This document shows, piece after piece, positions 1-64,000 of a stretch of 64,000 nucleotides of DNA. Numbering within the stretch: the first letter of the stretch is position 1; the number at the start of each line of letters is the position of its first letter. The translations under genes and the position numbers were made by a program. Source of the stretch: Bacillus sp. SKDU12. GTDB lineage: Bacteria > Bacillota > Bacilli > Bacillales > Bacillaceae. The notes beneath the pieces are model-generated. The model saw only the letters and a program-made list of their open reading frames with translations, was not told where the DNA came from and ran no database searches. The stretch covers positions 248,001 to 312,000 of the forward strand of contig NZ_MSRC01000007.1 of assembly GCF_010093085.1 (NCBI RefSeq). Direction: 5' to 3'.

Positions 1-290
1 AATATGTTTCACACTGCTTGTTTGAAAAGGAGACAAAAGAGTTTTACACGGGAGAGAATTTGCTTCAAAACGGTGCTCTTCTGTCAATTCGGCATGTTAT
101 TGAGCAGAGGAAAGGCCGAAAAGGATCCCAAGAATTTCCGTATGGACAAGTTTCTTATCGTATTTACGATACATCGGCAAACGGACAAAAAGAAATCAGC
201 TTAAGAGCAATCACACAGTCTGGGGCAGAAAGAAATGCCCGGATCGTTTTTCATCAAAAACAGAAAAAATTGCTGAGCTGGACAGAATAA
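1..290 (+). CDS. comGG: ComGG, competence minor pseudopilin (5' truncated by window edge)
   Basis: This is the C-terminal part of ComGG, last gene of the comG operon for the transformation pseudopilus. The reading frame is open from base 3 and stops with TAA at 288-290. The visible product (about 95 residues) contains FEKETKEFYTGENLLQNG and ends KQKKLLSWTE, which closely follows B. subtilis ComGG. The N-terminal type IV prepilin-like segment lies outside the window. A TTG at 18 opens a shorter ORF but is an internal Leu codon of the longer protein. In the family ComGG is processed by ComC and joins the ComGC pseudopilus at the membrane. yqzE follows on the same strand about 70 bp downstream, as in 168. 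Confidence 0.9.
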   Translation, partial: YVSHCLFEKETKEFYTGENLLQNGALLSIRHVIEQRKGRKGSQEFPYGQVSYRIYDTSANGQKEISLRAITQSGAERNARIVFHQKQKKLLSWTE

Positions 291-361
291 AGAAGAGTAA
301 ATGGTATAAAAAAAGTCAGGTGAGCCAACACTTCATAATAATTGAATGATGAGGTGATCAC

Positions 362-541
362 ATGAAATCGAATGATTATGTCAAATATATGACACAGCAA
401 TTTGTCAAATATATAGATACTCCGAGAGATGAGCGAAAAGAACGAAAAGAGGTGCGGAAAGAAACGAAAACGCCCGCTTCACAGCAGTGGTTCGGTATTT
501 TTCCTTATGGTTTCAGAATGTGGCTGAAGCGAAAAAAATAA
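362..541 (+). CDS. yqzE: YqzE, small basic protein after the comG genes
   Basis: A 59-residue protein beginning [17 protein letters not shown] and ending WLKRKK. A good ribosome site (GAGGTGAT) lies just before the ATG. The middle is very rich in Lys, Arg and Glu, and a hydrophobic, aromatic patch ([14 protein letters not shown]) sits near the C-terminus. It lies directly behind comGG on the same strand and ahead of a strong terminator, so it is probably the last gene of the comG transcript and under ComK control. No function is known to me. The identification rests on position and sequence resemblance to YqzE. Confidence 0.8.
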
Positions 542-555
542 TCACAGATATAACG

Positions 556-587
556 AATAAGGTCCTTCAAAAATGGAGGACCTTATT
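556..587. terminator. Bidirectional terminator between yqzE and yqzG
   Basis: An 11-bp perfect stem (AATAAGGTCCT pairing with AGGACCTTATT) with a 10-base loop lies between the convergent genes yqzE and yqzG. AT-rich ends on both sides suit termination in both directions. Confidence 0.8.
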
Positions 588-915
588 GATATTCTTCTAA
601 TATGGCAATTTTATTGACCTTTTGGCTATAGGGATCGAATGAAATTGTGACAAAAATGCCGAATTCCTTTGATCCTTCCTTCAGGGTTAAATGGTATTGC
701 TTTACTGCCTCATCTTTTCTTTTGCGATCCCATACTTTTTGTTTGAACAGTACCTGTGCGAGCGGGTATCTTTTTTTTGCTTCTTTAACTGCTAGCTCTT
801 CCCATTTTGACATGTGACGCACGGTTACAAGCGGTGTTTCTTCTGCGTGGGTGTGAGCGGCAGTGTGGCCAAAAATGAGAAAAGAAAGGCAAATTACACA
901 TCGTTTGATCATCAT
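583..915 (-). CDS. yqzG: YqzG, small secreted protein (DUF3889-type)
   Basis: A 110-residue protein on the minus strand, convergent with yqzE. The N-terminus (MIKRCVICLSFLIFGHTAAHTHAEE) is a typical Sec signal peptide with a likely cleavage near residue 24. The mature part is about 85 residues, basic and polar, without cysteines, and matches the YqzG/DUF3889 type from memory. A second ATG immediately follows the first. Its function is unknown; the neighbouring matrix operon makes a cell-surface role conceivable but nothing in the sequence shows it. Confidence 0.8.
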   Translation of the reverse strand: MMIKRCVICLSFLIFGHTAAHTHAEETPLVTVRHMSKWEELAVKEAKKRYPLAQVLFKQKVWDRKRKDEAVKQYHLTLKEGSKEFGIFVTISFDPYSQKVNKIAILEEYQ

Positions 916-1051
916 GCTGTCACCCTTTCTTTTTTATGATAGCCAACTCATATTTGACTATACATTTAATTTTGCGGATAATAATTCCAAAAATTTCAAA
1001 AAGTAAAAAGATGAGCAATCCTGAGCAAGATATTGAAATATGGAGAAAAAA

Positions 1052-1066
1052 TTCTTTTTAGAGAAC
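1052..1066. promoter_or_regulatory. Upstream SinR-like operator of the tapA operon
   Basis: TTCTTTTTAGAGAAC is an imperfect inverted repeat with two GTTCTYT-like half sites, about 60 bp upstream of the better operator at 1126. SinR is known to bind GTTCTYT boxes in the tapA (yqxM) promoter. That this particular site is used is an inference. Confidence 0.55.
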
Positions 1067-1125
1067 AAAATGAATGATTTTGGTGGTTTTCAATCGACAA
1101 AATATTGATTATACTTTATTTATTA

Positions 1126-1141
1126 GTTCTTTAAAGAGAAC
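1126..1141. promoter_or_regulatory. SinR operator in the tapA promoter region
   Basis: GTTCTTTAAAGAGAAC is a near-perfect palindrome formed by two SinR half sites (GTTCTYT). It lies 41 bp before the tapA start codon and just downstream of a TATACT box at 1110-1115 that may be the -10 element. This fits direct SinR repression of the matrix operon, which is established in B. subtilis. Confidence 0.8.
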
Positions 1142-1182
1142 GATTGTCATATTTGGTGACAGGGTTTTATAGGAGGTACGAT

Positions 1183-1935
1183 ATGTTTCAATTGTCTCGC
1201 ATTCAGCAAAAGACGAAGACAAAACTGATAGTACGGCTTATGTTTCAGCTTTCAGTTATTGTCAGTCTGACTGCCTCGATATGTTTACAGCTTTCGGGTA
1301 ATACAAGTGCTGCTTTTCATGATATTGAAACGATTGAGTTTCCGCTTCAAACGTGTACAGACTTTCAGCATACAGATAAAGACTGCGATTTTGATAAGCG
1401 CTGGGATCGCAGTGATTTGCACCTGTCTAATCAAACGGATACCAACGGCACTGTATGCTCACCAATTTCTTTGTTTGCTGAGCTCAAAAATACAGGGCAG
1501 AAACTTAGGAAATCAAAGTGGAGTTGGGAGCTTCATAAGCTGGAAAACGCCCGCAAACCATTAAAGAATGGGAACGTGATCGAAAAAGGGTACGTTTCCA
1601 AACAAACGAGCGATCTTTATAAAATTGAGACAAAGAGAAAAATGAAACCCGGCATTTATGCATTTAAAGTATATAAACCTGTTGGTTATCCGGCAAGCGG
1701 CAGTACTTTTGAGTGGTCGGAGCCTATGACGCTTGCAAAGTGCGATGAAAAAGCGACAGTTCCGAAAAAAGAACTGAAGTCTTCCGTTAAAAAGGAGAAA
1801 GATACAGCGCAAAAGGATTTACAAGAAAAGGAAGAAGAGTCAACTCATGAAACTGCAACAGAAAAAACAGAAATCCAATCAATTCAAAAGGAAGGCGGGG
1901 AAGAGGATGAAAAAAGCAATGAGGCTAATCAATAA
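1183..1935 (+). CDS. tapA: TapA (YqxM), TasA anchoring/assembly protein
   Basis: TapA (250 residues) is needed to assemble and anchor TasA amyloid fibres in the biofilm matrix. The start at 1183 is chosen because AGGAGG precedes it and the product then begins MFQLSRIQQKTKTKL as in TapA; an in-frame ATG 13 codons upstream has no such site. A long hydrophobic segment at residues 15-45 is the SipW-processed signal region. The middle keeps the Cys-containing part (TCTDFQHTDKDCDFD, GTVCSP, LAKCDEK). The last 60 residues are repetitive Lys/Glu-rich and differ clearly from 168. The 3' end overlaps sipW by 29 bp. SinR operators lie upstream. Confidence 0.93.
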   Translation: MFQLSRIQQKTKTKLIVRLMFQLSVIVSLTASICLQLSGNTSAAFHDIETIEFPLQTCTDFQHTDKDCDFDKRWDRSDLHLSNQTDTNGTVCSPISLFAELKNTGQKLRKSKWSWELHKLENARKPLKNGNVIEKGYVSKQTSDLYKIETKRKMKPGIYAFKVYKPVGYPASGSTFEWSEPMTLAKCDEKATVPKKELKSSVKKEKDTAQKDLQEKEEESTHETATEKTEIQSIQKEGGEEDEKSNEANQ

Positions 1936-2491
1936 TATTCTCTATGTGGTTATCTTTACTCTCATTATTGTGTTGACACTTGTCGTGATATCAACGCGTT
2001 CATCCGGGGGGGAGCCGGCAATATTTGGATACACGCTGAAATCAGTTCTGTCAGGTTCAATGGAGCCGGAGTTCAACACGGGTTCCTTAATATTGGTCAA
2101 AGAAATTACTGATGTAAAGGAACTTCAAAAGGGTGACGTCATTACATTTATGCAGAATGCAAATACGGCGGTCACCCACAGAATTATTGATATGACAAAG
2201 CAAGGAGACCATTTGTTATTTAAAACAAAAGGAGACAATAACGCCGCAGCTGATTCAGCGCTTGTACCGGACGAAAATGTTCGCGCGCAATATACAGGCT
2301 TTCAGCTTCCTTATGCCGGTTATATGCTCTATTTCGCCAGTCAGCCGATTGGAACTGCTGTTTTACTGATTGTTCCCGGTGTGATGCTGCTGGTGTACGC
2401 ATTCGTGACAATCAGCAATGCCATCAGAGAGGTTGAAAGAAAGACAAAAGCTTTGGAAACAGAGGAAAAGGACAGCACCGTGTCCACTTAA
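1907..2491 (+). CDS. sipW: SipW, ER-type signal peptidase I
   Basis: SipW (194 residues with this start) removes the signal peptides of TapA and TasA. It is the archaeal/ER type, with a Ser-His pair instead of the Ser-Lys dyad of ordinary bacterial signal peptidases. The catalytic Ser is in LSGSMEP (about residue 51), the His is in VTHRI, and the conserved Asp lies in TKGDNN. One membrane segment is near the N-terminus (residues 8-30) and one is near the C-terminus (about 150-175). ATG 1907 follows GAAGGCGGGGAAGA; another ATG four codons later is possible. The gene overlaps tapA, suggesting translational coupling. Confidence 0.93.
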   Translation: MKKAMRLINNILYVVIFTLIIVLTLVVISTRSSGGEPAIFGYTLKSVLSGSMEPEFNTGSLILVKEITDVKELQKGDVITFMQNANTAVTHRIIDMTKQGDHLLFKTKGDNNAAADSALVPDENVRAQYTGFQLPYAGYMLYFASQPIGTAVLLIVPGVMLLVYAFVTISNAIREVERKTKALETEEKDSTVST

Positions 2492-2500
2492 CATCGTTGT

Positions 2501-2518
2501 AAACCTGGCAACAGGTTT
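2501..2518 (+). other. Stem-loop between sipW and tasA
   Basis: A 7-bp perfect stem (AAACCTG with CAGGTTT) closed by a GCAA tetraloop (GNRA type) lies 36 bp before tasA. It has no U tract, so it is probably not a terminator. It could mark an mRNA processing or stabilising site allowing tasA to be expressed more strongly than tapA and sipW. That role is inference. Confidence 0.5.
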
Positions 2519-2553
2519 CTATATTATATCATTCAATAAAAGGGGAGCTTGCC

Positions 2554-3339
2554 ATGAATATGAAAAAGAAATTGAGTTTAGGAGTTGCTTCTGCGGCACT
2601 AGGATTGGCTTTAGTTGGAGGAGGAACTTGGGCAGCATTTAACGACATTAAATCAACGGATGCTGCTTTTGCATCAGGAAAGCTTGATTTATCTGCTAAA
2701 GAAAATTCAGCGAATGTTAACCTGTCAAATCTTAAGCCGGGAGACAAATTGACAAAGGACTTCCAATTTGAAAATAACGGCTCTCTTGCGATCAAAGAGG
2801 TGTTAATGGCACTGAATTATGGTGAATTTAAAGCAAACGGGGGCAGCAATACATCTGCAGAAGATTTTCTCAGTCAGTTTGAAGTGACCTTATTGACAGT
2901 TGGAAAAGAGGGCGGAAATGGATACCCGAAAAATATTATTTTAGATGATGCCAATCTAAAAGACTTGTATTTGATGTCCGCTAAGAATGATACAGCGGCT
3001 GTTGAAAAAATCAAAAAACAAATTGATCCTAAGTTCTTACATGCAAGCGGTAAAGTCAATGTAGCAACAATTGATGGTAAAACCGCTCCTGAATACGATG
3101 GTGTTCCAAAAACACCGACTGATTTCGATCAGGTTAAAATGGAGATCAAATTCAAAGATGACAAAACAAAAGATGAAAAAGGGCTAATGGTTCAAAATAA
3201 ATACCAAGGCAACTCTATTCAGCTTCACTTCTCGTTTGAAGCGACACAATGGAATGGTTTGACAATTAAAAAGGAACATACGGATAAAGACGGTTACGTG
3301 GAGGAAAATGAAAAGGCGCACAGTGAGGATAAAAATTGA
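2554..3339 (+). CDS. tasA: TasA, major amyloid-like biofilm fibre protein
   Basis: TasA (261 residues) is the main protein fibre of the matrix and is also found in spores. The N-terminus MNMKKKLSLGVASAALGLALVG is a signal peptide cleaved by SipW before AFNDIKSTDAAFASG, the mature start known from B. subtilis. The secreted domain is the camelysin/TasA beta-sandwich (peptidase M73 fold); the C-terminus is charged and ends HSEDKN. AGGGGAG precedes the ATG. It is the last gene of the operon and is followed by a strong terminator. Confidence 0.95.
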   Translation: MNMKKKLSLGVASAALGLALVGGGTWAAFNDIKSTDAAFASGKLDLSAKENSANVNLSNLKPGDKLTKDFQFENNGSLAIKEVLMALNYGEFKANGGSNTSAEDFLSQFEVTLLTVGKEGGNGYPKNIILDDANLKDLYLMSAKNDTAAVEKIKKQIDPKFLHASGKVNVATIDGKTAPEYDGVPKTPTDFDQVKMEIKFKDDKTKDEKGLMVQNKYQGNSIQLHFSFEATQWNGLTIKKEHTDKDGYVEENEKAHSEDKN

Positions 3340-3350
3340 ATAACAGCAAT

Positions 3351-3392
3351 AAAAAAGAGACGGCCCGGTATACCATATACTGGGCTGTTTCT
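3351..3392. terminator. Terminator after tasA
   Basis: A long GC-rich hairpin (GACGGCCCGGTATA with TATACTGGGCTGTTTC, including G-U pairs) is flanked by A-rich and T-rich runs. It sits between the convergent genes tasA and sinR and can serve both strands. Confidence 0.8.
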
Positions 3393-3434
3393 GTGTTTAT
3401 TGACAAAAGAGGAGTTAGCGCCTCTGCTCAGGCA

Positions 3435-3770
3435 CTACTCCTCTTTTTGGGACTTTTTCCACTTTTGATAATCTAAAAATTCACGAAATTGTTTTTTCGA
3501 TACCCCGGATGTCATTGCATCGCGAACCAATTTCTCCCATTCACTATCTAATTGACCATCGTATTCGGTTTCATGTTTCTCATCGAGCAAAGTATGAACC
3601 GAGACGTCCAGAACAGCGGAGACTTTTTCGAGAAATTGAATGGAGGGGTTCGTTTGTAGATTTCGTTCTATTGAGCTTAAATAAGACTTCGCTACCCCAG
3701 CTTTTTCAGCTAGTTCCGATAGTGAGTAGCCTTTTTCCTTACGGTATTGTTTAATACGCTGGCCAATCAA
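3435..3770 (-). CDS. sinR: SinR, master repressor of biofilm genes
   Basis: SinR (111 residues with this start) is a DNA-binding repressor of the matrix operons and an activator of planktonic traits. Residues 5-60 form a Cro/CI-type helix-turn-helix (SLSELAEKAGVAKSYLSSIE); the C-terminal part from about residue 75 is the tetramer and SinI-binding helix pair. I take the TTG at 3770 as the start because AAGGAAGGTGATGACA places the ribosome site correctly for it. The ATG two codons upstream would overlap the ribosome site. The sequence is almost identical to 168. It is downstream of sinI with a 33-bp gap. Confidence 0.93.
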   Translation of the reverse strand: MIGQRIKQYRKEKGYSLSELAEKAGVAKSYLSSIERNLQTNPSIQFLEKVSAVLDVSVHTLLDEKHETEYDGQLDSEWEKLVRDAMTSGVSKKQFREFLDYQKWKKSQKEE

Positions 3771-3803
3771 TGTCATCACCTTCCTTGTGATATTATAGCA
3801 CAT

Positions 3804-3977
3804 TCAGAAAGGATTTACGGTATGACTTCTGACTGCCGGACTAGGATGAGCAGACTTTTTGTTTAAAAGTAAATATTTTCGTATTTCTTCGGGGCTGATA
3901 TTTGCTTCTTTTGCTTGCATCATTAATTCAACCCATTCTTTATCTAGTTCGAAGTACTCTTGTTTTGCATTTTTCAT
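3804..3977 (-). CDS. sinI: SinI, anti-repressor of SinR
   Basis: SinI (57 residues, MKNAKQEYFELDKEWVEL onward) binds SinR through a helical hairpin like the SinR C-terminus (AKEANISPEEIRKYLLLNK) and breaks SinR tetramers. AGGAGGAGAAA before ATG 3977 fixes the start. The reading frame extends 32 codons upstream, but without family resemblance there. A Spo0A box lies upstream at 4144-4150, consistent with Spo0A~P induction. Confidence 0.93.
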   Translation of the reverse strand: MKNAKQEYFELDKEWVELMMQAKEANISPEEIRKYLLLNKKSAHPSPAVRSHTVNPF

Positions 3978-4143
3978 GCAGTTTCTCCTCCTAAAATACT
4001 TGTTTATGTATTTCAGCCAGTCCGGCCATGACTTATTGCATACCTTCATTGGTCTCTGGAAGTCATTTGCCATCTAAATTGCCAGGATTTTTTTCTGATA
4101 TACCTTTATTATAATCGCATTTTTTCAAAAAAAACGAGAATGA

Positions 4144-4150
4144 TGTCGAA
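4144..4150. promoter_or_regulatory. Spo0A box upstream of sinI
   Basis: TGTCGAA is an exact match to the 0A box. It lies about 165 bp before the sinI start codon, in the sinI-yqhG gap. Spo0A~P activation of sinI is established in B. subtilis; use of this exact copy is inferred. Confidence 0.65.
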
Positions 4151-4162
4151 TGGTAAAAAAAG

Positions 4163-4957
4163 TTAGACTGACATATTATTTTGCAGATAAAATAATCCGC
4201 CATTTTCAATGACAACTGATATCTTTGGTTGGTACAAGGCTTTCAGCGCCTGTTTTTCTAGATGATACTCTTCTGGTTTTTTTTCTATATGCTCATAAAA
4301 CTTATCAAGCAATGTCATATCATTTCTCCATCTGCTTACCGCCTGGTCTGCCCAGTCTGACGGTTCCTGCATAGCAGATTTGGCAATATAGTTTTCCATC
4401 CGCTTCAGTCCGCTTTCTGGTTTAATCATAGGCGATATGGTAAAGCAATAATCGCATATTTGAGATGTCAGCAGCAGCTGTGTCAGCTTGCTTTGAAATT
4501 TTTCAATTATGGTTCCAGAGACTAGGTGAAGACCTAGTGATAATAGCTTATCTTTTTTCATGTCGGACTGGTATGAAATCGTAACATTTATACCAAGCCA
4601 GGGCTGAAGTGGAACTTTAGCTCCGGCTGTTTCAATTTTCTCATACATTTTGGTAAATCTCCCATTTTGTTTAACAGCATTAAATATTTGAAAAAGACGC
4701 GGCGCTCCAAAATAAATAAATTCACCGTCTAGGTCTTTTGGAGCGGTTTCTTTATCTGTAATAAAAGTGATTTTCATGGGATTCGGGTCGCCGCCTGTCT
4801 TCTCGCGCCAGTGCCAGTAGAAAGGGCGATTCATGATCTGTTTATCCATTTCAACTGTAAGCTGCACTGTCATATATCCTGGACCTTGCTCGGCGATTTG
4901 GCAGCTGTTTGCCCGAAAAAAACGAAGCAGGAAATCGTGAACCTCTTGCTGTCTCAC
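4163..4957 (-). CDS. yqhG: YqhG family protein, function unknown
   Basis: A 264-residue soluble protein found next to sinIR throughout this species group. It starts MRQQEVHDFLLRFFRANSC behind AAGGAGG. No signal peptide or membrane helix is seen. The sequence is of mixed alpha/beta character, with several aromatic residues near the start (MNRPFYWHWREKTGGDP). It lies 19 bp downstream of the SNF2-type ATPase gene yqhH, so the two are probably co-transcribed and may act together, although no activity is known to me. Confidence 0.85.
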   Translation of the reverse strand: MRQQEVHDFLLRFFRANSCQIAEQGPGYMTVQLTVEMDKQIMNRPFYWHWREKTGGDPNPMKITFITDKETAPKDLDGEFIYFGAPRLFQIFNAVKQNGRFTKMYEKIETAGAKVPLQPWLGINVTISYQSDMKKDKLLSLGLHLVSGTIIEKFQSKLTQLLLTSQICDYCFTISPMIKPESGLKRMENYIAKSAMQEPSDWADQAVSRWRNDMTLLDKFYEHIEKKPEEYHLEKQALKALYQPKISVVIENGGLFYLQNNMSV

Positions 4958-4976
4958 TTTAAAACCTCCTTACAGG

Positions 4977-6644
4977 CTAGGATCCTCTTTTTTCAGCTGG
5001 CTGCTGATTTGACAAAAATGAGGTTAAGTTGTCCATTTTTATTTTCATTTCTTCTTCTGTTGCTGAATGACACAAAATATCGTGCAGGTGCTCTTCAAAA
5101 TTGTTCACTTGAATTTTTGTTAAAATATCATCAAGTTCGCCAACCACATTCTCAAACAAATGAATTTTTTCATATAGAAGCTTTAAAATATGTTCTTCCA
5201 CCGTATGTTTTGTTGCCATGTTGTAAATGTGTACATCTCGTTCCTGACCAAGCCTGTGAATTCTTCCGATTCTCTGCTCAAGGCGCATCGGGTTCCATGG
5301 CAGGTCATAGTTGATCATGTGATTGCAAAATTGCAGATTGATTCCTTCACCGCCTGCTTCAGTTGCAATCAGTACTTGGACCTTTCCGCGAAAAAGATCT
5401 TTCATCCAGTCTTTTTTCCCGCGTTTAAATCCGCCTCTGAATGGCACAGAACTAATGCCATTTTGCTGAAGAAACCATTGCAGGTAAATTTGGGTGGCCC
5501 GGTATTCTGTAAATATGATGACCTTATCGTCAATCTTTTTGATCAGTTCAACCACTTGAAGTGCTTTGGAATTTTGTGTCACTTGATTGATGCGCTCTAT
5601 TAAAACCGAAATGGTGTGCTCATCGATGGCTGGTGCTTGTTTTTCTTTTTGATCAAGCATTTTCTTCAGCGTCATATATACAGCCTCTCTGCTCGAACAG
5701 CATTCTCTTTGCAGGGTCATAATGGAGAACATGCTGGCCGGTTTGTTGATCCCTTCCTTCAAGCGGGAAATCTCATCGTAAAGCGCCTGCTCTGATGGAG
5801 AAAATTCAATCGGCACTGTTTCAACATGCCGCTGTTTCCAATTCAGTCCGGTGTCATGCCGCCTGTTGCGGATCATGACTTTATTTACAAGATCTTTTAA
5901 ATGCTCATGTGCTTCCAAACTGGATTTTTTCTTGGCGAACTCTTCCTGAAAATGATTCTGGCTGCCTAAATGGCCAGGCTTTAACAAGGAAACCAAATTA
6001 AAAATTTCTTCGATGCGGTTTTGAATGGGCGTCGCGGTTAGAAGCAGGCAATATTTCTTGACGAGATTCCGGACAAATTCATAGTTCTTCGTTCTGCTGT
6101 TTTTTAATTTGTGCGCCTCATCAATAATGACGAGATCATATGGGATTGACAGCACAATTTCACGGTGGGGCGAGCGCTTTGCGGTGTCGATTGATGAGAC
6201 GACAATATCGTATTGCTCCCACACATAGCTTTTCTTTTGTTCAACAGCCGGGATCAAAAATTTTTCCTGAAGCTCTTTGACCCATTGAGACACTAGGGAG
6301 GCAGGCACGAGGATCAATATTTTTTTGGCTAAACCGCGAATCATATATTCTTTTAAAATCAGTCCGGCTTCAACTGTTTTCCCGAGACCAACCTCATCTG
6401 CTAAAATCGCTTTCCCGTTCATTTTTTCAACTACTTTTTGTGCAACCTCAAGCTGGTGAGGGAGCGGTGTAAAGGAAGGCAAATATAAAGGGGCCCGCAA
6501 GCCTTCAAATTCAGGAACGGCTAATGTTTGTTGGATTTCTGCAGATAGCTTGTACAGTTCCCAGTTCGCCCACGGGCCGTCGTTTTTCAGCCTGTTCGCG
6601 AATTCTTCAGGCCATTTTGCATCATAGATTATGTCTGCGTCCAT
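4977..6644 (-). CDS. yqhH: YqhH, SNF2/RapA-family DEAH ATPase
   Basis: A 555-residue superfamily 2 ATPase of the SNF2/RapA type. The N-terminal half carries Walker A (ADEVGLGKTVEAG), the DEAH box (VIIDEAHKLKN) and motif III (LLLTATPIQN). The C-terminal half carries the second RecA domain with ATEAGGEGINLQF and motif VI (EQRIGRIHRLGQ). The family translocates along double-stranded DNA to remodel nucleoprotein, and RapA recycles RNA polymerase; this protein's target is unknown. The ATG at 6644 starts MDADIIYDAKWPEEF. It precedes yqhG on the minus strand and is divergent from the glycine riboswitch. Confidence 0.9.
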   Translation of the reverse strand: MDADIIYDAKWPEEFANRLKNDGPWANWELYKLSAEIQQTLAVPEFEGLRAPLYLPSFTPLPHQLEVAQKVVEKMNGKAILADEVGLGKTVEAGLILKEYMIRGLAKKILILVPASLVSQWVKELQEKFLIPAVEQKKSYVWEQYDIVVSSIDTAKRSPHREIVLSIPYDLVIIDEAHKLKNSRTKNYEFVRNLVKKYCLLLTATPIQNRIEEIFNLVSLLKPGHLGSQNHFQEEFAKKKSSLEAHEHLKDLVNKVMIRNRRHDTGLNWKQRHVETVPIEFSPSEQALYDEISRLKEGINKPASMFSIMTLQRECCSSREAVYMTLKKMLDQKEKQAPAIDEHTISVLIERINQVTQNSKALQVVELIKKIDDKVIIFTEYRATQIYLQWFLQQNGISSVPFRGGFKRGKKDWMKDLFRGKVQVLIATEAGGEGINLQFCNHMINYDLPWNPMRLEQRIGRIHRLGQERDVHIYNMATKHTVEEHILKLLYEKIHLFENVVGELDDILTKIQVNNFEEHLHDILCHSATEEEMKIKMDNLTSFLSNQQPAEKRGS

Positions 6645-6771
6645 ACTTTGAAACCGCCTTTCTTATTCTTCGATTCTTAAAATGAACATTGAAGAAAAAT
6701 CTGCCCAAATTGCTGTTGCCCGGCATATCGTGATGGTGGTAGGATATGAGTATGTATTGAATGTAAGATAT

Positions 6772-6780
6772 TGCTATAGT
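6772..6780 (+). promoter_or_regulatory. Extended -10 element upstream of the gcv riboswitch
   Basis: TGCTATAGT matches the extended -10 pattern TGnTATAAT and lies about 40 bp before the first glycine aptamer. A TTGAAT at 6757-6762 is too close (12 bp) to be a standard -35, so the extended -10 is the main evidence. Confidence 0.5.
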
Positions 6781-6810
6781 ATGTCCATAACAGCATGAAA
6801 ATATGAGCGA

Positions 6811-7042
6811 ATGACAGCAAGGGGAGAGACCTGGCCGAAAACCTCGGGATACAGGCGCCGAAGGAGCAAACTGTGAAAGTGAATCTCTCAGGCAAAAGAA
6901 CTCTTGCTCGACGCAACTCTGGAGAGTGTTTGCGGGTATGCAAGCCACCAAAGGGGACGTCTTTGTGTATGCAAAGTAAACTTTCAGGTGCCAGGACAGA
7001 GAACCTTCATTTTACATGAGGTGTTTCTCTGTCCTTTTTTGT
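6811..7042 (+). ncRNA. Tandem glycine riboswitch of the gcv operon
   Basis: Two consecutive glycine aptamers precede gcvT. The first includes GGGGAGAGACCTGG, CGCCGAAGGAGCAA and AATCTCTCAGGCAAAAG. The second includes GGAGAGTG, CCACCAAAGGGGA and AACTTTCAGGTGCCAGGAC. The expression platform is the hairpin AGGACAGAGAA (6993) with TTTCTCTGTCCT (7024), followed by a T run at about 7035-7040. In B. subtilis glycine binding prevents this terminator and turns on glycine cleavage genes; the layout here is the same. Confidence 0.95.
6993..7042 (+). terminator. Riboswitch-controlled intrinsic terminator
   Basis: The stem AGGACAGAGAA pairs with TTTCTCTGTCCT across about 20 bases and is followed by TTTTTT. 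The left arm directly continues the end of the second glycine aptamer, as expected for a glycine-dependent antiterminator switch. Confidence 0.85.
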
Positions 7043-7083
7043 ATCTATTTTTAGCTGCGCCGTTGAAAAAGAGGAGGAATCCA

Positions 7084-8172
7084 ATGCTGAAAAGAACGCC
7101 GTTATTTGAACTGTACAAAGAATATGGAGGGAAAACGATTGATTTTGGGGGCTGGGATCTTCCTGTTCAATTTTCTTCTATCAAAAAGGAGCACAAGGCT
7201 GTTCGTACTGCGGCCGGGCTGTTTGATGTTTCACATATGGGAGAAATCGAAGTGTCAGGAAACGACAGTCTGCCTTTTTTGCAAAAGCTGATGACCAATG
7301 ATGTTTCCTTGCTGACGCCAGGCCGTGCGTTATACACGGCGATGTGTTATCCAGATGGCGGGACCGTCGATGATTTACTTGTCTATCAAAAAGGAGCAAG
7401 CCGCTATCTGCTCGTCGTTAATGCTTCTAATATAGAGAAAGACCTGAAGTGGATGGAAGAACATGCGGCAGGTGATGTGCGAATTGACAATCAGTCAGAT
7501 GAAATTGCGCTCTTGGCTCTGCAAGGGCCAAAAGCAGAAGCTATTTTAAAAACGCTGACATCTGCAAATCTATCTGCATTAAAGCCGTTTGCATTTATCG
7601 ATGATGCTGATATCAGCGGCTGTAAAGCGCTTATTTCGCGGACCGGTTATACGGGTGAGGATGGGTTTGAAATTTACTGCCGCGCTGATGATGCCGTTTA
7701 TATTTGGAAAGAAATCATGGGTGCTGGAGAAGTGTACGAATTAATTCCATGCGGTCTCGGCGCACGTGATACGCTCCGATTTGAAGCGAAGCTCCCGCTT
7801 TACGGCCAGGAGCTGACCCGGGATATTACACCGATTGAAGCAGGTATAGGCTTTGCTGTAAAGCACAAAAAAGAGTCTGACTTTTTCGGCAAGTCGGTAT
7901 TGAGTGAACAAAAAGAAAATGGAGCGAAGCGAAAGCTTGTCGGCCTCGAAATGATTGAAAAAGGAATACCGCGGCACGGCTATGAAGTGTTCCATGATGG
8001 TAATTCCGTCGGTAAGGTGACAACAGGCACACAGTCACCGACATTAGGGAAAAACGTCGGCCTTGCCCTAGTTGCTGCAAAAACGAGTGAAATCGGGACT
8101 ATTGTAGAGGTGGAGATCCGCAAACAATTAGTGCAAGCAAAGGTTGTCAAAACACCATTTTATAAACGCTAA
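7084..8172 (+). CDS. gcvT: GcvT, aminomethyltransferase (T protein)
   Basis: GcvT (362 residues) transfers the aminomethyl carbon from lipoyl-GcvH to tetrahydrofolate, giving methylene-THF and ammonia. The start at 7084 follows AGAGGAGGAAT and gives [21 protein letters not shown]. It shows the typical [10 protein letters not shown] and [10 protein letters not shown] segments, the [11 protein letters not shown] motif, and the folate-domain Asp in [16 protein letters not shown]. It is the first gene of gcvT-gcvPA-gcvPB, under the glycine riboswitch. The gcvH gene is not in the window. Confidence 0.95.
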
Positions 8173-8200
8173 TATTTTTTCTTGGGAGAGGAGTCAACAC

Positions 8201-9547
8201 ATGAAGCACCGTTATTTGCCCGCAACTGAAAAGGATAAACAGGAAATGCTTGCCGCTATCGGTGTAGGCAGCATCAATGATTTATTTGCCGATATACCGG
8301 AAAACGTCAGATATAAAAAAGAGTATCAAATGAAAAAAGCGAAATCAGAAACGGAGTTAACAAAAGAGCTGACAAAGCTGGCCTCTAAAAATCGTGATAC
8401 CCTGAAGCACACGTCTTTTTTAGGAGCAGGTGTGTATGATCACTATCAGCCTGTCATTGTGGATCATGTCATTTCACGCTCTGAGTTTTATACGGCGTAT
8501 ACGCCTTACCAGCCGGAAATCTCCCAAGGAGAGCTTCAGGCCATTTTCGAATTCCAAACAATGATCTGTGAACTGACAGGAATGGATATCGCCAACTCCT
8601 CTATGTATGATGGAGGAACAGCCTTGGCGGAAGCGGCTATGCTTGCTTCAGGCCATACGAAAAAGAAAAAAATCGTCGTGTCAAAAACCGTGCATCCTGA
8701 ATCGAGAGAAGTGCTGAAAACATACGCAAAAGGCCAGTATATTGAAGTCGTTGAAATCCCCGCTAAAGAAGGTGTTACCGATCTTGATGCTTTGCGCCAA
8801 AATGTTTGCGAGGATACCGCGGCAGTGATTGTTCAGTACCCTAATTTTTTCGGGCGGGTTGAGCCGTTAAAAGAGATTGAACCCATCGCTCACCAAGGGA
8901 AATCCATGTTTATTGTGTCAGCCAACCCGCTTTCGCTGGGCCTCCTCACGCCGCCGGGCAAGTTTCAGGCTGATATCGTCGTCGGTGATGCGCAGCCTTT
9001 CGGGATTCCTTCAGCATATGGCGGCCCGCATTGCGGTTTTTTTGCCGTCACTAAAAAATTGATGAGAAAGGTGCCTGGCCGTCTCGTCGGACAAACGGAA
9101 GACGAAAATGGAAAAAGGGGGTTTGTGCTTACCTTACAAGCCAGGGAGCAGCACATCCGCCGGGATAAAGCGACATCAAACATATGCTCCAACCAAGCTT
9201 TAAATGCGCTGGCGGCTTCAGTGGCCATGACGGCACTCGGAAAAAACGGGGTAAAAGAAATCGCCCGCCAAAATCTTCTGAAAGCCAGCTATGCCAAGCA
9301 AGAAGCAAAAAAAGCGGGTCTCACCGTTATGTTTGACGGACCGATGTTTAATGAATTTGTCATTAAACTGAATGAACCGGTAAAAGCTGTGAACCAGCGT
9401 TTGCTGGCAAAAGGCATCATCGGCGGATATGATCTTGGCCTGACGTATCCAGAGCTGGACTGTCATATGCTGATTGCTGTCACGGAGCTGAGAACAAAAG
9501 AAGAAATTGACGCACTCATTCAGGAATTGGGGGATCGCCATGAGTAA
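8201..9547 (+). CDS. gcvPA: GcvPA, glycine dehydrogenase (decarboxylating) subunit 1
   Basis: GcvPA (448 residues) is the N-terminal subunit of the split P protein, which with GcvPB decarboxylates glycine and loads the lipoyl arm of GcvH. It has the fold of PLP type I enzymes but lacks the PLP lysine, which lies in GcvPB. Recognisable segments are [26 protein letters not shown] and [19 protein letters not shown] 8201 lies behind GGGAGAGGAG. The 3' end overlaps gcvPB by 8 bp. Confidence 0.95.
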
Positions 9548-11006
9548 CCAAGATCAGGCACTTATTTTTGAGCTTTCCAGAGAAGGCCGTATCGGCTACA
9601 GTCTGCCGGAGCTCGATGTACCGGAAATCGAATTGGAGGATCTATTGACAGACACCTATATTCGTGACGAGGATGCAGAGCTCCCGGAGGTGTCTGAGCT
9701 GGATATTATGCGCCATTATACAGCGCTGTCCAAACGTAATCACGGGGTGGATTCCGGCTTTTACCCGCTCGGTTCCTGCACCATGAAATACAATCCGAAA
9801 CTAAATGAAAAAATCGCACGAATTCCCGGATTTGCGGCGATTCATCCTTTACAAGATGAGGAAACGGTGCAAGGCGCTTTAGAGCTTTTGTATGATTTAA
9901 GCAAGCACCTTGAGGAAATGACAGGCATGGATGAGGTCACGCTTCAGCCCGCTGCCGGAGCGCACGGCGAATGGACTGGACTGATGATGATCCGCGCCTA
10001 TCATGAAGCGCGCGGCGATTTCAAGCGGACGAAGGTCATTGTTCCTGATTCTGCGCACGGGACGAATCCTGCTTCAGCGACAGTAGCAGGCTTTGAAACC
10101 ATAATGGTGAAATCAAATGAAAATGGGCTTGTCGATCTGGAGGATTTAAAAAGAGCAGTGAATGAAGAAACTGCGGCTCTTATGCTGACGAATCCGAATA
10201 CGCTCGGCTTGTTTGAGGAACAGATCACCGAGATGGCGGATATTGTTCACCAAGCGGGAGGGAAGCTGTACTATGACGGCGCGAATTTAAATGCCGTTTT
10301 AAGCAAAGCTAGACCGGGAGATATGGGTTTTGATGTAGTGCATCTTAACTTGCATAAAACATTCACTGGTCCTCATGGAGGCGGAGGTCCGGGTTCTGGC
10401 CCTGTCGGCGTCAAAAAAGACATGATTCCTTATTTGCCAAAACCAGTTTTAATCAAAAAAGAAGGGCGCTTTACATTTGATGATGACCGCCCTCATTCGA
10501 TCGGCCGCGTGAAGCCATATTACGGGAACTTCGGCATCAATGTCAGAGCGTATGCATACATCCGCTCCATGGGGCCTGACGGGTTAAAGGCTGTTACTGA
10601 GAACGCAGTGTTAAATGCCAACTATATGATGAGAAAGCTTGCGCCTTATTACGATCTTCCGTATGACCGCCATTGTAAGCATGAATTTGTATTGTCAGGG
10701 AAGCGGCAGAAAAAGCTGGGAGTGCGGACGCTCGATATTGCTAAACGGCTGCTGGATTTTGGCTATCATCCGCCTACAATATATTTCCCGCTAAATGTTG
10801 AAGAATGCATCATGATTGAGCCGACTGAGACGGAATCAAAGGAAACGCTGGACGCGTTTATCGACGCTATGATTCAAATTGCAAGTGAAGCGGAGGAGAC
10901 GCCGGAGCTCGTTCAGGAGGCACCGCATACAACGATAGTAAAAAGAATGGATGAGACAAAAGCAGCGAGACATCCAGTGCTCAGGTATGAGATGCAAAAA
11001 AGATAA
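9540..11006 (+). CDS. gcvPB: GcvPB, glycine dehydrogenase (decarboxylating) subunit 2
   Basis: GcvPB (488 residues) carries the PLP-binding Lys at residue 273 in [20 protein letters not shown]. It completes the split P protein with GcvPA. Start ATG 9540 lies within the last codons of gcvPA with GGGGATCG upstream, which points to translational coupling. Other family marks are [14 protein letters not shown] and [13 protein letters not shown]. It is the last gene of the riboswitch operon. The downstream gap of about 100 bp leads to the first inverted terminator copy. Confidence 0.95.
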
Positions 11007-11112
11007 ATATACACAGCTTTCTTAATAGATGATGGGTTCAAATCATTAATATTGACTGTCAAAGTGTTTTTTATATGTCTGCGTCTGTTTTGCAGCATCA
11101 TTCGTGAGCATT

Positions 11113-11157
11113 AAAAAATCCTTCTTTCGTTCAATGAGAACGTTTGAAGGATTTTTT
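11113..11157. repeat. Left 45-bp terminator-type inverted repeat flanking the ntd cassette
   Basis: This 45-bp element has a 12-bp outer stem (AAAAAATCCTTC with GAAGGATTTTTT), an inner stem CGTTC/GAACG and the loop AATGA. It can terminate gcvPB transcription. Its exact reverse complement stands at 17085-17129, so the two copies form perfect inverted repeats around the ntdR-ntdABC-glcP cassette. Confidence 0.9.
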
Positions 11158-11259
11158 GATTATGCGGCCACTCTAGCCGAAGCGAAACTGTTTAAGCAGA
11201 TCCAGCTTGATGCATTTTCGTCATCTTTTAATTTGCTAAAGCAATACCTGAATTCTTAA
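11134..11259 (+). other. Possible gene remnant, 41 codons, no recognised family
   Basis: An open frame starts with an ATG inside the loop of the left terminator and encodes MRTFEGFFDYAATLAEAKLF followed by 21 more residues, ending LKQYLNS. There is no ribosome site. The first nine residues are just the terminator arm, but the rest reads like the C-terminal end of a helical protein, so it may be the tail of a gene truncated when the cassette was joined here. It could also be chance. Confidence 0.3.
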
Positions 11260-11313
11260 CGCATTCATAAATGGTTCCAATGCCTTTTTATATTCTAAAG
11301 TGGCCCTTAAGAA

Positions 11314-11448
11314 ATGTGGAAAAAGAGGGATGTTATTAGATTTGAAATGATACAACCAGAAGACGAAATGAAAGACGAAGAAATCAGACCACTTATGAGA
11401 ATTCCGAAATACAGCTTCCTGATTGAAAAGAGAAGTGAACATCTATAG
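11314..11448 (+). other. Possible gene remnant, 44 codons, no recognised family
   Basis: The frame begins MWKKRDVIRFEMIQPEDEM and ends PKYSFLIEKRSEHL, with a coding-like mix of charged and hydrophobic residues. A stop codon lies two codons before the ATG and no clear ribosome site is present, so it looks like the end of a degraded gene. It stops exactly where the convergent ntdR ends. An overlapping minus-strand frame (11236-11442) is Phe-rich and looks less like a protein. Between 11007 and 11448 I see only this, the frame at 11134 and the terminator. Confidence 0.3.
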
Positions 11449-12438
11449 TTAAGTTGATTCTCTGATAATAAGTTTCGTTGGCAGTTTAATAATTCTTCTG
11501 TTTAAAGCAGTGTTGTCCGAAATATTCTCGATGATTTTCAACACAGCCTGTTGACCTAATTCTATGATGGGAATATCAATCGTTGTTATAGTCGGAGTAA
11601 CTGCTTGGCAAATCAGTTGGTTGTCAAAACCAATGACAGCTAAGTCTTCTGGAACACGAAAGCCATTTGTTATCGCCTGTTTAATCATCCCTGCGGCGAC
11701 TTGATCATTTCCTGTAAATATGGCTGAGGGTCTGTCCTTTAAATCTTTTATCTTATTAAAAACACGAAAGCCATCCTCGATATTAAACAATTCGCCGAAT
11801 ATCCATTCGTTTTTATGATGTAAATTGTAATCTTGCAGCGCTTTCAAGTAACCCTCTTTCCTCTGACGTTGAGCTTCGCTATAAGGCGTATCAAAACAAA
11901 ATCCAATTTTTGTATGTCCTCTTTCGATTAAATGTACAACCCCTGCGTATGCGGCTTCAAATTCATCATACCCAATGATCGTGATGTCCGCTGAGTGATG
12001 ATATTCATTACATAATAGGATAGGCCCATACTTTAAGAAAGGAGCTATCTTATCCCATTCGTTTTCTAAAGTTCCAAGAATAATACCATCAACTTCCTTG
12101 TGTTTCAATAACTCTAATTGATCTAGCTCTGTCTGTCGGTCATAAAAGGTCTGAAAAACAATGACCTTGTAATTCTTAGAAAGGGCTTCATGGGAAACTC
12201 CTTTTATCAATTGAGTGAAAAATGGATGGTCGATACTTGGAACTGATAAAGCTATCGTTTGTGTCTTATTTCTCCTGAAATTCCGTGCTAAATAATTAGG
12301 AGTGTAGTCAAGTTCGTTAATCGTCTTTAAGATCATATCTCTTTTTTCTTTCGATACATAAGGATGATTATTCAATACTCTTGATACTGTTGTTTTAGAC
12401 ACTTTGCACAATTTTGCTATTTCATCAATTGTAGGCAT
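11449..12438 (-). CDS. ntdR: NtdR, LacI/GalR-family regulator of the ntd operon
   Basis: NtdR (329 residues) begins with a LacI-type helix-turn-helix and hinge (MPTIDEIAKLCKVSKTTVSR, then NNHPYVS), followed by a periplasmic-binding-protein-like ligand domain (GFDNQLICQAVTPTITTIDIP). In B. subtilis it mediates the autoinducing response of ntdABC to neotrehalosadiamine. It is divergent from ntdA across a 103-bp gap that holds a TTGACA promoter and a LacI/cre-type palindrome. Codon use is AT-richer than in the flanking gcv and yqh genes. Confidence 0.9.
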   Translation of the reverse strand: MPTIDEIAKLCKVSKTTVSRVLNNHPYVSKEKRDMILKTINELDYTPNYLARNFRRNKTQTIALSVPSIDHPFFTQLIKGVSHEALSKNYKVIVFQTFYDRQTELDQLELLKHKEVDGIILGTLENEWDKIAPFLKYGPILLCNEYHHSADITIIGYDEFEAAYAGVVHLIERGHTKIGFCFDTPYSEAQRQRKEGYLKALQDYNLHHKNEWIFGELFNIEDGFRVFNKIKDLKDRPSAIFTGNDQVAAGMIKQAITNGFRVPEDLAVIGFDNQLICQAVTPTITTIDIPIIELGQQAVLKIIENISDNTALNRRIIKLPTKLIIREST

Positions 12439-12462
12439 ATTTTCCCTTCCTTAAAAAAGTTA

Positions 12463-12493
12463 TTGACATGTTATCGGTTTCAGAAATTAGGAT
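12463..12493 (+). promoter_or_regulatory. Likely sigma-A promoter of ntdABC
   Basis: TTGACA at 12463-12468 and TAGGAT at 12488-12493 are separated by 19 bp, 48 bp before the ntdA start. The long spacer and poor -10 suggest a promoter needing an activator. The palindrome at 12469-12482 fills most of the spacer. Confidence 0.6.
12469..12482. promoter_or_regulatory. LacI-family (NtdR or CcpA) operator in the ntdA promoter
   Basis: TGTTATCGGTTTCA fits the relaxed cre pattern TGWNANCGNTNWCA and has the central CG typical of LacI-family operators. It sits between the -35 and -10 boxes of ntdA. Because ntdR is adjacent and of the same protein family as CcpA, either protein could be the ligand. Confidence 0.6.
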
Positions 12494-12541
12494 AAATTTG
12501 TAACAAATTTTTTGAATCACAAATTAATGGAGGTACTGTTC

Positions 12542-13867
12542 ATGCAAAAACAGGTTAAGGTTACAGGTAAAAGTCAAGAAAACATGTTACTGCTGAAACA
12601 CTTAAAAGGTGCCGCGCAAGGAAAAGAACTTGTTATTGAAGACAGTATTGCAAACGACCGATGGAGACAAGTATTAAAAGAAAATACAGATATTGAAAAA
12701 GATCTTTTCAACTATCAAAAAAATCGTGAAATAAGTAAAGTCCCTTTTATGCCTGTAGATCGGTTAATAACCAATGATGAAGTGGATGATATCTTAAATA
12801 CGTTAACTAAAGTGTTGCCGACTGGAAAATTTACGAGTGGTCCCTATTTAAATCAATTTGAAAAAACTTTATCTACATATTTACATAAAAGGTATGTAAT
12901 TGCAACTAGCAGCGGAACGGATGCTATTATGATAGGATTATTAGCTTTAGGGTTAAAGCCGGGGGATGAAGTTATCATGCCGGCTAATAGCTTTTCGGCT
13001 ACTGAAAATGCTGTGTTAGCTGTGGGAGGCGTCCCTGTCTATGTAGATATTAACCCGCAAACATTCTGCATCGATCCTGACAAAATTGAGGGAGCTATAA
13101 CTTCTCATACAAAATTTATTCTGCCTGTACATTTATATGGAAAACATTCCGAAATGAAGCCTATTCGTCAAATAGCAAATCATTATAATTTGAAAGTCAT
13201 TGATGATGCTTGCCAAGGAATTGGATTGACAGACTTAGGAAAGTATGCAGATGTAACGACATTAAGCTTTAATCCATACAAGAATTTTGGTGTATGTGGC
13301 AAAGCTGGGGCGATAGCAACTGATAATGAAGAACTCGCTAAAAAATGCATTCAATTTAGTTATCATGGTTTTGAAGTAAATGAGAAAAATAAAAAAACCA
13401 TCAATTTTGGATTTAATTCAAAAATGGACAATTTACAGGCAGCAATTGGTTTAGAGAGAATGAAGTATCTTTCATTAAACAATTTCAAAAGACTCTTTTT
13501 GGCGGATAGATACATTACTCAATTAGCAGAATTACAGAATAAAGGCTTTATTGAATTGCCAGAATTAAGTGAAGATCATGTGTGGCATCTGTTTCCTATT
13601 AAGGTAAGAGCAGAAGATAGAACAGATATCATGACGAAATTAAGTGAAGATTATGGTGTTCAAACAGATATATATTACCCAATACTGTCTCATATGCAAA
13701 AAACGCCTTTAGTACAGGACAAGTATGCAAAACTCCAATTGATTCATACGGAAAAGGCTCATAGTCAGGTGCTGCATTTGCCTTTATATCCGTCATTTAC
13801 GTTAGAAGAACAGGACAGAGTAATGGAGGGACTGTTTGATGTTATTAAGCAAGAAATTGGAGTATAA
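12542..13867 (+). CDS. ntdA: NtdA, 3-oxo-glucose-6-phosphate aminotransferase
   Basis: NtdA (441 residues) is a PLP aminotransferase of the DegT/DnrJ/EryC1 (sugar aminotransferase) family. It converts 3-oxo-D-glucose 6-phosphate to kanosamine 6-phosphate with glutamate as donor. The PLP Lys is in LSFNPYKNFGVCGKAG. ATSSGTDAIMIGL forms the phosphate-binding region and VIDDACQGIG carries the cofactor Asp. ATG 12542 follows TGGAGGT; the frame extends 10 codons further upstream. The last 29 bp overlap ntdB, so the two are coupled. Confidence 0.92.
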   Translation: MQKQVKVTGKSQENMLLLKHLKGAAQGKELVIEDSIANDRWRQVLKENTDIEKDLFNYQKNREISKVPFMPVDRLITNDEVDDILNTLTKVLPTGKFTSGPYLNQFEKTLSTYLHKRYVIATSSGTDAIMIGLLALGLKPGDEVIMPANSFSATENAVLAVGGVPVYVDINPQTFCIDPDKIEGAITSHTKFILPVHLYGKHSEMKPIRQIANHYNLKVIDDACQGIGLTDLGKYADVTTLSFNPYKNFGVCGKAGAIATDNEELAKKCIQFSYHGFEVNEKNKKTINFGFNSKMDNLQAAIGLERMKYLSLNNFKRLFLADRYITQLAELQNKGFIELPELSEDHVWHLFPIKVRAEDRTDIMTKLSEDYGVQTDIYYPILSHMQKTPLVQDKYAKLQLIHTEKAHSQVLHLPLYPSFTLEEQDRVMEGLFDVIKQEIGV

Positions 13868-14687
13868 AACGTTACCCACGGTCGAGCATCCTAAGTATAT
13901 TGTTTTTTGTGATTTTGATGAAACATATTTTCCGCATACAATCGATGAACAGAAGCAAGAAGATATATATGAACTCGAAGACTATCTAGAACAAAAAAGC
14001 AAAGACGGGGAACTGCTGATCGGATGGGTTACCGGGAGCAGTATAGAGTCTGTTCTTGACAAAATGGGACAGGGTAAATTCAGATATTTCCCCCATTTTA
14101 TAGCTAGTGATCTTGGAACAGAAATTACGTACTTTTCAGAGCATAACTTCGGACAGCAGGATCATGAGTGGAACAGTCGTATAAATGAAGAGTTTAGTAA
14201 AAAAAAGATTGACATAATTGTGAAACAATTACACGAAAGTCATAACATTTCTTTGGATCCTCAAACGCAATTAGGAAAGTCACGGTATAAGCATAATTTT
14301 TATTATCAGGAACAAGATGAAATAAACGATAAGAAAAACCTGTTAGCAATTGAAAAGATCTGCGAGGAATACGGAGTTTCAGTTAATATCAATCGATGCA
14401 ATCCCTTAGCTGGTGATCCAGAGGGCAGCTATGATGTGGATTTTATACCCATGGGAACAGGAAAACACGAAATTGTAAAGTTTATGTTAGAGAAACACAA
14501 CCTACATGCCGAAAAAGCGATCGCATTTGGAGATAGCGGTAATGATGTTCGTATGTTACAGGCAGTAGGGAATGGATACCTTCTAAAGAATGCGACACAA
14601 GAAGCCAAAAACTTGCACCACCTTATATCTAATAGTGAGTACTCAAAAGGGATTACGAATACTTTGAAAAAATTAATTGGATCATGA
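13839..14687 (+). CDS. ntdB: NtdB, kanosamine-6-phosphate phosphatase (HAD/Cof family)
   Basis: NtdB (282 residues) is a HAD-superfamily phosphatase that releases kanosamine from its 6-phosphate. HAD motif I is VFCDFDETYFP (nucleophile and acid Asp), motif II is the Thr/Ser region GWVTGSS, and motif IV is IAFGDSGNDVRML. ATG 13839 is preceded by GGAGGGACTGTTTG inside the ntdA 3' end; the codon before it is a TTG in the same frame. It is the second step-specific gene of the operon. Confidence 0.92.
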   Translation: MLLSKKLEYKTLPTVEHPKYIVFCDFDETYFPHTIDEQKQEDIYELEDYLEQKSKDGELLIGWVTGSSIESVLDKMGQGKFRYFPHFIASDLGTEITYFSEHNFGQQDHEWNSRINEEFSKKKIDIIVKQLHESHNISLDPQTQLGKSRYKHNFYYQEQDEINDKKNLLAIEKICEEYGVSVNINRCNPLAGDPEGSYDVDFIPMGTGKHEIVKFMLEKHNLHAEKAIAFGDSGNDVRMLQAVGNGYLLKNATQEAKNLHHLISNSEYSKGITNTLKKLIGS

Positions 14688-14700
14688 GGAGGAAATAGAT

Positions 14701-15741
14701 ATGAAGAAGATTGGGATCATAGGTGCAGGCGGTATTGCCAGAGCGCATGCTACAGCTTTATCTACAATAAAAAATGCAGAGTTAGCAGGGGTGTATGACA
14801 TAAGTCAACAACATGCGAAAAGCTTTGTTAAAACGTTCGGCGGGAAGGTATATGAAAGTGCAGATGAACTCATTGATGATTCAGAAGGTTTGATTGTAGC
14901 ATCTCCAAACTTTTGCCATAAAGAACATGCCTTGCAAGCATTAGCAAAACACAAGCATGTGCTGTGTGAAAAGCCTATGGCGATTTCTCTTGAAGAAGCA
15001 AGCATAATGAAAGATACAGCTGAAAGGTTAGACGTAAGGGCTTGCATGGGATTTAATTATAGATATTTGCCTTACGTAAATATCTTAAAAAGCTTAATTA
15101 TCAATCATGAACTAGGTAACATACTGTCCATAAAAGTACACTTTAAGAAAAATAGTGCAATTAGACGTAAGAATTTTACTTGGAGAGATGACGCTAATAG
15201 TAAGAAGACTAGCGGTTCATTGGGAGATCTCGGTATCCACCTTATCGACATGGTATGGTATTTGTTTGAGAGTGATTTTATCCCAGAATCAGTAAGGGCA
15301 AAGATGAACACAAATGTAAAAACAAAAGAGGAAAAACAGGTACTTGTAGATGACTATGCAGAAATTTATGGTCAACTGAAGAACAAGGTATTTGTAAATA
15401 TTATCACATCAAAAAGTTCTGTGCCTGAAGACTGTGGTTTTAGTATCGAGGTAGTTGGACACAAAAAAGAGTTTAAATACCACACAGGTAATCCTCATGT
15501 TTACCAGCTCATAGATGGCTTAAGCGCGGTAGATTGTCCAGTACCGCAAAGCCTGTTAAACGATCCGCCAAACGAATTTTATGGGTGGGCTGATTCTTTT
15601 AGAAGTGAGTTAGTTAATTGGATTGAATCAACTCAGAAAGATTGGGTGGAGATCCCATCTTTTAACGATGGATTTAGATCTCAGGAAGTATTAGAAATGT
15701 TCTTTGAGAAAGACAGCAACCTTCAAAAAATGTCTGTTTAG
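14701..15741 (+). CDS. ntdC: NtdC, NAD-dependent glucose-6-phosphate 3-dehydrogenase
   Basis: NtdC (346 residues) belongs to the Gfo/Idh/MocA oxidoreductases. It oxidises glucose 6-phosphate at C3, the first reaction of the pathway. The N-terminal Rossmann motif is IGIIGAGGIARAHA, and the catalytic Lys lies in LCEKPMAI, with the downstream GDLGIHLIDMVW segment typical of the family. GAGGAGG precedes ATG 14701. It is a few residues shorter than I recall for 168 NtdC (350). A terminator follows before glcP. Confidence 0.9.
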   Translation: MKKIGIIGAGGIARAHATALSTIKNAELAGVYDISQQHAKSFVKTFGGKVYESADELIDDSEGLIVASPNFCHKEHALQALAKHKHVLCEKPMAISLEEASIMKDTAERLDVRACMGFNYRYLPYVNILKSLIINHELGNILSIKVHFKKNSAIRRKNFTWRDDANSKKTSGSLGDLGIHLIDMVWYLFESDFIPESVRAKMNTNVKTKEEKQVLVDDYAEIYGQLKNKVFVNIITSKSSVPEDCGFSIEVVGHKKEFKYHTGNPHVYQLIDGLSAVDCPVPQSLLNDPPNEFYGWADSFRSELVNWIESTQKDWVEIPSFNDGFRSQEVLEMFFEKDSNLQKMSV

Positions 15742-15771
15742 CAGCCAATTCATTCGAAGAGGCAAGTTACT

Positions 15772-15802
15772 AAAAAAGCAGGAATTTATTTTCCTGCTTT
15801 TT
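15772..15802 (+). terminator. Terminator between ntdC and glcP
   Basis: The perfect stem AAGCAGGAA/TTCCTGCTT has a TTTATT loop and is followed by a T run. It separates ntdABC from glcP. No obvious promoter is seen in the 79-bp gap, so glcP may depend on read-through. Confidence 0.8.
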
Positions 15803-15820
15803 CATCTAGGGGTGTATTGA

Positions 15821-17026
15821 ATGATAAGAGGAACATATTTATTTGGCTATGCTTTCTTTTTTACAGTAGGCATTATCCATATATCAACAGGGAGTTTGAC
15901 ACCATTTCTATTAGAATCTTTTTATAAGACAACAGATGATATTTCAGTCATCATTTTCTTTCAGTTTACGGGATTCCTAAGCGGAGTATTAATCGCACCG
16001 TTAATGATTAAGAAATACAGTCACTTTAGGACACTTACTTTAGCTTTGACAATCATGCTCGCGGCGTTAAGCATCTTTTTTCTCACTAAGGATTGGTACT
16101 ATATTGTGGTCATGGCTTTTCTCTTAGGGTATGGAGCAGGTACGTTGGAAACGACAGTTGGTTCCTTTGTGATTGCTAATTTCACAAGTAATGCAGAAAA
16201 AATGAGTAAGTTGGAGGTCCTCTTCGGAGTAGGCGCTTTATCTTTTCCATTATTCGTTAATTCCTTCATCAATATCGATAACTGGTATGTACCGTATTAC
16301 TGCATATTCACCTTTTTGTTCGTCCTATTAGCAGGATGGTTCCTTTTCTTATCCAAGAATCGCAAGTACGCTAAAAATGCTAACCAGCAAGTATCATTGC
16401 CAGACACAGGGGCCTTTCAATATTTTATTGGAGACAGAAAAAAATCAAAGCAGTTAGGCTTTTTTGTGTTTTTCGCTTTCCTATATGCAGGGATAGAAAC
16501 AAATTTCGCCAACTTTCTACCTTCCATCATGATCAACCAAGACAATGAACAAATTAGCCTTATAAGTGTCTCCTTCTTCTGGGTAGGGATCATCATAGGA
16601 AGAATACTGATTGGTGTAGTAAGCAGAAAGTTGGATTTTTCCAAGTACCTCCTATTTAGTTGTAGTAGTTTAATTGTTTTGTTAATCGCTTTCTCTTATT
16701 TAAGTAACCCAATCCTTCAATTGGGCGGTACATTTTTGATTGGCTTAAGCATAGCGGGCATATTTCCGATTGCTTTAACACTGGCCTCAATCATTATTCA
16801 GAAGTACGTTGACGAAGTTACAAGTTTATTTATTGCTTCGGCAAGTTTCGGGGGAGCGATCATCTCTTTCTTAATTGGATGGAGTTTAAATCAAGATACG
16901 ATCTTATTAACCATGGGAATCTTTACAACGATGGCGGTCATTCTAGTAGGTATATCTGTAAAGATTAGAAGAACGAAAACAGAAAAACCTATTTCACTTG
17001 AAAGCAAAGTTTCAAAAACACAGTAA
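15821..17026 (+). CDS. glcP: GlcP, glucose/mannose:proton symporter (MFS)
   Basis: GlcP (401 residues) is a major-facilitator transporter for glucose and mannose. About 12 hydrophobic segments are visible, with a longer charged loop (LSKNRKYAKNANQQVS) between the sixth and seventh. It begins MIRGTYLFGYAFFFTVGIIH behind AGGGGTG. It follows ntdC and its terminator, the same order as in 168, where uptake of glucose by GlcP is linked to neotrehalosadiamine production. A charged tail (KIRRTKTEKPISLESKVSKTQ) closes the protein. Confidence 0.9.
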   Translation: MIRGTYLFGYAFFFTVGIIHISTGSLTPFLLESFYKTTDDISVIIFFQFTGFLSGVLIAPLMIKKYSHFRTLTLALTIMLAALSIFFLTKDWYYIVVMAFLLGYGAGTLETTVGSFVIANFTSNAEKMSKLEVLFGVGALSFPLFVNSFINIDNWYVPYYCIFTFLFVLLAGWFLFLSKNRKYAKNANQQVSLPDTGAFQYFIGDRKKSKQLGFFVFFAFLYAGIETNFANFLPSIMINQDNEQISLISVSFFWVGIIIGRILIGVVSRKLDFSKYLLFSCSSLIVLLIAFSYLSNPILQLGGTFLIGLSIAGIFPIALTLASIIIQKYVDEVTSLFIASASFGGAIISFLIGWSLNQDTILLTMGIFTTMAVILVGISVKIRRTKTEKPISLESKVSKTQ

Positions 17027-17084
17027 AAAACGTGTGAATGAAAGATAGACCTCTCAGGCTGTCGAGTGAAAAAAGCATGTGACA

Positions 17085-17129
17085 AAAAAATCCTTCAAAC
17101 GTTCTCATTGAACGAAAGAAGGATTTTTT
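17085..17129. repeat. Right 45-bp terminator-type inverted repeat flanking the ntd cassette
   Basis: Exact reverse complement of 11113-11157, loop TCATT. It lies 11 bp beyond the stop codon of yqhL (minus strand) and 58 bp beyond the glcP stop, so it can end both transcripts. Its close fit to yqhL suggests that this is the native copy. Confidence 0.9.
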
Positions 17130-17140
17130 TATGTTTTGCT

Positions 17141-17521
17141 TTAGTTCTTTGCTTTAATTTTTCCGCCCCATTTTTTAAAGCCGCCTTTTAGGTTGTAAAT
17201 CTCAGTGCAGCCGTTTTTGCGCAAGGTTTGTGCCGCGCGTCCGCTGCGGACACTGTTTTGGCAGTACAGATAGACAGGCTTGTCCGGACGGATTTCATTT
17301 TTTCTCTGTTTCAGCTGGGAAAGAGGGATGTTGCGGGCGCCTAAAATATGTCCGCCATCAAACTCATTCGGTTCACGAACGTCAATGAGCTGCGCTTTGC
17401 GGTAACCCGCGCGAAATTCTTCTTCCGTAAGTGTTTTCATAATTCGCTGCTGATAGACATATGAAGCAATCATATAAACGAGAAACGCAGCAAAAATAAT
17501 CAATATGATCATATTAGACAA
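17141..17521 (-). CDS. yqhL: YqhL, membrane-anchored rhodanese-like protein
   Basis: A 126-residue protein with one N-terminal membrane helix (MIILIIFAAFLVYMIASYVY) followed by a cytosolic rhodanese domain. The family loop is LIDVREPNEFDGGHILGARN, and the candidate active site Cys is in VYLYCQNSVRSGRAA. The family handles sulfur transfer from thiosulfate or persulfides; the substrate here is unknown. It is convergent with glcP. The start codon follows GGAGTAGAATCAC. Confidence 0.9.
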   Translation of the reverse strand: MSNMIILIIFAAFLVYMIASYVYQQRIMKTLTEEEFRAGYRKAQLIDVREPNEFDGGHILGARNIPLSQLKQRKNEIRPDKPVYLYCQNSVRSGRAAQTLRKNGCTEIYNLKGGFKKWGGKIKAKN

Positions 17522-17711
17522 TGTGATTCTACTCCTTTATCATATAAAATCAAAACCTTGCTCAATAAAACAAGGCTATAGAGCCGTTTTCGACAAATAC
17601 TATTATAGTAAAGCAGAGCGAGATTGTCATCCATAATGGAACGAAAATATTTTTCATTTTCCCGGCAGTTTGATAAACTAAATCTATTAAAATGGTAAGG
17701 AAGGTCTCAAA

Positions 17712-18548
17712 ATGGAAAAAGAAACTTGGCGGTTTATAGACTCAGGAAACGCAAGTCCTGCATTCAATATGGCGCTTGATGAAGCGCTTTTATATTGGCA
17801 CAGTGAAAAGAAAATTCCTCCGGTTATCCGTTTTTATGGCTGGAATCCGGCGACTCTTTCTGTCGGGTATTTTCAAAATATTAAAAAGGAAATTAATTTT
17901 GAAGCAGTACATAAGTATAATCTTGGGTTCGTCAGACGGCCAACCGGCGGGAGAGGTGTGCTGCACGATCAGGAATTGACATACAGTGTGATTGTTTCGG
18001 AAGAGCATCCCGAAATGCCGGCGACTGTAACTGAGGCATACCGGGTCATTTCCGAAGGCATACTCCAAGGCTTTAGAAATCTTGGACTGGACGCTTACTT
18101 TGCCATCCCGAGAACAGAAAAAGAAAAAGAAAGCTTAAAAAATCCGCGGTCATCCGTTTGTTTCGACGCGCCTTCGTGGTATGAGCTTGTGGTCGAGGGC
18201 CGCAAGGTGGCGGGAAGCGCACAAACGAGACAAAAAGGCGTCATTCTTCAGCACGGCTCTATTTTGCTTGATCTTGATGAGGACAAGCTGTTCGATCTGT
18301 TTTTGTATCCGAGTGAAAGAGTCAGAGAACGGATGCAGCGCAATTTCAAAAACAAAGCCGTTGCCATTAATGAACTCACTGATAAGCGGGTGACGATGGA
18401 TGAGGCTCGTATAGCCTTTAAAGAAGGCTTTGAAACAGGCCTTAACATTCAGTTGGAACCGTACGAACTGTCTAAAGAAGAGCTTGATTTTGTTCATCAT
18501 TTGGCAGAAACAAAATACGCCTCAGACGAATGGAATTATAAGCGGTAA
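17712..18548 (+). CDS. lipM: LipM (YqhM), octanoyl-[GcvH] transferase
   Basis: LipM (278 residues) moves octanoate from acyl carrier protein to GcvH, the first step of lipoate assembly in B. subtilis. It is of the BPL/LplA cofactor transferase fold: [19 protein letters not shown], and the catalytic Cys in [13 protein letters not shown] (about residue 150), then the Lys in [19 protein letters not shown] stands before ATG 17712. The lipoylated proteins it feeds include the GcvH partner of the nearby GcvPAB and the E2 component of the bkd complex, although these genes are not in one operon. Confidence 0.93.
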
Positions 18549-18584
18549 ACAGGGCTTTTGTCCCGCGGAGCAACCTTGTTTTTT

Positions 18585-18606
18585 CAAGTTTATTAGTGTA
18601 AACTTG
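18585..18606. promoter_or_regulatory. 22-bp inverted repeat upstream of mntR
   Basis: CAAGTTTA and TAAACTTG form a perfect 8-bp inverted repeat around a 6-base centre, about 41 bp before the mntR start. It is AT-rich and lacks a U tract, so an operator is more likely than a terminator. It does not resemble the usual MntR box. Confidence 0.5.
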
Positions 18607-18647
18607 TAATGGTTTATAAAGTTAAGGTGCTTTTTGGGAGGGTTTTG

Positions 18648-19076
18648 ATGACAACACCAAGTATGGAAGATTATATTGAACAGATTTATATGCTGATTGA
18701 AGAAAAAGGATATGCACGGGTTTCCGATATCGCGGAAGCATTAGCAGTCCACCCCTCCTCTGTAACGAAAATGGTTCAAAAACTAGATAAAGACGAATAT
18801 TTAATTTATGAAAAATATCGCGGTCTCGTGTTAACGTCTAAAGGGAAAAAAATAGGCAAACGGCTAGTATACAGACATGAATTGCTTGAGCAGTTTTTAA
18901 GAATCATTGGTGTTGATGAAGAGAAAATATATAACGATGTTGAAGGAATCGAACATCATTTAAGCTGGAACAGCATTGATCGCATCGGAGATCTTGTTCA
19001 ATATTTTGAAGAAGATGATGCCCGTAAAAAAGATCTGAAATTAATCCAAAAGAAATCAGAACAACATAATCAGTGA
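18648..19076 (+). CDS. mntR: MntR, manganese-responsive DtxR-family repressor
   Basis: MntR (142 residues) represses manganese uptake genes when Mn(II) is bound. The start [14 protein letters not shown] is chosen because GGGAGG lies at the right distance and Asp8 and Glu11, both metal ligands, then fall in place; the frame extends 13 codons upstream. The winged helix ([20 protein letters not shown]) is followed by the dimer domain with further ligands in YRHELLEQF and EGIEHH. A strong terminator begins at its stop codon. Confidence 0.95.
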
Positions 19077-19108
19077 AAAGACGGCCTCCCTTGAGGCCGT
19101 CTTTTTTG
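19076..19108 (+). terminator. Terminator after mntR
   Basis: Perfect stem AAAAGACGGCCTC/GAGGCCGTCTTTT with a CCTT tetraloop and a T run, starting at the last base of the stop codon. Confidence 0.9.
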
Positions 19109-19200
19109 ATGCATTGCGTCAGGTGTCATTCGTTGGTCTATTTCCTTGCGTGTTTTCTTAAAATGATAGTAAACGATCGGATGGAGGGGGAGGGAATGAG

Positions 19201-20076
19201 ATGTATATTGACGGTGTGTTTTCCGGCGGAGGAGTAAAAGGCATTGCACTGGCAGGCGCTTATGAAATGCTTGAGGAAAAGGGCTTCCGCTTTAAAAGAG
19301 TTGCAGGTACAAGCGCAGGCGCCATCATTGCCGCTTTCATTGCGTCAGGATACACCGGTAAGGAAATCCGCACTTTGATTGAAGAAGTGGACGGAGAGAA
19401 ATTGCTGGACCAGCGATACTCATTTCTTCCCTTAAAGATGCTCCAGTGGATTTCCATCTACTGGCGTCTCGGCTTATACAAAGGCGACACAATAGAAAAG
19501 TGGATTGCTGATCTGTTAAGAGCGAAAGGCATAAGGGTTTTCGGTGATTTGCCTAAAGGGTCTCTGCGCCTTATCGCTTCTGATCTGACAAACGGCACCA
19601 TGATTGTTTTGCCAGACGATTTGGGTCGTTACGGGTTAAATCCCGATATGTTTCCGGTTGCCAGAGCGGTCAGAATGAGCTGCAGCATTCCGTATTTCTT
19701 TGAACCGATAAAATTAAAAACGGAGAGTGGCGCTGCCACGGTAGTTGACGGAGGGGTGTTAAGCAATTTTCCAATCTGGCTGTTTTCTAAGGAAAGAAAA
19801 CGACCTGTGATCGGTGTTACGCTCGCGCCGCGGGAAAGAGAGCGTCCGAAAAAAAACATCCGCAATGCTTTTGAACTGTTTGCAGCTCTGTTTGAAACGA
19901 TGAAGGATGCACATGACGCAAGGCATATCGCGTCACGCTATGAACAAAACATCATTTTTCTGCCGGTTGATGACGTGATGGCAACCGATTTTTATGTGAC
20001 AAAACAAAAAAAACTAGCCCTCATAGAGCTAGGAAAAAGACAGACTGAGCAGTTTTTGAGAAAGTGGACCTATTAA
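19201..20076 (+). CDS. yqhO: YqhO, patatin-like phospholipase
   Basis: A 291-residue patatin-family acyl hydrolase. The oxyanion motif is FSGGGVKGIALAGAY, the nucleophile Ser is in the GxSxG motif GTSAG, and the catalytic Asp is in VDGGVLSNFP. No signal peptide is present, so it acts in the cytosol or at the inner membrane face. Its natural lipid substrate is unknown. GGGGGAGGGAATGAG precedes the start at 19201. The 3' end overlaps the convergent yqhP by 4 bp. Confidence 0.9.
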   Translation: MYIDGVFSGGGVKGIALAGAYEMLEEKGFRFKRVAGTSAGAIIAAFIASGYTGKEIRTLIEEVDGEKLLDQRYSFLPLKMLQWISIYWRLGLYKGDTIEKWIADLLRAKGIRVFGDLPKGSLRLIASDLTNGTMIVLPDDLGRYGLNPDMFPVARAVRMSCSIPYFFEPIKLKTESGAATVVDGGVLSNFPIWLFSKERKRPVIGVTLAPRERERPKKNIRNAFELFAALFETMKDAHDARHIASRYEQNIIFLPVDDVMATDFYVTKQKKLALIELGKRQTEQFLRKWTY

Positions 20077-20468
20077 AAAAGCGCTCTGTTTTTCTTTTTA
20101 TTTTTTTTTCCTTCTATAACAGTCAGCTGAGTCTGGCTTTTTTTCTTGAGAATCATCGGCTTAGGCTTGCTTGCGTTCGGAACGCTTCGCAGGTGGCTGA
20201 CACGTGCCTTATGTCCGGCGCGGTGCTTTGCTTTTGATTCCTTCATCCGGCGCCGCGACTGTTTCGCCGCTTTTTTGAAGGCCGCTCCTTCACTGCCGGC
20301 ATTTCGATTCATTACGTATTTTACAATAAAATAAATAATGATACCTGCCACGATGATGGTGATCGCCATTTTTGCTATTTCTCCGGGATTTGTTACCAGC
20401 ATATAGAGGAAACCGAACGCTCCCAGCGCAATTAAAACAGCAATAATAGGTTGTACACGATGATTCAT
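20073..20468 (-). CDS. yqhP: YqhP, small membrane protein with basic tail
   Basis: A 131-residue protein with two membrane helices (VQPIIAVLIALGAFGFLYML and ITIIVAGIIIYFIVKYV) and a very Lys/Arg/Ser-rich C-terminal half (KQSRRRMKESKAKHRAGHK), like a ribosome- or nucleic-acid-facing tail. The start at 20468 follows GGAGGTGG; the frame extends 11 codons further up. It lies 38 bp behind yqhQ and is probably co-transcribed. The function is unknown. Confidence 0.85.
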   Translation of the reverse strand: MNHRVQPIIAVLIALGAFGFLYMLVTNPGEIAKMAITIIVAGIIIYFIVKYVMNRNAGSEGAAFKKAAKQSRRRMKESKAKHRAGHKARVSHLRSVPNASKPKPMILKKKSQTQLTVIEGKKNKKKNRALF

Positions 20469-20506
20469 AACTGTCCACCTCCGAAAATAATAGCAGGGCA
20501 ACGATA

Positions 20507-21463
20507 CTAGATGACGTTGTGAGAAGGCTTCTGATCTTGTTCAGACATTTCTTCGAGTTTGAGAAGCTCGTTAAAGCTTTCGATGGCAACTTCAACCTGG
20601 TCATCCTTAGGTTCTTTTGTTGTTAACAGCTGAAGCCAGAGTCCCGGGTACCCAAGAAATTTCAGTCCGGGAATATCACGAACTTTGTTTGTCAGCTGCA
20701 GAACTTCAAAGGATATGCCGAGTACGACCGGTATCAGTGCAACACGATCTATAACACGCAGCCAAAGCGGATCTGTCGGAACAAGCAAATAGACAAACAT
20801 GCCGACAATAACCGTAAATAAAATAAAGCTTGATCCGCAACGATAATGAAGCCGGGATTGGTTTTGCACATTCTCCACTGTAATTGGGAAATTCTGTTCG
20901 TAACAGTTTATGACTTTGTGTTCGGCCCCATGATATTGAAACACTCTTTTAATGAGCGGTGTCATGGATAAAAAATAAATGTAGCCAAGCAGCAGCATCA
21001 GCTTAAATAAGCTTTCAACCGCGATTTGCGCTGTGTCCGATGAAAATATCGGTCTTGTCAGTTCAGCTAAGAAAACGGGAACCAATGTAAATACGAACTT
21101 ACTGAACAAAAATGATAAGACGCCGATTACCGCGAGGCTGAGATACATGGACAGCCCTGAGGATTTTTTTTCTGCCTGGTCAAGTGTCTCGTCTTCAGCG
21201 GGATCGAGCCCGTAACGTTCACTTGAAAAATTCAAATGCTTTGTCCCGTTTGCGCTTGCTTCAATAATGGCCGCGATCCCCCGTAAAAACGGTATCTTTT
21301 TTACGATGTTCAGTTTCGGATTGTGTTTGCGGGGAAGCTTAAAAAAGTCAATGCTTTTATCTGTTCTTCTGATGGCTGTAACGTAATGATGCTTTCCGCC
21401 AAACATAACGCCTTCCACAACTGCCTGCCCGCCGTATGCGGGCGGAGTTTTATGTTTTGACAT
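20507..21463 (-). CDS. yqhQ: YqhQ, DUF1385 membrane protein
   Basis: A 318-residue integral membrane protein. It begins MSKHKTPPAYGGQAVVEGVM, the conserved N-terminal signature of DUF1385, and carries the family motif FQYHGAEHKVINCYE between transmembrane helices. About four or five hydrophobic segments are present in the middle and the C-terminus is acidic. The His/Glu motif suggests metal binding or catalysis, but no activity is established to my knowledge. It is upstream of yqhP on the minus strand. Confidence 0.9.
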   Translation of the reverse strand: MSKHKTPPAYGGQAVVEGVMFGGKHHYVTAIRRTDKSIDFFKLPRKHNPKLNIVKKIPFLRGIAAIIEASANGTKHLNFSSERYGLDPAEDETLDQAEKKSSGLSMYLSLAVIGVLSFLFSKFVFTLVPVFLAELTRPIFSSDTAQIAVESLFKLMLLLGYIYFLSMTPLIKRVFQYHGAEHKVINCYEQNFPITVENVQNQSRLHYRCGSSFILFTVIVGMFVYLLVPTDPLWLRVIDRVALIPVVLGISFEVLQLTNKVRDIPGLKFLGYPGLWLQLLTTKEPKDDQVEVAIESFNELLKLEEMSEQDQKPSHNVI

Positions 21464-21691
21464 ATTATCAACCTGCCTATTTCTTTAGGATTGCTAACCA
21501 TTTCCTTTTACTCTATTGTACAGGAAACAGCGCTAAACCTCTAGATTGACAGACTGAAAAATTGCCATAGCCTTGCTTTTTCTACATGCAGTATACCCTC
21601 TATTTTCAAATTTTACTCGCTCTTGTCAAAAAATGTGAGCTTTTTTATTGACATTTCATTTTTTGGGCACACTTTTACTGGAGGTGCCATA

Positions 21692-22225
21692 ATGACAAGC
21701 GAAAAAGATACAGAACAAAATGAAGAAGTGAATGAGAGGCAAGGGCCGCCTGTTCCGATGGCCGGAAGGGTAGCTGCAACAGGCTTTTGCGGTGGTGTAT
21801 TATGGAGTTTCGTTGCTTATATCGCATATTTATTTCATTTTTCGGAAATCAGTCCGAATATGATTTTGCAGCCGTTTGTGCTCGGAGAGTGGAAAAAACA
21901 AGGGCTAGGAACCGTGATCAGCATCATTTTAATCGGACTTCTTTCAGTTGGCGCAGCGTTTATTTATTTTCTTCTCATGAAACGTTTAAAAACAATGTGG
22001 GCAGGTATTTTATACGGTTTGCTGCTTTGGCTGCTCGTGTTTTTTGTTTTTAACCCGATTTTTCCTGATGTGCGCGCGGTGACAGAACTGAAAGCAGACA
22101 CAGTGATTACGACCATTTGTATCTATTTGCTTTACGGGCTGTTTGTCGGTTATTCTATTTCGTTTGAATACAATATGCTGAATTCAGAAAAGCTGGCACG
22201 TGCGCTGGGAACGCATAGAGAATAG
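21692..22225 (+). CDS. yqhR: YqhR family membrane protein
   Basis: A 177-residue protein starting MTSEKDTEQNEEVNERQGPP behind TGGAGGTG; the frame extends 23 codons upstream without a ribosome site. After an acidic N-terminus it has four hydrophobic segments, for example FCGGVLWSFVAYIAYLF and GILYGLLLWLLVFFVF. It resembles YqhR of B. subtilis, a membrane protein of unknown role kept in spore formers. The region 21464-21691 before it holds no other clear gene. Confidence 0.85.
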   Translation: MTSEKDTEQNEEVNERQGPPVPMAGRVAATGFCGGVLWSFVAYIAYLFHFSEISPNMILQPFVLGEWKKQGLGTVISIILIGLLSVGAAFIYFLLMKRLKTMWAGILYGLLLWLLVFFVFNPIFPDVRAVTELKADTVITTICIYLLYGLFVGYSISFEYNMLNSEKLARALGTHRE

Positions 22226-22312
22226 TGTATTATCCTTTTCCAGTATGATAAAATGTTCACGAGAAGTGAACATTTTTTACATGAGAAACCCTCGCGAAAA
22301 GGAGAGATTCCT

Positions 22313-22753
22313 GTGCCTCATTTTTTAATGTTGAACGGACCGAATGTCAATCAGCTCGGGAAGCGTGAGCAAGAGGTATTCGGCCGCCGGACACTGACTG
22401 ATATTGAAACAGATCTTTTTCAATTTGCAGAAGCCTTACAAATCCAGCTCACTTTCTTCCAGTCTAATCACGAAGGTGATTTGATAGATGCGATACATGA
22501 GGCTGAGGAGCAATACGACGGGATTGTTCTGAATCCTGGCGCTCTGAGTCATTACAGCTATGCGATCAGGGATGCCGTTTCAAGCATCAGTCTTCCTGTA
22601 GTTGAGGTGCATTTATCAAACTTATACGCCAGAGAGGAATTCAGACATCAATCGGTTATTGCTCCAGTTGCGAAAGGGCAGATTGTCGGTCTTGGAGCTG
22701 AAGGCTATAAGCTTGCTGTGCGTTACTTAATAAGCCTGCAAGGGGGAGAATAA
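22313..22753 (+). CDS. aroQ: AroQ (YqhS), type II 3-dehydroquinate dehydratase
   Basis: AroQ (146 residues) removes water from 3-dehydroquinate in the shikimate pathway. It starts at GTG 22313, set by AAAAGGAGAG, giving MPHFLMLNGPNVNQLG. The family motifs are visible: LNGPNVNQLG, FFQSNHEGDLID with an active-site loop residue, NPGALSHYSYAIRDA, and EVHLSNLYAREEFR. papA starts one base after the stop codon, so the two are translated together. Confidence 0.93.
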   Translation: MPHFLMLNGPNVNQLGKREQEVFGRRTLTDIETDLFQFAEALQIQLTFFQSNHEGDLIDAIHEAEEQYDGIVLNPGALSHYSYAIRDAVSSISLPVVEVHLSNLYAREEFRHQSVIAPVAKGQIVGLGAEGYKLAVRYLISLQGGE

Positions 22754-22754
22754 G

Positions 22755-23816
22755 ATGAAGCTAGAGAAATTAAGAAACCTGTTTGGGCAGCTGGGGATTG
22801 ACGGAATGCTGATCACAAGCAGCACAAACGTACGTTATATGACAGGGTTTACAGGTTCAGCAGGACTTGCTGTTATATCAGGTGACAGGGCAGCGTTTAT
22901 TACGGATTTTCGTTATACAGAGCAGGCGAAGGTTCAGGTGAAGGGTTTTGAGATCATTGAACATGGAGGCAGCTTGATTCAGACCACTGCCGACACAATT
23001 GACGCGTTCGGCATCAAGCGGCTCGGCTTTGAGCAGAACAGCATGACATACGGCACATACGCCTCATACAGCGCGGTTATTGGCGAGGCTGAATTAGTGC
23101 CTGTAGCTGAATCTGTAGAAAAGTTGCGCTTGATTAAGTCTAGTGAAGAGATTAAGATATTAGAGGAAGCTGCGAAGATTGCAGATGATGCCTTCAAACA
23201 TATCTTGACGTTTATGAAACCCGGCATTTCTGAAATTGCTGTTGCCAATGAGCTGGAGTTTTATATGAGAAGCCAGGGAGCAGACAGCTCTTCTTTTGAT
23301 ATGATTGTCGCCTCGGGCCTTAGGTCAAGCCTTCCGCACGGGGTGGCCAGTGACAAACTGATTGAAAGCGGAGACCTTGTTACGCTTGATTTTGGCGCTT
23401 ATTATAAAGGATATTGTTCTGATATTACCCGTACGGTCGCTGTCGGTCAGCCAAGTGATCAGTTGAAGGAGATATATCAGGTCGTATTTGATGCTCAAGC
23501 GCTCGGCGTCGCACATATTAAGCCGGGGATGACCGGAAAAGAGGCTGACGCCCTTACGAGGGATCACATTGCTGCAAAAGGATACGGCGAATATTTCGGC
23601 CATTCAACCGGGCATGGTCTCGGCATGGAAGTGCATGAATCGCCGGGATTGTCCGTCAGATCTTCAGCTATCCTTGAACCGGGCATGGTGGTCACAGTGG
23701 AGCCTGGCATTTACATACCAGAAGTAGGCGGTGTCCGCATAGAAGATGACATCGTGATAACAGAAAATGGCAACCGGACAATCACCCATTCCCCAAAAGA
23801 ACTTATTATTTTGTGA
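22755..23816 (+). CDS. papA: PapA (YqhT), Xaa-Pro aminopeptidase
   Basis: A 353-residue metallopeptidase of the M24 (pita-bread) fold that cleaves N-terminal residues before proline. Metal ligands are recognisable: DFGAYYKGYCSDITRT (two Asp), GHSTGHGLGMEVHE (His), TVEPGIYIP (Glu) and GVRIEDDIV (Glu). The N-terminal domain includes MTGFTGSAGLAVI. AGGGGGAGAATAAG precedes the start. It is followed directly by efp, whose product contains many prolines-related contexts only by inference. Confidence 0.93.
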   Translation: MKLEKLRNLFGQLGIDGMLITSSTNVRYMTGFTGSAGLAVISGDRAAFITDFRYTEQAKVQVKGFEIIEHGGSLIQTTADTIDAFGIKRLGFEQNSMTYGTYASYSAVIGEAELVPVAESVEKLRLIKSSEEIKILEEAAKIADDAFKHILTFMKPGISEIAVANELEFYMRSQGADSSSFDMIVASGLRSSLPHGVASDKLIESGDLVTLDFGAYYKGYCSDITRTVAVGQPSDQLKEIYQVVFDAQALGVAHIKPGMTGKEADALTRDHIAAKGYGEYFGHSTGHGLGMEVHESPGLSVRSSAILEPGMVVTVEPGIYIPEVGGVRIEDDIVITENGNRTITHSPKELIIL

Positions 23817-23840
23817 TTGGAATATAGGAGGACATTAAAG

Positions 23841-24398
23841 ATGATTTCAGTTAACGATTTCCGTACAGGATTAACAATCGAAGTGGACGGCGGCATTTGG
23901 CGCGTTGTTGACTTCCAGCACGTAAAACCTGGAAAAGGTGCGGCATTTGTCCGCTCTAAACTCCGCAACCTTCGCACAGGCGCGATTCAGGAAAAAACAT
24001 TCCGCGCTGGTGAAAAAGTTGCGAAAGCGCAAATCGAAACAAAAACAATGCAATACCTATATGCAAACGGAGATCAGCACGTATTTATGGATACTTCTTC
24101 TTATGAGCAGCTTGAATTGAACGCGACTCAAATCGAAGAGGAATTAAAATACCTGCTTGAAAACATGTCTGTGCATATCATGATGTATCAAGATGAAACG
24201 CTCGGTATCGAACTTCCAAACACAGTTGAGCTGAAAGTGGTTGAAACTGAACCTGGCATTAAAGGTGATACAGCATCAGGCGGGACAAAACCTGCGAAAA
24301 CTGAAACAGGCCTTGTGGTAAACGTGCCGTTCTTTGTGAATGAAGGCGACACACTTGTCGTCAATACATCGGATGGTTCGTACGTTTCAAGAGCATAG
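23841..24398 (+). CDS. efp: Elongation factor P
   Basis: EF-P (185 residues) rescues ribosomes stalled on polyproline. The start follows AGGAGGACATTAAAG and gives [17 protein letters not shown]. The modified-Lys loop is [12 protein letters not shown] (Lys32, which in B. subtilis carries 5-aminopentanol). The three beta-barrel domains have the usual length. Only 24 bp separate it from papA, so the two genes may be co-transcribed. A terminator follows. Confidence 0.95.
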
Positions 24399-24401
24399 AT
24401 A

Positions 24402-24443
24402 GAAAAAAAGAAGTCTGTTCCCAAATGGGAGCAGGCTTTTTTT
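24402..24443 (+). terminator. Terminator after efp
   Basis: AAGTCTGTTCCC pairs with GGGAGCAGGCTT through G-U pairs around a short loop and is followed by TTTTT. Confidence 0.8.
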
Positions 24444-24541
24444 GTGCCCAAAAACAGAATCTTTCTTTTATACGAAATGACAAGACTACTTCCACAAGCT
24501 AGAGCATATCATATAAAAAAATGGGAGGTTGGGAGAATGCT

Positions 24542-24823
24542 ATGAAATTTTTATTTGGAAATGTCAATTCTACTGTTTTAACAATGGCTGGGTTGCGTGT
24601 TTTATCCTCTATGATTGAGCTGACGGCAGCGATTGTCATGCTTGTGACAAATGACGTCCGGAAGGCGGTTGTCGTTAACAGCATTCTCGCTATTGTCGGT
24701 CCGCTGATTTTTATCATCACCATGACTGTTGGAATCTATCAAATTGCCGGACAGCTGTCGTATGCAAAATTGATTCTGATTTTTACGGGTGTTGTTTTGA
24801 TTTTGGCGGGTGTTCATAAATAA
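24542..24823 (+). CDS. yqhV: YqhV, small membrane protein upstream of spoIIIA
   Basis: A 93-residue protein with three hydrophobic segments (LSSMIELTAAIVMLVT, ILAIVGPLIFIITMTVGIY, LILIFTGVVLILAGV). It begins MKFLFGNVNSTVLTMAG. I take ATG 24542 as start, as in 168; an ATG seven codons earlier falls inside the GGGAGG ribosome site. It is placed before the spoIIIA operon in B. subtilis and may be sporulation-linked. The function is unknown. Confidence 0.88.
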   Translation: MKFLFGNVNSTVLTMAGLRVLSSMIELTAAIVMLVTNDVRKAVVVNSILAIVGPLIFIITMTVGIYQIAGQLSYAKLILIFTGVVLILAGVHK

Positions 24824-24833
24824 AGCAAGGCTT

Positions 24834-24862
24834 GTCATAAAGTCTGCCTCACATCATACATT
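24834..24862 (+). promoter_or_regulatory. Sigma-E promoter of the spoIIIA operon
   Basis: GTCATAA (24834-24840) and CATACATT (24855-24862) are spaced 14 bp, matching sigma-E -35 and -10 elements. They lie 37 bp before the spoIIIAA start. Mother-cell sigma-E control of spoIIIA is established. Confidence 0.8.
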
Positions 24863-24898
24863 TTAAAGAAGCCAATCGGTAGAAAGGAGGAGGCTCTG

Positions 24899-25819
24899 TT
24901 GAATGAAATCGCTGAGGTTCTCCCTGAATCCATGAAAAACGCCCTTTCTGAAATACCGGAACATCAATGGCTGGAAATCGAAGAAGTCAGAATTCGGGTT
25001 AACCGCCCTGTTGAATTGATTCGAAAAGGACAACCTGTTTTTTTGTCCTATGCCGGCACTGCCGAGGATGCCCATCTGATTCTCAGCCGGCTCAGCAACT
25101 ATAGTATGTATACACTCGAAGAAGAGCTGAAGAAAGGGTATGTCACGATCAGAGGCGGCCACAGAGTCGGACTGGCAGGCAGAGTCATCACAGAAAACGG
25201 GGGTGTGAAAGGGCTCCGTGACATCACATCTTTTAATATACGAATCGCCAGGCAAAAGCTTGGGATTGCGGAGCCGCTGCTTCCATTTTTATATCAAGAC
25301 AGCTGGCTGAATACGCTGATTATCGGTCCGCCGCAAACCGGTAAAACAACACTTCTTCGTGATCTTGCGCGACTCTCGAGCACAGGGAAAAACCGTATGT
25401 TGCCCGTAAAGACGGGAATCGTCGACGAACGCTCAGAAATTGCCGGATGTCTGCGCGGTATTCCTCAGCATCAATTTGGACAGAGGATCGACGTTTTAGA
25501 CGCCTGTCCCAAAGCTGAAGGGCTGATGATGATGATTCGCTCCATGAGCCCTGAGGTGATCATTGTCGATGAAATCGGACGTATGGAAGATACTGATGCA
25601 CTGCTTGAAGCGCTGCATGCAGGTGTATCGGTCATTGTATCGGCGCATGGCTGGAGCATATCTGACTTGATGAAGCGGCCTTCATTGAAGCGTTTATGGG
25701 AAGAAAGAGCCTTTGACCGCTATTTGGAATTATCGCGAGCGGATGGACCGGGTACAATAAGCCGCATTTATGATAAAGGCGGAAATGTGCTGTCTAAGAC
25801 GAGCGTGAAGACATGCTGA
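24899..25819 (+). CDS. spoIIIAA: SpoIIIAA, ATPase of the SpoIIIA-SpoIIQ channel
   Basis: SpoIIIAA (306 residues) is a secretion-type ATPase resembling VirB11/GspE proteins. It energises the mother cell-forespore feeding tube. Walker A is IIGPPQTGKTTLLRDLA (about residue 145); the Asp box IIVDEIGRM follows. The start is TTG 24899, with AAAGGAGGAGGCTC upstream, giving MNEIAEVLPESM. It is the first of eight genes under a sigma-E promoter, overlapping spoIIIAB by 7 bp. Confidence 0.94.
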   Translation: MNEIAEVLPESMKNALSEIPEHQWLEIEEVRIRVNRPVELIRKGQPVFLSYAGTAEDAHLILSRLSNYSMYTLEEELKKGYVTIRGGHRVGLAGRVITENGGVKGLRDITSFNIRIARQKLGIAEPLLPFLYQDSWLNTLIIGPPQTGKTTLLRDLARLSSTGKNRMLPVKTGIVDERSEIAGCLRGIPQHQFGQRIDVLDACPKAEGLMMMIRSMSPEVIIVDEIGRMEDTDALLEALHAGVSVIVSAHGWSISDLMKRPSLKRLWEERAFDRYLELSRADGPGTISRIYDKGGNVLSKTSVKTC

Positions 25820-26328
25820 AGCTGCTGGGCGCTGTATTCATTGTGGCAGCGACAACGTGGACAGGTTTTGAGATGGCGAAAGTGTATACAGAACGGCCGC
25901 GGCAAATCCGCCAGCTGCGTGCGGCGCTCCAATCTCTTGAGGCTGAAATCATGTACGGCCATACACCGCTTCATACCGCTTCGCAGCAGATTGCTAAGCA
26001 GCTGGCACAGCCTGTTTCCGCTCTTTTTATCACGTTTAGTGACCAGCTGGACAAGGGAAGTGATTCCGCGAAAATGGCGTGGGAGCAAAGCTTAAAGAAG
26101 GTGTGGGGAACGATGTCTTTGAAAAAAAGTGAATATGAAGTGCTCAAGCAATTTGGCGAGACGCTCGGGATACATGATCGCATCTCCCAGCAAAAGCACA
26201 TCAAGCTGGCGCTGACACATCTGGAAGCCTCTGAAGCGGATGCGGATCAAGCACAAGCGAAAAATGAAAAGATGATTAAAAGTTTGGGCTTTTTAGCGGG
26301 CTTGTTACTCATTCTTCTATTGATGTAA
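25813..26328 (+). CDS. spoIIIAB: SpoIIIAB, stage III sporulation protein
   Basis: SpoIIIAB (171 residues) resembles the GspF/type II secretion membrane platform in arrangement. One hydrophobic N-terminal segment (MLKLLGAVFIVAATTWTGFE) and one C-terminal segment (LGFLAGLLLILLLM) bracket a helical cytosolic part rich in Gln, Leu and Glu. The ATG overlaps the end of spoIIIAA. It acts in the mother-cell membrane facing the forespore. Confidence 0.93.
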   Translation: MLKLLGAVFIVAATTWTGFEMAKVYTERPRQIRQLRAALQSLEAEIMYGHTPLHTASQQIAKQLAQPVSALFITFSDQLDKGSDSAKMAWEQSLKKVWGTMSLKKSEYEVLKQFGETLGIHDRISQQKHIKLALTHLEASEADADQAQAKNEKMIKSLGFLAGLLLILLLM

Positions 26329-26350
26329 ACGTGAGGGGAGTAAAAATATC

Positions 26351-26557
26351 ATGGGAGTAGACGTGAATGTCATATTTCAAATCGCCGGAGTCGGAATCGT
26401 GGTCGCGTTTTTACACACGATTTTGGACCAGATGGGCAAAAAAGAATATGCCCAGTGGGTGACGCTGTTAGGTTTTATCTATATTTTATTTATGGTTGCT
26501 ACGATTGTAGATGACCTTTTTAAAAAGATAAAAGCTGTGTTTTTATTCCAAGGATAG
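26351..26557 (+). CDS. spoIIIAC: SpoIIIAC, small membrane channel component
   Basis: SpoIIIAC (68 residues) has two membrane helices (IFQIAGVGIVVAFLHTIL and WVTLLGFIYILFMVATIV). It is a paralogue of the N-terminal part of SpoIIIAD. GAGGGGAG precedes ATG 26351. It belongs to the mother-cell ring complex of the feeding tube. Confidence 0.93.
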   Translation: MGVDVNVIFQIAGVGIVVAFLHTILDQMGKKEYAQWVTLLGFIYILFMVATIVDDLFKKIKAVFLFQG

Positions 26558-26563
26558 GGGGGC

Positions 26564-26965
26564 TTGCAGATTGACATTGTTCAAATTGTAGGTTTAGGGC
26601 TGATCGCCACCTTCCTTTCTTTAATTGTCAAAGAACAAAAGCCGACCTTTGCGTTTTTAATCGTTGTGTTTGCCGGCTGCGCTATTTTTCTTTATTTGGT
26701 AGACCAAATCTACGACATTATTAGAATGATAGAAAAAATCGCGGTAAATGCAAACATCAATATGGTTTATGTTGAAACCATTTTAAAAATTATCGGAATC
26801 GCCTATATTGCTGAATTCGGGGCTCAGCTCACCAAGGATGCCGGTCAAGGGGCCATCGCCTCGAAAATAGAATTGGCAGGGAAAATTTTAATTCTCGTTA
26901 TGGCTGTGCCGATTTTAACCGTCATTATTGAAACGATTCTCGGACTTATACCTTCCATGTCATAG
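26564..26965 (+). CDS. spoIIIAD: SpoIIIAD, membrane channel component
   Basis: SpoIIIAD (133 residues, MQIDIVQIVGLGLIATFLSL onward) has four hydrophobic segments and repeats the SpoIIIAC fold twice. It starts at TTG 26564 behind AGGGGGG, with only 6 bp after spoIIIAC. It is part of the SpoIIIA complex in the mother-cell membrane. Confidence 0.93.
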   Translation: MQIDIVQIVGLGLIATFLSLIVKEQKPTFAFLIVVFAGCAIFLYLVDQIYDIIRMIEKIAVNANINMVYVETILKIIGIAYIAEFGAQLTKDAGQGAIASKIELAGKILILVMAVPILTVIIETILGLIPSMS

Positions 26966-26983
26966 CTGAAAGGAGGCGGTAGA

Positions 26984-28189
26984 TTGAAGCGTATTCAATG
27001 GGTTTTGTTTTTGGCCGTTCTGCTCATAGCAGGCGCAGGGGGTGCAGACATTGTACAGGCAGCCGGCGGGTCCGAACAAACGGAAGACCATGCTCAAACA
27101 GCTGAGCAATTAGCGGAAAGAACAGCAGCGTCGCTTGAGACAGATAAGATCGGTGAATTTTGGAATGACATTATGACAGAATACGGCGGACTGCTGCCAG
27201 AAAGCCAAAAAGGCAGCATAATTGAGTTTATCAATGGCGATAAATCATTTTCACCGCAAGAATGGCTGAAAGCTCTCTTTTCTTATTTGTTTCATGAAGT
27301 GCTTGCCAACGGAAAGCTGCTGGGCACATTGATTTTGCTCACAATTTTTTGCGTCATCCTGCAGCTTTTGCAAAATGCGTTTCAGCAAAGCACCGTTAGC
27401 AAGGTCGCATATTCAATTGTGTATATGGTGCTGATCATTCTTGCGTTGAATAGCTTTCATGTAGCAATCAATTATGCGACAGAAGCCATTCAGACGATGA
27501 CCAGCTTTATTCTCGCGCTCATTCCGCTCCTCTTGGCGCTTTTGGCATCCTCAGGCGGAGCTGTGTCTGCAGCCTTCTTTCATCCTGTTATCCTCTTTCT
27601 GATGAACACAAGCGGTCTCTTAATCCAGAATATTGTTATGCCGCTCATTTTCTTATCGGCGATTCTGAGCATTGTCAGCACAATGACCGAACAATACAAA
27701 GTAACACAGCTGGCCAACCTGCTCAGAAATATTGCTATCGGAGCACTCGCCGTCTTTCTCACCATCTTTCTTGGCGTCATCTCTGTTCAGGGGGCTTCTG
27801 CTGCAGTGACAGACGGCATTACGCTCAGGACGGCTAAATTTATAACCGGAAACTTTATACCTGTGCTTGGCCGAATGTTTACAGACGCGACAGATACAGT
27901 AATCAGCGCTTCCTTGCTGCTGAAAAATACAGTCGGGATACTCGGTGTCGCTATTTTGATTTGTATTGCTGCTTTTCCGGCAATCAAAGTGCTGTCCCTT
28001 GCCTTTATTTATAAGCTGGCAGCCGCGATTCTTCAGCCGCTTGGAGGCGGTCCTGTCATTACCTGCCTTGATGTCATCAGCAAAAGTGTCATTTATATTT
28101 TTGCCGCGCTCGCTATTGTGTCCCTCATGTTTTTTTTAAGCCTTACTGTGATCATCACAGCCGGAAACCTCACGATGATGATGAAATAA
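26984..28189 (+). CDS. spoIIIAE: SpoIIIAE, polytopic channel component
   Basis: SpoIIIAE (401 residues) is the largest membrane subunit. An N-terminal signal-like segment (WVLFLAVLLIAGAGGADIVQ) precedes an acidic extracytosolic region and then about seven hydrophobic helices, for example ILALIPLLLALLASSGGAVS. The start is TTG 26984 behind AAGGAGGCGG. Residue count is two more than I recall in 168. Confidence 0.93.
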   Translation: MKRIQWVLFLAVLLIAGAGGADIVQAAGGSEQTEDHAQTAEQLAERTAASLETDKIGEFWNDIMTEYGGLLPESQKGSIIEFINGDKSFSPQEWLKALFSYLFHEVLANGKLLGTLILLTIFCVILQLLQNAFQQSTVSKVAYSIVYMVLIILALNSFHVAINYATEAIQTMTSFILALIPLLLALLASSGGAVSAAFFHPVILFLMNTSGLLIQNIVMPLIFLSAILSIVSTMTEQYKVTQLANLLRNIAIGALAVFLTIFLGVISVQGASAAVTDGITLRTAKFITGNFIPVLGRMFTDATDTVISASLLLKNTVGILGVAILICIAAFPAIKVLSLAFIYKLAAAILQPLGGGPVITCLDVISKSVIYIFAALAIVSLMFFLSLTVIITAGNLTMMMK

Positions 28190-28202
28190 AGGAGGCTGAC
28201 GG

Positions 28203-28823
28203 ATGAGTTTTTTAACTGAATGGCTTACCACCATCGTGTTGTTTATCCTATTTGCCATTGTGATTGATATGCTGCTGCCGAGCTCCAGCATGCAAAAATA
28301 CGCCAAAATGGTAGTCAGCCTGCTTTTGATTGTCGTCATGCTCACACCGATTTTTAAGCTCTTCAATACAGACCCCGAAGTCATCTTTGAATATCTCACA
28401 AAAAACGGGCAGTCAGAGTCTGCCGGCATAAAAAATCAAATCAATTCAAAAAAAATAGAAATACAAGCTTCCCAGCGCGCATATATTTTAGAAGAAATGG
28501 CTGTCCAACTAAAAAAGAAAGCGGAGGAGAGATTCAGTCATGATGAATACAAAGTAGGCCGCATCAAACTGACGGCAGGAGAAAAGGTAGACTCAGAAGA
28601 GGATATTAAAACAATCAGCGTGTACATCACCCCGTCTTCTGAAAAAACGGTCCAAACGGTCGCGCCGGTCAATATTGATACAGATCACGCATACGTAACG
28701 AAAGAAGCAGCAGAACAAAAAGAAGCCAAACAGATACAAACGCAGCTTGCGGACATTTGGGAAATCGGAAGCGAGAAAATTACGGTTCATATGGAAGGCG
28801 GGGAGAGTGTCGGCAATGAATAG
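28203..28823 (+). CDS. spoIIIAF: SpoIIIAF, stage III sporulation protein
   Basis: SpoIIIAF (206 residues) has two N-terminal membrane helices (TTIVLFILFAIVIDMLLP and MVVSLLLIVVMLTPIF) and a soluble C-terminal domain with a ring-building fold like the type III secretion proteins. AAGGAGG precedes ATG 28203. The 3' end overlaps spoIIIAG by 8 bp. Confidence 0.93.
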   Translation: MSFLTEWLTTIVLFILFAIVIDMLLPSSSMQKYAKMVVSLLLIVVMLTPIFKLFNTDPEVIFEYLTKNGQSESAGIKNQINSKKIEIQASQRAYILEEMAVQLKKKAEERFSHDEYKVGRIKLTAGEKVDSEEDIKTISVYITPSSEKTVQTVAPVNIDTDHAYVTKEAAEQKEAKQIQTQLADIWEIGSEKITVHMEGGESVGNE

Positions 28824-29499
28824 AAACGGATTATGGAATGTATTGAAAAAGCAGTTTCTTCCGGGGCGAACGAAGGACGGTGAAAAGCCGAAGCTGACCA
28901 AATATCATTACTTTCTATTCGTTTTTGTTCTCGGAGTTTCTTTTATGCTTGTCAGCCAGCTGTTTTCTTCACCTGAGAAATCAGAAAACGCCAAAATGAC
29001 AACGGCAGTTTCATCACAAAAAGCCAGCAAAGAGAAAACAGCAGAAGTGTTTAAAGCCTCAAAATCTGATGAACCTAAAAACTCGATCGGTGATTATGAA
29101 AAAGAATACGAAAATCAGCTGAAAGAAATTCTTGAAACGATCATAGGTGTTGAGGATGTCTCGGTTGTCGTAAATGTTGATGCAACGTCGCTGAAAGTAT
29201 ACGAAAAAAACAAATCCAACAAAAATACAACCACTGAAGAAACAGACAAAGAAGGCGGAACTAGGAGCGTTACTGACCAGACATCAGAAGAAGAAATCGT
29301 CATGATCAAAAACGGCGATAAAGAAACACCCGTCGTCGTGCAAACGAAGAAGCCTGATATACGCGGTGTACTCGTTGTTGCTCAAGGAGTGGACAACGTT
29401 CAAATAAAACAAACCATTATTGAAGCGGTGACACGAGTCCTGGATGTTCCAAGCCACCGGGTGGCGGTTGCCCCTAAAAAAATAAAGGAGGATTCATAA
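28816..29499 (+). CDS. spoIIIAG: SpoIIIAG, ring-forming channel protein
   Basis: SpoIIIAG (227 residues) forms a large ring in the intermembrane space. It has one membrane helix (YHYFLFVFVLGVSFMLVS) and a C-terminal YscJ/FliF-like ring-building domain, with an acidic Thr/Glu-rich insertion (NTTTEETDKEGGTRSV). The start at 28816 follows GGGAGAG and lies inside spoIIIAF; a longer frame upstream is out of family. spoIIIAH begins one base after the stop. Confidence 0.93.
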   Translation: MNRNGLWNVLKKQFLPGRTKDGEKPKLTKYHYFLFVFVLGVSFMLVSQLFSSPEKSENAKMTTAVSSQKASKEKTAEVFKASKSDEPKNSIGDYEKEYENQLKEILETIIGVEDVSVVVNVDATSLKVYEKNKSNKNTTTEETDKEGGTRSVTDQTSEEEIVMIKNGDKETPVVVQTKKPDIRGVLVVAQGVDNVQIKQTIIEAVTRVLDVPSHRVAVAPKKIKEDS

Positions 29500-30156
29500 A
29501 TGCTCAAAAAACAAACCGTTTGGCTATTAACAATGCTCAGTCTTGTCGTGGTGTTAAGCGTCTACTATATCATGTCGCCGGAAAGCAAAAATGCCGTGCA
29601 AATGCAAAGTGAAAAAAGCGCGTCTGACTCAGGAGAGGTAGCAACTGAAAAAGCGCCTGTCAAGCAAGACACGAAAGAAAAGAGCGGTACAGAAACTGAA
29701 AAAGGAAAAGAGGATGGAACAAAGGGCACGAAAGATTCATCAGCAGACAAGGAAACATCAGCTGAAGCCAGTGAAAAAGGGACTGTTGTGACAGAAACAG
29801 CCGATGATGATCTGTTTACGACGTACCGTCTTGATTTAGAAGATGCCAGAAGCAAAGAAAGAGAAGAGCTGAATGCTGTTGTCTCAAGCGACGACGCAAC
29901 AGCAAAGGAAAAGAGTAAAGCATATGATAAAATGACAGCTCTCAGTGAAGTAGAAGGAACAGAAAAACAGCTGGAAACGCTTATTAAAACACAAGGCTAC
30001 GAAGACGCGCTCGTTAATGCTGAAGGAGATAAAATCAACATTACAGTCAAATCAGACAAACACTCTAAATCAAAGGCGACAGCGATTATCGATCTTGTGG
30101 CAAAAGAAATCAAAACAATGAAAGACGTCGCTGTCACATTTGAACCATCCAAGTGA
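29500..30156 (+). CDS. spoIIIAH: SpoIIIAH, SpoIIQ-binding channel protein
   Basis: SpoIIIAH (218 residues) spans the mother-cell membrane once (QTVWLLTMLSLVVVLSVYYI) and binds SpoIIQ of the forespore to bridge the two membranes. A low-complexity Lys/Glu/Thr/Ser linker (residues 32-100) precedes the YscJ-like domain near the end (SKATAIIDLVAKEIKTMKDV). AAAGGAGGATTC precedes the ATG. The linker is the region most unlike 168. A terminator closes the operon. Confidence 0.94.
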   Translation: MLKKQTVWLLTMLSLVVVLSVYYIMSPESKNAVQMQSEKSASDSGEVATEKAPVKQDTKEKSGTETEKGKEDGTKGTKDSSADKETSAEASEKGTVVTETADDDLFTTYRLDLEDARSKEREELNAVVSSDDATAKEKSKAYDKMTALSEVEGTEKQLETLIKTQGYEDALVNAEGDKINITVKSDKHSKSKATAIIDLVAKEIKTMKDVAVTFEPSK

Positions 30157-30170
30157 AAATGAAAAAACAC

Positions 30171-30194
30171 GCCCGCTTACTTAGCGGGCTTTTT
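30171..30194 (+). terminator. Terminator of the spoIIIA operon
   Basis: GCCCGCT/AGCGGGC stem with a TACTT loop and a following T run, 15 bp after spoIIIAH. Confidence 0.88.
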
Positions 30195-30214
30195 GCATGA
30201 CAATTATATTCGAG

Positions 30215-30243
30215 TTGAATTTAAAAGTCCGCTCCTGTAAGAT
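30215..30243 (+). promoter_or_regulatory. Likely sigma-A promoter of accBC
   Basis: TTGAAT (30215-30220) and TAAGAT (30238-30243) with a 17-bp spacer, 66 bp before accB. Confidence 0.6.
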
Positions 30244-30309
30244 AAACATAGTATGTACTTTTAGTAGTAACCTATAAAAAAGAAATTTGATACATAGGAG
30301 TGCGATTGA

Positions 30310-30783
30310 ATGTTAAATATGAAAGAAATCCACGAGCTGATTAAAGCAATTGATGAGTCTACAATTGACGAATTCGTATATGAAAATGAAGGTGTATCCT
30401 TAAAATTAAAAAAACATGAAGCAGGCACTGTTCAAGTCATGCAGCAAGCGTCAGCAACATCTGTACAGGCGCCGGCAGTTCAGCCTCAAGCACAGCAAGC
30501 AGTCCCAGCACCTGCCCAAGAAGAAACTAAGCAAGATGAGAATCTGCATAAAATTACTTCACCAATGGTAGGAACGTTTTATGCATCATCATCACCGGAA
30601 TCTGGCCCGTATGTATCAGCCGGCTCAAAAGTAAACGAAAACACCGTTGTCTGCATAGTAGAAGCGATGAAACTTTTCAACGAAATCGAAGCGGAAGTGA
30701 AAGGCGAAATCGTTGAAGTATTAGTAGAAAACGGCCAGCTGGTCGAATACGGACAACCTCTATTTCTTGTAAAAGCAGAGTAA
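30310..30783 (+). CDS. accB: AccB, biotin carboxyl carrier protein
   Basis: AccB (157 residues) carries the biotin that shuttles CO2 in acetyl-CoA carboxylase, the first step of fatty acid synthesis. The biotinylated Lys lies in [16 protein letters not shown] short N-terminal helical part is linked by an Ala/Pro/Gln-rich hinge ([19 protein letters not shown]). It starts at ATG 30310 behind ATAGGAGTGC. accC follows after 11 bp. Confidence 0.95.
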
Positions 30784-30794
30784 GGAGACTTAAC

Positions 30795-32147
30795 ATGATT
30801 AAAAAGCTATTGATCGCCAATCGAGGAGAAATTGCTGTCAGAATCATCAGAGCCTGCAGAGAGCTCGGGATTGATACTGTCGCTGTTTATTCAGAAGCTG
30901 ATAAAGATGCCCTTCATGTTCAAATGGCTGATGAAGCTTTTTGCATCGGACCGAAAGCATCAAAAGACAGCTATTTAAACGTTACGAATATTGTGAGTGT
31001 TGCAAAACTGACTGGCACGGACGCTATTCATCCGGGATATGGGTTTTTAGCTGAAAATGCTGATTTCGCTGAATTATGTGAAGAAGTTAACGTCACGTTT
31101 GTCGGCCCGAGTGCTGACGCCATTTCAAAAATGGGAACAAAAGACGTTGCGCGGGAAACGATGAAACAGGCCGGTGTGCCAATCGTGCCGGGTTCACAAG
31201 GAATTATAGAAAATGTGGAAGAAGCGGTTTCGCTTGCTGATGAAATTGGGTATCCTGTAATTATAAAAGCCACCGCAGGCGGAGGCGGAAAAGGAATCAG
31301 GGTTGCTCGCACCGAAGAGGAATTGATTAATGGCATTAAGATTACACAGCAGGAAGCCGCAACAGCATTCGGGAATCCAGGTGTATACATAGAAAAATAC
31401 ATAGAAGATTTTCGCCATGTTGAGATCCAAGTGCTTGCCGATAACTACGGAAATACGATTCATTTAGGAGAACGCGACTGCTCAATTCAAAGGCGTCTGC
31501 AAAAGCTTTTGGAAGAATCACCATCTCCTGCCCTTGATTCAGAAATCAGGGAGCAGATGGGAAGTGCCGCGGTAAAGGCTGCGAAAGCGGTCGGCTATAC
31601 AGGCGCAGGAACAGTTGAATTTATTTATGACTACAAAGAACAGCGCTATTACTTCATGGAAATGAACACGAGAATTCAGGTAGAGCACCCAGTTACAGAA
31701 ATGGTGACAGGAACTGACCTGATTAAGGAACAAATTAAAGTGGCATCAGGATTAGAACTGAGCCTCAAGCAGGAAGATGTTGAATTTGAAGGCTGGGCTA
31801 TCGAATGCCGGATCAACGCGGAAAATCCAAGTAAAAATTTCATGCCGTCACCGGGTGAAATTAAAATGTACCTGCCTCCTGGCGGTCTTGGTGTCCGTAT
31901 CGATTCTGCTGTGTATCCGGGCTATTCTATCCCTCCGTACTATGACAGCATGATTGCAAAAGTGATCACATACGGAAAAACGAGGGATGAAGCGATTGCC
32001 CGCATGAAGCGCGCATTGAGCGAATTCGTCATCGAAGGCATTGAGACAACAATCCCGTTCCACTTAAAACTGCTTGAACACGAAACATTTGTGGGCGGAG
32101 AGTTTAATACGAAATTTTTAGAAACATATGATGTAATGGGCTCATAA
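30795..32147 (+). CDS. accC: AccC, biotin carboxylase
   Basis: AccC (450 residues) carboxylates the biotin of AccB using ATP and bicarbonate. It has the ATP-grasp fold with the Gly-rich loop [13 protein letters not shown] and the catalytic segment [18 protein letters not shown]. The N-terminus is [25 protein letters not shown] precedes ATG 30795. It is co-transcribed with accB and followed by yqhY, an arrangement kept across Bacillus. Confidence 0.95.
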
Positions 32148-32167
32148 TTTTAACGGAGGTGAATTGA

Positions 32168-32572
32168 ATGAAAGACAACAGCTTGCTTAAGATGGATCAA
32201 GATACACATTTAGGTAAGGTTGAGATTGCACCGGAAGTCATTGAGGTTATTGCCGGCATAGCTGCTTCAGAAGTTGAGGGTATTGCTGAAATGCGCGGAA
32301 ACTTCGCGACCGGCGTTGTCGAGCGCTTCGGTAAAGTGAATCATGGCAAAGGTGTCAAGGTTGACCTTGCGGATGACGGAATTACGATCGATGTATATTG
32401 TGTCGTCAGCTTCGGTGTTTCGATTCCGAAAGTTGCAGCATCCGTTCAGGAAAACATTCGTCAAACCTTATTAAACATGACGTCTCTTTCGATTAATGAA
32501 ATCAATATTCATATCGTCGGCATTCAATTTGACACAAAAGCCCAGGAAGTCCAAATCGACGAAGAAATGTAA
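32168..32572 (+). CDS. yqhY: YqhY, Asp23/Gls24-family protein
   Basis: YqhY (134 residues) belongs to the Asp23 (alkaline shock) family, with VIEVIAGIAASEVEGIAEMRG and the KGVKVDLADDGITIDVYCVV core. It lies 20 bp after accC, behind ACGGAGGTGAATTG. In B. subtilis loss of yqhY upsets lipid metabolism and selects mutations in acetyl-CoA carboxylase genes, which fits its place in this operon. The molecular activity is unknown. Confidence 0.92.
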   Translation: MKDNSLLKMDQDTHLGKVEIAPEVIEVIAGIAASEVEGIAEMRGNFATGVVERFGKVNHGKGVKVDLADDGITIDVYCVVSFGVSIPKVAASVQENIRQTLLNMTSLSINEINIHIVGIQFDTKAQEVQIDEEM

Positions 32573-32584
32573 ATGGCTTAACAC

Positions 32585-32618
32585 AAAACCAAGGGGAGGG
32601 CGGCCCTTTGGTTTTTTT
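32585..32618 (+). terminator. Terminator after yqhY
   Basis: AAAACCAA...CCC region pairs with the TTTGGTTTT arm (AAAACCAAgGGG with CCCtTTGGTTTT) and is followed by T residues. Confidence 0.8.
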
Positions 32619-32641
32619 ACACGTTACCCTTATTTCAAAGT

Positions 32642-32679
32642 ATGAAGAAAGCCGGCTCAAAGCAGCCGAGTTTCTTCAT
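32642..32679 (+). other. Strong stem-loop upstream of nusB
   Basis: ATGAAGAAA pairs with TTTCTTCAT, and CGGCT with AGC/GCCG inside, giving a long hairpin in the yqhY-nusB gap. No T run follows. A TGTTATGAT extended -10 at 32775-32783, closer to nusB, may drive that gene, so the hairpin would lie upstream of the nusB transcript unless read-through occurs. Confidence 0.5.
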
Positions 32680-32774
32680 GATCGTGAAATCCGAATGATC
32701 ATATTACGATGCGTGAAAATATTCGGTAATAGGGTAAGAAACCTTGATTTCAATATGCGGATATGAAAAAAATA

Positions 32775-32783
32775 TGTTATGAT
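32775..32783 (+). promoter_or_regulatory. Extended -10 element upstream of nusB
   Basis: TGTTATGAT matches the extended -10 pattern 52 bp before nusB. A TTGATT at 32744 is too far to be its -35. Confidence 0.45.
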
Positions 32784-32834
32784 CTCTTTGTGGCTTAACG
32801 ACAAGCGGATAAAGAGGATCAAAGGAGAAAGAAA

Positions 32835-33224
32835 ATGAAAAGAAGAACAGCAAGAGAAAAAGCTTTGCAGGCACTATTTCAAATTGATGTCAGCGATATT
32901 GCAGTGAATGAAGCCATAGAACATGCACTGGATGAAGAAAAAACAGATCCTTTCTTTGAACAGCTTGTACACGGAGTGTTGGAACATCAAGTCCAACTGG
33001 ATGAAATGATCTCCAAACACCTCGTGAATTGGAAGCTCGATCGGATTGCCAATGTTGACCGCGCGATTTTGCGTCTGGCAGCATACGAAATGGCCTATGC
33101 CGAAGACATTCCGGTGAATGTCTCCATGAATGAAGCGATTGAGCTGGCAAAACGGTTTGGTGATGACAAAGCGACAAAATTTGTAAACGGAGTTCTTTCT
33201 AACATTAAATCTGATATTGAATAA
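32835..33224 (+). CDS. nusB: NusB, transcription antitermination factor
   Basis: NusB (129 residues) binds boxA RNA with S10 in rRNA antitermination. All-helical, with the family start [16 protein letters not shown] and the C-terminal [20 protein letters not shown] segment. AAAGGAGAAAG precedes the ATG. folD follows 17 bp later with its own AGGAGG, so the genes are likely co-transcribed. Confidence 0.94.
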
Positions 33225-33241
33225 TCATAGGAGGAAAGAAA

Positions 33242-34093
33242 ATGACTGCAACAATCATCGACGGAAAAGAAACAGCTAGAGAAAAACGCGAACAATTGGC
33301 AAAAGAGGTAGAAGAGCTTAAAAAGCAAGGCGTCACTCCCGGGCTGGCGGTCATTTTGATTGGAGATGATCCTGCATCCCACTCTTACGTGCGTGGAAAG
33401 AAAAAAGCAGCTGAAACAATGGGAATGAATTTCAAGCTTGATCAATTTGACAGCAGCTTCACAGAAGCTGAACTGCTTTCCGTTATTGATCAATACAATC
33501 AAGACCCTGCGTTTCACGGCATTCTCGTTCAGCTTCCGCTCCCAGATCATATTTCTGAAAAAGCGGTAATTGAACGCATCTCTCCTGATAAAGATGTAGA
33601 CGGTTTTCATCCGCTAAACGTAGGGAAAATGCTGCTTGGCGAAGATACGTTTCTTCCGTGCACACCTCACGGAATTGTTGAGCTTTTGAAGAAAACCAAG
33701 ATCGACCTTTCCGGTAAAGAGGTTGTTGTAGTCGGCCGAAGCAATATTGTCGGCAAACCTGTGGGCCAGCTTTTATTAAATGAAAATGCGACAGTTACTT
33801 ACTGTCATTCAAGAACAGAAAATATGACGGAACATACGAAAAAAGCGGACATCTTGGTGGTGGCAGTCGGCAGGGCTAATTTCATCAGTGCAGATCAAAT
33901 CAAAGAGGGCGCTGTTGTTATTGATGTTGGCGTTAATCGTTTGGAAAGCGGAAAGCTCTGCGGAGACGTTGAATTTGAAGGGGCAAAGGAAAAAGCGTCC
34001 TTCATTACACCGGTTCCGGGCGGAGTAGGACCGATGACCATCACGATGCTTGCGCATAATACTGTTAAATCCGCGAAACGTACGTTATCATAG
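33242..34093 (+). CDS. folD: FolD, methylene-THF dehydrogenase/cyclohydrolase
   Basis: FolD (283 residues) interconverts 5,10-methylene-THF and 10-formyl-THF with NADP. The catalytic part has [17 protein letters not shown] (Tyr/Lys pair) and [11 protein letters not shown]; the NADP part has [12 protein letters not shown] and [11 protein letters not shown] near the end. The start follows AGGAGGAAAGAA. Its folate product connects to the glycine cleavage system in the same window metabolically, not by operon. Confidence 0.95.
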
Positions 34094-34103
34094 ATAATTG
34101 GAG

Positions 34104-34140
34104 ATATTCACAGGCGGGGCGTTTTGTCCGCAGTGAATAT
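34104..34140 (+). other. Stem-loop in the folD-xseA gap
   Basis: Stem ATATTCAC/GTGAATAT continues into GCGG/CCGC around the loop GGCGTTTTGT. It precedes the terminator-like hairpin at 34150 by only 9 bp. No T run. Confidence 0.55.
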
Positions 34141-34149
34141 GAGCACGAT

Positions 34150-34192
34150 ACCCGCTTCTTGAGGCTCCTAAAGCCAGGGCGGGTTTTCTTTA
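34150..34192 (+). terminator. Terminator-like hairpin before xseA
   Basis: ACCCGC/GCGGGT outer stem and GGCT/AGCC inner stem, followed by TTTCTTT. It would separate folD from xseA transcription at least partly. Confidence 0.65.
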
Positions 34193-34230
34193 GTTATGGT
34201 GCAGGAATGCTTATGAGAGGAGTTTGAGAC

Positions 34231-35577
34231 ATGGGCGAAACAGCGTATGTTACTGTCTCAGCGCTGACAAAGTATATAAAACGAAAATTCGATGTTGATC
34301 CTCACCTTGAAAATATTTGGATTAAAGGCGAATTATCGAATGTCAAAATACACACAAGAGGCCACATTTATTTCACATTGAAGGACGAAAACGCCAGAAT
34401 GCAGTCGGTGATGTTCGCGAGACAGAGCGAGCGTCTGCCTTTTAAACCTGAAAACGGCATGAAGGTGCTGGTTAGAGGCGGAATTTCCGTATATGAACCG
34501 AGCGGAAACTATCAATTATATGCAAAAGAAATGCAGCCTGACGGGGTCGGAGCGCTTTATTTAGCGTACGAAGAGCTGAAAAAGAAGCTTGCCGGAGAAG
34601 GTTTATTTGATGACCGCTATAAAAAACAAATCCCCGCATTTCCAGCCACAATCGGGGTTGTGACATCTCCAACGGGTGCTGCTGTCAGAGATGTCATTAC
34701 AACTCTAAAAAGAAGATATCCCCTTGTAAAAGTCATTGTTCTTCCAGCGCTCGTACAAGGTGAAAATGCGAGCAAATCTATCGTTACGCGCATTGAAGAG
34801 GCAAATAAAAAAGAGCTCTGCGACGTATTAATTGTCGGAAGAGGCGGCGGTTCGATAGAAGAACTATGGGCATTTAATGAAGAAATAGTAGCACGCGCGA
34901 TCTTCGCTTCCAATATTCCGATTATATCTGCAGTCGGGCATGAAACGGACTTTACAATTAGTGATTTTGTCGCTGATATCAGAGCTGCAACACCGACAGG
35001 AGCAGCTGAGATTGCCGTGCCTCATACTACTGATTTAATTGAACGGACAAAGACGGCGGAAGTCAGAATGACACGAGCGATGCAGCAGCATCTCGGCCAG
35101 AAAAAAGAACGGGTTCAAACGCTCCAATCCTCGTATGCCTTCCGTTTTCCAAAGCGGTTGTATGCGCAAAAAGAGCAGCAGTTTGACCTGGCCTATCAGC
35201 AGTTTCAAGCACAGCTTACCGCACTTTTAGATCAAAACAGCAGACAGCTTGAGCGTGAAACATACAGATTAGAGGCGCTGCACCCTCATGAACAGCTAAA
35301 GCAAGCGAAAACACGTTACGAAGAACAAACAAATCAGCTGAGAAAAAACATGAATATCCAAATGAAGCAGCTGCACTCCCAATTTCAAACTGTTCTTGGC
35401 AAGCTGAATGCGTTAAGCCCTCTTCAAGTGATGGAAAGAGGATACAGCTTGGCTTATAAAGAAGATGAACTTATTAAAAGTGTCAGTCAGATAGAAGAGA
35501 AGGATCAGGTTGAGGTCAAATTAAAGGACGGCGTGCTGACCTGTGAAGTATTAGAAAAGAGAGGGGAAGAAAAATGA
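34231..35577 (+). CDS. xseA: XseA, exonuclease VII large subunit
   Basis: XseA (448 residues) cuts single-stranded DNA from both ends with XseB. An N-terminal OB domain ([34 protein letters not shown]) is followed by the catalytic core ([53 protein letters not shown]) and a long helical C-terminal arm. Starts at ATG 34231 behind GAGAGGAG. Overlaps xseB by 4 bp. Confidence 0.95.
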
Positions 35578-35828
35578 CAGACGTGAAAAAAAATGAAAAC
35601 ATGACATTTGAAGAAGCGATGAAAGGGCTTGAGAGCATTGTATCAAAGCTTGAAGAAGGCGATGTGCCTTTAGAGCAGGCAATTAACTATTTCCAAGAAG
35701 GCATGGCTCTATCAAAAATGTGCCATGAAAAACTGCAAAAAGTCGAAAAACAAATGGACTTCATTTTAAAAGAAGACGGCGAACTGGCACCTTTCAGTGT
35801 TCAGGAGGAAGACAAAGGTGACAAATAA
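35574..35828 (+). CDS. xseB: XseB, exonuclease VII small subunit
   Basis: XseB (84 residues) is the helical-hairpin small subunit of exonuclease VII; several copies wrap the XseA arm. The family segment is [23 protein letters not shown] (split here as two overlapping parts) with [22 protein letters not shown] precedes the ATG. Overlaps xseA by 4 and ispA by 11 bp, so translation of the three is coupled. Confidence 0.95.
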
Positions 35829-36708
35829 ATTAACGAGCTTTCTGGCAGAGCGAAAAAAAACGATTGAACATCAGCTGTCTGTCTATACAGAAAAGCTTGA
35901 TATGCCGGACTCATTAAAAAAGTCGATGCTGTATTCCCTTGAGGCCGGCGGAAAGCGGCTGCGGCCACTCATTGTGCTGGCTGTTTTAAACGCCTACGGG
36001 AAAAGTGAACAGGACGGCATTCCGGTCGGGTGTGCTGTTGAAATGATTCACACATATTCGTTAATTCATGATGACCTTCCATGTATGGATGATGATGATT
36101 TGCGCCGCGGGAAGCCGACAAACCACAAAGTGTTCGGTGAAGCGACAGCAGTGTTAGCGGGTGACGGGCTCTTAACAGAAAGCTTTAAGCTGATCACCTC
36201 CCATGTGTCAGATGAGGTATCAGCAGAAAAGCGCCTTCGGCTTGTGAATGAATTGATTTCAGCGGCAGGCACTGAAGGCATGGTTGGGGGACAAGTAGCT
36301 GATATGGAAGCGGAAAACCGACAAGTGACGCTTGAAGAACTCGAATCCATACACGAACGGAAAACCGCCAAGCTCCTCGGTTTTTGCGTAATCGCCGGTG
36401 CTATTTTGGCGGATGCGCCTGAGGAAGAGATCGAAACGCTGCGGACCTTCAGCAGCCACATTGGAATCGGTTTTCAAATCAGAGATGATATTTTAGATGT
36501 AGAAGGCAGTGAAGAGAAAATCGGCAAACGTGTCGGCTCGGATACAACAAACGATAAATCGACTTATCCGTCACTTCTTTCACTGGAAGGGGCCCAGCAT
36601 AAATTGGATTTTCACATAAAAGAAGCAAAGCGTTTGATCGGCGGACTCTCGCTTCAAAAAGACCTCTTATATGAGCTTTGTGAATTAATTGCGGCAAGGG
36701 ATCACTAA
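35818..36708 (+). CDS. ispA: IspA (YqiD), farnesyl diphosphate synthase
   Basis: IspA (296 residues) condenses DMAPP/GPP with IPP to farnesyl diphosphate. First aspartate-rich motif: [17 protein letters not shown]; second: [23 protein letters not shown] is the IPP site. Start GTG 35818, with AGGAGGAAGAC upstream, matches family length; an in-frame ATG is not available at the right place. Encoded directly before dxs, the first enzyme of the same isoprenoid pathway. Confidence 0.95.
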
Positions 36709-36720
36709 ACCAATCCTAAT

Positions 36721-36750
36721 TTGAAGCGGCTGCCCGAGATATGGTAAAAT
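36721..36750 (+). promoter_or_regulatory. Sigma-A promoter of dxs
   Basis: TTGAAG (36721-36726), 18-bp spacer, and TGGTAAAAT extended -10 (36742-36750). About 140 bp leader follows before dxs, including an A-rich/T-rich hairpin around 36776-36801. Confidence 0.6.
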
Positions 36751-36888
36751 GTAAGAAGTTTATATGAAAAGTGAAAAGGAAAAGCGCGTTTGTCTTTTTT
36801 TATGTCTGAGATCTGGCCTTTGTCCAGGTTGGCATACGGAAGACTTGTATCATTGCAGAAATTCATGCTGAAAGTGAGTTGATCCGCT

Positions 36889-38790
36889 TTGGATCTTTTA
36901 TCAATACAGGACCCGTCGTTTTTAAAAAACATGTCCATTGATGAATTAGAGAAATTAAGTGATGAAATCCGTCAATTTTTAATTACAACCTTATCCGCTT
37001 CCGGCGGCCACATCGGCCCAAACCTAGGTGTCGTAGAGCTTACTGTTGCGCTGCATAAAGAATTCAATAGCCCGAAAGACAAATTTTTGTGGGACGTGGG
37101 CCACCAATCGTATGTCCATAAGCTGCTGACAGGACGCGGAAAAGAATTTGCGACGCTTCGCCAGTACAAAGGGCTTTGCGGATTTCCAAAGCGGAGTGAA
37201 AGCGAGCATGATGTGTGGGAAACCGGGCATAGCTCAACTTCTCTGTCAGGCGCCATGGGAATGGCAGCTGCGCGTGATATTAGAGGAACGGATGAATTTA
37301 TTGTTCCCATTATTGGTGATGGCGCGCTTACCGGCGGAATGGCGCTTGAAGCCTTAAACCATATTGGTGATGAGAAAAAAGACATGATTGTCATCCTAAA
37401 TGATAATGAAATGAGTATCGCACCAAATGTCGGCGCCATTCATTCTATGCTCGGACGTCTGCGCACTGCCGGGAAATATCAGTGGGTCAAAGACGAGCTC
37501 GAATATTTGTTTAAAAGAATCCCGGCAGTTGGGGGCAAACTTGCAGCCACGGCTGAACGGGTCAAAGACAGCCTGAAATACATGCTTGTTTCCGGAATGT
37601 TTTTTGAGGAGCTTGGTTTTACGTATTTAGGCCCAGTGGACGGACATTCTTATCATGAGCTGATAGAGAATCTTCAATACGCCAAAAAAACGAAAGGCCC
37701 TGTTCTTCTGCATGTTATTACGAAAAAAGGGAAAGGGTACAAACCGGCTGAGACCGATACAATCGGCACATGGCATGGTACCGGGCCATATAAAATCAAT
37801 ACCGGTGACTTTGTAAAACCGAAAGCAGCAGCCCCTTCATGGAGCGGTCTTGTCAGCGGCACTGTACAGCAAATGGCGCGCGAGGACGGACGTATTGTAG
37901 CCATTACACCTGCTATGCCTGTGGGCTCTAAGCTTGAAGGCTTTGCAAAGGAATTCCCTGACCGCATGTTCGATGTAGGAATCGCAGAACAGCATGCCGC
38001 TACGATGGCAGCTGCTATGGCAATGCAAGGGATGAAGCCGTACCTAGCGATTTATTCAACCTTCCTGCAAAGGGCATATGACCAAGTCGTTCATGACATC
38101 TGCCGCCAAAATGCCAATGTGTTTATTGGTATTGACCGTGCAGGACTCGTAGGCGCTGATGGAGAGACACATCAAGGTGTATTTGATATTGCGTTTATGC
38201 GCCATATTCCAAACATCATTTTAATGATGCCAAAAGATGAAAATGAAGGACAGCATATGGTCCATACAGCACTCAGCTATGATGAAGGCCCGATTGCGAT
38301 GCGTTTTCCGCGCGGAAACGGACTTGGCATAAAAATGGATGAACAGCTGAAAACGATTCCGATCGGTACGTGGGAGGTGCTGCGTCCGGGGAACGATGCT
38401 GTCATCTTAACGTTCGGAACAACAATCGAAATGGCGCTTGAAGCAGCTGAAGAGCTGCAAAAAGAAGGCCTTTCTGTGCGGGTTGTAAATGCGCGCTTTA
38501 TTAAACCGATTGATGAAAAGATGATGAAGGATATTTTAACAGAAGGCTTGCCCATTTTAACGATTGAAGAAGCAGTCTTAGAAGGCGGTTTCGGAAGCTC
38601 GGTTTTAGAATTCGCTCATAATCAAGGTGAATATCATACACCGATCGACAGAATGGGTATCCCGGATCGGTTTATCGAGCACGGAAGCGTAACGGCGCTT
38701 CTTGAAGAGATTGGACTAACAAAACAGCAGGTGGCAAACCGCATTAGATTATTGATGCCGCCAAAGACACATAAAGGAATTGGATCATGA
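36889..38790 (+). CDS. dxs: Dxs, 1-deoxy-D-xylulose-5-phosphate synthase
   Basis: Dxs (633 residues) condenses pyruvate and glyceraldehyde 3-phosphate, the first step of the MEP isoprenoid pathway, with thiamine diphosphate. It has the ThDP motif [19 protein letters not shown]...NDN, the [17 protein letters not shown] segment, and the transketolase second domain ([18 protein letters not shown]). Start TTG 36889 gives [14 protein letters not shown], the family start; its ribosome site (AAAGTGAG) is weak. tlyA overlaps by 4 bp. Confidence 0.94.
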
Positions 38791-39632
38791 CATCGAAGAA
38801 AGAACGATTAGATGTATTACTAGTTGAAAGAGGGCTGGCGGAAACGCGGGAAAAAGCCAAAAGAGCTGTTATGGCGGGAATCGTCTATTCAAACGAAAAC
38901 CGTCTGGACAAGCCCGGGGAAAAAATTGACCGCGACCTTCCGTTAACCGTAAAAGGAAACCCGCTGAAATATGTGAGCAGAGGCGGCTTAAAACTTGAAA
39001 AAGCGCTGGAGGAGTTTCCTGTCTCTGTTAAGGATAAAATCATGATAGACATTGGCTCTTCCACCGGCGGTTTTACGGACTGTGCCCTGCAAAATGGAGC
39101 GAAACAGTCATACGCGGTGGATGTAGGCTACAATCAGCTTGCATGGAAACTCAGGCAGGATGATCGGGTCGTTGTGATGGAGCGCACGAACTTTCGGTAT
39201 GCAACACCGGCAGACTTCACAAAAGGCATGCCGGAGTTTGCCACGATTGATGTGTCATTTATTTCACTGCGGCTCATTCTGCCTGTCCTCAAAACATTGC
39301 TTGTACCGGGCAGTGACTGCATGGCTCTCGTCAAGCCGCAGTTTGAAGCGGGACGGGAATCCGTCGGCAAAAAAGGGATTGTCAGAGATCCGAAAGTGCA
39401 TGCTGATGTTCTCAAGCGAATGATCAAATTTTCTGCGGCTGAAGGCTATATTTGCAGAAGCCTGTCATTTTCTCCAATCACGGGAGGAGACGGAAATATT
39501 GAATTTCTCCTTCATTTGCATTGGCCGGGAGAGGGACAGGAAGGGCAGGAGCTGCCGGAAGAAGAGATCTTACGTGTTGTAGAAGAGGCACACAAGACAT
39601 TAAAAGAAAAAAAAGCAGATGTACCGGAATAA
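38787..39632 (+). CDS. yqxC: TlyA-family rRNA methyltransferase/hemolysin-like (YqxC)
   Basis: A 281-residue TlyA/FtsJ-type protein. The N-terminal S4 RNA-binding domain ([20 protein letters not shown]) precedes a Rossmann methyltransferase with the SAM loop [14 protein letters not shown], the acidic DVGYNQLAW and the K in [11 protein letters not shown]. In related bacteria TlyA 2'-O-methylates rRNA. Start ATG 38787 overlaps the dxs stop. A terminator hairpin includes its stop codon. Confidence 0.9.
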
Positions 39633-39656
39633 TAGTGCGCTATTATTCCTTTTTTC
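39626..39656 (+). terminator. Terminator after yqxC
   Basis: Perfect GGAATAATAG/CTATTATTCC stem, TGCG loop, T run; the yqxC TAA lies inside the left arm. Confidence 0.85.
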
Positions 39657-39728
39657 TGCATTCATGTACAATTTGCAGAGAATCATATAACATAAAAGGA
39701 CAGATAAGCTGGAAATAGAGGTGCTTAC

Positions 39729-40178
39729 ATGAGCAAAGGCCAGAGGCATATTAAAATTAGAGACATCATTACGAGCAATGAAATCGAAACGCAGGATGAA
39801 TTAGTCGACCTGCTGAAGCAGGATGGATACAAAGTAACACAGGCTACAGTTTCACGGGATATTAAAGAACTTCACCTAGTGAAAGTGCCTACGAATAACG
39901 GCACTTACAAATACAGTCTTCCGGCAGACCAGCGTTTCAATCCGCTTTCCAAGCTGAAGCGGTCATTAATGGACGCTTTTGTAAAGATAGACTCAGCAAG
40001 CCATATGATTGTGCTGAAAACGATGCCGGGAAATGCCCAGGCAATCGGTGCGCTGATGGATAATTTGGACTGGGATGAAATCATGGGGACCATTTGCGGA
40101 GATGACACAATTTTAATTATTTGCCGCACTCCTGAAGATACTGACAGCGTAAAAAGCAGGCTGCTTGAGCTGCTGTAA
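39729..40178 (+). CDS. ahrC: AhrC, arginine repressor/activator
   Basis: AhrC (149 residues) represses arginine synthesis and activates its breakdown. The winged helix ([20 protein letters not shown], then [18 protein letters not shown]) is followed by the arginine-binding hexamer domain ([32 protein letters not shown]). AGAGGTGC precedes ATG 39729. recN follows on the same strand, as usual in Firmicutes. Confidence 0.95.
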
Positions 40179-40214
40179 CAGAAATCTAACAAAAGATAAG
40201 AGGTGTAATGCTGT

Positions 40215-41945
40215 TTGTTAGCTGAACTATCGATTAAGAACTTTGCCATCATTGAGGAACTGACGGTGTCTTTTGAACGCGGGCTCACTGTTTTAACAGG
40301 AGAAACCGGAGCAGGTAAATCCATCATTATTGACGCCATTTCTCTTTTAGTCGGAGGACGAGGATCATCTGAATTTGTCAGATATGGAGAGACAAAAGCC
40401 GAGCTTGAAGGGCTGTTTCTGCTAGAGGGCGACCACCCCGTTTTTGACGTGTGCACTGAGCAGGGAATCGACGTTTCCGACGACATGATTGTTATGAGAA
40501 GAGATATCAGCACGAGCGGAAAAAGCGTTTGCCGCGTGAATGGCAAGCTTGTCACGATTGCTTCACTGCGAGAGATCGGCAGGCTTTTATTAGATATTCA
40601 CGGACAGCACGATAACCAGCTGTTAATGGAAGACGAAAATCATCTTCAGCTTTTGGACAAGTTTGCCGGAACCGAAGTGGAAAGCGCGCTCCAAGCGTAT
40701 CAGGAAGGGTACCTGCGTTATATGAAGCTGCTCAAAAAGCTTAAACAGCTTTCAGAAAGCGAACAGGAAATGGCCCACCGTCTTGACCTCATTCAATTTC
40801 AGCTCGAAGAAATCGAATCGGCAAAGCTCGAGCTTAATGAAGATGAACATCTCCAAGAAGAGCGCCAGCAAATTTCAAACTTTGAGAAGATCTATGAATC
40901 GCTGCAAAATGCATATAATGCGCTACGCAGTGAGCAGGGCGGACTGGACTGGGTCGGAATGGCCTCGGCGCAGCTTGAAGATATATCCGATATTAACGAA
41001 CCGCTGAAAAAACTGTCTGAAGGTGTGTCGAACTCCTACTATCTTTTGGAAGATGCGACATTTCAGATGAGAAATATGCTGGATGAGCTTGAATATGACC
41101 CGGAACGCCTGAACTATATTGAGACGCGTCTTAATGAAATCAAACAGCTGAAACGAAAATACGGTGCGACTGTTGAGGATATTTTGGAATATGCTTCTAA
41201 AATTGAAGAAGAGATTGACCAAATTGAAAACAGGGACAGCCATCTTCAAAGTGTGAAGAAGGAGCTTGACTCAGTCGGCAAGGATGTTGCAGTGGAAGCG
41301 GCAAATGTTTCGCGAATCAGAAAAGCATGGGCGAAAAAGCTGGCTGATGAAATTCATCGGGAACTAAAAAGCCTGTACATGGAAAAATCAACGTTTGATA
41401 CAGAGTTTAAAGTCAGAGCAGCGTCACACAATGAGGAGGCGCCGGTTGTAAACGGACAGCCTGTTCAGCTGTCTGAACAAGGGATTGATTTAGTGAAATT
41501 TTTAATTTCGACCAATACAGGCGAACCATTGAAATCCCTTTCAAAAGTCGCTTCCGGCGGAGAGCTGTCCCGGGTGATGCTTGCAATAAAAAGCATTTTT
41601 TCTTCTCAGCAGGATGTGACATCAATTATTTTTGATGAGGTCGATACTGGTGTAAGCGGCAGAGTCGCACAGGCAATTGCTGAGAAAATCCATAAAGTAT
41701 CAATAGGATCACAGGTGCTGTGTATTACACACTTGCCTCAGGTAGCTGCCATGGCCGATACGCATCTTTATATTGCGAAGGAGTTAAAAGACGGCAGAAC
41801 AACTACACATGTTAAACCGTTGTCTAAGCAGGAAAAGGTGGTCGAAATCGGGCGCATGATTGCCGGGGTCGAAGTAACAGATTTAACGAAACGCCATGCA
41901 AAAGAACTTTTAAAACAAGCGGATCGAGTCAAATCAACTGGGTAA
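40215..41945 (+). CDS. recN: RecN, DNA repair SMC-like ATPase
   Basis: RecN (576 residues) is an SMC-like protein acting at double-strand breaks. Walker A: VLTGETGAGKSIIIDAISLL; coiled-coil arms occupy about residues 150-370; the signature ASGGELSRVMLAIK and Walker B SIIFDEVDTGVSGR follow. The start is TTG 40215 behind AAGAGGTGTAATGC, giving MLAELSIKNFAIIEEL. A terminator starts at the stop codon. Confidence 0.95.
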   Translation: MLAELSIKNFAIIEELTVSFERGLTVLTGETGAGKSIIIDAISLLVGGRGSSEFVRYGETKAELEGLFLLEGDHPVFDVCTEQGIDVSDDMIVMRRDISTSGKSVCRVNGKLVTIASLREIGRLLLDIHGQHDNQLLMEDENHLQLLDKFAGTEVESALQAYQEGYLRYMKLLKKLKQLSESEQEMAHRLDLIQFQLEEIESAKLELNEDEHLQEERQQISNFEKIYESLQNAYNALRSEQGGLDWVGMASAQLEDISDINEPLKKLSEGVSNSYYLLEDATFQMRNMLDELEYDPERLNYIETRLNEIKQLKRKYGATVEDILEYASKIEEEIDQIENRDSHLQSVKKELDSVGKDVAVEAANVSRIRKAWAKKLADEIHRELKSLYMEKSTFDTEFKVRAASHNEEAPVVNGQPVQLSEQGIDLVKFLISTNTGEPLKSLSKVASGGELSRVMLAIKSIFSSQQDVTSIIFDEVDTGVSGRVAQAIAEKIHKVSIGSQVLCITHLPQVAAMADTHLYIAKELKDGRTTTHVKPLSKQEKVVEIGRMIAGVEVTDLTKRHAKELLKQADRVKSTG

Positions 41946-41970
41946 GCTGCGCGGAAAGCGCAGCTTTTTG
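41944..41970 (+). terminator. Terminator after recN
   Basis: AAGCTGCGC/GCGCAGCTT stem with a GGAAA loop and T run. Confidence 0.9.
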
Positions 41971-42118
41971 TTTCACGCACATCCATTCGTTCATCAGTAT
42001 ATCCAATGTTTTTCTTCATATGACAGTTATAAATAAGCCGTCAGAAGGCAAAATTATATGATGTAGCAGCAAGTCATAAAGAAGGTGTGGGATAGGAGCG
42101 AGGAGAGTGAAGTAGTGA

Positions 42119-43399
42119 ATGCCCGATAACATTAGAAAAGCAATAGGTTTAATTCTCCTTGTTTCGTTATTAAGTGTAGGTTTATGCAAACCGCTAAAAG
42201 AGTATTTACTGATTCCAGCGCAAATGAGAGTATTTGAAACCCAAACGCAAGCGATTGAAACGGGTTTAGCGGTAAACGCCCATGCACAAGAATCATCAGA
42301 AGCGTTTACAGTAAAGAAAGACCCGCATGAAATCCAGGTGACTGGCAAAAAATCAGGCGAGTCAGAGTTAGTATACGATCTTGCCGGATTTCCAATTAAA
42401 AAAACAAAAGTGCAAGTTCTTCCTGACTTAAAGGTCATACCCGGCGGACAATCAATTGGTGTAAAACTTCATTCCGTCGGTGTGCTTGTCGTCGGATTTC
42501 ATCAAATCAATACAAGTGAAGGCAAAAAATCTCCGGGAGAAACGGCAGGCATTGAATCGGGCGATATTATTATTGAAATGAATGGACAGAAAATTGAAAA
42601 AATGAATGATGTAGCTCCATTTATTCAAAAAGCCGGTAAAACCGGAGAATCTTTAGATTTACTCATCAAACGCGATAAACAAAAAATTGAAACGAAGCTA
42701 ATCCCTGAAAAGGATGAAGCAGAAGGTAAGTACAGAATTGGGTTATACATTAGAGATTCTGCCGCTGGCATCGGCACCATGACCTTTTATGAACCAAAAA
42801 CAAAAAAATACGGAGCGCTTGGCCACGTCATTTCCGATATGGATACAAAGAAACCAATTGTAGTGGACAATGGAGAAATCGTTAAGTCCACTGTGACATC
42901 CATTGAAAAAGGAACAGGCGGAAATCCGGGAGAAAAACTGGCGCGATTTTCTTCAGAACGAAAAACGATCGGGGATATTAACAGAAACAGCCCATTTGGC
43001 ATTTTTGGCACACTGCACCAGCCGATTCAAAATAACATTTCAGATCAAGCACTGCCGGTTGCGTTTTCTACTGAAGTCAAAAAAGGGCCTGCTGAAATTT
43101 TAACAGTCATTGATGATGACAAGGTGGAAAAGTTTGATATCGAAATTGTCAGCACCACGCCGCAAAAGTTCCCAGCCACAAAAGGAATGGTCTTAAAAAT
43201 AACCGATCCTAGGCTGTTGAAAGAAACGGGCGGCATTGTTCAGGGGATGAGCGGAAGCCCGATCATTCAAAATGGAAAAGTGATCGGCGCTGTCACCCAT
43301 GTGTTTGTAAATGATCCGACAAGCGGCTACGGCGTTCATATTGAATGGATGCTGTCAGAAGCGGGAATCGATATTTATGGAAAAGAAAAAGCAAGCTGA
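42119..43399 (+). CDS. spoIVB: SpoIVB, forespore PDZ serine peptidase
   Basis: SpoIVB (426 residues) is secreted from the forespore and triggers pro-sigma-K processing by cleaving SpoIVFA. An N-terminal hydrophobic anchor ([18 protein letters not shown]) precedes a PDZ domain ([20 protein letters not shown]) and an S55 peptidase domain with GHVISDMD (His) and the nucleophile Ser378 in [13 protein letters not shown]. The start follows GGAGCGAGGAGAG. Self-cleavage sites lie in the N-terminal part in the family. Confidence 0.95.
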
Positions 43400-43424
43400 C
43401 TGCCGGGATTTCCGGCAGTTTTTT
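43399..43424 (+). terminator. Terminator after spoIVB
   Basis: ACTGCCGG/CCGGCAGT stem with a short loop and T run at the spoIVB stop codon. Confidence 0.9.
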
Positions 43425-43482
43425 GTTTTGATCCCTCTTCACTTCTCAGAATACATACGGTAAAATATACAAAAGAAGATTT

Positions 43483-43489
43483 TTCGACA
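43483..43489. promoter_or_regulatory. Spo0A box 1 upstream of spo0A
   Basis: TTCGACA, reverse of the consensus TGTCGAA, 185 bp before the spo0A start. Confidence 0.65.
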
Positions 43490-43524
43490 AATTCACGTTT
43501 CCTTGTTTGTCAAATTTCATTTTT

Positions 43525-43531
43525 AGTCGAA
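43525..43531. promoter_or_regulatory. Spo0A box 2 upstream of spo0A
   Basis: AGTCGAA differs from the 0A box consensus TGTCGAA at one base. It is near a GAATAAT that may be part of a sigma-H -10 element. Confidence 0.5.
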
Positions 43532-43613
43532 AAACGGAGAAAAACATAGAATAATAAAGATATGCCACTAATATTGATGATTATGATTTTTTTTAGAGGG
43601 TATATAGCGGTTT

Positions 43614-43620
43614 TGTCGAA
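43614..43620. promoter_or_regulatory. Spo0A box 3 upstream of spo0A
   Basis: TGTCGAA, exact consensus, 54 bp before the spo0A GTG. Three boxes in this region fit Spo0A self-control of its vegetative and sporulation promoters. Confidence 0.65.
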
Positions 43621-43674
43621 TGTAAACATGTAGCAAGGGTGAATCCTGTTAACTACATTTGGGGAGGAAGAAAC

Positions 43675-44478
43675 GTGGAGAAAATTAAAGTTTGTGTTGC
43701 TGATGATAATCGAGAGCTGGTAAGCCTGTTGAGTGAATATATAGAAGGACAGGAAGATATGGAAGTGATCGGTGTAGCTTATAACGGACAAGAGTGCCTG
43801 TCGTTGTTTAAAGAAAAAGATCCCGATGTGCTTGTGTTGGATATTATTATGCCGCATTTGGACGGACTTGCTGTTTTAGAGCGACTGAGGGAATCAGATC
43901 TCAAAAAGCAGCCGAATGTCATTATGCTGACAGCCTTTGGACAAGAAGATGTCACGAAAAAGGCCGTCGATTTAGGCGCGTCCTACTTCATCCTCAAACC
44001 GTTTGATATGGAAAACCTTGTCGGACATATCCGCCAGGTCAGCGGAAATGCCAGCAATGTTACGCATCGTGCGCCCTCATCGCAAAGCAGCATTATACGC
44101 AGCAGCCAGCCTGAGCCAAAGAAGAAAAATCTCGACGCGAGCATCACAAGCATTATCCATGAAATTGGCGTCCCGGCACATATTAAAGGCTATCTTTATC
44201 TGCGCGAAGCAATCTCCATGGTATACAATGACATTGAATTGCTCGGCAGCATTACAAAAGTCCTTTATCCTGACATCGCCAAAAAATTCAACACAACCGC
44301 AAGCCGTGTAGAAAGAGCGATTCGCCATGCGATTGAAGTGGCGTGGAGCAGAGGAAACATTGATTCCATTTCCTCACTGTTCGGCTATACCGTCAGTATG
44401 ACAAAAGCTAAGCCGACCAACAGCGAATTCATTGCGATGGTAGCAGACAAGCTGAGATTAGAGCATAAAGCTTCTTAA
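43675..44478 (+). CDS. spo0A: Spo0A, master response regulator of sporulation
   Basis: Spo0A (267 residues) controls entry into sporulation and biofilm formation. Receiver domain: [19 protein letters not shown], phospho-acceptor Asp56 in [12 protein letters not shown], Lys in YFILKPFDM. The C-terminal domain holds the recognition region with [17 protein letters not shown]. Start GTG 43675 with GGGGAGG upstream gives the known 267 residues; the frame runs 12 codons further. The protein is virtually the 168 sequence. It feeds the sinI box at 4144. Confidence 0.97.
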
Positions 44479-44578
44479 ACATGAACATATGAACCGATGA
44501 TGAAAATCACGTCTTTTATTTATTAGTTCGCGCTAATAAGTAGGAGGCGTTTTGTTTTGAGGAGATTTGTTATCATAG

Positions 44579-44743
44579 ATGAAGTTTCTGTTTGGATTGA
44601 ACATGTATGGGTTGCTGATTGTACTATTTATTCTTGCGCTTTGTATCAATTTGAACATAGCCATCTTGAGCGACTTTATCTCATTTACAGTCGTGATTTC
44701 ATGTGTTTTCACTACTTGGAGAATCAAAATCAAACATCCATAG
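44579..44743 (+). CDS. Hypothetical small membrane protein (54 residues)
   Basis: An ATG frame encodes MKFLFGLNMYGLLIVLFILA followed by CINLNIAILSDFISFTVVIS and a basic tail TTWRIKIKHP. Two hydrophobic stretches with basic end residues are typical of a small two-helix membrane protein and improbable by chance. GAGGAG lies 14 bp before the start, a long spacing, which is the weak point. An overlapping frame starting with TTG at 44557 (78 codons) has a mixed polar sequence and looks less real. I do not recognise a family. Confidence 0.5.
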   Translation: MKFLFGLNMYGLLIVLFILALCINLNIAILSDFISFTVVISCVFTTWRIKIKHP

Positions 44744-44810
44744 TCAAATTGAAACCTTTTCCCTGTAAAATCGTAAGTAAGGAAGCATCATAATCGAAGG
44801 AGACGTACAA

Positions 44811-44925
44811 ATGAAAAAGAAAAAAGCAAGAAAGCGTGTTGGGTTTCTCCTAGATTTGCTTCCAGATGCAGCTGGAGAGTTCCTTCTCTTGCTGTTTAGA
44901 TGTTTACATAAACTGTTTATATAAT
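44811..44925 (+). pseudogene. Small ORF, possibly frameshifted
   Basis: An ideal ribosome site (AAGGAGACGTACAA) precedes ATG 44811, giving MKKKKARKRVGFLLDLLPDA then AGEFPSLAV and a stop at 44898 (29 codons). Skipping one T in the TTT at 44880-44882 would instead continue FLLLLFRCLHKLFI to TAA 44923-44925, 37 or 38 codons, which looks like a natural hydrophobic helix. Either it is a short basic peptide or a one-base insertion has broken it. It is followed at once by a strong terminator, which supports a real transcript end. Confidence 0.45.
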
Positions 44926-44961
44926 AAAAGACTGCCGAATCTGTTTCGGCAGTCTTTTTTA
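44926..44961. terminator. Bidirectional terminator before yqiG
   Basis: AAAAGACTGCCGAA/TTCGGCAGTCTTTT stem, short loop, T run on each strand; between the small ORF and convergent yqiG. Confidence 0.9.
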
Positions 44962-44963
44962 TA

Positions 44964-46082
44964 TTAATCTTTATAAGGCACCCAGCCATGTGAGTTCACA
45001 ATGGCTTGCCATAGAGGTTCAGGCAAGTGATATTTCTCTTTATCTGTGCCTTTAATCACTGTTTCGATTTGTTCTTCTTGGCCTTCTTTTACTTTCACAG
45101 CCCAGTCAGGGTCAACTAAAATTTCGCGTCCCATAGCGACCAATGGAATGCCGCTTTCAATGACGGCAAGCGCGTCATCTGCGGAATGAATGGAACCGAC
45201 AGCGATCAGCGGCACTTTGTTTCCGACACGTTCATTCAATAAGTCCATGCGTGTGCGAGTTTGATCGGCGCCGCGGCGCGCTTTTGAGTTTACATCCATC
45301 AGCGAGATATGAAGGTAATCCAATTCTTTATCGCTCAAAGCGTCAACAAGCGTAAAGGTTTCAGTCATTGTCAATCCTGGTGTCTCAGGTTCCTCAGGAG
45401 ACAGACGGTAGCCGACTAAAAACGCACCCGTCGCATGTTTTGCCGCAGCTTTTTTCACTTCATCAACAATTGCCAGTGGGAAGGCTAATCGTTTTTCAGC
45501 GCTTCCTCCCCAGCGGTCTGTACGCTGATTGGATTTCGGAGAATAAAACTGCTGAATCAAGTAGCCGTTTGCGCCGTGAATTTCGACACCGTCAAATCCG
45601 GCTTCAATGGCGCGTTTTGTCGCCTCTCCAAATGCCTTCACGATGTTTTCCGTTTCTTCTTCTGTTAAAGCGCGAGCGATTTGTTTGCCGTTATCAAATA
45701 CGTCACTTGGCGCTAGAACATCTTGTTCAGGAACGAGCTCAGGCGGGCATTCAATGCCGCCGTGATGAATTTGCACAATAGCTTTAGCGCCTTGTGCCTG
45801 AATGGCTTGCGCTAATTTTTGTAAACCTGGAATGTTGGAGTCATCATGGATGGCCGGCTGCCCGGAAAAAGCCTTGCCGTCCGGTGTAACATTTGCGCAG
45901 GCTGTAATGACCATCCCCATCTCTTTAGAGCGTGGGATGATATAGTCAAGTTCTGCTTCAGAAATTGTACCGTCTTCGTTCGAAGCGTAATGAGTCATCG
46001 GTGCTACTGCGATCCGGTTGTCGATTGTAACACCGCTTTTAAACGTAAATGGTTCAAACAGCGGTTTATACTTAGGGTTCAT
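44964..46082 (-). CDS. yqiG: YqiG, old-yellow-enzyme-type NADH:flavin oxidoreductase
   Basis: YqiG (372 residues) is an FMN TIM-barrel reductase of the OYE family. Signatures: NRIAVAPMTHYASNEDG, QIHHGGIECPPE (His pair), GFDGVEIHGANGYLIQQF, RWGGSAEKR and VAMGREILVDPDW. Substrate unknown; the family reduces activated alkenes or handles electrophiles. Start 46082 (MNPKYKPLFEPF) matches 168 length; ten more codons are open upstream but without a good ribosome site in either case. Confidence 0.9.
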   Translation of the reverse strand: MNPKYKPLFEPFTFKSGVTIDNRIAVAPMTHYASNEDGTISEAELDYIIPRSKEMGMVITACANVTPDGKAFSGQPAIHDDSNIPGLQKLAQAIQAQGAKAIVQIHHGGIECPPELVPEQDVLAPSDVFDNGKQIARALTEEETENIVKAFGEATKRAIEAGFDGVEIHGANGYLIQQFYSPKSNQRTDRWGGSAEKRLAFPLAIVDEVKKAAAKHATGAFLVGYRLSPEEPETPGLTMTETFTLVDALSDKELDYLHISLMDVNSKARRGADQTRTRMDLLNERVGNKVPLIAVGSIHSADDALAVIESGIPLVAMGREILVDPDWAVKVKEGQEEQIETVIKGTDKEKYHLPEPLWQAIVNSHGWVPYKD

Positions 46083-46154
46083 TTGATCATCTTCTTTCGT
46101 TAGGAGTCGCACATATTCTAGCCTATATGTAAAAATTAATGCAATTGATCTGCT

Positions 46155-46289
46155 TTACCGGCTGAATATCTTGAGTACAGAGTGCTGTTTTCTTCGCTCT
46201 TTTTCAGGCGCTTTGTAGCCGCCGCTGATTTGGTGGCCAATGGTGCAAGTGATGACCGCTGCAGCGAGCAGCAGAACGAATTTTTTCAT
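46155..46289 (-). CDS. Hypothetical small exported protein (44 residues)
   Basis: Minus-strand frame MKKFVLLLAAAVITCTIGHQ then ISGGYKAPEKERRKQHSV and KIFSR. It has a classical lysine-then-hydrophobic signal-like start with a Cys in the helix and a basic C-terminal tail. AGAAAGAAG before the ATG is a moderate ribosome site. Codon use resembles the surroundings. It could be a single-pass membrane peptide. I do not recognise a family. The remaining parts of the 46083-46618 gap show nothing clear. Confidence 0.55.
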   Translation of the reverse strand: MKKFVLLLAAAVITCTIGHQISGGYKAPEKERRKQHSVLKIFSR

Positions 46290-46618
46290 GGCTGTAACTT
46301 CTTTCTGTAAAGTGAATATCCTTTAAAAGGTTACGCCTGACTGATCCGCCCGTCAAACGATTTGCTTACATCGTTCCTCATATTTTTTAAAATGAATAAA
46401 AAGTTGCCTCTTTCCGTTAAATTTTTCTAATATACGCTTCGATTAGAGCCATCCTCATAGACGAATTCGCTTGTTTTCTTTCTAACAACAGGAAATGATC
46501 AGGTCGGATAGCCTGGTTGAAAAATATGGAACAAGAATGCTGACGTATGCACTGGCTTTACAAATCTGCCGTTCTGGTCAAAGATAAAAGCCAAACATCA
46601 GGAAGAAGAGGTGATCAT

Positions 46619-46915
46619 GTGAAACAAACGATTCTATTGCTGTTAACTGTGCTTCTTCTCTCAGGGTGCAGTGCTGCAAGTGCAGATGATTCAGCCCCAA
46701 GGTTTACAGAAGAGGGGGAATATATTGGCTCGGCTGACACTCATACGATTGCGGTTTCTTTGAATGGAGAAGAGACGATGATACAGGTCCCGAAGGCTAA
46801 ACGTGATGAATGTGAATCACTGCCAGATCACACAGATGTCCAGGTGAAATATATAAAAAAGAATAATGGAACATTGCAGCTGCAAGATATTCAGCTGCAG
46901 AAGAATGCGTCATAA
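46619..46915 (+). CDS. yqiH: YqiH, small lipoprotein
   Basis: A 98-residue lipoprotein. Signal peptide MKQTILLLLTVLLLSGCSAA with lipobox LLSGC (Cys17). The mature domain of about 80 residues is small, beta-rich and charged (GSADTHTIAVSLNGEETMIQV). GTG 46619 is chosen as the start because AAGAGGTGATC precedes it and the signal then has its normal form; the frame is open 24 codons upstream. It sits 18 bp before the amidase gene yqiI. Function unknown. Confidence 0.88.
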   Translation: MKQTILLLLTVLLLSGCSAASADDSAPRFTEEGEYIGSADTHTIAVSLNGEETMIQVPKAKRDECESLPDHTDVQVKYIKKNNGTLQLQDIQLQKNAS

Positions 46916-46933
46916 AAGACCGGGGGGAGAAAG

Positions 46934-47554
46934 TTGAGAATGTTATGGAGGAGCTTAGCTCTATGCGGATTTTGTTTGATACTCGCGCCTTATGCTCAGG
47001 CAGCTGAGCGGATAGAAGGGAAAACAGTATACATTGATGCCGGACACGGAGGTGAAGATAGCGGAGCAGTTGGGAAAGGGCTCTTTGAAAAAGATATTAA
47101 TGCAGCCGTTTCCGAGCATGTGACAGACAAGCTGAAAGCGGAGGGAGCCAATCCAGTTTCGTCTAGGTCTGACGATCATTTTCTGACTCTGGAGGATAGA
47201 GTGGCGAAGGCAAGGGTCAATCAGGCCGATCTTTTTGTCAGCATTCATGTCAATTCAGGAGTTGCTTCAGCGTCAGGAACAGAAACATATTTTCAGTCTG
47301 ATCATGAAGGGGAAAAAAGCCGGCGCCTGGCGGCAAATATTCAGTCCCAGCTCGTTTCATCTTTAAAGACGAGAGACAGGGGCGTGAAGGAATCAAATTA
47401 TTATGTCATTACATATTCGCAAATGCCGAGTGTGCTGGCGGAGCTTGGGTTTATGACTAACAGTTCTGACGCGGACAAGCTTGGAAGCCCAGAATACCAG
47501 CAAAAAGCCGCAGATGCGATTGTTACAGGCATTGATTCTTATTACAATCAGTAA
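46934..47554 (+). CDS. yqiI: YqiI, N-acetylmuramoyl-L-alanine amidase
   Basis: YqiI (206 residues) cuts the amide bond between muramic acid and the stem peptide. A signal peptide (WRSLALCGFCLILAPYAQA) leads to an Amidase_3 domain with zinc ligands in YIDAGHGGEDSG (His), the Glu of FEKDIN, and LFVSIHVNSG (His); the catalytic Glu is in LAELGFMTN. No cell-wall binding domain. Start TTG 46934 behind GGGGGGAGAA. It may form a unit with the lipoprotein YqiH. Confidence 0.92.
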   Translation: MRMLWRSLALCGFCLILAPYAQAAERIEGKTVYIDAGHGGEDSGAVGKGLFEKDINAAVSEHVTDKLKAEGANPVSSRSDDHFLTLEDRVAKARVNQADLFVSIHVNSGVASASGTETYFQSDHEGEKSRRLAANIQSQLVSSLKTRDRGVKESNYYVITYSQMPSVLAELGFMTNSSDADKLGSPEYQQKAADAIVTGIDSYYNQ

Positions 47555-47632
47555 GATTTTACAGCCTTAATCCTAGAGCGGAACGGCCAAACACAGTATA
47601 ATGGAGACAACTTTAGGGCTTGAGGTGAAACG

Positions 47633-48364
47633 ATGACAAAGATTTTTGCCCATCGGGGGGCATCAGGTCAATATCCCGAAAATACAATGCTTGCATTTGA
47701 AAAGGGAATTGAAGCAGGAGCGGATGGAATTGAGCTTGATGTGCAGCTGACAAAAGACGGGCGAATTGTTGTGATCCATGATGAAAAACTTGATCGGACG
47801 ACAACGCTCGATGGATTTGTGAAGGATACAGTGTACGATGTGATAAAGACCGCGAGTGCGGCCGCTCGTTATGATCGGACGTACAGAGACATCAAAGTGC
47901 CGCTGCTTGAAGAAGTGCTCTCGTGGGCAGACAAAAAGGATTTTCTCATCAACATTGAATTAAAAAACAGCGTCATCCGGTATGAAGGAATGGAAGAAAA
48001 AGTACTGGAGGCAGTGAAACGGTTCAAGATAGAGGAAAGAATCATCCTCTCCACCTTTAATCATGAAAGCTTGGCCCTATGCGCCCGGCTTGCTCCTCAT
48101 ATCGAACGGGCGGTGCTAACGTCAGATGTGCTTTATCAGGCCGATCGGTATATGGCATCAATTCCAGCAACCGGTTACCATCCGAAGCTGAATAGCCCGG
48201 GAACAGCGGATGAGGTGCTGAAAAAAATGAAGAGCAGTTCGATCAAGGTAAGGCCGTTTACAGTTAATCTGCCAGAAGATATGAAGCGTCTCATTGAAGC
48301 GGGGGCAGACGGTATATTCACCGATTTTCCTGCAAAGGCAAAAGCATTGCTGAAAAATAACTAG
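47633..48364 (+). CDS. yqiK: YqiK, glycerophosphodiester phosphodiesterase
   Basis: YqiK (243 residues) is a cytosolic GDPD hydrolysing glycerophosphodiesters. Metal/catalytic motifs: FAHRGASGQYPENTMLAF (His, Arg), GIELDVQLTKDG (Glu, Asp), VVIHDEKLDRTT (His). The TIM barrel ends GADGIFTDFPAKAK. The start follows GCTTGAGGTGAAACG. A terminator closes the gene before the mmg operon. Confidence 0.93.
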   Translation: MTKIFAHRGASGQYPENTMLAFEKGIEAGADGIELDVQLTKDGRIVVIHDEKLDRTTTLDGFVKDTVYDVIKTASAAARYDRTYRDIKVPLLEEVLSWADKKDFLINIELKNSVIRYEGMEEKVLEAVKRFKIEERIILSTFNHESLALCARLAPHIERAVLTSDVLYQADRYMASIPATGYHPKLNSPGTADEVLKKMKSSSIKVRPFTVNLPEDMKRLIEAGADGIFTDFPAKAKALLKNN

Positions 48365-48373
48365 TTGTTTTTT

Positions 48374-48406
48374 AAAGGAGGCTGTTGGTGCAGCCTTCTT
48401 TTTTTC
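48374..48406 (+). terminator. Terminator after yqiK
   Basis: AAAGGAGGCTG/CAGCCTTCTTT hairpin (one G-U pair), T run. Confidence 0.85.
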
Positions 48407-48408
48407 GT

Positions 48409-48437
48409 TCATTCATGGACATTTCAGCGCATATATT
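48409..48437 (+). promoter_or_regulatory. Sigma-E promoter of the mmg operon
   Basis: TCATTCA (48409-48415) and CATATATT (48430-48437) at 14-bp spacing fit sigma-E elements. mmg is known as a mother-cell operon. Confidence 0.6.
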
Positions 48438-48456
48438 CAAGAAGGCAACTAGAAAT

Positions 48457-48470
48457 TGTAAGCGCTATCT
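48457..48470. promoter_or_regulatory. CcpA cre site of the mmg operon
   Basis: TGTAAGCGCTATCT matches the cre pattern at all but the last position. It lies about 20 bp downstream of the proposed sigma-E -10, so bound CcpA would block transcription. Catabolite repression of mmgA is known in B. subtilis. Confidence 0.75.
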
Positions 48471-48492
48471 ATCTTCTGAATGAGGTGAAATC

Positions 48493-49674
48493 ATGAGGAA
48501 AACAGTCATTGTAAGTGCCGCAAGAACTCCATTTGGCAAATTTGGTGGAGCATTGAAAGAGGTGAAAGCTGCTGAACTTGGGGGCATTGCGATGAAGGAG
48601 GCGTTACATCGGGCTGAAGTTTCTGGAGATGAGGTGGAAGGAATCGTCATGGGCATGGTTGTCCAAGCGGGATCAGGGCAGATACCTTCCCGGCAAGCTG
48701 CCCGTCTGGCTGGAATGCCTTGGAGCGTACCGTCAGAAACGCTGAATAAAGTCTGCGCATCCGGACTGCGCGCTGTCACCTTGTGTGATCAAATGATCCG
48801 GGCGCATGATGCGGACCTGCTTGTCGCCGGAGGAATGGAAAGCATGAGCAATATCCCGTATGCCGTGCCCGCCGGGCGCTGGGGAGCCCGGATAGGAGAT
48901 GGTGAGTTTAGGGATTTAATGGTTTATGACGGATTAATGTGCGCGTTTGACGGGGTGCATATGGCTGTTCACGGAAATACAGCGGCCGAGGAATATGGGA
49001 TCTCACGCAGCGAGCAGGATGAATGGGCGCTAAGGAGTCATGCGCGTGCAGCTAAGGCAGCCGATAATGGGACATTTCAGGATGAAATCATTCCCGTAAG
49101 GCGGACCGACCGAAAAGGAAAAACAAAAATTGTAGACAAAGATGAAGCGATTCGCCGTGACACAAGTCGGGATCAGCTTGCAAAGCTTTCTCCGATTTAT
49201 ACAAGCGCTGGTTCCGTTACAGCCGGCAACGCTCCGGGAGTCAATGACGGAGCGGGTGCGTTTGTGCTGATGTCAGAAGATAAAGCTGCTGTGCTTGGTA
49301 AACGGCCTCTGGCTGCAATTCTAGACTTTGCAACTGTAGGAATGCGAGCGCACGAGCTAGCGGCAGCACCGGGGGTTGCAATCAACAAGCTTTTAAAAAA
49401 CAACGATTTAACTGTCCGAGATATTGATTTATTTGAAGTAAATGAAGCGTTCGCCTCTGTCGTGTTGACATGTGAAAAAATTGTTGGCTTTGACCTTGAA
49501 AAAGTAAATGTAAACGGCGGGGCAATTGCGCTTGGCCACCCGATCGGCGCAAGCGGTGCGAGAATTCTTATGTCACTTGTTTATGAATTAAAACGCCGGG
49601 GAGGGGGACTGGGTGTTGCCGCCATCTGTAGCGGTGCGGCTCAGGGAGATGCTGTCTTAGTGCAGGTTCACTAA
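48493..49674 (+). CDS. mmgA: MmgA, acetyl-CoA acetyltransferase (thiolase)
   Basis: MmgA (393 residues) is a degradative thiolase. Active-site Cys in [14 protein letters not shown]; His in [17 protein letters not shown]; second Cys in [26 protein letters not shown] precedes the ATG. First gene of mmgABCDEF, with a sigma-E promoter and a cre site upstream. Confidence 0.94.
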
Positions 49675-49698
49675 AACATGATGAAAAAGGGGATTTAA

Positions 49699-50562
49699 AT
49701 GGAAATCAAACAAATCATGGTAGCTGGTGCAGGTCAGATGGGGAGTGGGATCGCTCAAACAGCTGCCGGCGCGGGCTTTTATGTGCAGATGTATGATGTG
49801 AATCCAGAGGGTGCAGAGACAGGATTAAAGCGGCTGAAGAAACAATTAACCCGTGATGCTGAGAAAGGAAGAAAGACCGAAGCGGAAGTGGCTGGTGTGA
49901 TCAGCCGCATTTCGCTCTCGCGAACGCTTGAGGAGGCAAAGTTTGCGGACATTGTGATTGAAGCTGTCTCAGAAAACATGACAGCTAAAACTGAAATATT
50001 TAAAAAAATTGACCGGATTTGCCCGCCTCATACGATGTTGGCCAGCAATACATCTTCCTTGCCTATTACAGAAATCGCTGCTGTCACAAACCGGCCTGAA
50101 CGGGTCATTGGCATGCATTTTATGAACCCCGTCCCGGTGATGAAGCTGGTTGAAGTGATTCGCGGCTTGGCTACATCAGAAGAAACGGCGGCAGATGTGA
50201 TGGGCTTAGCGGAAAAGATGGGAAAAACGCCAGTAGAAGTGAATGATTTTCCAGGGTTTGTTTCCAATCGTGTGCTTCTTCCGATGATTAATGAAGCCAT
50301 CTATTGCGTATATGAGGGGGTGGCAAAGCCCGAGGCAATAGACGAGGTGATGAAGCTGGGTATGAATCATCCAATGGGCCCGCTCACATTAGCAGATTTT
50401 ATCGGGCTGGATACGTGCCTGTCGATTATGGAAGTTCTTCATTCCGGCCTTGGCGATCCCAAATACCGCCCTTGCCCGCTGCTCCGCAAATATGTCAAAG
50501 CGGGCTGGCTTGGCAAAAAGAGCGGACGCGGTTTTTATCAATATGAGGAGGGAACTTCCTGA
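49699..50562 (+). CDS. mmgB: MmgB, 3-hydroxybutyryl-CoA dehydrogenase
   Basis: MmgB (287 residues) oxidises 3-hydroxyacyl-CoA with NAD. Rossmann motif [20 protein letters not shown]; catalytic His in [18 protein letters not shown]; Glu and Asn partners in [31 protein letters not shown] precedes ATG 49699. Its product feeds MmgA. Confidence 0.94.
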
Positions 50563-50589
50563 AGTCATTTCCATCCGGGGGTGGACGAG

Positions 50590-51729
50590 TTGCATGTAAC
50601 CCAAGAGCAAGTCATGATGCGAAAAATGGTGCGTGATTTTGCCCGAAAAGAAATTGCTCCAGCTGCGCAAGTCATGGAGGAAACGGACGAATTCCCGTTT
50701 CAGCTGATTGAAAAAATGGGTAAACACGGCCTGCTGGGAATACCGGTCCCAGAACGATACGGCGGCGCAGGTGCGGATGTTGTTTCTTATATTTTGGCGA
50801 TTCATGAGATTTCTAAAATCAGCGCGGCCGTCGGTGTGATTCTGTCCGTTCATACCTCAGTCGGCACAAACCCGATTCTGCACTTTGGCAATGAAGAACA
50901 AAAGATGAGATATATACCGAAGCTTGCTTCAGGAGACCATTTGGGGGCATTTGCCCTAACGGAGCCTCACTCAGGTTCGGATGCCGGGGGCCTTCGAACG
51001 ACAGCCGTCAAAAAAAACGGCAAGTACCTGTTAAATGGGTCGAAAATATTCATTACAAACGGCGGAGCCGCAAATATCTATATAACGTTTGCTTTAACAG
51101 CTCCAGATCAAGGCAGGAACGGGATTTCGGCTTTTATCGTTGAAAAAAACACACCCGGTTTTATAGTTGGGAAAAAAGAAAAAAAGCTGGGTCTCCATGG
51201 CTCTAATACCACGGAACTGATATTTGATCATGCAGAAGTGCCTGCAGAAAATTTGCTTGGCAATGAAGGGGATGGGTTTCACATTGCCATGGCGAATTTG
51301 AATGTCGGCCGCATCGGCATTGCGGCACAGGCGCTCGGAATTGCAGATGCGGCTCTTGAGCATGCCGTAAATTACGCGAAGCAGAGAATGCAATTTGGGA
51401 GGTCTATCGCCGCCAATCAAGGCATATCGTTTAAGCTGGCTGACATGGCGACAAGAGCAGAGGCAGCAAGGCATCTTGTCTATCACGCTGCAGACCTTCA
51501 TAACCGCGGGTTGGCCTGTGGAAAAGAAGCGTCTATGGCTAAGCAATTCACTTCCGATACTGCGGTAAAGGCAGCGTTAGAGGCCGTCCAGATTTACGGA
51601 GGGTATGGCTATATGAAAGATTATCCAGTCGAGCGGCTGCTTCGCGATGCAAAGGTGACGCAAATCTATGAAGGAACGAACGAGATTCAAAGACTGATTA
51701 TTTCCAAACATCTGCTTAGCGGCACCTGA
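50590..51729 (+). CDS. mmgC: MmgC, acyl-CoA dehydrogenase
   Basis: MmgC (379 residues) is an FAD-dependent acyl-CoA dehydrogenase. Family motifs: FALTEPHSGSDAGGLRTTA, ITNGGAANIYITFALT, QIYGGYGYMKDYPVERLLRD, and the catalytic Glu in QIYEGTNEIQRLII. I choose TTG 50590 because GGGGGTGG lies five bases before it and the length then equals 168 MmgC; GTG 50581 is also in frame but is part of the ribosome site. Confidence 0.92.
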   Translation: MHVTQEQVMMRKMVRDFARKEIAPAAQVMEETDEFPFQLIEKMGKHGLLGIPVPERYGGAGADVVSYILAIHEISKISAAVGVILSVHTSVGTNPILHFGNEEQKMRYIPKLASGDHLGAFALTEPHSGSDAGGLRTTAVKKNGKYLLNGSKIFITNGGAANIYITFALTAPDQGRNGISAFIVEKNTPGFIVGKKEKKLGLHGSNTTELIFDHAEVPAENLLGNEGDGFHIAMANLNVGRIGIAAQALGIADAALEHAVNYAKQRMQFGRSIAANQGISFKLADMATRAEAARHLVYHAADLHNRGLACGKEASMAKQFTSDTAVKAALEAVQIYGGYGYMKDYPVERLLRDAKVTQIYEGTNEIQRLIISKHLLSGT

Positions 51730-51760
51730 TAGACAAAAAAGCAAAACGGAGGTTGAGGAT

Positions 51761-52873
51761 ATGAAGGAGAAACAGCATTATGCTCCTGGTTTGGACGGTG
51801 TGATTGCGGCAGAAACATGTATTTCTTATCTTGACACCCAGTCCAGCCAGATTTTAATACGAGGCCATGATTTAATAGATCTTTCTAAAACAAAAAGCTA
51901 CCTCGAGCTTGTCCATTTATTGCTGGAGAGCAGGCTTCCGGAAGAAAGTGAAACGGGAACGCTAAAAATAAGCAGCACATCACAACTGCCGTCTGATATT
52001 GTACGTCTGCTTGAGCTGCTCCCTGAGCACACTCATCCAATGGATAGCCTGCGTACCGGCCTGTCAGCACTTGCAGGCTATGATCGGCAAATAGATGATC
52101 GATCTTCTTCTGCGAACAAAGAACGCGCCTATCAGCTTCTCGGGAAAATGCCTGCCCTCACTGCTGCCAGCTACAGAATCATTAATAAGAAAGAATTGAT
52201 TTTTCCGCTTCACACTCTATCCTACAGCGCGAATTTTCTTTACATGATGACAGGGAAAATACCATCCTCACTGGAAGAACGGATTTTTGACCGATCACTC
52301 GTCCTGTACAGTGAGCATGAGATGCCGAATTCAACCTTTGCGGCAAGGGTCATCGCGTCTACCCATTCAGATCTATACGGCGCTTTAACAGGAGCTGTTG
52401 CTTCACTGAAAGGGGATCTTCACGGAGGAGCAAACGAAGCTGTGATGTATATGCTTTTAGAGGCGAAAACAACGTCCGATTTTGAACAGCTTTTGCAAAC
52501 AAAACTGAACAGAAAAGAAAAAATTATGGGATTCGGCCACCGGGTGTATATGAAAAAAATGGACCCGAGAGCACTCATAATGAAAGAAGCGCTCAAGCAA
52601 TTATGCGATAAAACGGGTGACCATCGGTTATTCAAGATGTGTGAAGCAGGCGAGCGGCTGATGGAGAAGGAAAAAGGGCTTTATCCGAATTTGGATTACT
52701 ACGCTGCACCGGTGTATTGGATGCTCGGCATACCGATTCCATTGTATACGCCCGTCTTTTTCAGTGCGAGAACAGCCGGTTTATGCGCCCATGTAATCGA
52801 ACAGCATGCCAATAACCGTCTTTTCCGTCCGCGTGTCAGCTATAAGGGCCCGCGCCATCCGGACGAATTCTAA
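51761..52873 (+). CDS. mmgD: MmgD, 2-methylcitrate/citrate synthase
   Basis: MmgD (370 residues) joins propionyl- or acetyl-CoA with oxaloacetate. Citrate synthase motifs: GDLHGGANEAVMYM with a catalytic His, MGFGHRVYMKKMDPRA (His), and an Asp near NLDYYAAPVYWMLGIP. AACGGAGGTTGAGG precedes the ATG. Together with MmgE and MmgF it would form a methylcitrate cycle for propionyl-CoA. Confidence 0.93.
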   Translation: MKEKQHYAPGLDGVIAAETCISYLDTQSSQILIRGHDLIDLSKTKSYLELVHLLLESRLPEESETGTLKISSTSQLPSDIVRLLELLPEHTHPMDSLRTGLSALAGYDRQIDDRSSSANKERAYQLLGKMPALTAASYRIINKKELIFPLHTLSYSANFLYMMTGKIPSSLEERIFDRSLVLYSEHEMPNSTFAARVIASTHSDLYGALTGAVASLKGDLHGGANEAVMYMLLEAKTTSDFEQLLQTKLNRKEKIMGFGHRVYMKKMDPRALIMKEALKQLCDKTGDHRLFKMCEAGERLMEKEKGLYPNLDYYAAPVYWMLGIPIPLYTPVFFSARTAGLCAHVIEQHANNRLFRPRVSYKGPRHPDEF

Positions 52874-52894
52874 ATGATGAAAGGAACTGGTAGA

Positions 52895-54313
52895 ATGCTG
52901 AAAACGGATCATGTCATAGAAGAAATCACAGACTATGTGCTTGAGAAAGAGATTACAAGTTCTGAGGCGTTTACAACAGCGGGGTATGTATTGCTGGATA
53001 CGCTGGGCTGCGGAATTTTGGCGCTCCGGTATCCTGAATGCACAAAGCTGCTCGGTCCGATTGTTTCGGGAACGATTGTCCCAAATGGGAGCAAAGTGCC
53101 GGGAACGTCATATGTTCTAGATCCGATGAGGGCGGCGTTTAATATCGGCTGCATGATCCGCTGGCTCGATTACAATGATACGTGGCTGGCGGCGGAGTGG
53201 GGGCATCCGTCCGATAATCTGGGAGGGATTCTTGCCGCTGCCGACTATGTATCAAGGGTAAGACTATCTGAAGGAAAAGAGCCCTTAATAATACGTGACG
53301 TACTTGAGATGATGATCAAAGCACATGAGATTCAAGGTGTGCTGGCGTTAGAAAATAGTTTGAATGGGGTTGGCCTTGATCATGTCCTGTTTGTCAAAGT
53401 TGCGACAGCTGCTGTTGCAGCCAAGCTTTTGGGCGGCGGGAGAAAAGAAATAAAAAATGCGCTTTCGAATGCATGGATTGACAATGCTCCCCTAAGAACA
53501 TACCGCCATTCACCAAATACAGGCTCGCGTAAATCATGGGCGGCAGGGGACGCAACGAGCAGAGGTGTTCATTTGGCGCTGCTGGCGTTAAAGGGGGAAA
53601 TGGGTTATCCGACAGCATTGAGCGCACCGGGATGGGGGTTCCAAGACGTTTTATTCAATAAGAAAGAGATCAAGCTCGCCCGCCCGCTCGATACGTATGT
53701 TATGGAACATGTGTTATTTAAAGTGTCTTATCCTGCGGAATTTCACGCCCAGACAGCGGCGGAGTGCGCGGTCATCCTTCACCCGCAGGTAAAGAATCGG
53801 ATTGATGAGATTGACCGTGTTCTTATCAGAACGCATGAATCCGCTATCCGAATCATTGATAAAAAAGGGCCGCTCCACAATCCGGCCGACCGTGATCACT
53901 GCCTCCAATACATCACAGCAATCGGTTTGATTTTTGGTGATATCACGGCGGAGCATTATGAGGCTGAAACAGCGATTGATCCAAGGATAGATAAGCTTCG
54001 GGATAAAATGGAAGTGACTGAAAATAAAACATTTACCGAGGATTACCTGAAACCCGACAAGCGTTCCATTTCAAATGCTGTTCAAGTTTATTTTAAAGAC
54101 GGAACAAGCACGGAAATGGTGAAATGTGAATTTCCGCTTGGCCATCGTTTTCGAAGAGACGAGGCAGTGCCGAAATTGCTGGATAAGTTTTCTGCCAATC
54201 TCAAAACCCATTTCTCTGATAAACAGCAAAAATACATTTATGAGATTTGTACCAATGATGAGACATTGCAAACGATGCGTGTGAATGAATTTGTAGATAT
54301 GTTTTGCATGTAA
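52895..54313 (+). CDS. mmgE: MmgE, 2-methylcitrate dehydratase (PrpD family)
   Basis: MmgE (472 residues with this start) belongs to the MmgE/PrpD dehydratases. Visible family parts: [56 protein letters not shown] and [18 protein letters not shown] 52895 ([10 protein letters not shown]) follows AAAGGAACTGG and gives the 168 length; ATG 52874 seven codons earlier lies one base after mmgD and has no good ribosome site. Confidence 0.92.
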
Positions 54314-54329
54314 AAGGAGGATTGATGTC

Positions 54330-55235
54330 ATGTCTTGGATCGTCAATAAGCAATCGTCACAAGAGGAGCTTGCCGGGTGTTTTCGCAAGCTGATGTCAGC
54401 TCCGGGCATTTTGCAAATTCCCGGGGCTCATGACGGAATGGCAGCCTTGCTCGCAAAAGAGGCTGGTTTTTCTGCTGTTTATTTGTCTGGTGCGGCATAT
54501 ACAGCCAGCAGAGGGCTTCCTGATTTAGGGATCATCACGTCGTCAGAGATGGCTGGCCGGGCCAAAGATCTAGTGCGTGGAGCTGACCTGCCTCTGCTTG
54601 TTGATATCGATACCGGGTTTGGCGGTGTGTTAAACGCCGCCCGAACCGCCCGTGAGATGCTGGAAGCAAGAGTGGCCGCCGTTCAAATAGAAGATCAGCA
54701 GCTTCCGAAAAAATGCGGACATTTAAATGGAAAACAACTTGTTTCGATAAAGGAAATGGCGCAAAAAATAAAAGCGATCAAACAAGCGGCACCCTCTCTT
54801 GTTGTCGTCGCCCGTACAGACGCCAGGGCACAGGAAGGGCTTAATGCCGCAATAAAACGGTCTGAGGCTTATATTGAGGCTGGAGCAGATGCGATTTTCC
54901 CCGAAGCGCTTCAGACGGAGAATGAATTCCGTCAGTTTGCTGAGCGCATCTCTGTTCCTCTCCTTGCAAATATGACCGAGTTTGGGAAAACGCCGTATTA
55001 TCGTGCTGATGAATTCGAAGATATGGGATTTCACATGGTAATTTATCCTGTCACATCTCTTCGGGCGGCGGCAAAAGCTTATGAACGGATGTTTGCTTTG
55101 ATAAAGGGACGCGGCTCACAAAAAGAAGGGCTGCAAGATATGCAGACACGAAAAGAACTGTACGATACAATTTCTTATCATGACTATGAAGCGTTAGATA
55201 ACACGATCGCTAAGAGCGTTTTGCCAGACGAATAG
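54330..55235 (+). CDS. mmgF: MmgF (YqiQ/PrpB), methylisocitrate lyase
   Basis: MmgF (301 residues) cleaves 2-methylisocitrate to pyruvate and succinate. It is of the isocitrate-lyase/PEP-mutase fold: PGAHDGMAALLAKEAGFSAV, DIDTGFGGVLNAARTA, IEDQQLPKKCGHLNGK with the catalytic Cys (KKCGH), and ARTDARAQEG. AAAGGAGGATTGATGTC precedes the ATG. It ends the mmg operon and a terminator follows. Confidence 0.93.
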   Translation: MSWIVNKQSSQEELAGCFRKLMSAPGILQIPGAHDGMAALLAKEAGFSAVYLSGAAYTASRGLPDLGIITSSEMAGRAKDLVRGADLPLLVDIDTGFGGVLNAARTAREMLEARVAAVQIEDQQLPKKCGHLNGKQLVSIKEMAQKIKAIKQAAPSLVVVARTDARAQEGLNAAIKRSEAYIEAGADAIFPEALQTENEFRQFAERISVPLLANMTEFGKTPYYRADEFEDMGFHMVIYPVTSLRAAAKAYERMFALIKGRGSQKEGLQDMQTRKELYDTISYHDYEALDNTIAKSVLPDE

Positions 55236-55237
55236 GT

Positions 55238-55267
55238 AAAAAAGCCGGAGTATTCTCCGGCTTTTTT
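55238..55267. terminator. Bidirectional terminator between mmgF and yqzF
   Basis: AAAAAAGCCGGAG/CTCCGGCTTTTTT with a TATT loop between two convergent genes. Confidence 0.9.
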
Positions 55268-55271
55268 GCGG

Positions 55272-55511
55272 CTATCGTTTTCTGAATCGCTGGCTGACTT
55301 GGTTGCGTTTTCTGTCTCTGAATAAAACGAACCCGGCCAGTACATAAAGGCCGAACGTAAAAAAGATAAATCCTGACAAACCTTGGAGCCAAAGAGCTGC
55401 AAATGGCTTTATTGTATGGCCGAAAAGCGTATCTCTCATCAGCTTAATGCCTATAGCAGAAATGGCCCCGGGGATGACTAATATCAAAAGCGCAAATAGT
55501 CGGCTCATCAT
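55272..55511 (-). CDS. yqzF: YqzF, small membrane protein (DUF2627)
   Basis: A 79-residue protein with two membrane helices (LFALLILVIPGAISAIGIKL and LSGFIFFTFGLYVLAGFVLF) and a basic C-terminus (RDRKRNQVSQRFRKR). Convergent with mmgF and divergent from bkdR. Two ATG codons in tandem; AAAGGGG lies eight bases before the first. Function unknown. Confidence 0.88.
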   Translation of the reverse strand: MMSRLFALLILVIPGAISAIGIKLMRDTLFGHTIKPFAALWLQGLSGFIFFTFGLYVLAGFVLFRDRKRNQVSQRFRKR

Positions 55512-55564
55512 CAGAAAACCCCTTTATCTTTTCATTTCCTTTATTGTCCAGTGGAAAAAATATT

Positions 55565-55592
55565 TTGTCAAGAGAAGAAAACGTGGTAACAT
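55565..55592 (+). promoter_or_regulatory. Sigma-A promoter of bkdR
   Basis: TTGTCA (55565-55570), 16-bp spacer, TAACAT with a TGG extension (55584-55592), 69 bp before bkdR. Confidence 0.55.
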
Positions 55593-55599
55593 AGGGTTG

Positions 55600-55613
55600 T
55601 GCAAATTATTGCA
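55600..55613. promoter_or_regulatory. TGCAA-N4-TTGCA motif at the bkdR start site
   Basis: A perfect inverted repeat TGCAAATTATTGCA begins about eight bases after the bkdR -10, where it could block transcription. A half-site copy (TGTGCAAATT) repeats at 55628-55637. The same motif is found before the bkd operon at 57729. Confidence 0.55.
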
Positions 55614-55660
55614 ACGGAATAATTAGGTGTGCAAATTTTTTCATAAAAAGGGGTAGCGGG

Positions 55661-57736
55661 ATGCAAAAGGTACTGATGGTAGGTGCCGGCAAAAGGGGAA
55701 CGGCGTTATTACATATTCTAATCAAAACAGCCATCATAGAGATCATTGCCATTGTTGACAAAGACCCCAAGGCGCCGGGATTAGAAGAAGCAAAACAGTA
55801 TGGGATTGCCGTTTCGTCTGATTGGAAACCTTACATACAACAAAAACCGGATATCATCATCCATACGACCGGCGATCAAGCTGTGTTTGACGAACTCCTT
55901 CAAAAAAAGCATGAAGAGACTATTGTTATGCCAGGGAAAATGGCGTACATCGTTTTTCAGCTGATGGAAGAAAAGCAGCACCTGATTCAAATACTGAAAG
56001 AGCAAACATATAAACATGACCGAATTTTCAATTCTGCCCATGACGGGATGATCTTTATTGATATCAATGAAGAAATCATTCTCTTTAATTCTATGGCCGA
56101 AAAATTGGTCGGGAAAAAACGCGAGGAAGTCATCGGACGTCCGATAAAAGAAGTCATTCCGAGCACAAAGCTGCCGCGAATTTTAAAAACGAGAGAGCCT
56201 GAATACAACCAAAAGCAGCTTTTGGGCGAGAATCAAATCGTGACAACCAGACTGCCGATCATAGATGAAAGCGGCCGTTTGCTTGGTGCCCTCTGTGTAT
56301 TCAAGGATATTACGGATGCCGTTGAACTGGCGGAGGAAGTGACGAATCTCAAACAGGTGCGTACAATGCTGGAGGCGATTATTCAATCCTCAGATGAGGC
56401 GATTTCTGTCGTTGATGAAAACGGCACAGGTCTCTTGATCAATAAAGCGTATACGAAAATGACAGGTCTTTCTGAAAAAGAAGTCATCGGCAAGCCCGCA
56501 AACGCTGATATAACCGAAGGTGAAAGCATGCATTTAAAGGTGCTTGAAACAAGACGCCCAGTCCGCGGTGTCAGAATGAAGGTAGGCCCGAATGAAAAAG
56601 AGGTTATCGTCAAAGTAGCGCCGGTGATCGTAGACGGGATTTTAAAAGGCAGCGTCGGTGTGATTCACGACGTGTCCGAAATTAAAATGCTGACCGTGGA
56701 GCTAAATCGCGCCAGACAAATCATTCGCACACTTGAAGCGAAATACACTTTCGATGACATTATCGGCAAAAGCGAGCAAATGCTGGTGGCGCTTGAGCAG
56801 GCAAAGCTCGGGGCGAAAACACCGGCAACGATTTTGCTGCGCGGTGAATCAGGAACAGGAAAAGAGCTGTTCGCCCATGCCATCCATAACGAAAGCGATC
56901 GGAAATACAATAAGTTTATACGCGTGAATTGTGCAGCCCTTTCTGAAAATCTGCTGGAATCGGAATTGTTCGGCTATGAGGATGGTGCGTTTTCAGGAGC
57001 GAAGCGCGGCGGTAAAAAGGGCTTGTTCGAAGAAGCCAATAACGGCAGTATTTTCTTAGATGAAATCGGAGAACTGACACACAATATGCAGGCAAAATTG
57101 CTCCGCGTTCTTCAAGAAAAGGAAATTGTCAGAGTGGGCGGTTCGAAAGCGGTCCCTGTCAATGTCAGAGTGATCGCGGCGACAAATGTAAATATCGAAA
57201 AGGCGATGGCGGATGGAACGTTCCGCGAAGACCTGTATTATCGTATCAACCGTTATCCGATCTCCATCCCGCCTTTGCGGCAGCGGCTGGAAGACATTGA
57301 AGCGCTGAGCATCAGGCTTATCCAAAAGATTAACCTGGATTACGGCAGAAACGTAAAGGGACTCTCGCCGCAAGCCTTGCGTGCCTTATCTGCTTATCAT
57401 TGGCCTGGGAATGTCCGTGAGCTGGAAAATGTTCTTGGACGAGCCATGATTTTTCTGAATCCGCATACGGAATGGGTAGAAAAAGATCACCTGCCTGTAT
57501 TCGAAGTTGAACAAAAAGAAACTGCCGCAGAGCAAAGGCCCGGATTTGATTTCCCGGCTATTGAAGGAGAAAAGCTGTCTGTCGCAGTAGAAAAATTCGA
57601 AGCGCATTTGATCCAGAAAACGCTCGAACAGCATCATTTTAACCGGACAAAAACGGCAAAAGCCCTGGGTGTCAGCATTCGAAACTTATATTACAAAATG
57701 GATAAATACGGCCTTGCAAATGAAGGCATGCAATAA
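55661..57736 (+). CDS. bkdR: BkdR, sigma-54 (SigL) activator of the bkd operon
   Basis: BkdR (691 residues) activates sigma-L transcription of branched-chain keto acid genes. An N-terminal Rossmann-like part ([18 protein letters not shown]) is followed by two PAS domains (about 115-230 and 235-350) and an AAA+ domain with Walker [14 protein letters not shown] (about residue 395) and the sigma-54 contact loop [11 protein letters not shown] (GAFSGA instead of GAFTGA). The C-terminal Fis-type helix-turn-helix is [35 protein letters not shown] precedes ATG 55661. Confidence 0.94.
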
Positions 57737-57742
57737 ATTGCA
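57729..57742. promoter_or_regulatory. Proposed BkdR upstream activation site of the bkd operon
   Basis: TGCAATAAATTGCA is a TGCAA-N4-TTGCA inverted repeat overlapping the bkdR stop codon, about 64 bp upstream of the sigma-54 -24 box. The position suits an enhancer-binding site. Confidence 0.55.
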
Positions 57743-57804
57743 GAATGAGCGCATACCTCTGCACGACTTTCTCAATCAACCCGTTATAACAGCATGACGA
57801 GGAG

Positions 57805-57822
57805 CTGGCATGGAACTTGCAT
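57805..57822 (+). promoter_or_regulatory. Sigma-L (sigma-54) -24/-12 promoter of the bkd operon
   Basis: CTGGCATGGAACTTGCAT: GG and GC are spaced 10 bases apart as in the -24/-12 consensus TGGCAC-N5-TTGCA. It lies 39 bp before ptb. SigL control of bkd is known. Confidence 0.85.
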
Positions 57823-57860
57823 AATAAAAAGCGGAGTCGAAACAAGAAAGGTGGTAAAAG

Positions 57861-58760
57861 ATGAAGCTGAAAAATATGATCGGTAAAGCGTCGATGTACA
57901 AAAACAAGACCATTGCGGTTGCCCATGCTGAGGATGAGGAAGTGATCCGGGCTGTAAAGCTGGCATCCGAGCACCTATCAGCCCGTTTTTTGTTAACCGG
58001 CGACAGTGAAAGGCTGAACAATCTGACATCATCTATGCAAGGGCATCAAGTAGAGATCATTCATGCTGATACACCAGAGGAATCGGCAACACTAGCGGTT
58101 CGTGCTGTACATCACAAAACAGCGGACGTTTTAATGAAAGGGAATGTGCCGACTTCTGTTTTGCTAAAAGCGGTGTTAAACAGACAAGAGGGACTTCGGT
58201 CATCCAGTATCCTTTCCCACGTGGCGGTGTTCGATATACCGGACTTTGACAGATTGATGTTTGTGACAGATTCGGCAATGAATATCGCCCCCTCGCTGGA
58301 AGAGCTTCGGCAGATTTTGCAAAATGCTGTTCATGTCGCCCATGCTGTAGGGAACAATATGCCAAAAGCAGCTGCTCTGGCAGCGATCGAAACGGTGAAT
58401 CCGAAAATGGAAGCGACAGTAAATGCAGCTGCTCTTGCCCAAATGTATAAAAGAGGCCAAATCAAAGGCTGTATTGTTGATGGCCCGCTTGCTTTGGATA
58501 ATGCAGTATCACAAATTGCTGCAGCCCAGAAAAAGATGTCAGGAGACGTAGCGGGCAGTGCAGATATTCTTCTCGTCCCAACAATTGAGGCTGGCAATAT
58601 TTTATATAAATCACTGATTTATTTTGCGAAGGCCAGCGTGGCGGCTGTCATTACAGGAGCTAAAGCGCCGATTGCCTTAACGAGCAGAGCGGACTCCGCT
58701 GAAAATAAACTGTATTCTATTGCGCTGGCGATCTGCGCATCTGAAAAATACACATATTAG
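57861..58760 (+). CDS. ptb: Phosphate butyryltransferase (Ptb/YqiS)
   Basis: A 299-residue phosphate acyltransferase that turns butyryl- or branched acyl-CoA into the acyl phosphate for Buk. Family segments: [73 protein letters not shown], and [24 protein letters not shown] precedes the ATG. First gene of ptb-bcd-buk-lpdV-bkdAA-bkdAB. Confidence 0.93.
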
Positions 58761-58771
58761 GAGGAACGAAC

Positions 58772-59866
58772 ATGGAACTTTTTAAATATATGGAGAAATA
58801 CGATTACGAACAATTGGTATTCTGCCAAGATGAACAATCAGGCTTAAAAGCGATCATCGCCATTCATGATACAACGCTCGGCCCGGCGCTTGGCGGAACA
58901 AGAATGTGGACATATGAAAATGAAGAAGCGGCGATTGAAGATGCGCTCAGACTGGCTAAAGGCATGACCTATAAAAACGCGGCAGCAGGCTTAAACCTTG
59001 GCGGCGGAAAAACAGTTATTATCGGTGATCCGCGCAAAGACAAAAATGAAGAACTGTTCCGCGCGTTCGGCCGCTATATTCAAGGGCTGAACGGCAGATA
59101 CATTACAGCTGAAGATGTGGGTACAACGGTTGAGGATATGGATATCATTCATGATGAAACAGACTATGTCACAGGAATTTCCCCCGCTTTCGGTTCTTCT
59201 GGAAATCCGTCCCCGGTTACAGCATACGGGGTGTACAGAGGAATGAAAGCAGCTGCAAAAGCTGCATTCGGAACCGATTCTCTTGAAGGGAAAACCATCG
59301 CTGTACAGGGTGTAGGGAACGTTGCCTATAATCTATGCCGCCATCTGCATGAAGAAGGAGCAAACTTAATCGTTACGGATATCAACAAACAATCAGTACA
59401 GCGTGCAGTTGAAGATTTTGGCGCCCGTGCGGTTGATCCGGAAGAGATCTATTCGCAAGACTGCGATATATATGCGCCATGTGCCCTTGGTGCAACAATC
59501 AACGACGACACCATAAACCAGCTGAAGGCTAAAGTCATTGCGGGTGCGGCTAATAACCAATTAAAAGAAACACGTCATGGCGATCAAATTCACGAAATGG
59601 GCATCGTTTACGCGCCGGATTATGTCATTAACGCAGGCGGCGTCATCAACGTGGCAGATGAGCTGAATGGTTATAATGCAGAACGTGCATTGAAGAAAGT
59701 CGAAGGCATTTACAGCAATATTGAGCGTGTGCTTGATATTTCTCAGCGTGACAGCATTCCGACATATTTAGCGGCTGACCGCTTGGCAGAGGAACGGATT
59801 GAACGCATGCGCCGCTCAAGAAGCCAGTTTTTGCAAAACGGCCACAGTGTATTAAGCAGACGCTAA
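58772..59866 (+). CDS. bcd: Leucine/branched-chain amino acid dehydrogenase (Bcd/YqiT)
   Basis: Bcd (364 residues) deaminates leucine, valine and isoleucine to their 2-keto acids with NAD. Gly-rich catalytic region with the Lys: [18 protein letters not shown]; Rossmann loop [32 protein letters not shown] precedes the ATG. Its products are the substrate of the BkdA complex encoded downstream. Confidence 0.95.
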
Positions 59867-59884
59867 GAAATTGAACTGGAGGTT

Positions 59885-60976
59885 ATGGAAGTGCTATATG
59901 ACGAAAAGCGCGTTCTCACAATTAATCCAGGCTCAACTTCAACGAAAATCGGTGTTTTTCATAACGAACGGAGCATTTTTGAAAAAACATTGAGACACGA
60001 CATTGAAGAGCTGCAGCAATTTGACCATATTATTGATCAGTATGAATTTCGAAAATACCATATTCTCGAAACGCTTCATGAACAGGGAATCAATATCTCA
60101 AAGTTTGATGCAGTCTGTGCCAGAGGCGGCCTTATCCGGCCGATTGAAGGCGGAACTTACGAAGTGAACGATGAGATGATTGAGGACTTGAAAAGCGGCT
60201 ATGCCGGCCAGCATGCTTCTAACCTCGGCGGCATTATCGCGCGGGAGATCGCTGACGGCCTGAATATCCCTTCATATATCGTCGATCCTGTCGTCGTAGA
60301 TGAAATGTCAGAGCTCGCAAAAATCTCAGGTATGCCTGAGATTGAACGGAAAAGCATTTTCCATGCGTTAAACCAAAAAGCTGTCGCCCGTAAGGCGGCA
60401 GCCTCTCTCGGCAAACGATACGAGAATACGAAAATGATTGTGACCCATATGGGCGGCGGCATTACGATTGGCATCCATGACCGCGGGCGGGTGGTCGATG
60501 TGAATAACGGACTTCACGGAGAAGGGCCATTCAGTCCTGAGCGTGCAGGAACAGTGCCTGCAGGAGACCTCGTCGATTTATGTTTTTCAGGACAGTATGA
60601 AAGAGAAGAAATGGTGAAAAAATTGGTGGGCACAGGCGGGCTTTTCGGTTATCTCGGTACGAATGACGCAGAAAAAGTGGCACAAATGATTCAGGGGGGC
60701 GATGAAAAAGCCCGTTTCATATTTGATGCCATGGCATATCAAGTAGCAAAGGAAATCGGAGCAGCCAGTGCTGTTTTAAAAGGTGAAGTGGAAGCGATTG
60801 TGCTGACGGGAGGACTTGCGTATGGCAAAAGCTTTGTTTCCAATATCAGATCATACATAGATTGGATTTCAGATGTTTTCGTCTATCCGGGAGAAAATGA
60901 ATTGCAGTCTCTGGCTCAAGGAGCACTCAGGGTATTGCTGGGCGAAGAGCAATCTAAACAATATCGTATTGAATAG
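59885..60976 (+). CDS. buk: Butyrate kinase (Buk)
   Basis: Buk (363 residues) makes ATP from butyryl or branched acyl phosphate. It is of the acetate kinase fold: [18 protein letters not shown] (phosphate loop), [20 protein letters not shown], and [22 protein letters not shown] precedes ATG 59885. It works after Ptb to conserve energy from keto acid breakdown. Confidence 0.94.
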
Positions 60977-60997
60977 ACAGACGAGGAGTGAGTCACC

Positions 60998-62422
60998 ATG
61001 GCAACTGAGTATGATGTAGTCATTCTGGGCGGCGGTACCGGCGGTTATGTTGCGGCCATCAGAGCCGCTCAGCTCGGCTTAAAAACAGCCGTTGTAGAAA
61101 AGGAAAATCTCGGAGGAACATGTCTGCATAAAGGCTGTATTCCGAGTAAAGCGCTGCTTAGAAGCGCAGAGGTATACCGGATAGCTCGTGAAGCCGGTCA
61201 ATTCGGAGTGGAAACGGCTGGTGTATCCCTCAACTTTGAAAAAGTGCAGCAGCGTAAGCAAGCCGTTGTTGATAAGCTTGCGGCCGGTGTGAGTCATTTA
61301 ATGAAAAAAGGAAAAATCGACGTGTATTCCGGCTATGGCCGTATACTCGGGCCATCTATCTTCTCTCCGCTGCCGGGGACAATTTCTGTGGAGCGGGGAA
61401 ATGGCGAAGAAAATGACATGCTGATCCCGAAACAAGTCATCATTGCAACAGGGTCAAGGCCAAAAATGCTTCCGGGTCTTGAAGCGGACGGCAAACATGT
61501 ATTGACTTCAGATGAGGCTCTTCAAATGGAAAAGCTGCCAAAATCGATCATCATTGTCGGCGGAGGCGTTATCGGTATCGAATGGGCGTCTATGCTTCAT
61601 GATTTTGGCGTGAAGGTAACGGTTATTGAATATGCGAACCGCATCTTACCAACTGAGGATCAGGACATTTCTAAAGAAATGGAAAGTCTTCTGACGAAAA
61701 AAGGCATCCAGTTCGTTACAGGGGCAAAAGTGCTGCCTGACTCAGTCACAAAAACGTCAGAGGACATCAGCATACTAGCGGAAAAAGACGGAGAAACCAT
61801 TACTTTCTCTGCTGAAAAAATGCTCGTTTCCATCGGGCGACAGGCAAATATCGAAGGAATCGGCATCGAAAACACCGATATTGTTACTGAAAACGGTGTT
61901 ATTTCAGTCAATGAAAGCTGCCAAACGAAGGAATCTCATATTTATGCAATCGGAGATGTAATCGGGGGTCTTCAGTTAGCCCACGTTGCCTCACATGAAG
62001 GAATCATGGCCGTTGAGCACTTTGCAGGCCTCAATCCGCATCCTCTTGATCCAGCGCTTGTACCGAAGTGCATCTACTCAAGCCCTGAAGCTGCCAGTGT
62101 CGGCTTAACAGAAGATGAGGCAAAGGAGAAAGGCCATAATGTCAAAATCGGCAAGTTCCCGTTTATGGCCATTGGAAAAGCGCTTGTATACGGAGAAAGC
62201 GACGGGTTTGTAAAAATCGTGGCTGATCGTGATACCGATGATATCCTTGGCGTGCATATGATCGGCCCGCATGTCACCGACATGATTTCAGAAGCAGGCC
62301 TTGCCAAAGTGTTGGACGCGACACCGTGGGAGATCGGGCAAACGATTCATCCGCACCCAACGCTTTCAGAAGCGATTGGAGAAGCAGCGCTCGCCGCAGA
62401 CGGCAAAGCCATTCATTTTTAA
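60998..62422 (+). CDS. lpdV: LpdV, dihydrolipoyl dehydrogenase of the Bkd complex (E3)
   Basis: LpdV (474 residues) reoxidises the lipoyl groups of the E2 component. FAD loop: VVILGGGTGGYVAAIRAAQL; redox disulfide GGTCLHKGCIPSK; NAD loop IIVGGGVIGIEWASML; C-terminal His-Glu pair in HPHPTLSEAIGEAAL. GACGAGGAGTGAGTC precedes the ATG. Between buk and bkdAA. Confidence 0.95.
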   Translation: MATEYDVVILGGGTGGYVAAIRAAQLGLKTAVVEKENLGGTCLHKGCIPSKALLRSAEVYRIAREAGQFGVETAGVSLNFEKVQQRKQAVVDKLAAGVSHLMKKGKIDVYSGYGRILGPSIFSPLPGTISVERGNGEENDMLIPKQVIIATGSRPKMLPGLEADGKHVLTSDEALQMEKLPKSIIIVGGGVIGIEWASMLHDFGVKVTVIEYANRILPTEDQDISKEMESLLTKKGIQFVTGAKVLPDSVTKTSEDISILAEKDGETITFSAEKMLVSIGRQANIEGIGIENTDIVTENGVISVNESCQTKESHIYAIGDVIGGLQLAHVASHEGIMAVEHFAGLNPHPLDPALVPKCIYSSPEAASVGLTEDEAKEKGHNVKIGKFPFMAIGKALVYGESDGFVKIVADRDTDDILGVHMIGPHVTDMISEAGLAKVLDATPWEIGQTIHPHPTLSEAIGEAALAADGKAIHF

Positions 62423-62443
62423 AAGCATAAAGGAGGGGCTTGA

Positions 62444-63436
62444 ATGAGTACAAACCGACATCAAGCACTAGGGCTGACTGATCAGGAAGCCGTTGATATG
62501 TATAAAACCATGCTGTTAGCAAGAAAAATCGATGAGAGAATGTGGCTGTTAAACCGCTCAGGTAAAATCCCGTTCGTAATCTCTTGTCAAGGACAGGAAG
62601 CAGCGCAGGTAGGGGCTGCCTTTGCTCTTGACCGTGAGATGGATTATGTACTTCCGTATTACAGAGACTTAGGTGTCGTGCTGGCATTTGGCATGACAGC
62701 AAAGGATTTAATGATGTCTGGGTTTGCTAAAGCAGCAGATCCGAATTCAGGGGGCCGCCAGATGCCGGGACATTTCGGTCAAAAGGAAAACCGGATCGTG
62801 ACAGGATCATCTCCGGTCACTACGCAAGTGCCGCACGCAGTCGGCATCGCGCTGGCGGGGCGTATGGAGAAGAAGGATATTGCTGCTTTTGTCACATTTG
62901 GAGAAGGGTCTTCTAACCAAGGGGATTTCCATGAAGGAGCAAACTTTGCCGCTGTCCATAAGCTGCCGGTCATTTTTATGTGTGAAAACAACAAATACGC
63001 AATTTCAGTGCCTTACGATAAGCAAGTCGCATGTGAGAACATTTCCGACCGTGCCGTAGGCTATGGAATGCCTGGCGTAACCGTAAATGGAAATGACCCG
63101 CTGGAAGTGTATCAAGCGGTCAAAGAAGCGCGTGAACGAGCGCGCAGCGGCGAAGGCCCGACATTAATTGAAACCATTTCTTACCGCCTTACACCGCATT
63201 CCAGTGATGACGATGACAGCAGCTACAGAGGCCGTGAAGAAGTAGAGGAGGCCAAAAAAAGCGATCCCCTGCTTACTTATCAAGCGTACTTAAAAGAAAT
63301 AGGCCTGCTGTCTGATGAGACGGAACAAACCATGCTGGATGAAATCATGGCAATCGTAAATGAAGCGACGGATGAAGCGGAGAACGCCCCTTATGCAGCT
63401 CCTGAGTCAGCGCTTGATTATGTGTATGCGAAGTAG
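62444..63436 (+). CDS. bkdAA: BkdAA, branched-chain 2-oxo acid dehydrogenase E1 alpha
   Basis: BkdAA (330 residues) is the ThDP-binding alpha subunit of the branched-chain keto acid dehydrogenase, which gives the acyl-CoA primers for branched fatty acids. ThDP motif: TFGEGSSNQGDFHEGANFAA with FMCENNKYAIS; the phosphorylation-loop-like region is RLTPHSSDDDDSSYRG. AAAGGAGGGGCTTG precedes ATG 62444. Confidence 0.95.
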   Translation: MSTNRHQALGLTDQEAVDMYKTMLLARKIDERMWLLNRSGKIPFVISCQGQEAAQVGAAFALDREMDYVLPYYRDLGVVLAFGMTAKDLMMSGFAKAADPNSGGRQMPGHFGQKENRIVTGSSPVTTQVPHAVGIALAGRMEKKDIAAFVTFGEGSSNQGDFHEGANFAAVHKLPVIFMCENNKYAISVPYDKQVACENISDRAVGYGMPGVTVNGNDPLEVYQAVKEARERARSGEGPTLIETISYRLTPHSSDDDDSSYRGREEVEEAKKSDPLLTYQAYLKEIGLLSDETEQTMLDEIMAIVNEATDEAENAPYAAPESALDYVYAK

Positions 63437-63449
63437 GGAGGAAGAAGAA

Positions 63450-64000
63450 ATGTCAGTAATGTCATATATTGATGCAATCAATTTGGCGATGAAAGAAGAA
63501 ATGGAACGTGACCCTCGCGTTTTCGTCCTTGGGGAAGATGTAGGAAGAAAAGGCGGTGTATTTAAAGCCACAGCCGGACTATACGAACAATTCGGAGAAG
63601 AGCGAGTGTTGGATACGCCGCTTGCTGAATCAGCGATCGCCGGAGTCGGTATCGGAGCTGCTATGTATGGTATGAGGCCGATTGCCGAAATGCAGTTTGC
63701 TGATTTTATTATGCCGGCGGTCAACCAGATTATTTCCGAGGCTGCTAAAATTCGCTACCGCAGCAACAATGACTGGAGCTGTCCGATTGTCGTTAGAGCG
63801 CCATATGGCGGAGGCGTACATGGAGCCCTTTATCATTCTCAGTCAGTCGAAGCGATTTTTGCTAATCAGCCCGGACTGAAAATTGTGATGCCTTCAACGC
63901 CATATGAAGCGAAAGGGCTCTTAAAGGCCGCAGTTCGTGATGAAGATCCGGTGCTGTTTTTTGAGCACAAGCGCGCGTACCGTCTGATAAAAGGAGAGGT
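63450..64000 (+). CDS. bkdAB: BkdAB, branched-chain 2-oxo acid dehydrogenase E1 beta (3' truncated by window edge)
   Basis: The first 183 codons of the E1 beta subunit, open to the window end. MSVMSYIDAINLAMKEEMER is the family start, followed by VFVLGEDVGRKGGVFKATAG, DTPLAESAIAGVGIGAAMYG, and RAPYGGGVHGALYHSQSVEA with its active-site His. GGGAGGAAGAAGA precedes ATG 63450. The E2 gene bkdB is expected beyond the window. Confidence 0.94.
   Translation, partial: MSVMSYIDAINLAMKEEMERDPRVFVLGEDVGRKGGVFKATAGLYEQFGEERVLDTPLAESAIAGVGIGAAMYGMRPIAEMQFADFIMPAVNQIISEAAKIRYRSNNDWSCPIVVRAPYGGGVHGALYHSQSVEAIFANQPGLKIVMPSTPYEAKGLLKAAVRDEDPVLFFEHKRAYRLIKGE

Follow-up and report, generated by a model that had tools for sequence, protein, structure and literature searches.

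A Terminator Hairpin Pair around an ntd Cassette in Bacillus and Its Probable Origin in Decayed ICEBs1-Family Elements

Organization of the Locus

The window, a stretch of 64,000 nucleotides from Bacillus sp. SKDU12 (genome G000 below), carries between gcvPB and yqhL an insert whose ORFs we take to be ntdR, ntdA, ntdB, ntdC, and glcP. The region has the following features:

11003..11018, no strand: degraded left half of the older gcvPB–yqhL terminator, recognized by eye; clearer in G010, where both halves are present
11025..11112, + strand: A-end, i.e., the outer, att-proximal end of an ICEBs1-family element (model R1, E 5.7e-16; the match, G000:C25:259025-259112, is itself among the ten sequences that built R1)
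11113..11157, no strand: left hairpin, putative two-way phr terminator (repeat, fold, and pattern searches)
11160..11183, − strand: scrap of a phr C-terminus, ASARVAA followed by the stop; the relatives end in SDRAA (G015) and SDRVAA (pVTX9_1)
11205..11301, − strand: two probable rap scraps with the gene order kept, Rap 210-226 at 11251-11301 and Rap 246-258 at 11205-11243
11335..17047, no strand: ntd segment with short flanks; its homolog in related species is the ntd locus on the yhjN side (sequence comparison)
11449..12438, − strand: ntdR, LacI-type regulator (ORF and family search)
12542..13867, + strand: ntdA, aminotransferase (ORF and family search)
13836..14687, + strand: ntdB, HAD-type phosphatase (ORF limits and family search)
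14701..15741, + strand: ntdC, inositol dehydrogenase-type oxidoreductase (ORF and family search)
15821..17026, + strand: glcP, weak match to MFS transporters (ORF and family search)
17085..17129, no strand: right hairpin; neither a phr nor an A-end can be recognized next to it here, and G010 retains traces of both at the same place
17141..17521, − strand: yqhL, flanking gene, convergent with gcvPB (ORF list)

The sequences at 11113-11157 and 17085-17129 were found by string equality to be perfect reverse complements over 45 bp, as an earlier note on this DNA had reported, and they can be extended to arms of 49 nt with 98% identity. The repeat and ORF lists likewise confirm that 5,927 nt separate the arms with the ntd genes inside, and the right copy does end 11 bp from the yqhL stop (17129 to 17141). 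Both copies fold into an outer stem of 15 pairs, a 3/3 internal loop, an inner stem of 5 pairs, and a loop of 5 nt, with energies of −23.1 and −23.0 kcal/mol that none of 200 shuffled sequences equals, in agreement with the strong hairpin that had been described for each. The stable stem-loop is in both cases followed by a T-tract, which is the sequence pattern of an intrinsic terminator, and each copy, having an A-tract as well as a T-tract, is predicted to be a strong terminator acting in both directions. This 45-bp type is also denoted the AAAAAATCCTTC hairpin.

The ntd segment matches the yhjN-side ntd locus at 90-92% over ~5.6 kb in four named genomes, and the stretch 11335-11439 matches it at ~70% in two of those four. 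The two rap scraps have E values of 4.9e-5 and 0.022, with 25.8 bits compared with at most 21.2 in 200 shuffles, values that hold for a search of 292 bp only; a wider search at E 0.01 gives no match to any ICE protein in the insert, the rap scraps included. The insert also has no match to a tyrosine integrase and, at E 0.01, none to conjugation genes, and it is therefore classed as the carrier of an ICE relic rather than as an ICE. Composite transposons carry their cargo between inverted end elements. The cargo in the window likewise lies between inverted ends; however, no transposase-sized extra ORF appears in the ORF lists of the insert, and the ends are gene terminators.

It had also been suggested that the cassette may flip. 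A switch that inverts by recombination between the 45-bp repeats would fit the observation that the copies are identical in G000 and differ at 5 of 45 positions in G010, the other genome with the cassette, as would be expected from recent exchange or conversion in G000. However, the orientation is the same in both genomes (n = 2), the ORF lists of the insert contain no recombinase-like ORF, and we regard such a switch as very unlikely.

The Split gcvPB–yqhL Terminator

The comparison uses one genome per species and covers the region in 30 of the 44 yqhL-bearing genomes. Of these 30 loci, 22 yielded a readable gap, the cassette occupies 2 (G000 and G010), and 6 yielded neither; the gap starts are approximate, the gcvPB anchor being out of frame. 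The 45-bp hairpin is absent from all 22 readable gaps. The gap of the close relatives holds instead a different hairpin, CAGCTGTC..GACAGCTG, in each of the nine that were read, and in several relatives this older gap measures ~45 bp and is mostly terminator. In G010, the halves of the CAGCTGTC..GACAGCTG hairpin flank the insert. By this comparison, the cassette sits inside an older terminator, evidently split by the insertion.

The earlier note had held that the right 45-bp copy looks native, which the gaps of the relatives contradict. Its idea of a terminator as the landing site stands in outline, but the terminator that was struck is the older one and not the 45-bp hairpin. In one of the two readings offered by the same note, the element struck the yqhL terminator and the insertion left an inverted duplicate of it. 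The insert is indeed bounded by two perfect inverted copies, as such a duplication would leave them; however, a hairpin that is missing from all of the readable gaps, and that elsewhere occurs joined to element sequence, has probably arrived with the inserted DNA, and we find the duplication hardly credible.

Hairpins and Split Terminators at Other Sites

The hairpin is dispersed, with 14 places matching its pattern in 8 of 44 Bacillus genomes, at three loci in all. A common dispersed repeat, which had been named as counting against the duplication reading, is partly what is found: the hairpin occurs at four places in its own genome, but only the two copies described here are identical. Traces of phr are seen by eye beside the hairpin at 12 of the 15 loci read, the exceptions being L002, L004, and L012, and one locus, in G015, has an intact phr of 39 aa, which overlaps a Rap-like C-terminus.

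Similar relics with the same anatomy but other cargo lie in split terminators downstream of yrhD and of a yhcN-adjacent gene (the yhc site), and a related decayed element splits a terminator at nagR. The yrhD hairpin is intact in 9 of 15 genomes and interrupted in 6, the halves being badly decayed in G000 and G010. The yhc hairpin is intact in 6 of 15, interrupted in 7, and replaced or altered in 2, and the yhc site of G013 has the hairpin only. The nagR hairpin is intact in 8 and occupied in 2 of the 10 matched genomes (12 searched, G011 judged by eye from 190 bp). Because they were found through the hairpin and the A-end, these sites are not an unbiased sample; the genome search for A-ends used strict filters and may miss weak ones.

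Protein remnants were located by tblastn: scraps of a YddJ-like lipoprotein in G005 and G020 (yrhD) and in G030 (nagR; 91% to pVTX9_1, discussed below), a scrap of a CwlT-like lytic transglycosylase at yhc in G024, and a partial int at nagR in G030. Of the 15 inserts at the gcv, yrhD, and yhc sites, none matches the pVTX9_1 integrase. The insert of G010 gave one hit to the ImmA-type protein (E 0.001, 35% over 52 aa), which lies on the antisense strand inside the ntd genes and was taken as chance. An R1 match in G014 (E 0.009) was dropped, as it apparently falls in a coding region, and a match in G059 covers the flank alone and looks like chance.

Comparison with pVTX9_1 and ICEBs1

The plasmid records gave one match, pVTX9_1 (NZ_CP074686.1), a circular 20-kb ICEBs1-family element of B. 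velezensis typed as non-mobilizable in PLSDB, which carries an integrase, an ImmA-type gene, conjugation genes, and an intact rap with phr. On one side of its inferred attP lie rap, phr, and a hairpin of the same kind; the opposite side carries the A-end, adjacent to int. The A-end of G015 matches pVTX9_1 at 79% over 112 bp, and the right end of the G015 yhc insert matches its other end at 77% over 97 bp. The A-end, hairpin, phr, rap, and integrase are here united in a single circle; unlike the present insert, however, this is a 20-kb element with its own genes, and its phr adjoins the B-end and not the A-end (phr lies beside the A-end in the relics and beside the other end in pVTX9_1 and G030).

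The RapI–PhrI pair of ICEBs1 belongs to the same family, PhrI being read from L170, and the right end at yrhD matches the tail of ICEBs1 YddJ at the DNA level. However, another hairpin follows phrI, the 45-bp pattern is absent from G004, which we take to be B. subtilis 168, the ICEBs1 host, and the end stretches of ICEBs1 have no match to the A-end. B. subtilis 168 also has a 190-bp repeat family, which was set aside, as G004 has no match to the hairpin or the A-end. According to Menard and Grossman (2013, PMC3715440), the ICEBs1 attB is a 17-bp stem-loop, which adds to the likeness, but ICEBs1 resides in a tRNA-Leu gene. The secondary ICEBs1 insertions described there lie at diverse stem-loop-related sites, from which excision is reduced or undetectable, as a further parallel; they differ in having been made in the laboratory, and the word "terminator" is absent from the accessible text (PMC3715440).

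Proposed Origin

We consider it probable, at about 0.8, that the 45-bp hairpins are the phr terminators of decayed ICEBs1-family elements, the landing of which split the older gcvPB–yqhL terminator, a reading that is based on sequence comparison. ICEBs1-family elements would have inserted into intrinsic terminators that separate convergent genes, presumably through their integrase; the attB of ICEBs1, which consists of short inverted arms around a spacer, resembles a terminator hairpin. Landing would split the host terminator, and the element would then decay while its two-way phr terminator persists, probably retained by selection because it now ends the transcription of the flanking host genes, that of gcvPB at the left hairpin and that of yqhL at the right. 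The DNA inside would become exchangeable cargo, in this case the ntd genes. We are less certain of a preference for terminators, and of how ntd arrived, than of where the hairpins came from and of the splitting of the older terminator.

In G015 (yhc), G020 (yrhD), and G030 (nagR), the insert is flanked at either end by the hairpin core, in the manner of attL and attR. At gcv, the att core is decayed, with neither a repeated core nor a B-end, and the same A and phr end stands, inverted, on both sides, for which the element account gives no reason. The ORFs or stop codons next to the gaps place each of the four sites between convergent genes, which would also be expected if the elements had no preference for terminators and landed anywhere, the insertions in convergent gaps surviving as the least harmful. 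The older gcv gap, being mostly terminator, and the laboratory secondary sites of ICEBs1, which lie in genes or intergenic regions (PMC3715440), point the same way. The hairpin cores flanking the three inserts argue for a preference, as does the small share of terminator-like hairpins, ~2.8% of the window according to a permissive, imperfect finder that overlooked the complete 45-bp stem and includes doubtful hairpins, compared with ~10% for non-coding DNA. Landing without preference, which would rival the landing step only, is in our judgment somewhat short of an even chance. Equally tentative is the wider proposal that a branch of ICEBs1-family integrases may use intrinsic-terminator hairpins as a class of attachment sites; landing would break the terminator of the host and bring in the two-way phr terminator of the element, and decay would leave a swapped terminator, as may be the case for yqhL here and for the yhc site of G013, together with an exchangeable cargo slot.

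As for the cargo step, and that step only, the ntd genes could instead have entered by homologous recombination with existing rap–phr relics or flanking genes, through natural transformation, to which we assign nearly even odds. The cargo at one site varies between species, and neither G000 nor G010 has ntd at the yhj place. In the ntd tree, G010 groups with G000 (1.00), while in that of a 6.4-kb core it groups with G020 (1.00), the gcv site of which is empty; the trees were built on 2 to 6.4 kb, and the placement of G000 is weakly supported. Against such an entry, five element queries gave no match in the ntd loci L021-L028 (~20 kb each), and no donor with ready-made ends is known. Both alternatives, on the landing and on the cargo, are compatible with the element origin of the hairpins. 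The yhj ntd place was also considered as a split terminator, which it is not in the stretches read.

The odd hairpin pair leads to a testable account in which terminator-trapped mobile elements may replace host terminators, and the slots left may exchange cargo among Bacillus species, be it an antibiotic cluster, genes for metal efflux, or an interbacterial toxin. The account bears on the two locations of the ntd cluster in the B. subtilis group and would give the secondary ICEBs1 sites known from the laboratory their counterparts in nature; the wider proposal on the integrases, if true, would offer a route for terminator turnover and for the relocation of biosynthetic clusters such as ntd.

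Database and Literature Searches

The literature covered, consisting of titles and abstract openings with subscription journals thinly represented, contains no account of ICEBs1-family relics in terminators or of the present ntd arrangement. Neither Pfam nor NCBIfam assigned the two Phr peptides to a family; ICEBs1 PhrI likewise has none in NCBIfam, so that this silence says little. Across 16 sources, Rfam gave a single match at the gathering threshold, a glycine riboswitch. The phage records have no match to the element, and the viral contigs gave three integrases, at 25-27%.

The hairpin pair and the older terminator

The 45-bp hairpins at 11113-11157 (left copy) and 17085-17129 (right copy), which flank the ntdR-ntdABC-glcP cassette in the gcvPB-yqhL gap, are perfect reverse complements, as the earlier note stated. 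Each folds into a single long hairpin of about -23 kcal/mol (none of 200 shuffles was equally stable) flanked by an A-tract and a T-tract, and both are strong candidate terminators for either strand. The two copies are identical in the window's own genome (G000), which may reflect conversion or constraint, and differ at 5 of 45 positions in G010, the one further genome whose gcvPB-yqhL gap was found to hold ntd. An alignment of 16 hairpin copies has 20 invariant columns, almost all of them within the stem and tracts; this fits retention of the hairpin rather than constituting a test of selection, since little flanking DNA was aligned.

The right copy had been taken as native to yqhL, a view that must be abandoned: across 30 loci examined, the 45-bp hairpin is absent from all 22 readable gcvPB-yqhL gaps. 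Nine close relatives share instead the hairpin CAGCTGTC..GACAGCTG there, namely G004 (which we take to be B. subtilis 168), G005, G007 (B. tequilensis KCTC 13622), G012 (B. spizizenii TU-B-10), G015 (B. halotolerans ATCC 25096), G020, G023 (B. mojavensis RO-H-1), G024, and G065, where the names of G007, G012, G015, and G023 follow from agreeing ntd locus coordinates. In G010, the left flank of the insert stops at AACAGCTGC and the right flank restarts at GGCAGCTGTTT, which are the two halves of this older terminator. Its left half is decayed in the window (11003-11018), and its right half is not recognisable there. A further feature lies upstream of the gcv genes:

6811-6913, + strand: glycine riboswitch (RF00504, 73 bits)

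A 91-bp query around the left copy matches in 9 of 61 genomes (G000 counted; one of the nine is chance-like), with four places in G000 itself. Of 44 Bacillus genomes, 8 contain the hairpin pattern, at 14 places in total, whereas the reversed control pattern gave none; all 14 places map by position to the gcvPB-yqhL, yrhD, or yhc loci.

Origin of the hairpin

The aligned copies have about 100 conserved bases on one side, the outer, att-proximal end of an ICEBs1-family element (A-end, window 11025-11112); the opposite side holds a coding tail. By eye, traces of a small gene precede the hairpin in 12 of 15 loci and are gone at three, the window's right copy included; G015 has the gene in full (39 aa), overlapping a Rap-like C-terminus. 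The B. velezensis record pVTX9_1 (NZ_CP074686.1), a 20 kb circle with integrase, ImmA-type, and conjugation genes, carries intact rap and phr followed by a hairpin of the window's kind, while its A-end adjoins int. Its gene content identifies it as a circular ICEBs1-family element with rap, phr, and integrase intact, although the record is typed as a non-mobilizable plasmid. RapI and PhrI of ICEBs1 are related proteins.

A narrow search of the window's minus strand gives, in order, Rap 210-226, Rap 246-258, the phr tail ASARVAA*, and the hairpin; the best piece scores 25.8 bits, and no score in 200 shuffles exceeded 21.2. A wider search over all inserts (E 0.01) returned no match in the window's insert, and the rap and phr scraps adjoining the left copy are therefore graded probable rather than certain. 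At the right copy of G010, part of an A-end survives together with an 18-residue match to phr (67%).

Also in G010, a rap-phr pair and an open ICEBs1-like integrase lie some 22 kb apart (L171, G010:C1:2979801-3002798) and perhaps belong to a whole element, and G000 has a further ICEBs1-like integrase with an internal stop (L195, G000:C10:116064-116993).

Three further sites between convergent genes

The same anatomy recurs at yrhD, yhc, and nagR. Of 15 genomes, 9 have the relatives' yrhD hairpin whole and 6 have it interrupted; for yhc the counts, again out of 15, are 6 intact, 7 interrupted, and 2 replaced or altered; the nagR hairpin is intact in 8 of 10 matched genomes. The yrhD and yhc inserts measure ~1.5-4.3 kb and carry the following cargo, where the family scan covered all but paiA, the PadR-like regulator, and the acetyltransferase listed with the Xre-type regulator:

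cation efflux protein and flavoprotein (czcD, czcO)
FMN-binding protein and acetyltransferase (paiB, paiA)
DUF2812 protein and PadR-like regulator
Xre-type regulator and acetyltransferase
L146:3950-5602, - strand: LXG-domain toxin gene, yhc-site insert of G015

The G007 insert holds a fragment resembling, by eye, the G015 toxin.

At yrhD, the G005 and G020 inserts end with lipoprotein (YddJ-like) tails, and the G024 yhc insert contains a transglycosylase (CwlT-like) scrap. A hairpin of the window's kind is the sole content of the yhc site in G013, while that of G018 (L118) shows, by eye, an A-end scrap and half a hairpin next to a quite different terminator. At nagR in G030, the terminator core stands on both sides of a decayed element comprising a partial integrase, a broken rap, phr, and a lipoprotein that shares 91% identity with its pVTX9_1 counterpart; nagR of G011 also looks occupied.

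Proposed landing and decay

We propose that relatives of pVTX9_1 landed inside terminators, were trapped, and then decayed, and that the phr terminator would have been kept because the landing broke the host's own. The decay series would start with pVTX9_1, pass through G015 and then the window's left copy, and finish with G013 and the right copy of the window. Relics at gcv, yrhD, and yhc have an inverted interior: there phr adjoins the A-end, whereas in pVTX9_1 and G030 it adjoins the other end; at gcvPB-yqhL the same element end is present twice.

PMC3715440 describes the ICEBs1 attB as a 17-bp stem-loop (5-bp repeats, 7-bp spacer), secondary integration sites as diverse, and excision at the tested secondary sites as reduced or undetectable, with induction harming the host. 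Similar 5-7-5 repeats occur in the yhc terminator of G012 (TAATC-CAAGATG-GATTA) and the nagR terminator of G030 (CAATC-CGTCATG-GATTG). The repeat is not in every relative's terminator, and as loop lengths vary (e.g., 4 nt at yhc in G004), the resemblance of some host terminators to attB is suggestive.

Terminator-like hairpins, by a crude finder, make up roughly 2.8% of the window, and non-coding DNA makes up ~10% of it, so that four landings out of four in terminators would be very unlikely under uniform insertion and have a rough probability of ~0.005 within non-coding DNA. The four sites were located via the element itself and convergent gaps are mostly terminator, so these values do not prove a terminator preference.

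History of the ntd cassette

In seven other genomes of the group ntd adjoins yhjN, and the yhj place of G000 and G010 is without it. The core tree (6.4 kb) joins G010 with G020 (support 1.00), whereas the ntd tree joins G010 with G000 (1.00) and then G020 (0.998). Since the trees conflict and the gcv site of G020 is empty, the gcv ntd allele departs from the species tree, and it was probably passed on or lost through recombination. The ntd genes of G000 and G010 differ by ~9%, which argues that the event is old. Outside the genus, an ntd-like cluster in Priestia endophytica (L026) aligns in three pieces at 73-78% DNA identity.
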